DNA of 20,237 nt from Pilasporangium apinafurcum (taxonomy: Eukaryota; Oomycota; Peronosporomycetes; Pythiales; Pythiaceae), in NCBI GenBank assembly GCA_001600495.1, contig BCKE01000058.1, forward strand, positions 1-20,237. The letters are read 5' to 3'. Positions 1 through 20,237 of this stretch are shown one piece after another. Numbering within the stretch: the stretch's first letter is position 1; every line of letters starts with the position of its first letter. The notes under the pieces were generated by a model. The model did no database searches. It saw only the letters and a list, made by a program, of their open reading frames with translations, and was not told the DNA's origin. The translations under genes and the position numbers were made by a program.

Positions 1-132
1 CCATTCCAATGTTCATACTCAACAGAAAACAAAAACAAAACAGATTGGAAGTTAAAAAAAAAGCAAATTATCGTTATCCAGTCGCTGCCAAAAGACACAA
101 AACCTAATGTCAATTCCAGTGTATAACTACAT

Positions 133-1473
133 TTACTTCTTCTTGGCAGCCGACTTGGTCGTCTTGCCGCCACCTTCCTTCTTGTTCACCGACTTGATGA
201 CACCGACAGCCACGGTCTGACGCATGTCACGCACGGCGAAACGGCCCAAAGGTGGGTAGTCCGCGAACGATTCCACCGTCATTGGCTTCGATGGTTCCAA
301 GATAACCATGCAGGCATCACCCGACTTCACGAACTTCGGGAGCTGTTCCAACACCTTACCCGAACGACGATCCATCTTTTCAGTGATTTCCTTGAACTTG
401 CAAGCAACGTGGGCAGTGTGGCAATCCAACACTGGAGCGTAACCGTTACCGATTTGGCCAGGGTGGTTCAACACAATAACCTGGGCCGTGAAGTCTTCCG
501 TTCCCTTGGCAGGGTCGTTCTTCGAGTCCGAAGCAACGAAACCACGGCGAAGTTCCTTCACCGACACGTTCTTCACGTTGAAACCAACGTTGTCACCAGG
601 GACAGCTTCAGGCAACGATTCGTGGTGCATTTCCACAGACTTGACTTCCGTGGTCAGACCGGTAGGGCCGAAGGTGGCAACCATACCAGGCTTCAACACA
701 CCGGTTTCAACACGGCCGACTGGAACCGTGCCAATACCGCCGATCTTGTAAACATCCTGCAAAGGCAGACGAAGAGGCTTGTCCGAAGGACGCTTAGGAG
801 CGTTCAACTGGTCAAGCGCTTCAAGGAGGTAAGGTCCCTTGTACCAAGGCATGTTTGGCGACTTTTCAATCATGTTGTCACCTTCCCAGCCCGAAATTGG
901 CACGAATGGGATCTTGGCTGGCTTGTAGCCAACCTTCTTCAAGTACGCCGTCACTTCGTTCTTGATTTCTTCGTAACGGGCCTGGCCGTACATCACCGAA
1001 GAGTCGTCCATCTTGTTGATAGCAACAATCATTTGCTTCACACCAAGGGTGAACGCCAAAAGAGCGTGTTCACGGGTTTGGCCTTCCTTCGAGATACCGG
1101 CTTCGAATTCACCAACACCCGAGGCAACAACCAAAATAGCGCAATCGGCTTGCGAGGTACCCGTAATCATGTTCTTAATGAAATCACGGTGACCAGGAGC
1201 GTCAATCACGGTGAAGAAGTACTTGGGGGATTCGAACTTCCACAAAGCAATATCGATCGTGATACCACGTTCACGTTCGGCCTTCAAGTTGTCCAACACC
1301 CAGGCATACTTGAACGAGGTCTTGCCCAATTCAGCGGCTTCCTTCTCGAACTTTTCAATAGTACGCTTGTCGATACCACCGCACTTGTAGATCAAGTGAC
1401 CAGTCGTGGTCGACTTACCGGCATCGACGTGACCAATGACGACGAGCGAAATGTGAACCTTTTCCTTGCCCAT
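133..1473 (-). CDS. EF1A: Translation elongation factor 1-alpha (eEF1A)
   Basis: A single uninterrupted frame of 446 residues, the usual length for eEF1A. It delivers aminoacyl-tRNA to the ribosomal A site in a GTP-dependent way in the cytosol. Visible GTPase motifs are the P-loop GHVDAGKST at residues 14-22, the switch region around 70-76 (GITIDIA), DAPGH at 91-95, NKMD at 153-156 and SGW at 194-196. Domains 2 and 3 follow, from about residue 235 to 430, with a lysine-rich tail. The ATG at 1473 gives the canonical MGKEKVH start. Third codon positions are mostly C or G, unlike the neighbouring sequence, which fits very high expression. The next gene on the other side is divergent and 1.2 kb away. 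The 356-codon frame on the opposite strand is a by-product of this codon bias. Identification is essentially certain. Confidence 0.98.
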
Positions 1474-1492
1474 GCTTGAGTGATTTGATTAA

Positions 1493-1630
1493 CTATACAA
1501 TTCATCAACACCAACACAACATTAGCATATATTGCCTATTACCAGCTTGCAAGAGGTCCACCCATTATAGATGAACTAGTAAATAGGTGGCGCTCTTTCT
1601 CTCTATATCTTCTTGGGTGCTTAGACTCAC
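1493..1630 (-). other. Probable 5' UTR intron of EF-1alpha
   Basis: Reading the minus strand upstream of the EF-1alpha start, a strong donor GTGAGT begins at 1630. A GTATAG acceptor ends at 1493, 19 bases before the ATG. A GCTAATG branch-like motif and a pyrimidine-poor tail lie in between. The 138-base length is at the long end for oomycetes but reasonable. EF-1alpha genes of many eukaryotes carry a leader intron. This is inferred from splice signals only. Confidence 0.5.
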
Positions 1631-1643
1631 CTTCTTCTCCGCA

Positions 1644-1660
1644 GAATGGATAATGATTTT
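1644..1660 (-). promoter_or_regulatory. Possible initiator of EF-1alpha
   Basis: On the minus strand, AATCATTATCCATTCTG lies just upstream of the proposed leader-intron donor. It resembles the pyrimidine-rich TCATT initiator described for oomycete promoters. No TATA box is evident. The match is loose, so this is a weak call. Confidence 0.22.
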
Positions 1661-2694
1661 CCTCCCCCTTCGAAGCTTCCACCGATACAAAGCTCAAGGG
1701 TAAAAACGAGTGGCCTGCTGAGCCAAGTTGAGTGGTGGAGAAGCGATCTTGAGATGTTGAGGTGAGGTTTTTTGTCTGTCTCCTTCAATACCCGAGCTAA
1801 AACCTTAATGAAAATAACTGTTAAAAACCTTGAGGTTATTTCCGTGGACGCCCGTGAGTGGTGGAAAAGATGGCAGCCACAGAAGACGAGCCGATCCCTC
1901 GCTTCTGTGACTGTCAGTGCACTTAACAACTGCAATAAAAGGTATTGTCAGTAAATATAAAATTAGTGTCATTATTGACAACGCTAAACTAAAGTCTACT
2001 GTTCATAATAAAAAAGCACATGATGATACTCAGCAAAAAACGCTGCCATCTTTTCATGAATGTGAGAAAATATTCTGCCATTGATACCAACACGAACAAA
2101 TCAGCGACTATGGCTTGTACATTAGAAAAAAAGAATATATCTTGTATAAGCAGACTGTTATATGGCTATAGGAGAAGTGCGCAGGTATTTTTTTTCACAA
2201 TTTGGTGCTTTGCATGAATGATGTGGTTCCTATCAATGTGGACTGGGTAGCTCGTATGGATTTGCTATCAACCAATTAGGTGTACAATTTAGGTGTGTGA
2301 CACAAGGAGCTGATGGGTACATTGCGCTGTTCATCATCTTGGGGCCACTGTTCCATATTCTTCGTCTATACTGAAAAGTGACAAGCAAACGCTTCTGTGT
2401 TCTTAAAAGATTCTCACTATAAGAGTTCGACCATGGCATGCCTTTGTGCATGTATGAAGATCTGTCCACGTATATGCATTTTTTATTCACTGGTTGCTGT
2501 AACGAAATTGGAGGGATGTTGAACAATGAAAATTGGACATGCATCTCTTCATACGAGCAACATCCCGCTGCTCGTAGAGTTGTACTACAGCTCACATCAC
2601 CAAAACGCAAACAAGGATTTGCAAGGAATTCCCGACGGTCACTTTTTAATTCGCATCCTTCCTGCAACCGAAAAAGGTACGCTCGACGAACACA
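1661..2694. other. Intergenic region between divergent EF-1alpha and dioxygenase genes
   Basis: About 1.0 kb shared upstream region. It is AT-rich from about 1940 to 2220. A 144-codon open frame on the minus strand (2233-2667) has no recognisable motif and overlaps the likely promoter of the dioxygenase gene, so I do not call it. Otherwise I see nothing. Confidence 0.5.
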
Positions 2695-3912
2695 ATGACT
2701 CAGTTCCTCTTCGTCACAGCGATCGTTGCATTTGCCGTCACTGCCGGCATTGGATCAGCCCATCTTACTCAACCGCGTGAGCTGTCGATAGATGAACTCG
2801 CGCAACGAGAACATTTCTTCGCCAACGGGAAGCGGTCACTAACGGCCTGCGCTAACTCTGAGCCCACTCGTCTGCTTAAAGAACGCGCTCTTGCTCGACG
2901 TGCTGCCAAAGTCCAGCAGCTCCGAAGGGACCGGCGCTTGGATGTCAACACCGTCATGAACACCAACCACAAGTCGAGTCAAAGCGGCATTACTGCATCT
3001 ACCGATCCAAGTGAAATATTTAGCAGTGAAGTGTCCTGCATCCTTGCACCAGAAACGACTCAAGGTCCCTACTATGTTGGCGGAGAATACATCCGCAATG
3101 ATATCCGTGAAGATCAACCAGGTGTAGAATTGTACATGGACCTACAGCTTGTTGATGTCAATACGTGCGAACCAGTCAAGAATTTGTACGTTGACGTCTG
3201 GAACTGCAACACCACGGGTGTCTACGCTGGCGTTGTTGCAAGGGGTAATGGCAATTCCGACGATGCGTCCAATATCAACACGACGTTTTGTCGAGGACTT
3301 TGGCCGACTGATGCTGATGGGGTCGTCTCGTTCCATTCGATCTTCCCCGGTCATTACACAGGCCGTACTACACATATTCACGTGATGGGATCATACAATG
3401 GCCAAGTCCTTCCGAACAACACTTACTACAGTAGTGTTGCTGCCGAAGTCACACAGATCTTTTTTGACCAGGATCTCATCGACGCCGTGGAAGCCACTAA
3501 GGCGTACGCTATCAATACACAGTCGATAACACTGAACTCCGAGGATCAGATCTTCAATCAGGCTGCGGCGGATGACTGGGACCCGATGATGGAGTACGTC
3601 TACCTTGGTGATTCTGTTGAGGACGGCATCTTCGCCTGGATTTCCATCGGTGTCGACATGACAGTAGCACATGAGATTACACCGGCTGAGATACTGCCAT
3701 ACCGAGGCTCAACAGCTGGAGGTATGACCGCTTCGGCAAGTGGCTCCGCTGCGACCATAGATGGTAATTCGGTGAGTGATAACACCGTGTCTTCATTCAC
3801 TGGAAGTGGTACAACGCCATCTACTTCTTCTTCGGATGCAATTCATGTTGATGTTGTCCATTCATTGCTTTCAATGATTTTGCTTTGTGTGACTTTCACC
3901 ATAGCCAACTAG
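2695..3912 (+). CDS. Secreted intradiol ring-cleavage dioxygenase, probably GPI-anchored
   Basis: 405 residues from the ATG at 2695. Enzymes of this family use non-haem Fe(III) to split catechol-type rings between the two hydroxyls. This one matches the extracellular branch rather than the cytosolic beta-ketoadipate enzymes. Residues 1-22 form a signal peptide. A basic propeptide-like stretch (about 38-82, with GKRSLTAC and several RR pairs) precedes the catalytic domain, which starts near APETTQGPYY at 118-127. The expected iron ligands are visible: Tyr177 (GVYAG), Tyr221 and His227/His229 in GHYTGRTTHIHV. Sequons occur at Asn172, 195 and 241. The tail (340-385) is Ser/Thr-rich, followed by a hydrophobic C-terminus (387-403), the layout of a GPI-anchor signal. 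There are no introns. A role in handling plant phenolics is plausible but inferred. Confidence 0.92.
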   Translation: MTQFLFVTAIVAFAVTAGIGSAHLTQPRELSIDELAQREHFFANGKRSLTACANSEPTRLLKERALARRAAKVQQLRRDRRLDVNTVMNTNHKSSQSGITASTDPSEIFSSEVSCILAPETTQGPYYVGGEYIRNDIREDQPGVELYMDLQLVDVNTCEPVKNLYVDVWNCNTTGVYAGVVARGNGNSDDASNINTTFCRGLWPTDADGVVSFHSIFPGHYTGRTTHIHVMGSYNGQVLPNNTYYSSVAAEVTQIFFDQDLIDAVEATKAYAINTQSITLNSEDQIFNQAAADDWDPMMEYVYLGDSVEDGIFAWISIGVDMTVAHEITPAEILPYRGSTAGGMTASASGSAATIDGNSVSDNTVSSFTGSGTTPSTSSSDAIHVDVVHSLLSMILLCVTFTIAN

Positions 3913-4610
3913 TTAGCGTCGATAACATTGGAGATTGCAGTGTTTATATTGCTATTCGTACATCTTCTCAATCAAATGTATTGTGACCATCCTGTACATG
4001 TCAACGATCAGCATTTTTCTCTTTCTTTCATATTGCTCAAAGACTGTAGTGATACTGTGTTTTCGAGTCTACTCGATGATTTACCTGACTGTTCTCAAGA
4101 CAAAACTCATCTTTTGATGACTTGCTCATGGATTCTGATAGTAATAACCGAAACAAGGCTTGGTATGGTAGAGGCGCTAAGTTGGGGTATAGTGTGCCTG
4201 TCCATCACAGCATATAATGATAATCATGGCTAAACTCGGTTATGCATGGTCTATGAAAATAAGACAAGTAACTAAAACTCTCTCGTATCTGGTAAGGATA
4301 GTAGAGTATCCATGCCCACGGTGCTGAAGAAAACGAATTCAAGTCACTAGAAACTGTTGTCGCAGATATCTCGCTAACTCTTTCTGTCTCGAACCCATGC
4401 AAACGAAAAGATCCGCTCATAAATCCATCATCCATTTCCAAGATTAAGGGTTAGTCCCACTGGTACGATTTACCTCTATAATCGAATATATGCTGATACG
4501 TCTGCACCGCTTCCTGATTTTATTTACCCACCCGCTGTCTCTCCCTCTCATATTCAATAACTCACCCAAGCTCAACATTGCGTGAATGGGCTTTTATTAG
4601 GAAAAAGGAC

Positions 4611-4630
4611 GAGAGAGAGAGAAAGAGAGA
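4611..4630 (+). repeat. Short GA-rich tract
   Basis: Twenty bases of alternating GA with one interruption, upstream of the PH-domain gene. It is either a simple repeat or a GAGA-like promoter element. Confidence 0.6.
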
Positions 4631-4780
4631 ACAAGAGCATCGCAGAATTCATCGAGTTCTTCCAAGCTTGTCGTCCTGTTCATCAAGAATTAGAGTGATC
4701 AGTAGTTGAACTACCGTCTATTGGGAGCATCGGCGTTACTCGTTTCTTACTAGGAAAATCCGCAGCCGTTTTCTTCATTC

Positions 4781-4811
4781 CGTAGCTCTTCGCTTTTTTC
4801 GTAGCTCTTCG
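4781..4811 (+). repeat. Tandem 12-bp direct repeat in the PH-gene leader
   Basis: CGTAGCTCTTCG occurs at 4781-4792 and again at 4800-4811. The second copy ends one base before the ATG at 4813. The exact repetition may be slippage or a leader element. Confidence 0.75.
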
Positions 4812-4812
4812 G

Positions 4813-5442
4813 ATGTCAAAGGAAGGGTACCTGATTCTACACGAAGAGGGCAAGCGCAGCCAGATCTATTACTGTGTGCTCGGCGAGGGCAAATTTCAGT
4901 TCTATTCGCGTAGAGACAGCGGCGTATTGGTTAAGGAAATCACTCTCTCGCGTACGAAACTCAAGATTCGTGGTGTCCCTGATGAAGAAGCCCGTGATTG
5001 CTCATATAGCTTTTCAGTGCGACTCCAGCGATCCAAGATTCGTGACGGCCGACAGATAGTGTATGGAAAACCACTACTACTCATACTGAGCGCACCCACA
5101 TGGGACGAACGGAAAGCATGGGGGAATGCGATTCATGCCTGGCAGCGAAATTACTGGGGTGAACCACAACATCGCGAAATGAATATGAGCGAAGACGAAA
5201 TCGACGTGTTCTTCGAGACCCAGCGGAAGGCACTACAAATATCCATACAAACGACCGATGTATCATCTCCTGAGCGAAGTCCAACCAAGTCGCGGCTATT
5301 CTTCACACGCGCACCACAGTCACTCAAGAGCATGGGAAGCAAAGTCGGCAAAAAAATTCGCTCCTCTTCAAAAATCACATTTTCTCTTCCGCCGATGGGT
5401 CTCAGTATCTCGTCATCCATGCAGCAGCAGACAGCACATTAA
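4813..5442 (+). CDS. PH (pleckstrin homology) domain protein
   Basis: 209 residues, single exon. Residues 1-112 have PH-domain layout: the starting strand KEGYLILHEEG, a YYCVLGEGKFQFYSRR strand pair at 19-34, the EITLSRTKLKIRG strand at 42-54, and a C-terminal helix with WDERKAWGNAIHAW (97-110) holding the near-invariant tryptophan (Trp103 or Trp110). PH domains bind phosphoinositides or protein partners at membranes. The tail is acidic (NMSEDEID) and then basic and Ser-rich (156-205), a likely disordered region with SP sites open to phosphorylation. No second domain is visible. The gene converges on DHFR-TS with about 220 bases between the stop codons. The specific partner is unknown. Confidence 0.85.
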   Translation: MSKEGYLILHEEGKRSQIYYCVLGEGKFQFYSRRDSGVLVKEITLSRTKLKIRGVPDEEARDCSYSFSVRLQRSKIRDGRQIVYGKPLLLILSAPTWDERKAWGNAIHAWQRNYWGEPQHREMNMSEDEIDVFFETQRKALQISIQTTDVSSPERSPTKSRLFFTRAPQSLKSMGSKVGKKIRSSSKITFSLPPMGLSISSSMQQQTAH

Positions 5443-5661
5443 CGTGCAAGACGCTTGTGACTTTTCTTAGGAGCTAGTAGATCCAGCAGCAGTATTCTTT
5501 TTCTTGCTAATTTATTCTATCTGTGTGTATAGCCATCGCTATTCATTACTGAACTATCGCGTTCAACATAAAGGAAAAAAACGATAAGAAATCCGCTCGT
5601 ACGCAGTCATCTTACTAAACCTTAAACTGTCATTGCTTTCGTCCGCTTTCACACTATTTTT

Positions 5662-7336
<1,675 letters not shown>

Positions 7337-7337
<1 letters not shown>

Positions 7338-7397
7338 TTTCCCGGCGTTTCCAGTTTCCACAAATGCGCGCCAATGAGTTTCTTTCCCGCGAGAAAA
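7337..7397 (-). promoter_or_regulatory. E2F-like sites upstream of DHFR-TS
   Basis: TTTCCCGCGAGAAA at 7383-7396 is a near-palindromic match to the E2F/DP consensus TTTSSCGC. GCGCGCCAA at 7366-7374 reads TTGGCGCGC on the gene strand, a second match. A third, weaker one (TTTTCCCGGCG) overlaps the start codon at 7337-7347. DHFR and TS are classic E2F targets in animals and plants. Binding here is inferred from sequence. Confidence 0.55.
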
Positions 7398-7776
7398 ATA
7401 ATGTAGTTTGCCATTTAGTACGCTGTATTAGTGATATTCTCGCCGAATAGTATGCCCTATAAGTTGTCAATTACATGTCAAAAGGCACTCATCTATTACT
7501 AGAGCACATTTTGCAGCATAATTAGAGAGTGAGCAACTGCGCCATTCCAAGTAATTAAATGCTGAAGCAATGTAGATCTGTTGAGTTGGCTTTCAAGAAG
7601 ATAGCAATTGACTGGTGTTGTGAATGATATGAAATTACCAGCAAAAAGTCAAGTTGTAATAGGTCTCTATTATATTGCATACCCATTCGGGTCTAAGGAT
7701 GAATTGAACCCGGACGGATTCTGTAAATTACGCCGGATGTGGGTATAAAGAAACATACAATGAGCCATTGACGACA
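7398..7776. other. Upstream region of DHFR-TS
   Basis: No gene is supported. An imperfect inverted pair, roughly ATACCCATTCGG near 7680 and CCGGATGTGGGTAT near 7733, could fold or mark a small non-coding repeat. No other signal seen. Confidence 0.4.
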
Positions 7777-8137
7777 GACGCTATTAATCACAAACAAATG
7801 AACGAAAAGAACTGAGAGAGACTTGCTCTTTCAGAGGAAGCTTTGGAACCGAATTGTCAATTTTAATCAGCCTATCTAGAAAAATGAATAACTAGTATTC
7901 GAGTATCCAAATACGATCAAATACAAATTTCACAGCTGAGAAATGCTTTTTTAGCAACATGAAAATAGTGTCATTTCTTTCATGTTTAATAAAATGATTG
8001 TTTACGGATGATTATCCATAAATAACCAATTATTACATCTAACAGGAGCTCGTATTTTTATACGTAGTGAAAGCCGTACTTTACAAAACCCATCCTCAGA
8101 CCCGTGTGGGTATACAATGTAATGAAGACCCATTACA
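7777..8137 (-). mobile_element. Solo-LTR-like repeat, copy 1
   Basis: About 360 bases ending at 8137 in a palindromic terminus (TGTAATG at 8118-8124, CATTACA at 8131-8137). Its lower part (about 7785-7930) matches 13441-13602 at very roughly two thirds identity by eye, for example CTATCTAGAAAAATGAATAA against CTATCTAGAAAGATGAATGA. Its upper part matches about 15495-15615, including the same terminal palindrome. I read it as a decayed solo LTR that starts with TGTAATG on the minus strand. No coding capacity. Confidence 0.5.
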
Positions 8138-9268
8138 AATATATGATGTGTCCGCCGGTAAATTGTCCTGCAAACAAGAGAGTGGACAATGCGAGTTGTT
8201 ATGATTACTGAGGACTACACTGGGTCATGTCCATCGCTTTGTTGTGCCTATCAAGCCTCATAATATCAAATCCAACTCGCAACAGTTGTGATTGTCCTTA
8301 TCGTGCATATGTGTGAAACTTAAATAGTAAGCAACCCGACCAATAAAAATCATGCTATGTGCATAACCGATTCACGATGATTTGTTGCGCATTTAATCAT
8401 CTGTAGGAAAGTGCTACATTGATGCCAGTCCTATGCTCAGCAGTAGTATATTGAGCACGAGTAGCTCGATATCTCAGTTAGCCTGATAACAATGGATATG
8501 ATCTTCGTGAATCTGCCAGCGCTTGTAATAAGATTTAAACTGCTTTGTTGTGTGTTGGTGTGCGACCTGATGATGCTACTGTATATGTGAGGACTGGTAG
8601 CACGTAATACATATGGAACAATACAGCCTTCAATTTGTTCTTCTAAGGCAGTGTACGCCACCGTTGTATACCTCTGTCGACCTATTATGATTGGCTTTGG
8701 TATCATTAAAGATGCGTTCTGTTAGTCACTCATGAAGGCTAAGGGCAAGTTTCTCAGCATTCCCGTTTTCCCACTGATCCAGCTAGACGACCACCCAGAA
8801 TTCCTACGAAACAGGAGAGTTCCTACGATACAACTGCCGAATTTACTCTGTGTGCAGCCGATCACCGTCTAGACGGTCACAGTCACGCCTTCATAATTTA
8901 CGTCCAGACATGCCAACTGCACGTCTCCTACGAAGTTACCGGTACAGAAGTGGCACTTGGCAGCAATCTACTTTCGCTATAATTGAAAGATGAGAGAAAA
9001 ATATGGTAGTTTTTGTGCTTTCACAAAGCCTGTAGATCCGAGAAACGTAGTTAAAGCTTCACACCCTCAATTTCACTCCCTTATTGGTCGTGCTGCTCTT
9101 ACTTCGTCATTCTGGAGATACCATTAACAGAAGCTAGAAAAAACTTACTGACCGCTGTCAAATTTGGCCGCGATTTTGTACGGAAAATAATTACAGCCAT
9201 AATCACTGCAGTGATCAACACGCGCTCACCACAATGAAAGTGAGTATATTGCCACTGCCTACATCATT
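8138..9268. other. Non-coding region
   Basis: 1.1 kb with no convincing gene on either strand. An 89-codon minus-strand frame at 8437-8706 has no coding character and no motif. No RNA gene was recognised. Confidence 0.45.
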
Positions 9269-9514
9269 TCAAACCCCATCCGAACCGTTTGCCGAGTTGG
9301 TTGACGATGAATAGGACGATTCGAAGAAAATAGGCACCATTATTCCTTCATTCACGATCAGGTCCATCGTTGCGAGACCATTTCTAGAATTGACTCCGAT
9401 TGCTTCGTTAGAAAATGTAGATGTGTTGCCGTGTTCTTCGTCTGAAGAAGCTGAACTGGCTAATGGGTTTGGACGATCACAGTATCTTTTGAGCCACTTG
9501 CAACCGATTCCGAT
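9269..9514 (-). other. Unrecognised coding-like scrap
   Basis: About 80 open codons on the minus strand without a clear start. The composition is Ser/Asn-rich (LASSASSDEE, SSYSSSTNSANGS), and the stretch ends at a TGA at 9269. Just upstream, at about 9520-9660, another frame is Gly/Ser-rich (GVGFGSQSRSEN). This resembles the low-complexity tail of a surface or secreted protein that has decayed. It could also be chance. Confidence 0.2.
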
Positions 9515-9711
9515 CCGTCAGTACCGGCACCATTCAAGCTCGACTACGAACCATAACCAACGATGACCTCTGAATTTTCTGATCTAGACTGAGACCCAAA
9601 TCCTACACCAGTTTGTGCTGTAGCATTTGGATTCGATTCAGGTTCTAATCCAAATCTTACTTTATTGGATTGTAAAAGCTATTGAAAATTCGTTTTCTAT
9701 TTAAAATACTT

Positions 9712-10660
9712 TTACATATGTAGAAAATATCCGTCACCAGGAAACCCTGAGCATTCGTCAGCCCGAACGAATCGTTTCGTTGGAAATTCTTCAGTGATGC
9801 GCTTGACGAACTGTTCAACAGCGTCTACGGTAGACTGACGGCCCTCATGTAGCAGCAGTACCAATCCCTTGAGACCACATTTATTCATGTTTCGCAACAC
9901 AGCTGCCGAGCTCGTCAATCGCCAATCGTGGGAATCGCAGCTCCATAACATGCTCTTGTAGGATTCTTCCATGACGGTCTTGACCGAGAGTTTATTAGTA
10001 TTTCCATACGGCGGTCGCATGTATCGTGGTCGAGCCCCAATGATGTTGAAAAGCGCATCCGAGTTCTTACGTAGCTCCGCAATTATCTCGTCGTGGTTTA
10101 ACTGAGCCATGTGTGGGTGTGACCAAAGATGGGACGCTACTTGATGACCCCGTTCATATACCTGTCTCACAGCTTCTTTGTTTACGCTTTCCAAGTCGTA
10201 GTTCACACCAACGAAGAAGAATGTGGCCTTGGCGTTATATTTGTCAAGAACGTTCAATAAATCGAGTGTCAATGCATTCGGACCATCTGAGCATGTAAAA
10301 AGAGATGCGTAAGAGATGGAGCCATACAACCCGGAGTTTAGATGCAAAAACCACTAATAACCACAATGACAATCAGTATTTACCGTCAAACGTCAAGGCG
10401 ATGTGGTCCTCATTTACACATTTACGAAACGTTGTGGGCAGGCCGTAGTCGACAAGAGAGTCGCTGGCTCGAAGTCGTGGTTGACTACTCTTTAAGGTCG
10501 GCGGGACTGGAGAGTATTTACTGATGCTTTGGATTGGAGAAGAAACTGTACTGGGTGTCGGCACTTTGGAAAGTTCCCCCGATTTGGAAATTGAAGATGA
10601 TGCTTCCGGTACGTTCATGAGCATTACAATGAGCCACAATGTGAGGACGCAAGTAGCCAT
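9712..10660 (-). CDS. Secreted polysaccharide (chitin-type) deacetylase, CE4 family, two exons
   Basis: Exons 10660-10384 and 10286-9712 give 283 residues. The CE4/NodB fold removes N-acetyl groups from chitin-like polymers using a metal held by Asp-His-His. All five motifs are present: TFDDGP at 90-95 (catalytic base Asp92 and metal Asp93), SHLWSHPHM at 144-152 (metal His145 and His149), RPPYG at 183-187, CDSHDW at 209-214 and LLLHEG at 236-241 (catalytic His239). The chosen ATG gives a signal peptide (residues 1-20) followed by a Ser/Pro-rich linker (about 21-62). An ATG at 10744 is possible but would bury the hydrophobic segment 28 residues in. Fungal homologues mask cell-wall chitin from host chitinases; the substrate here is inferred. 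Confidence 0.92.
10287..10383 (-). other. Intron in the deacetylase gene
   Basis: 97 bases with donor GTAAATAC and acceptor TTTACATGCTCAG. It interrupts the codon of the second Asp in TFDDGP; splicing rebuilds the invariant motif exactly, which confirms the join. Confidence 0.93.
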
Positions 10661-10744
10661 GATGGACGGCTGCAAACATTTTCTGCCATCTAACCTATGA
10701 CGGGAAATCGACCGGTGATTTCTTACTGTTCGTGAGGCATTCAT

Positions 10745-11829
10745 ATTATGGAAGGTAGACCAACTTGACAAGTGGTAAAAACTCGGTTTTTCTGTTCGAG
10801 AGTGCACTCAAGTTCTTGGATACTATTCAGCAGGTACTGCGAAGTGAAGTCTTGGCAACGTAGGACTCTAAACGTTTTACACCATGGTGGACAGGAATGG
10901 TTTGAATAAAAAGTTCGACATGTAGGACACAAAGGCAGATAGGGCTTCAAACTACTTATACATGTGACCTGAAACTTTATCAGCAAACATCATATGGCAA
11001 TTAGCGTGAAGCTCAATGATTCGCTGCTTCAAAACGGGACCTAGATAAGTTTGTCGCTCCACCACGTATCTTGATCTTGAACGAACGAAAAATCCAATAG
11101 TACAACTGCACAAGAGAAAATGCAAGATAAGATGCACCTACCGATTTGTAGGTTGCCCTGTAAGTTGTGTATTAAGTGACCAATAGAATATGAAATTTGT
11201 CAATTATGAAGAAAACAAAGAAAATGCAATCCTATGAATTTCAATCACCAAGCCTTGTCTATTATAGTAACTGTTGGCGGTACTTAGCAGAAATGGGCTT
11301 GCTGTTCTTGAAGCCATGTTCGTATTTCTGGAAAGCCAACATGATAAATTTCACACCACGCTATGGCTAGTTACTCTCCATCCAACCCGTTAAGATTTCG
11401 TTGGAAGGTTCCCCCATCACTCTCGAGTAGACGATGACACCCAAAAAGTTTAGTAACGTCAATAGGGTTCTATCTCGAGACTATGAAGCCCATCTTTACC
11501 CGTTCGGTGTGTCCCTTTTCACTGATAATCACGTGAAACGATCAAGACATTTTTCTGTATAGACGTTCCGTGCGTCAGACGATGGAGATGCTATAAGAAT
11601 CACGAATCGCCGTTCGATTGTTACAGTCTAGATGGGTGATGGTAAGCAATCTATCAAATAAGGTGATGAGAAGTTACTTCTAAACCACGGCAGGTTTGTC
11701 TTGTCTGTTTTTGTGAACGCACACTATCTTTTGTTACGAATATTATCTTGTTAGAAAAGTGAGATAAAAGTCTCACCAATAGATCAATGAATCAAAGGAT
11801 CGAGCGAGGCCGGCACCTGCCCCATAGCC
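10745..11829. other. Region between deacetylase and P450 remnant
   Basis: Short minus-strand frames at 10741-10986 (Cys-rich) and 10952-11137 (hydrophobic N-terminus) start at non-ATG codons and match nothing I know. I see no supported gene. The first 200 bases are presumably promoter of the deacetylase gene. Confidence 0.4.
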
Positions 11830-12770
11830 TCATTTTGATAGAAGTATGGTTTAGAAGTAGCGTCGGATCTTCGCTTTGATTCGAGGGTGCTGATTGAGAC
11901 TGTACCAGAACCAGGCCATAGTCTGTGCACTTGTGTATCTGCCTGTGAGGATGAAGCTCGTGACAAAATCGCATAAGGACGTTGGATCTACAAACTTTTG
12001 GCTAGCCAAACTGTCGAGAAACAGTGAGACGAGGTTGTTCGCACTGAAGCTCTTCCTTGACACGGTGTTCGATTATTTTATCAATCAAGTCCATGATGTG
12101 CTCGTGAATGGATGCCATCCTGCGCTTCACGACAGCTCCGCTGCCGATATTGGACCACCGGAACCTTCCACACTCACGTCGGATGCGCAAAACGACTGTA
12201 GACAATACGCTGGTCATTATCGAAAGCTTCTCAAATGGTTGCTAATCAACACTAATCCCGAGACAACTGGGCTTTAAACCAAAGATAATGCCTACAAAAT
12301 GTCGCCGGCGTAAACTGTTGAAACAATTGAAATATTTAGATCGGTGTGTGGCTCTCCCTAGTCGTCGTCAAGATCCTGTCCAGAACCAAGGCGTTCTTCT
12401 AGATGATCTCGGTCAGGTACTTGCTGACTGTAGAGACTGACGGCCATTTTTCGTTGCAACCGCCACTCTTCGCCATCTTTTGTCGCCGTGTGGTTGTCCA
12501 TGATATCGAAGAGGTAGTCATATCGTTACATTCTCTTCGCGAACAGCTCAGAGCGTGCCCGTTAGACGTTATCGAAGAGCTCTGGTGTGCAGAATATGAT
12601 GTAATCCGGTCGCCCAGGCGCACTCAGCACTCAGGGCTAGCGATTGAACTGCTGACATTGATCTGTGACCCAGTCGTGGAAGTAATCGCCGTGTTAGATG
12701 AAATTCAATATATTCTTCAATATAGGCAGTGTACTCAACAGGCGAGATGGTGGTTGTTACCCCAGATCGC
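11830..12770 (-). pseudogene. Truncated cytochrome P450 pseudogene
   Basis: Reading the minus strand from about 12760, P450 landmarks appear in order but in shifting frames with stops. They are a proline-rich start with LPILKN, then HGDYFHDWVTDQC, then GRPDYIIFCTPELFDNV, then a C-helix-like GEEWRLQRKMAVSLYS. Next come IHEHIMDLIDKIIEHR and the I-helix DFVTSFILTGRYTSAQTMAW followed by HPRIKAKIR. The I-helix normally reads AGRDTT/S; here the acidic residue is Tyr. Several in-frame stops and at least one frameshift (near 12050) are visible. The sequence ends just after the I-helix, so the ExxR and haem-Cys regions are missing. Layout resembles the fatty-acid hydroxylase type P450s (CYP86/94-like) of oomycetes. 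It is clearly non-functional. Confidence 0.8.
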
Positions 12771-13402
12771 GGATAATTCGCTTGGATTTGCCAATGGACA
12801 ATATGAACAGCTGGTACCCTGAACACTGCTGAAGAGGAGTGCAACCAACCTAGTGATCAATCTAATGGTGATGGTGAGATCATGAGACGTGTACAAACCC
12901 AAGTGCCAAGAGCCCATTCTCGTTTCGTGCTTTCAGAAGACTTTGTTACCTGTTGAGATGTACGGTCTAGTCAAAGTTAGACACTGCGTCCATATTCTCG
13001 AAAAGAGAACGTGTCCCCGCAAAAGGGAATCATAACAGGATCAGTTTGTCATTTGTATTCGTGCTGGCACACCCTAAGAGATCGTTACCATGTATTGGAG
13101 TGAGTGCATGGAGGACGCGGGATGCTTTCGATTGCTAGGAGTAACAACAACATCCTTAGTCTGGCAGGTAGCATACTATATAACCTAAGTTTAGAAAGAC
13201 AATCCCAGTAAATTTCCGTGCAAATAATTCTTTGTAGTAATTCAAGAATACATTACAGTGAAGATTGCACGCCAAACCATTGAGCAACAAGAAGCATTTT
13301 TGTTAAGAGCCATTCTCAAAGCGTCATTGCTATCAAGCTCTAGGACTGCACCACCGCCTTTAGCACACAAAAATACTCTATCAATGGCATTTGACTTGAC
13401 AA
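12771..13402. other. Region left of the nested repeats
   Basis: No gene supported. On the minus strand at about 13262-13395 some 45 open codons (VFLCAKGGGAVLELDSN and on) look coding-like and may be transposon debris; I cannot name them. Confidence 0.35.
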
Positions 13403-13665
13403 TGTAAAGAGGTAACCCTCTTTACTAACGCTATATGCACATACGAGGAAGCGTACAAAGGAAAGAAAAGGACCAAAAGGGACTTACTCTTTTAGCAGAA
13501 ACTTAGGAACTGAATTATTGGATTTAATAAAGCTATCTAGAAAGATGAATGACTAGTACTGGAGTGTCCAGCTCGAATAAAACTGATCATACAAATTCTT
13601 ATACCTAAAGAATGTTTTCTCTTTCACCTTTATTCCCAACTCATCCGTTTCTGGAATCATAGCAA

Positions 13666-13685
13666 TGAGATCGTTTATCATCTCA
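13666..13685 (-). ncRNA. Small hairpin just past the Fanzor stop (candidate guide-RNA region)
   Basis: TGAGAT (13666-13671) and ATCTCA (13680-13685) form a perfect 6-bp stem with an 8-base loop, 22 bases beyond the Fanzor stop on the gene strand. In Fanzor elements the guide (omega) RNA comes from the gene's 3' end and flank. Only position and folding support this. Confidence 0.2.
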
Positions 13686-13707
13686 GTTTTTGATTTCGAG
13701 TACCAAT

Positions 13708-15107
13708 TCATCCTTTACACCTCGTGAACGCTTCGAGTCTCCTCTTTTTCTTCATTTGGTCGGTGAATAGTCTCAAAATGTTTATTACGGCGTTGATGTC
13801 ACGGTCCCACAATGTGCAGTGACATTCACTATTCTTGCAGTGTCGCACACCATAAAGACTGTCACTGACAATCCTTCCGTCAAGGACGAACCCCTTCATC
13901 TTCTTGTGACAAACACAACACAGCTTGCTCGTCTTGTACTCGTCCACATCAACAACACGACATCTAGAACCAATTTTCTTCCGTAGGGTCGTTGTGGGAA
14001 CAGCAATGTTGCCTTTAGCTGAGCTTGTGAAACTTGCATCTCCATACGCGATAACGGTTCGTTTATCTCCACCTGTAAGGTTCTTGACTACCTTCTCGTA
14101 CGTCTGTTGTCGACGGATGTAGATTGAACATCGTAGTCTCTTCATCCTCCTTGATGAATACACGTCAAGAAGACGATCCAAATACACGAGACAAAATCTC
14201 ACCTTTTCAAATAGGAGACAAGGTTCGCAACTTTTGCCGAAGGAACCTTTTCATTGAAGGTTTTGACGTCAGGCTCAGCATCAATCCACTCTTTGGTCAG
14301 CTTTGTTCGTCTATGGTAGCTGCATTCTCTGTAGAAACGACCCTTCGACCAGTGGATGACTTTATGTTTCACGTTCTCTCCTTTCGGCTTTTGCAGCGTA
14401 GCCATGCTTTCATCTCTGTAGACAACAGCAGTGAAGATCTTCTTTCTTTCCGGGTCTAAACTGATGATCCGGTCTTCAAGAGAAAATACCTCTTTTTGCT
14501 CTCTCGCGGGAAGCTTTGAACGGGAGATTGTCACACCAACTGACATACCGTTGGGCGAGATGAAGTGCTCAAACTCCTTTCGTTGAGCTATGATCACAAG
14601 ATCTATATTGAAGTACGTGCGCCATAACTCAGCTTTGTCGACGTAAAGCTCAACAGGGTCACCCAAAGCCTTAGCAAGATGCTTCAGGACGGTGGCGCTG
14701 ATCTTGATGAAAATGGGTCTGAACTGTTTCTGTGGAAGCAGAGATCAGACTCGGCAACCCTTCATTCCATCGCTCATATGGGCTTGTATGTCTATCAGCA
14801 TTGTGCCGAGAAAGGGCATGTGACGTTCCGGTGATTTGTTCAAGTCAAGTGGCAGCGATTCGATCTCGTTTTCCACTCTATCCGATAATTCTTGCATCCA
14901 AACAATCTTCGCAGTAGGGATGGGATACTTCTTGAATCTGGAGTACGCGGATATCAGGTTGGATAAGCTATGCTGAGTTTGGGTGCTTGCACGGGCCAGC
15001 AGTGAAACAGGACTCTTGATTATCTTGTCTTGATGCTTTTCAAAATAGTCATTGTCGCGAACGAGAGTTGCAAGCATAGTGCGAGAAGGTGGGTTCCAGA
15101 AGCGCAC
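13708..15107 (-). pseudogene. Fanzor (eukaryotic TnpB-like RNA-guided nuclease), disrupted
   Basis: About 466 codons on the minus strand in three pieces. Fanzors are eukaryotic relatives of TnpB and Cas12: a RuvC nuclease guided by an RNA from the element's own 3' region. The N-terminal part ends at an in-frame TGA (14745-14747), and the same frame continues with LLPQKQFRPIFIKIS, typical of the family. RuvC-I Asp is in SLDPERKK (codon 14454-14456). A frameshift follows at about 14200. Then come YIRRQQ, AYGDASF and the Fanzor-style relocated Glu in VDEYKTSK (codon 13939-13941). A CVC and HCKNSEC zinc finger and the RuvC-III Asp in WDRDINAVINI (codon 13798-13800) complete it. Only the first in-frame ATG (15077) is available, preceded by TGA, so the N-terminus may be clipped or spliced. 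Recent decay is likely, as every key residue survives. Confidence 0.85.
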
Positions 15108-15442
15108 ATTTGGTCAGAACAGTATTAATGGTTCAAAAAAAGATAGAGATCTCTGGACCATCAAGTTAAATTGGTAGAAGGAATGCTTAGTAATAAGAGT
15201 ACATAGTTGTTTACAAATGGATAATCAGTAGGTAGTTACAACCAGAAACACGATCACTTTCCAATTGCCCACCTACCTTACAATCTCCACACGTCAATAT
15301 CGTCAGAACTATTTGTCGTTCTGCAGAAAATGAAATAGCGGAAGAATCCTCAGAATCTACTCCTTTATGCCAAGTGGAGTGCTCGTTGCTAAATCCAGTA
15401 GAAACTAATACACTGTAAAAGAGAATGTACTTCATATAGTAC
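15108..15442. other. Upstream region of the Fanzor gene
   Basis: No firm gene. A 77-codon minus-strand frame (15211-15444) starts with a hydrophobic, signal-peptide-like stretch (KYILFYSVLVSTGF) but lacks any known motif or length support. It may be promoter and leader of the Fanzor element. Confidence 0.35.
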
Positions 15443-15466
15443 AAGTGTACTTCCGGCAGTACACTT
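15443..15466. repeat. Perfect 9-bp hairpin at the edge of the Fanzor insert
   Basis: AAGTGTACT (15443-15451) and AGTACACTT (15458-15466) flank a 6-base loop TCCGGC. Its place at the insert edge suggests a structural end of the element. Confidence 0.6.
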
Positions 15467-15615
15467 GGGGGGAAAAGGTTAAATGGTATACAAATAGCAA
15501 CTTTTACTATTTATTTCATGTGGTAAAACATGTTTACTTATGAACTAACCATAAGCAATGAGCAGGTGTACCTGCAGACCTGGGTAACCCTGCAATGTAA
15601 TGGAGACCCATTACA

Positions 15616-15841
15616 GTATCAGTCAGTGATTGGCTAGAGTTATCACGGTGATTGATCCTACGCCATGTATAGAAGCGATCACGATAGAACTCCACATCCC
15701 CACGACAAATACTGATCATGAAGATACCTTAGAGTCCCATTGTAGGAATCGGCTTCTTTTACTGCTTGGTTGGGCGATTTGCCTTTGTTGGCTCAACTCA
15801 GAGTCCAACGATTCAGCCTCTGGTCCGCTTGCACGCTTCAT
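15616..15841 (-). pseudogene. Broken second copy of the coiled-coil/gag-like ORF (5' part)
   Basis: On the minus strand an ATG at 15841 opens a basic, Ser-rich N-terminus (SSKRSRFLQWDSKVSS) that hits TGA at about 15716. Shifting one frame continues with EFYRDRFYTWRRINHRD and SQSLTD. The second stretch is nearly identical to residues 52-76 of the intact ORF at 17136-18236. The match stops at 15616, exactly where the LTR-like repeat begins. It is therefore a family member with a frameshift, cut by the insertion. The other half is not found below 13403. Confidence 0.75.
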
Positions 15842-16310
15842 AGTGCGACAAGGGACACAGATGCGGAAAAACCTACTGTTTGGGAACAGATAGGTATTCC
15901 ATTTCAAATATGAGGGAGGGAAAGATATCCGCTCCAAGTTTGGTCTGTTTACTAACAGCCAGTTGGGTACACCGCTAATGGCTTTGTGTTAAAGTCTGGA
16001 ACATCCCGTGCAAGGATAACCTTACACTTCCAGTGACAAGAACGCGCTTCAGCCTGGTCGCTCACTCGTTTGGAACTATGCCACGGAGTGTCGAGCTTCC
16101 AGGGTTCCCCACGTAGTCCACTGGCTTGGGATGTTCCCCCTTATGGGTTTTCGACGAACACTTGCCAGGTAGNCGGCAAATTCCCAAATGAGGAAAATTT
16201 TGGATTTCTTCTTTTTTGGTTGGCGCGTATCTTTGTGACCGTCCGCGTGTCTATGCGACATGACACTTGAATTTTTCTCAAAACACCCTCTCCCATTTCT
16301 GAAATATTTT
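15842..16310. other. Non-coding, probably transposon-derived
   Basis: No gene supported on either strand. One undetermined base (n) lies at 16173. The stretch 15842-16060 is upstream of the broken ORF copy and may be its leader. Confidence 0.4.
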
Positions 16311-16340
16311 AATGGGTTCTAATGAGAACTTACCCAAACA

Positions 16341-16403
16341 TTCTAGAACAGTCTCGAAAAATTCTAAAACAGTTCTTGAATATTCTAGAAGGGAGTTTTC
16401 GAA
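16341..16403 (+). promoter_or_regulatory. Clustered heat-shock-element-like repeats
   Basis: TTCTTGAATATTCTAGAA at 16373-16390 is four perfect alternating TTC/GAA units spaced by two bases, the HSF binding pattern. TTCTAGAAcaGTCtcGAA at 16341-16358 is a second four-unit array with one mismatch. Extra units are at 16362 and 16398-16403. The site lies about 0.75 kb upstream of the intact coiled-coil ORF. Confidence 0.55.
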
Positions 16404-16456
16404 CACTCCTTTTGTTCGACTCCCCACTTGGTGAGCCGTACTTTAGAGGGAGGATA

Positions 16457-16478
16457 TGTAATGGTCTCTACCCTTACA
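16457..16478 (+). repeat. Palindromic LTR-type terminus
   Basis: TGTAATGG and CCCTTACA form an inverted pair with one mismatch. It resembles the palindromic ends at 8118-8137 and 15596-15615, here in plus orientation. It is a possible LTR start for the element carrying the intact ORF. No matching second LTR is seen. Confidence 0.4.
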
Positions 16479-17019
16479 TATTATTGGTAGATATTATAAT
16501 CTGCGTGGGTGGAACTAATTGGGTATTATTCATTAACAATAACCGATTAGGCGATGTCGTATAAAATAGTATGATTTGAAGACACTGCAAAATAGCAACC
16601 AATCAGAAAACTTCACCAGATTATGACACCTGTGTGTCGAATTGAATTTCGCAGTTAAAAGACTAAGGATAACTGGACAAGAATTCAGTTGGGATGAGAT
16701 AGCCAAAGCCTTATAGTGATGCTGTAGCATCATCATGGGAGATTCAAGCTGGTTGCCTCTAGCCAATCAGATGCTTCCGTTTTAAGAAGGTTCCTCCTTT
16801 TCAGTCAGTTGAAGAATCTATCTGGGTTAAACCTCACTTCTAACAATGTACCCAAGGTTTTATGTATCAGATTCGTAGGTTTTATCATTCATTCATAGGT
16901 TTATTGTATTTAACCCCATAGGGACTTAGTGGTTATATTTTAGAAACCTTTAATCATTTTAGTTCAGTTGCAAATTTACCTCCAAGTCAACAAGTTCCTC
17001 CTCCAATCCTTAAGACATC

Positions 17020-17045
17020 AGACTCTACACATTTTGTGTGAGTCT
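17020..17045 (+). repeat. Leader hairpin upstream of the coiled-coil ORF
   Basis: AGACTC-t-ACACA, loop TTT, TGTGT-GAGTCT: 11 base pairs with one bulged T. It lies 91 bases before the ATG at 17136. In a retroelement leader such stems can serve packaging or dimerisation, which is only a guess here. Confidence 0.45.
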
Positions 17046-17135
17046 AGTTGTCGTTATCAAGCTTCTTCTCGCTCAGATCCATCCAGCTCTTGTGAGCAGG
17101 ATAGGACTGAGTCCCGTTACACGAAGCCAACAATC

Positions 17136-18236
17136 ATGAGTGACCCTGAGAAGAGCCAGCATGGGCACCATCATAAGAAGTCGAGCGTGAGTGAGGTTCC
17201 TTGCGATGTCGAACGATCTACCAAGCGACAGAAGATTGTTATGAAACTCTACGACATCACTGCTATCGCTAACAAGCGAGGAGGCGAGAAGTTCTATCGT
17301 GATCGCTTCTATGTATGGCGTAGGATCAACCACCGTGATGATCCTAGCCAATCACTGACTGACAAAACAAACTCATGGCGAACCTTTGTTCGTCTTGAGA
17401 ATGAGAATAAGATGGACTCTCTGTTGAAGAGAGCCCACTTGAATACTCGGTGGGGTTCAAATTATTGTCGAACCACCGACCGAAGTAGTGTCGACGAGGT
17501 CGATACTACAGGCCGTTCTCGTAGTCGTGAACAACATCGAGAATGGCAGCAAAAAGCGTCTGAATCGATTCCCAGATATCAGCACTCGGCAAATAGCCGC
17601 GTCAATGAACCCGATGAAAGTCCTGGTTTTTCGGCTGCTTCTTCTGTCGCTGGATCGGATGGTTTCCATGATCAACGATCGATTCGACCACCCATCGACG
17701 ATCTCCATGAGAGTCGATCACCGGAGGTGGAACTGAATGCAAAAACGATTGAACGACTTTGGAAGTGGGAGAGAGCGCATTGCAAGCAGATCGAGGATTT
17801 GCGTCAGCGTTACTTGGATCTCCTAACTCGTTACGAGATTCTCGAATCGCGATCTGACGAGCAGAGGTTGAAGCACGACAACTTGGCGAAAGACGCAGCT
17901 CATTCGTCTGATTGGAAGAGCCACGTGCAGGAACTCCATGCTGATATTGAGAATCTCCGTAATCGAGGGAAGACTCGCGATCTAAACCATGCTCGCTTGC
18001 TTGACGCTGTCAACGAGGCTGGTTTGATCCTTAATAATCTCCGTGACGACTTTGGGAAACGTCTTCGTGACTTGGAGTTCATAAAGAATGAATTCTACGA
18101 TATTCTCCAGCGTCTCGACGCTGAAAGAGAGTCCCAGAAGCAGAAGTTGTCGGTACTTCGCGAGCACGTGAATGAACTTCGTGTTCAAGTTTATGTGCTT
18201 CAAGAACAAGTTAAGCGGCTCCAGAAGACAAAGTAG
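17136..18236 (+). CDS. Coiled-coil protein of a repeated, probably transposon-derived (gag-like) family
   Basis: 366 residues from the ATG at 17136; the open frame extends further upstream but without an ATG. The N-terminus is His/Lys/Ser-rich. Residues 51-100 form the best conserved block (FYRDRFYVWRRINHRDD, SQSLTD), shared with the broken copy at 15616-15841. A Ser/Arg-rich, probably disordered linker spans 115-195. Residues 200-366 are rich in Leu, Glu, Arg and Lys with heptad-like spacing, so a long coiled coil. There is no zinc knuckle, protease, reverse transcriptase or integrase. Two copies in 3 kb, beside LTR-like ends, point to a mobile origin such as a gag of a non-autonomous retroelement. 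I do not recognise the family by name. Confidence 0.7.
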   Translation: MSDPEKSQHGHHHKKSSVSEVPCDVERSTKRQKIVMKLYDITAIANKRGGEKFYRDRFYVWRRINHRDDPSQSLTDKTNSWRTFVRLENENKMDSLLKRAHLNTRWGSNYCRTTDRSSVDEVDTTGRSRSREQHREWQQKASESIPRYQHSANSRVNEPDESPGFSAASSVAGSDGFHDQRSIRPPIDDLHESRSPEVELNAKTIERLWKWERAHCKQIEDLRQRYLDLLTRYEILESRSDEQRLKHDNLAKDAAHSSDWKSHVQELHADIENLRNRGKTRDLNHARLLDAVNEAGLILNNLRDDFGKRLRDLEFIKNEFYDILQRLDAERESQKQKLSVLREHVNELRVQVYVLQEQVKRLQKTK

Positions 18237-18332
18237 GATCCACTGATCCACTTGGAAGGTACGGCTTTAGCCTGCCTGCATTGCAATACATGGCTGACCT
18301 CGCACGCAAGGAACGAGCGTAGTGTTGGCATA

Positions 18333-18360
18333 TGCCTGACCTTGTATTCGAGGTCAGGCA
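18333..18360 (+). terminator. Perfect 10-bp hairpin downstream of the coiled-coil ORF
   Basis: TGCCTGACCT (18333-18342) and AGGTCAGGCA (18351-18360) with an 8-base loop, about 100 bases after the stop. It could mark the transcript end or the 3' end of the element; the role is not established. Confidence 0.4.
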
Positions 18361-18933
18361 ATCATTACATATTTTAAGTCATTTTAATACATTAAAAAGA
18401 AAAATAGTCAGATAAAAATACGGTTGCAGGTTAGACACCTGTATAGGAAGAAATATCAAATCGGTTGAAGAAAAAGATAGGCATGCATGCAAGGAGGCTT
18501 AGATGTAGTGTTAGCGAACTAAGTCCTCAGTCTAATTCACTTTTCAATTTGCCAATAACTCACCACTTCTCCTCCGGGCCACACGACTGTCCAAGCTTTC
18601 AAGTTTCTGAATTTTATCCAATCAAAATCTAATTTTTACCTTTTCGTCCAATCATTAACCCTCACTGTTGCAGTAGGCGCATCTTCATTAGCGTGTGTAG
18701 TGTGTAGGCATCACCATTGCATTTCACAATCTTAAACTGTCTGATAAAATGTGGTAAAAGTTTGCTATTACTAAGATTGGATACTGCATGTTCAGGTAGA
18801 TTTGCCGTACCAAGCCATATAATATCATACATCTTAAATTTACTCGTGTTCTTCCATCCTTTCCTATCTGCTTGTTCTCTCTGTTGATCTTGTGCATGAG
18901 CGAGGGAATACCCTACAAAGCGTACACTTAGGA
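18361..18933. other. Non-coding region
   Basis: AT-rich, with no gene, RNA or clear repeat recognised between the hairpin and the LTR-like fragment. Confidence 0.4.
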
Positions 18934-19062
18934 AGTAAAGTGATGACCCTCTTTACTCACTTGCACTGCATGCGCGTACGAGAAAGCGTAAAAAGAGGAA
19001 AGAGAAGAATCGAAAGATATTTGCTCTTTTAGAGGGAATTTAGGAACTCTTCATTATGCCAT
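18934..19062 (-). mobile_element. LTR-like repeat, copy 3, truncated
   Basis: Starts with the same palindrome type as 13403-13425 (GTAAAG at 18935-18940, CTTTAC at 18951-18956). It continues with matches such as GAAAGCGTA and TGCTCTTTTAGAG...TTAGGAACT to 13450-13520. Similarity ends at about 19062, so only the terminal 130 bases remain. Confidence 0.5.
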
Positions 19063-19643
19063 TTCTCGCTTGCATATGTGAGCTGTTTAAAGGCGATGAT
19101 CAACTTCTTATAAAAAAAATGTCATTGGAAAAAAGATCCATGCTCATGGATTTTTTGAATTTGTGATTCAACGTGGCGATAAGCAAATTTGCATCACGGA
19201 GCCGAAGAGAGAGAACTTTAAACAAGGACTTAAGATTTTCCTGGCTGTGGGGCAGTAGCTGATGGCGATGGGTTGCACTTGGTTATAGCATTGTGACGAA
19301 TCGCATACAATGGCATGCTTTCAGGAGAACGGATCTCAAAAATGAGTGCGATCAAGTATCGATCGAGGCCAGCAACGGTATCCCCACTTATGATTCCATG
19401 AAGGAGATTGCTGAACTATTATATCACATGCCTGATGACCAGGCAACAGAAAACATAAAGTAACTATACTGAAATGGACGAAAATGGAGCTGTCTGAGAA
19501 CGATTATATGAGATGAACAAACTATTTATCTTTGGATGATTCGATGGAACATGTCGGCGTGCTCATCATTATTACTACCCGAGCATTGCATTTTGTTGAT
19601 GCAATAACGCCAAAGTACGCTTTCAGTTCAGTTCTTCATGCAG
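19063..19643. other. Region downstream of OGG1
   Basis: Short coding-like pieces in several frames with frequent stops between 19195 and 19600 suggest decayed transposon or gene sequence. None is identifiable. The final 100 bases are presumably OGG1 3' UTR. Confidence 0.35.
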
Positions 19644-20237
19644 TTAATTTCGCGTGCTCTTCTTCATCTTCTTCTTTGCGATAGTTGTAGTCTTTGTCTT
19701 GGTAATCGTCGTTGTCGTCGTCGTCTTCACCTTCTTTTTCTGTTGCTCCATTGGCAACTTGGCTTGAAATGCAGCCAAATCGCCCGCAAAGAGCACGCTG
19801 TGTGCCCATCCAGCAAATGTAGAAAACCTCGCCCTAAAATGGTCACCGACGGTCTTGTAGACTGTTGGTGTGATGCTCTTCTTGTTGATCAGCGATGGAT
19901 CAAATTGACGGCACGCAATCTGCCATACGTGCGTGTCCACGGGGATGGCATCCAGTTTCTCCAGCGAGAAGAGCGCCACACAGTCAGCCACTTTGCGACC
20001 CACACCGGCAAACACCATCAGTTTCTCTTGATAGTCATCAATGATCACATCGGTAGTAGCTGCTGTTTTACTATCAGTAGGAAGGTCCGTCAAAGCTGGT
20101 GGCTTCCAATCACGAAGTACATGTAAATATCTTTCTCCTCCGAGTGCTTGCAATTGCTCACTCGTCTTCAAAATGAATGGCGCACGATACCCGAAACCCA
20201 GTGCACGCAGTGTCGTCTCTTCACAGCGTGTTGCAAG
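19644..20237 (-). CDS. OGG1: 8-oxoguanine DNA glycosylase (OGG1), C-terminal part, cut by the window edge
   Basis: 197 codons are visible; the frame stays open to 20237, so the N-terminal half lies outside. OGG1 removes 8-oxoguanine opposite cytosine and nicks the abasic site. The visible part starts within the HhH-GPD fold: LRALGFGYRAPFI is the usual block preceding it. The hairpin-helix-hairpin follows as FAGVGRKVADC with the Schiff-base Lys (codon 19992-19994). IPVDTHVWQIACR carries the catalytic Asp (codon 19935-19937), and FSTFAGWAHSVLFAGDL matches the family's final helices. The last 30 residues are Lys/Thr repeats (KKKVKTTTTT, AKKKMKKS), a possible nuclear signal grown from a GTC-type repeat. 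No intron is seen in this part. Confidence 0.95.
   Translation of the reverse strand, partial: LATRCEETTLRALGFGYRAPFILKTSEQLQALGGERYLHVLRDWKPPALTDLPTDSKTAATTDVIIDDYQEKLMVFAGVGRKVADCVALFSLEKLDAIPVDTHVWQIACRQFDPSLINKKSITPTVYKTVGDHFRARFSTFAGWAHSVLFAGDLAAFQAKLPMEQQKKKVKTTTTTTITKTKTTTIAKKKMKKSTRN
19707..19725 (+). repeat. GTC trinucleotide tract inside the OGG1 tail
   Basis: CGTCGTTGTCGTCGTCGTC encodes the poly-Thr part of the OGG1 C-terminus on the minus strand. Slippage probably lengthened the tail. Confidence 0.7.

What the first reader, a model, noticed from the sequence alone, without database searches (positions are those of the whole stretch)
13708..15107. Fanzor (eukaryotic TnpB-like nuclease) gene with all catalytic residues but two disabling lesions
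The three RuvC acids and four zinc Cys are intact, with the Glu in the Fanzor-type relocated position (VDEYKTSK). Yet there is one in-frame TGA and one single-base frameshift. Such a lightly damaged copy implies recent activity and intact relatives elsewhere in the genome. The family assignment uses established knowledge of Fanzor/TnpB motifs; recency is inference.
Basis: partly seen in the sequence, partly recalled or inferred. Interest (0 to 1): 0.8.

Follow-up and report, generated by a model that had tools for sequence, protein, structure and literature searches.

The report
Dead Fanzor gene in TTAA transposon
A broken copy of a Fanzor (a eukaryotic relative of CRISPR-type RNA-guided nucleases) rides in a small mobile element that belongs to a family of more than a hundred copies in this compact genome; at least some copies moved after their nuclease gene had broken, and the insertion sites hint at what the nuclease once recognised.

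Summary
The Fanzor reading is right, but "lightly damaged" is not. The gene (minus strand) lies in a 1,852-bp element (13627-15478) inserted at TTAA inside another repeat; uninserted copies of that repeat show the empty site. At least 129 places in the 36.5-Mb genome match the protein. The nearest copy, 37 kb away in different flanks, differs by about 0.3% and shares the TGA and the insertion, so a dead Fanzor was moved, presumably by a transposase in trans. Shared variants show no purifying selection in the window's subtype. No intact gene of this family was seen among the rows listed; near-complete Fanzor/TnpB-like proteins of other families were. Two signals fit Fanzor biology: the base outside the left TTAA is T in 36 of 42 copies, the mirror base on the right in 12 of 37, a possible TAM; and the right-end palindrome, reaching into the TSD, keeps pairing through compensatory changes. 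No expression or cleavage data.

The parts
13627..15478 (-). Whole element: non-autonomous TTAA-flanked DNA element carrying the Fanzor gene
   Evidence: ends set by comparison with uninserted copies of the host repeat and with sister elements
15479..15482 (.). TTAA target-site copy on the gene's 5' (left) side
13623..13626 (.). target-site copy on the gene's 3' (right) side, one base off TTAA
15443..15478 (-). left (5') end: TIR CCTTTTCCCCCC followed by an AAGTGTACT/AGTACACTT hairpin
   Evidence: sequence, conserved in sister copies
13627..13637 (-). right (3') TIR remnant; about 50 bp of terminal palindrome present in the sister copy L040 are missing here
15055..15442 (-). 5' module of the window subtype, not homologous to the 5' part of the long subtype; stands in place of the N-terminal coding part (inner boundary approximate)
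14748..15077 (-). piece A: from the in-frame ATG at 15077 to the TGA
14745..14747 (-). lesion 1: in-frame TGA; also TGA in 9 of the other 51 copies examined (a tenth has TAG)
14199..14744 (-). piece B with RuvC-I Asp (14454-14456)
14204..14206 (-). lesion 2: one-base frameshift, absent from the sister copy L040
13708..14250 (-). piece C: relocated Glu, C4 zinc ribbon, RuvC-III Asp; PF07282 E=8.1e-8
13717..13717 (-). lesion 3: one-base insertion that changes the C-terminal tail; shared with the sister copy L040
13400..13622 (+). host repeat X, left part (interrupted by the element; full extent of X not determined)
15483..15615 (+). host repeat X, right part, ending TGTAATGGAGACCCATTACA
   Evidence: sequence

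Best explanation
This is a decayed, non-autonomous DNA element carrying a 5'-truncated, dead Fanzor1 gene. The intact ancestor was most likely a 2.5-kb element coding for a Fanzor of about 633 aa, flanked by TIRs starting CCTTTATTCCCC and a TTAA duplication, with no transposase of its own. It spread to more than a hundred copies, most likely cut and pasted by a TTAA-specific (piggyBac-type) transposase in trans. Once Fanzor genes had broken, elements could still move because only their ends mattered, and the window copy comes from such a dead lineage. By analogy with SpuFz1, intact Fanzors would have used an RNA whose scaffold ends in the right-end palindrome plus the TSD, with the guide read from the right flank and with T|TTAA as target-adjacent motif. 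Shown: anatomy, the TTAA empty site, copy number, shared lesions, lack of selection in the window subtype, flank asymmetry, compensatory pairing. Inferred: the transposase, the RNA, the TAM, the past nuclease activity.
For: Family: PF07282; SpuFz1 by sequence via relatives; relocated Glu and, in at least 31 of 52 copies, DPG, the Fanzor signature given in PMC10711439 (passages). TTAA insertion: 33 of 42 rows cross the joined flanks; four such copies were read and show one unduplicated site, TTAA in three and ATAA in the fourth; two copies with other 4-mers, TTAG/TTAG and TTAT/TTAT, support a 4-bp duplication. Copy number: 129 distinct places; 426 matches within one mismatch of TTAACCTTTATTCCCCA (both arms of one palindrome can count), 0 with the pattern read backwards. 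Dead when moved: sister copy L040 shares TGA and insertion, about 0.3% divergence, own flanks. No selection in the window subtype: N/S 2.05 for shared against 2.20 for singleton variants, p=0.73, n=32. A piggyBac-type transposase gene with a 546-aa open frame is in the genome.
Against: Of 31 copies with both ends read, the two flanking 4-mers are identical in 14 and differ in 17, most often TTAA left and CTAA right (10). No element with these ends plus a transposase was found; a degenerate terminus lies about 370 bp beyond the piggyBac gene, which may be chance. Sola3 elements also use TTAA (recalled). Gene conversion could mimic recent movement of L040 and the window; window-type and long-type copies are mixed on the tree of the shared part, so exchange between copies is likely. 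TGA carriers are scattered on that tree, so some stops may be recurrent. The 52 copies are the best-scoring hits, not a random sample. Long-type copies show a weak, non-significant sign of past selection (N/S 1.50 against 2.21, p=0.07, n=20).
Confidence: 0.85

Rival explanations
1. The truncated Fanzor is a functional short protein (co-opted RuvC/zinc-ribbon protein, like nuclease-derived regulators), read through or spliced past the lesions.
For: One window-type copy, L042, has a 475-aa open frame covering the whole RuvC and zinc part. The 5' module is 86-100% identical between the window and the copies scored.
Against: No excess of synonymous change among shared variants in the window subtype. 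Only 2 of 52 copies (L028, L042) lack a stop or frameshift in the RuvC-zinc part (read from the reference's base 91 on). The window has three lesions and lacks the N-terminal part.
Confidence: 0.05
2. The lesions are assembly errors and the locus holds an intact gene.
For: The breaks at 14205 and 13717 are single-base indels, and the assembly has uncertain bases (an N at 16173; a run of N in L038).
Against: TGA and the 13717 insertion recur in the sister copy 37 kb away; the missing N-terminal part and the collapsed palindrome are not base-call errors.
Confidence: 0.03
3. The element is a Helitron2-like or other hairpin-ended element rather than a TTAA cut-and-paste element (hairpins at both ends; some copies share 5' flanks but not 3' flanks).
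For: Palindromes at both ends; four copies share their 5' flank; the two flanking 4-mers differ in 17 of 31 copies.
Against: The shared 5' flank lies inside a larger unit with its own upstream TIR, found in three of the five loci scanned and in a fourth; the empty site of the window shows TTAA once against a copy on each side.
Confidence: 0.07

Closest known systems
SpuFz1 / SPu-1 elements of Spizellomyces punctatus (PMC3627910, PMC10432273; passages seen)
   Same: Fanzor1-type RuvC and zinc part; protein length (633 aa there, about 633 estimated here); many copies, part of them incomplete (19 of 42 gene-bearing loci full-length there); single-ORF element without transposase; conserved bases just outside the left end that with the TSD form the TAM (CA+TA there; T+TTAA proposed here)
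   Different: TSD TTAA instead of TA; other TIRs, with long palindromes; more gene-bearing copies (at least 129 against 42); no intact full-length member seen here
GtFz1 of Guillardia theta (PMC10432273, PMC11423790; passages seen)
   Same: its measured TAM is TTAA(N), the sequence that flanks the present element; best, but weak, solved-structure hit of the window's own piece C (E=0.074)
   Different: its locus is reported as seeming to lack inverted repeats
Fanzor1 families listed for Albugo laibachii, Pythium and Phytophthora (PMC3627910, Table 1; passages seen)
   Same: oomycete Fanzor1 in DNA elements; the present family may be one of the two listed for Albugo, which was not tested
   Different: [quoted passage not shown] TTAA does not occur in the main text held
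piggyBac elements (recalled)
   Same: TTAA duplication and CC-starting TIRs
   Different: no transposase inside; Fanzor cargo; long terminal palindromes

Membership tests
Fanzor (Fanzor1) | RuvC D-E-D triad with the Glu six residues before the zinc ribbon | tested here: met
   definition from PMC10711439 (passage)
Fanzor (Fanzor1) | C4 zinc ribbon (PF07282) | tested here: met
   32.8 bits against cut-off 26.3 for the window piece; relative L042 22.3 bits, below cut-off; the last cysteine pair is Cx4C, not the CxxC of the pattern in PMC10711439
Fanzor (Fanzor1) | DPG motif at RuvC-I | tested here: not met
   window reads DPE; DPG in at least 31 of 52 copies, so the family meets it and this copy does not
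Fanzor (Fanzor1) | sequence relation to a proven Fanzor | tested here: met
   SpuFz1 E=6.7e-6 (one relative) and 1.8e-6 (profile); the window piece alone E=0.074 to GtFz1
Fanzor (Fanzor1) | REC/WED N-terminal part | tested here: not met
   about 180 N-terminal residues absent in the window; in long-type copies that part is present but hits no solved structure
Fanzor (Fanzor1) | RNA-guided DNA cleavage | not testable with these tools
   no expression or biochemical data
piggyBac-type element | TTAA target-site duplication | tested here: met
   empty site of the window; in sister copies the left 4-mer is TTAA in 36 of 42 and the right in 20 of 37
piggyBac-type element | mobilised by a piggyBac (PF13843) transposase | tested here: inconclusive
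   three PF13843 places in the genome, one with a 546-aa open frame, none shown to share the ends
Ghost (guide-RNA-only) locus | intact right-end scaffold | tested here: not met
   palindrome collapsed in the window copy

The most novel reading that the evidence does not exclude
The TTAA elements are, or were, Fanzor-guarded units: the Fanzor TAM is T|TTAA, present at restorable target sites but not at the element's own right junction (G|TTAA or G|CTAA). The right-end palindrome together with the TSD forms the guide-RNA scaffold, and insertions persist mainly where the left flank supplies the TAM. Copies with dead Fanzor genes but good right ends would then still serve as guide-RNA loci for an intact Fanzor elsewhere in the genome, perhaps one of the second kind, some members of which start with the same TIR.
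Probability: 0.3. Interest if true: 0.75.

Novelty: new member of a known kind. Interest (0 to 1): 0.5.

Why it matters
Why Fanzors ride in so many eukaryotic transposons is an open question. This genome offers a dense natural experiment: more than a hundred insertions of one family, an empty site, truncated and long versions, a flank signature that predicts a TAM before any assay, and a right-end hairpin whose pairing extends into the target-site duplication. It also shows that such an element can move after its Fanzor has died, which argues that the nuclease is not needed in cis for movement.

Tried and rejected
Intron model: rejected; the lesion sites fall in sequence that relatives carry as one continuous coding stretch. 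Helitron-type one-ended movement, suggested by shared 5' flanks: rejected after upstream TIRs were found. A 430-bp insert at about the same site of another copy of repeat X (C64) was tested as a possible short sister element: it has other TIRs and an apparent 8-bp duplication and is unrelated. Self-targeting escape as the reason why the right TSD is often CTAA: not excluded, but the change goes with the inner palindrome arm (8 of 15 copies with inner G have C; 1 of 11 with inner A; p=0.036), so pairing or arm correction explains it at least as well. IMG/VR scan with L042: no relative. Rfam at gathering threshold: nothing in the window. Long-type frame L022 (N-terminal part and beyond) against PDB: nothing.

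Full report
Observation. The minus strand of 15113-13708 holds three open pieces separated by an in-frame TGA (14745-14747) and a one-base frameshift at 14205. Piece C matches the zinc-ribbon family PF07282 at E=8.1e-8 and NCBIfam's TnpB model below its cut-off (29.6 of 100 bits). A third lesion, a one-base insertion at 13717, replaces the C-terminal tail.

Identity. An unaltered relative, L042, has a 475-aa open frame through the whole RuvC and zinc part. Against solved structures its only significant match is Spizellomyces Fanzor SpuFz1 (E=6.7e-6); a profile of seven rows, two of them window pieces, gives E=1.8e-6 to the same chain. The window's piece C alone gives only E=0.074, to GtFz1. 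Among 52 copies RuvC-I reads DPG in at least 31 (the listing shows only the eight commonest forms) and the Glu stands six residues before the first zinc cysteine in the commonest forms. This is the Fanzor signature described in PMC10711439 (passages). The window itself reads DPE.

Family and copy number. Piece B finds 150 scored rows out of 202 candidates in the genome, which merge to 129 distinct places. PF07282 gives 150 scored rows of 852 candidates, from more than one Fanzor group; the window's own place is not among those listed. The long subtype's N-terminal frame gives 156 matches from 150 scored of 259 candidates (the list is cut). Hundreds of copies of Fanzor elements in one genome are already mentioned in PMC10711439 (passage). 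S. punctatus has 42 gene-bearing loci, 19 of them full-length, and 134 ghost loci (PMC10432273, passage).

Two subtypes. Long copies are about 2.53 kb with hairpin-bearing ends. The N-terminal part of L035 from its Met (182 aa) plus L042's frame from the junction (451 aa) gives a protein of about 633 aa. Window-type copies have a different 5' part of about 430 bp, not homologous to the long type, so the gene's in-frame ATG is at 15077 and about 180 residues are missing. In SpuFz1 several residues that read the TAM (REC R96, Q129, N133) lie in that range, others (WED R291, Y345) do not (PMC10432273, passage). The correspondence is by length only, since the N-terminal part has no detectable hit. 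The two subtypes are intermixed on a tree of the shared part, so copies have probably exchanged sequence.

Element ends and mechanism of movement. The window element sits in a copy of another repeat, X. Joining the window's flanks gives a query that 33 of 42 rows match across the junction. Four such copies were read: the uninserted site has one TTAA (ATAA in one of the four), while the window has TTAA on one side and TTCA on the other. The element is therefore 13627-15478, with TIRs starting CC and a 4-bp duplication, the pattern of piggyBac-type movement (recalled). In sister copies the duplication is less clean: of 31 with both ends read, 13 are TTAA/TTAA and one TTAG/TTAG, 10 are TTAA/CTAA and 7 differ otherwise. 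The genome has three PF13843 places, one with a 546-aa open frame. No shared ends with that gene were shown; one degenerate terminus lies about 370 bp beyond it.

Dead when moved. The nearest copy, L040, lies 37 kb away on the same contig in different flanks. One search counts 13 substitutions in 1,828 aligned bases; seven of them are an alignment artefact at the collapsed palindrome, leaving six (about 0.3%), against a median of 9.1% between all copies over the coding part. L040 carries the same TGA and the same 13717 insertion, but not the 14205 frameshift. TGA at that codon occurs in 10 of 52 copies: shared within two clades of the tree, possibly recurrent or exchanged elsewhere.

Selection. 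Variants shared by three or more copies should be enriched for synonymous changes if the source genes were under constraint. In the window subtype (n=32) N/S is 2.05 for shared and 2.20 for singletons (p=0.73); in the long subtype (n=20) 1.50 and 2.21 (p=0.07); over all 52, 1.94 and 2.42 (p=0.16). The window subtype therefore spread without detectable constraint on its protein; past constraint in the long subtype is possible but not shown. Of 52 copies examined (60 fetched loci less 8 repeats of the same place), 2 have no stop or frameshift in the RuvC-zinc part. The longest stop-free frames listed in the family are 549 and 534 aa, below the about 633 expected.

Flank asymmetry. Left ends could be read in 42 of 52 copies and right ends in 37, eight of these by eye; the others were missing, masked, ambiguous or nested. 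The base outside the left TTAA is T in 36 of 42; the mirror base on the right (A) in 12 of 37 (p=2e-6). Genome-wide exact patterns that leave out one base point the same way: T in 43 of 44 left ends and in 10 of 14 right ends among those with A, G or T (p=0.01). A looser pattern for the left-out base gave 13 rows, 11 of which fit the stricter right-end pattern, so T-preceded right ends are 10 of 25; no equal count was made for left ends preceded by C. A palindromic target site gives no obvious reason for such asymmetry, whereas a TAM does: in S. punctatus, CA outside the left end plus the TA duplication matches the measured TAM CATA, and GtFz1's TAM is TTAA(N) (PMC10432273, PMC11423790, PMC3627910; passages). 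The right junction reads G|TTAA or G|CTAA and would be spared. This is an inference from flanks only.

Terminal palindrome. In 26 of the 29 right ends extracted (three with shortened palindromes left out), 11 of 30 pairs show changes on both sides. Four of five measures exceed all 500 shuffles; the fifth, further pair types, was reached in 30 of 500; all slid controls are lower. Such shuffles do not allow for relatedness. The first base of the TSD takes part: A-U 10, G-C 8, G-U 7, other 1. PMC10711439 predicts TIR and TSD to form part of Fanzor1 guide-RNA scaffolds (passage). A DNA-level cause, such as arm correction in a palindrome or transposase binding, would leave similar traces. The window copy has lost the palindrome and could not make this hairpin.

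Other Fanzors here. L003 (504-aa frame; HTH, DPG, relocated Glu) and L005 (at least 572 aa; DPG but Glu in the usual place, opposite a DDE_3 transposase fragment) pass the NCBIfam TnpB cut-off of 100 with 147.6 and 133 bits. Of the eight loci L001-L008, three (L004, L006, L007) contain a TTAACCTTTATTCCCC-type end. L004 and L006 are broken relatives of L003; the kind of L007 was not checked, and L003 itself shows no such end within its 3.2 kb. Two kinds of Fanzor may thus share one mobilisation system.

Literature. Searches: Fanzor+Albugo, Fanzor+oomycete, Fanzor+piggyBac, Fanzor+RuvC+transposon, Fanzor+TTAA, and a five-term search with at least three terms required, all within the open-licence PMC library. 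In those listings and the passages read I saw no report of TTAA-flanked Fanzor elements in an oomycete. Most subscription papers are not in that library, and a 2023 survey that I recall was not seen.

Noticed in passing
L003, L004, L006, L007 (C62, C91, C2, C26): A second, TnpB/Fanzor2-like group: L003 has a near-complete 504-aa frame, L004 and L006 are broken relatives. L004, L006 and L007 contain a TTAACCTTTATTCCCC-type end like that of the Fanzor1 family, hinting at one mobilisation system for two Fanzor kinds.
   Followed up: partly
L005 (C135:15207-18401): A near-complete TnpB-like protein with DPG but the usual Glu position lies opposite a DDE_3 transposase fragment.
   Followed up: partly
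L042 (=L071 place), L054 (=L073 place), L067, L074: Copies of repeat X (ending TGTAATGGAGACCCATTACA) sit inside Fanzor elements and were carried along; the window shows the reverse nesting, a Fanzor element inside X.
   Followed up: partly
left flanks of 42 copies: CG occurs in the last 6 bases of the left flank in 15 of 42 copies against 4 of 42 in the first 6 of the same 20-mers (p=0.008 found after the fact); unexplained.
   Followed up: no
L079 (C64:76300-76760): A short element with other TIRs (GGAAATTGATAGGTGTACCTCAC) and an apparent 8-bp duplication inserted within a few bases of the same site in another copy of X.
   Followed up: partly
window 133-1488 (-), 2650-3912 (+), 5662-7427 (-), 9712-10353 (-), 19644-20237 (-): Ordinary host genes around the element: EF-1alpha, an intradiol-dioxygenase-like protein, DHFR and thymidylate synthase in nearby frames, a polysaccharide deacetylase, and a weak HhH-GPD DNA-repair match below cut-off.
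   Followed up: no
L069:3411: A degenerate half of the Fanzor-type terminal palindrome about 370 bp downstream of the genome's piggyBac-type gene with an open frame.
   Followed up: partly
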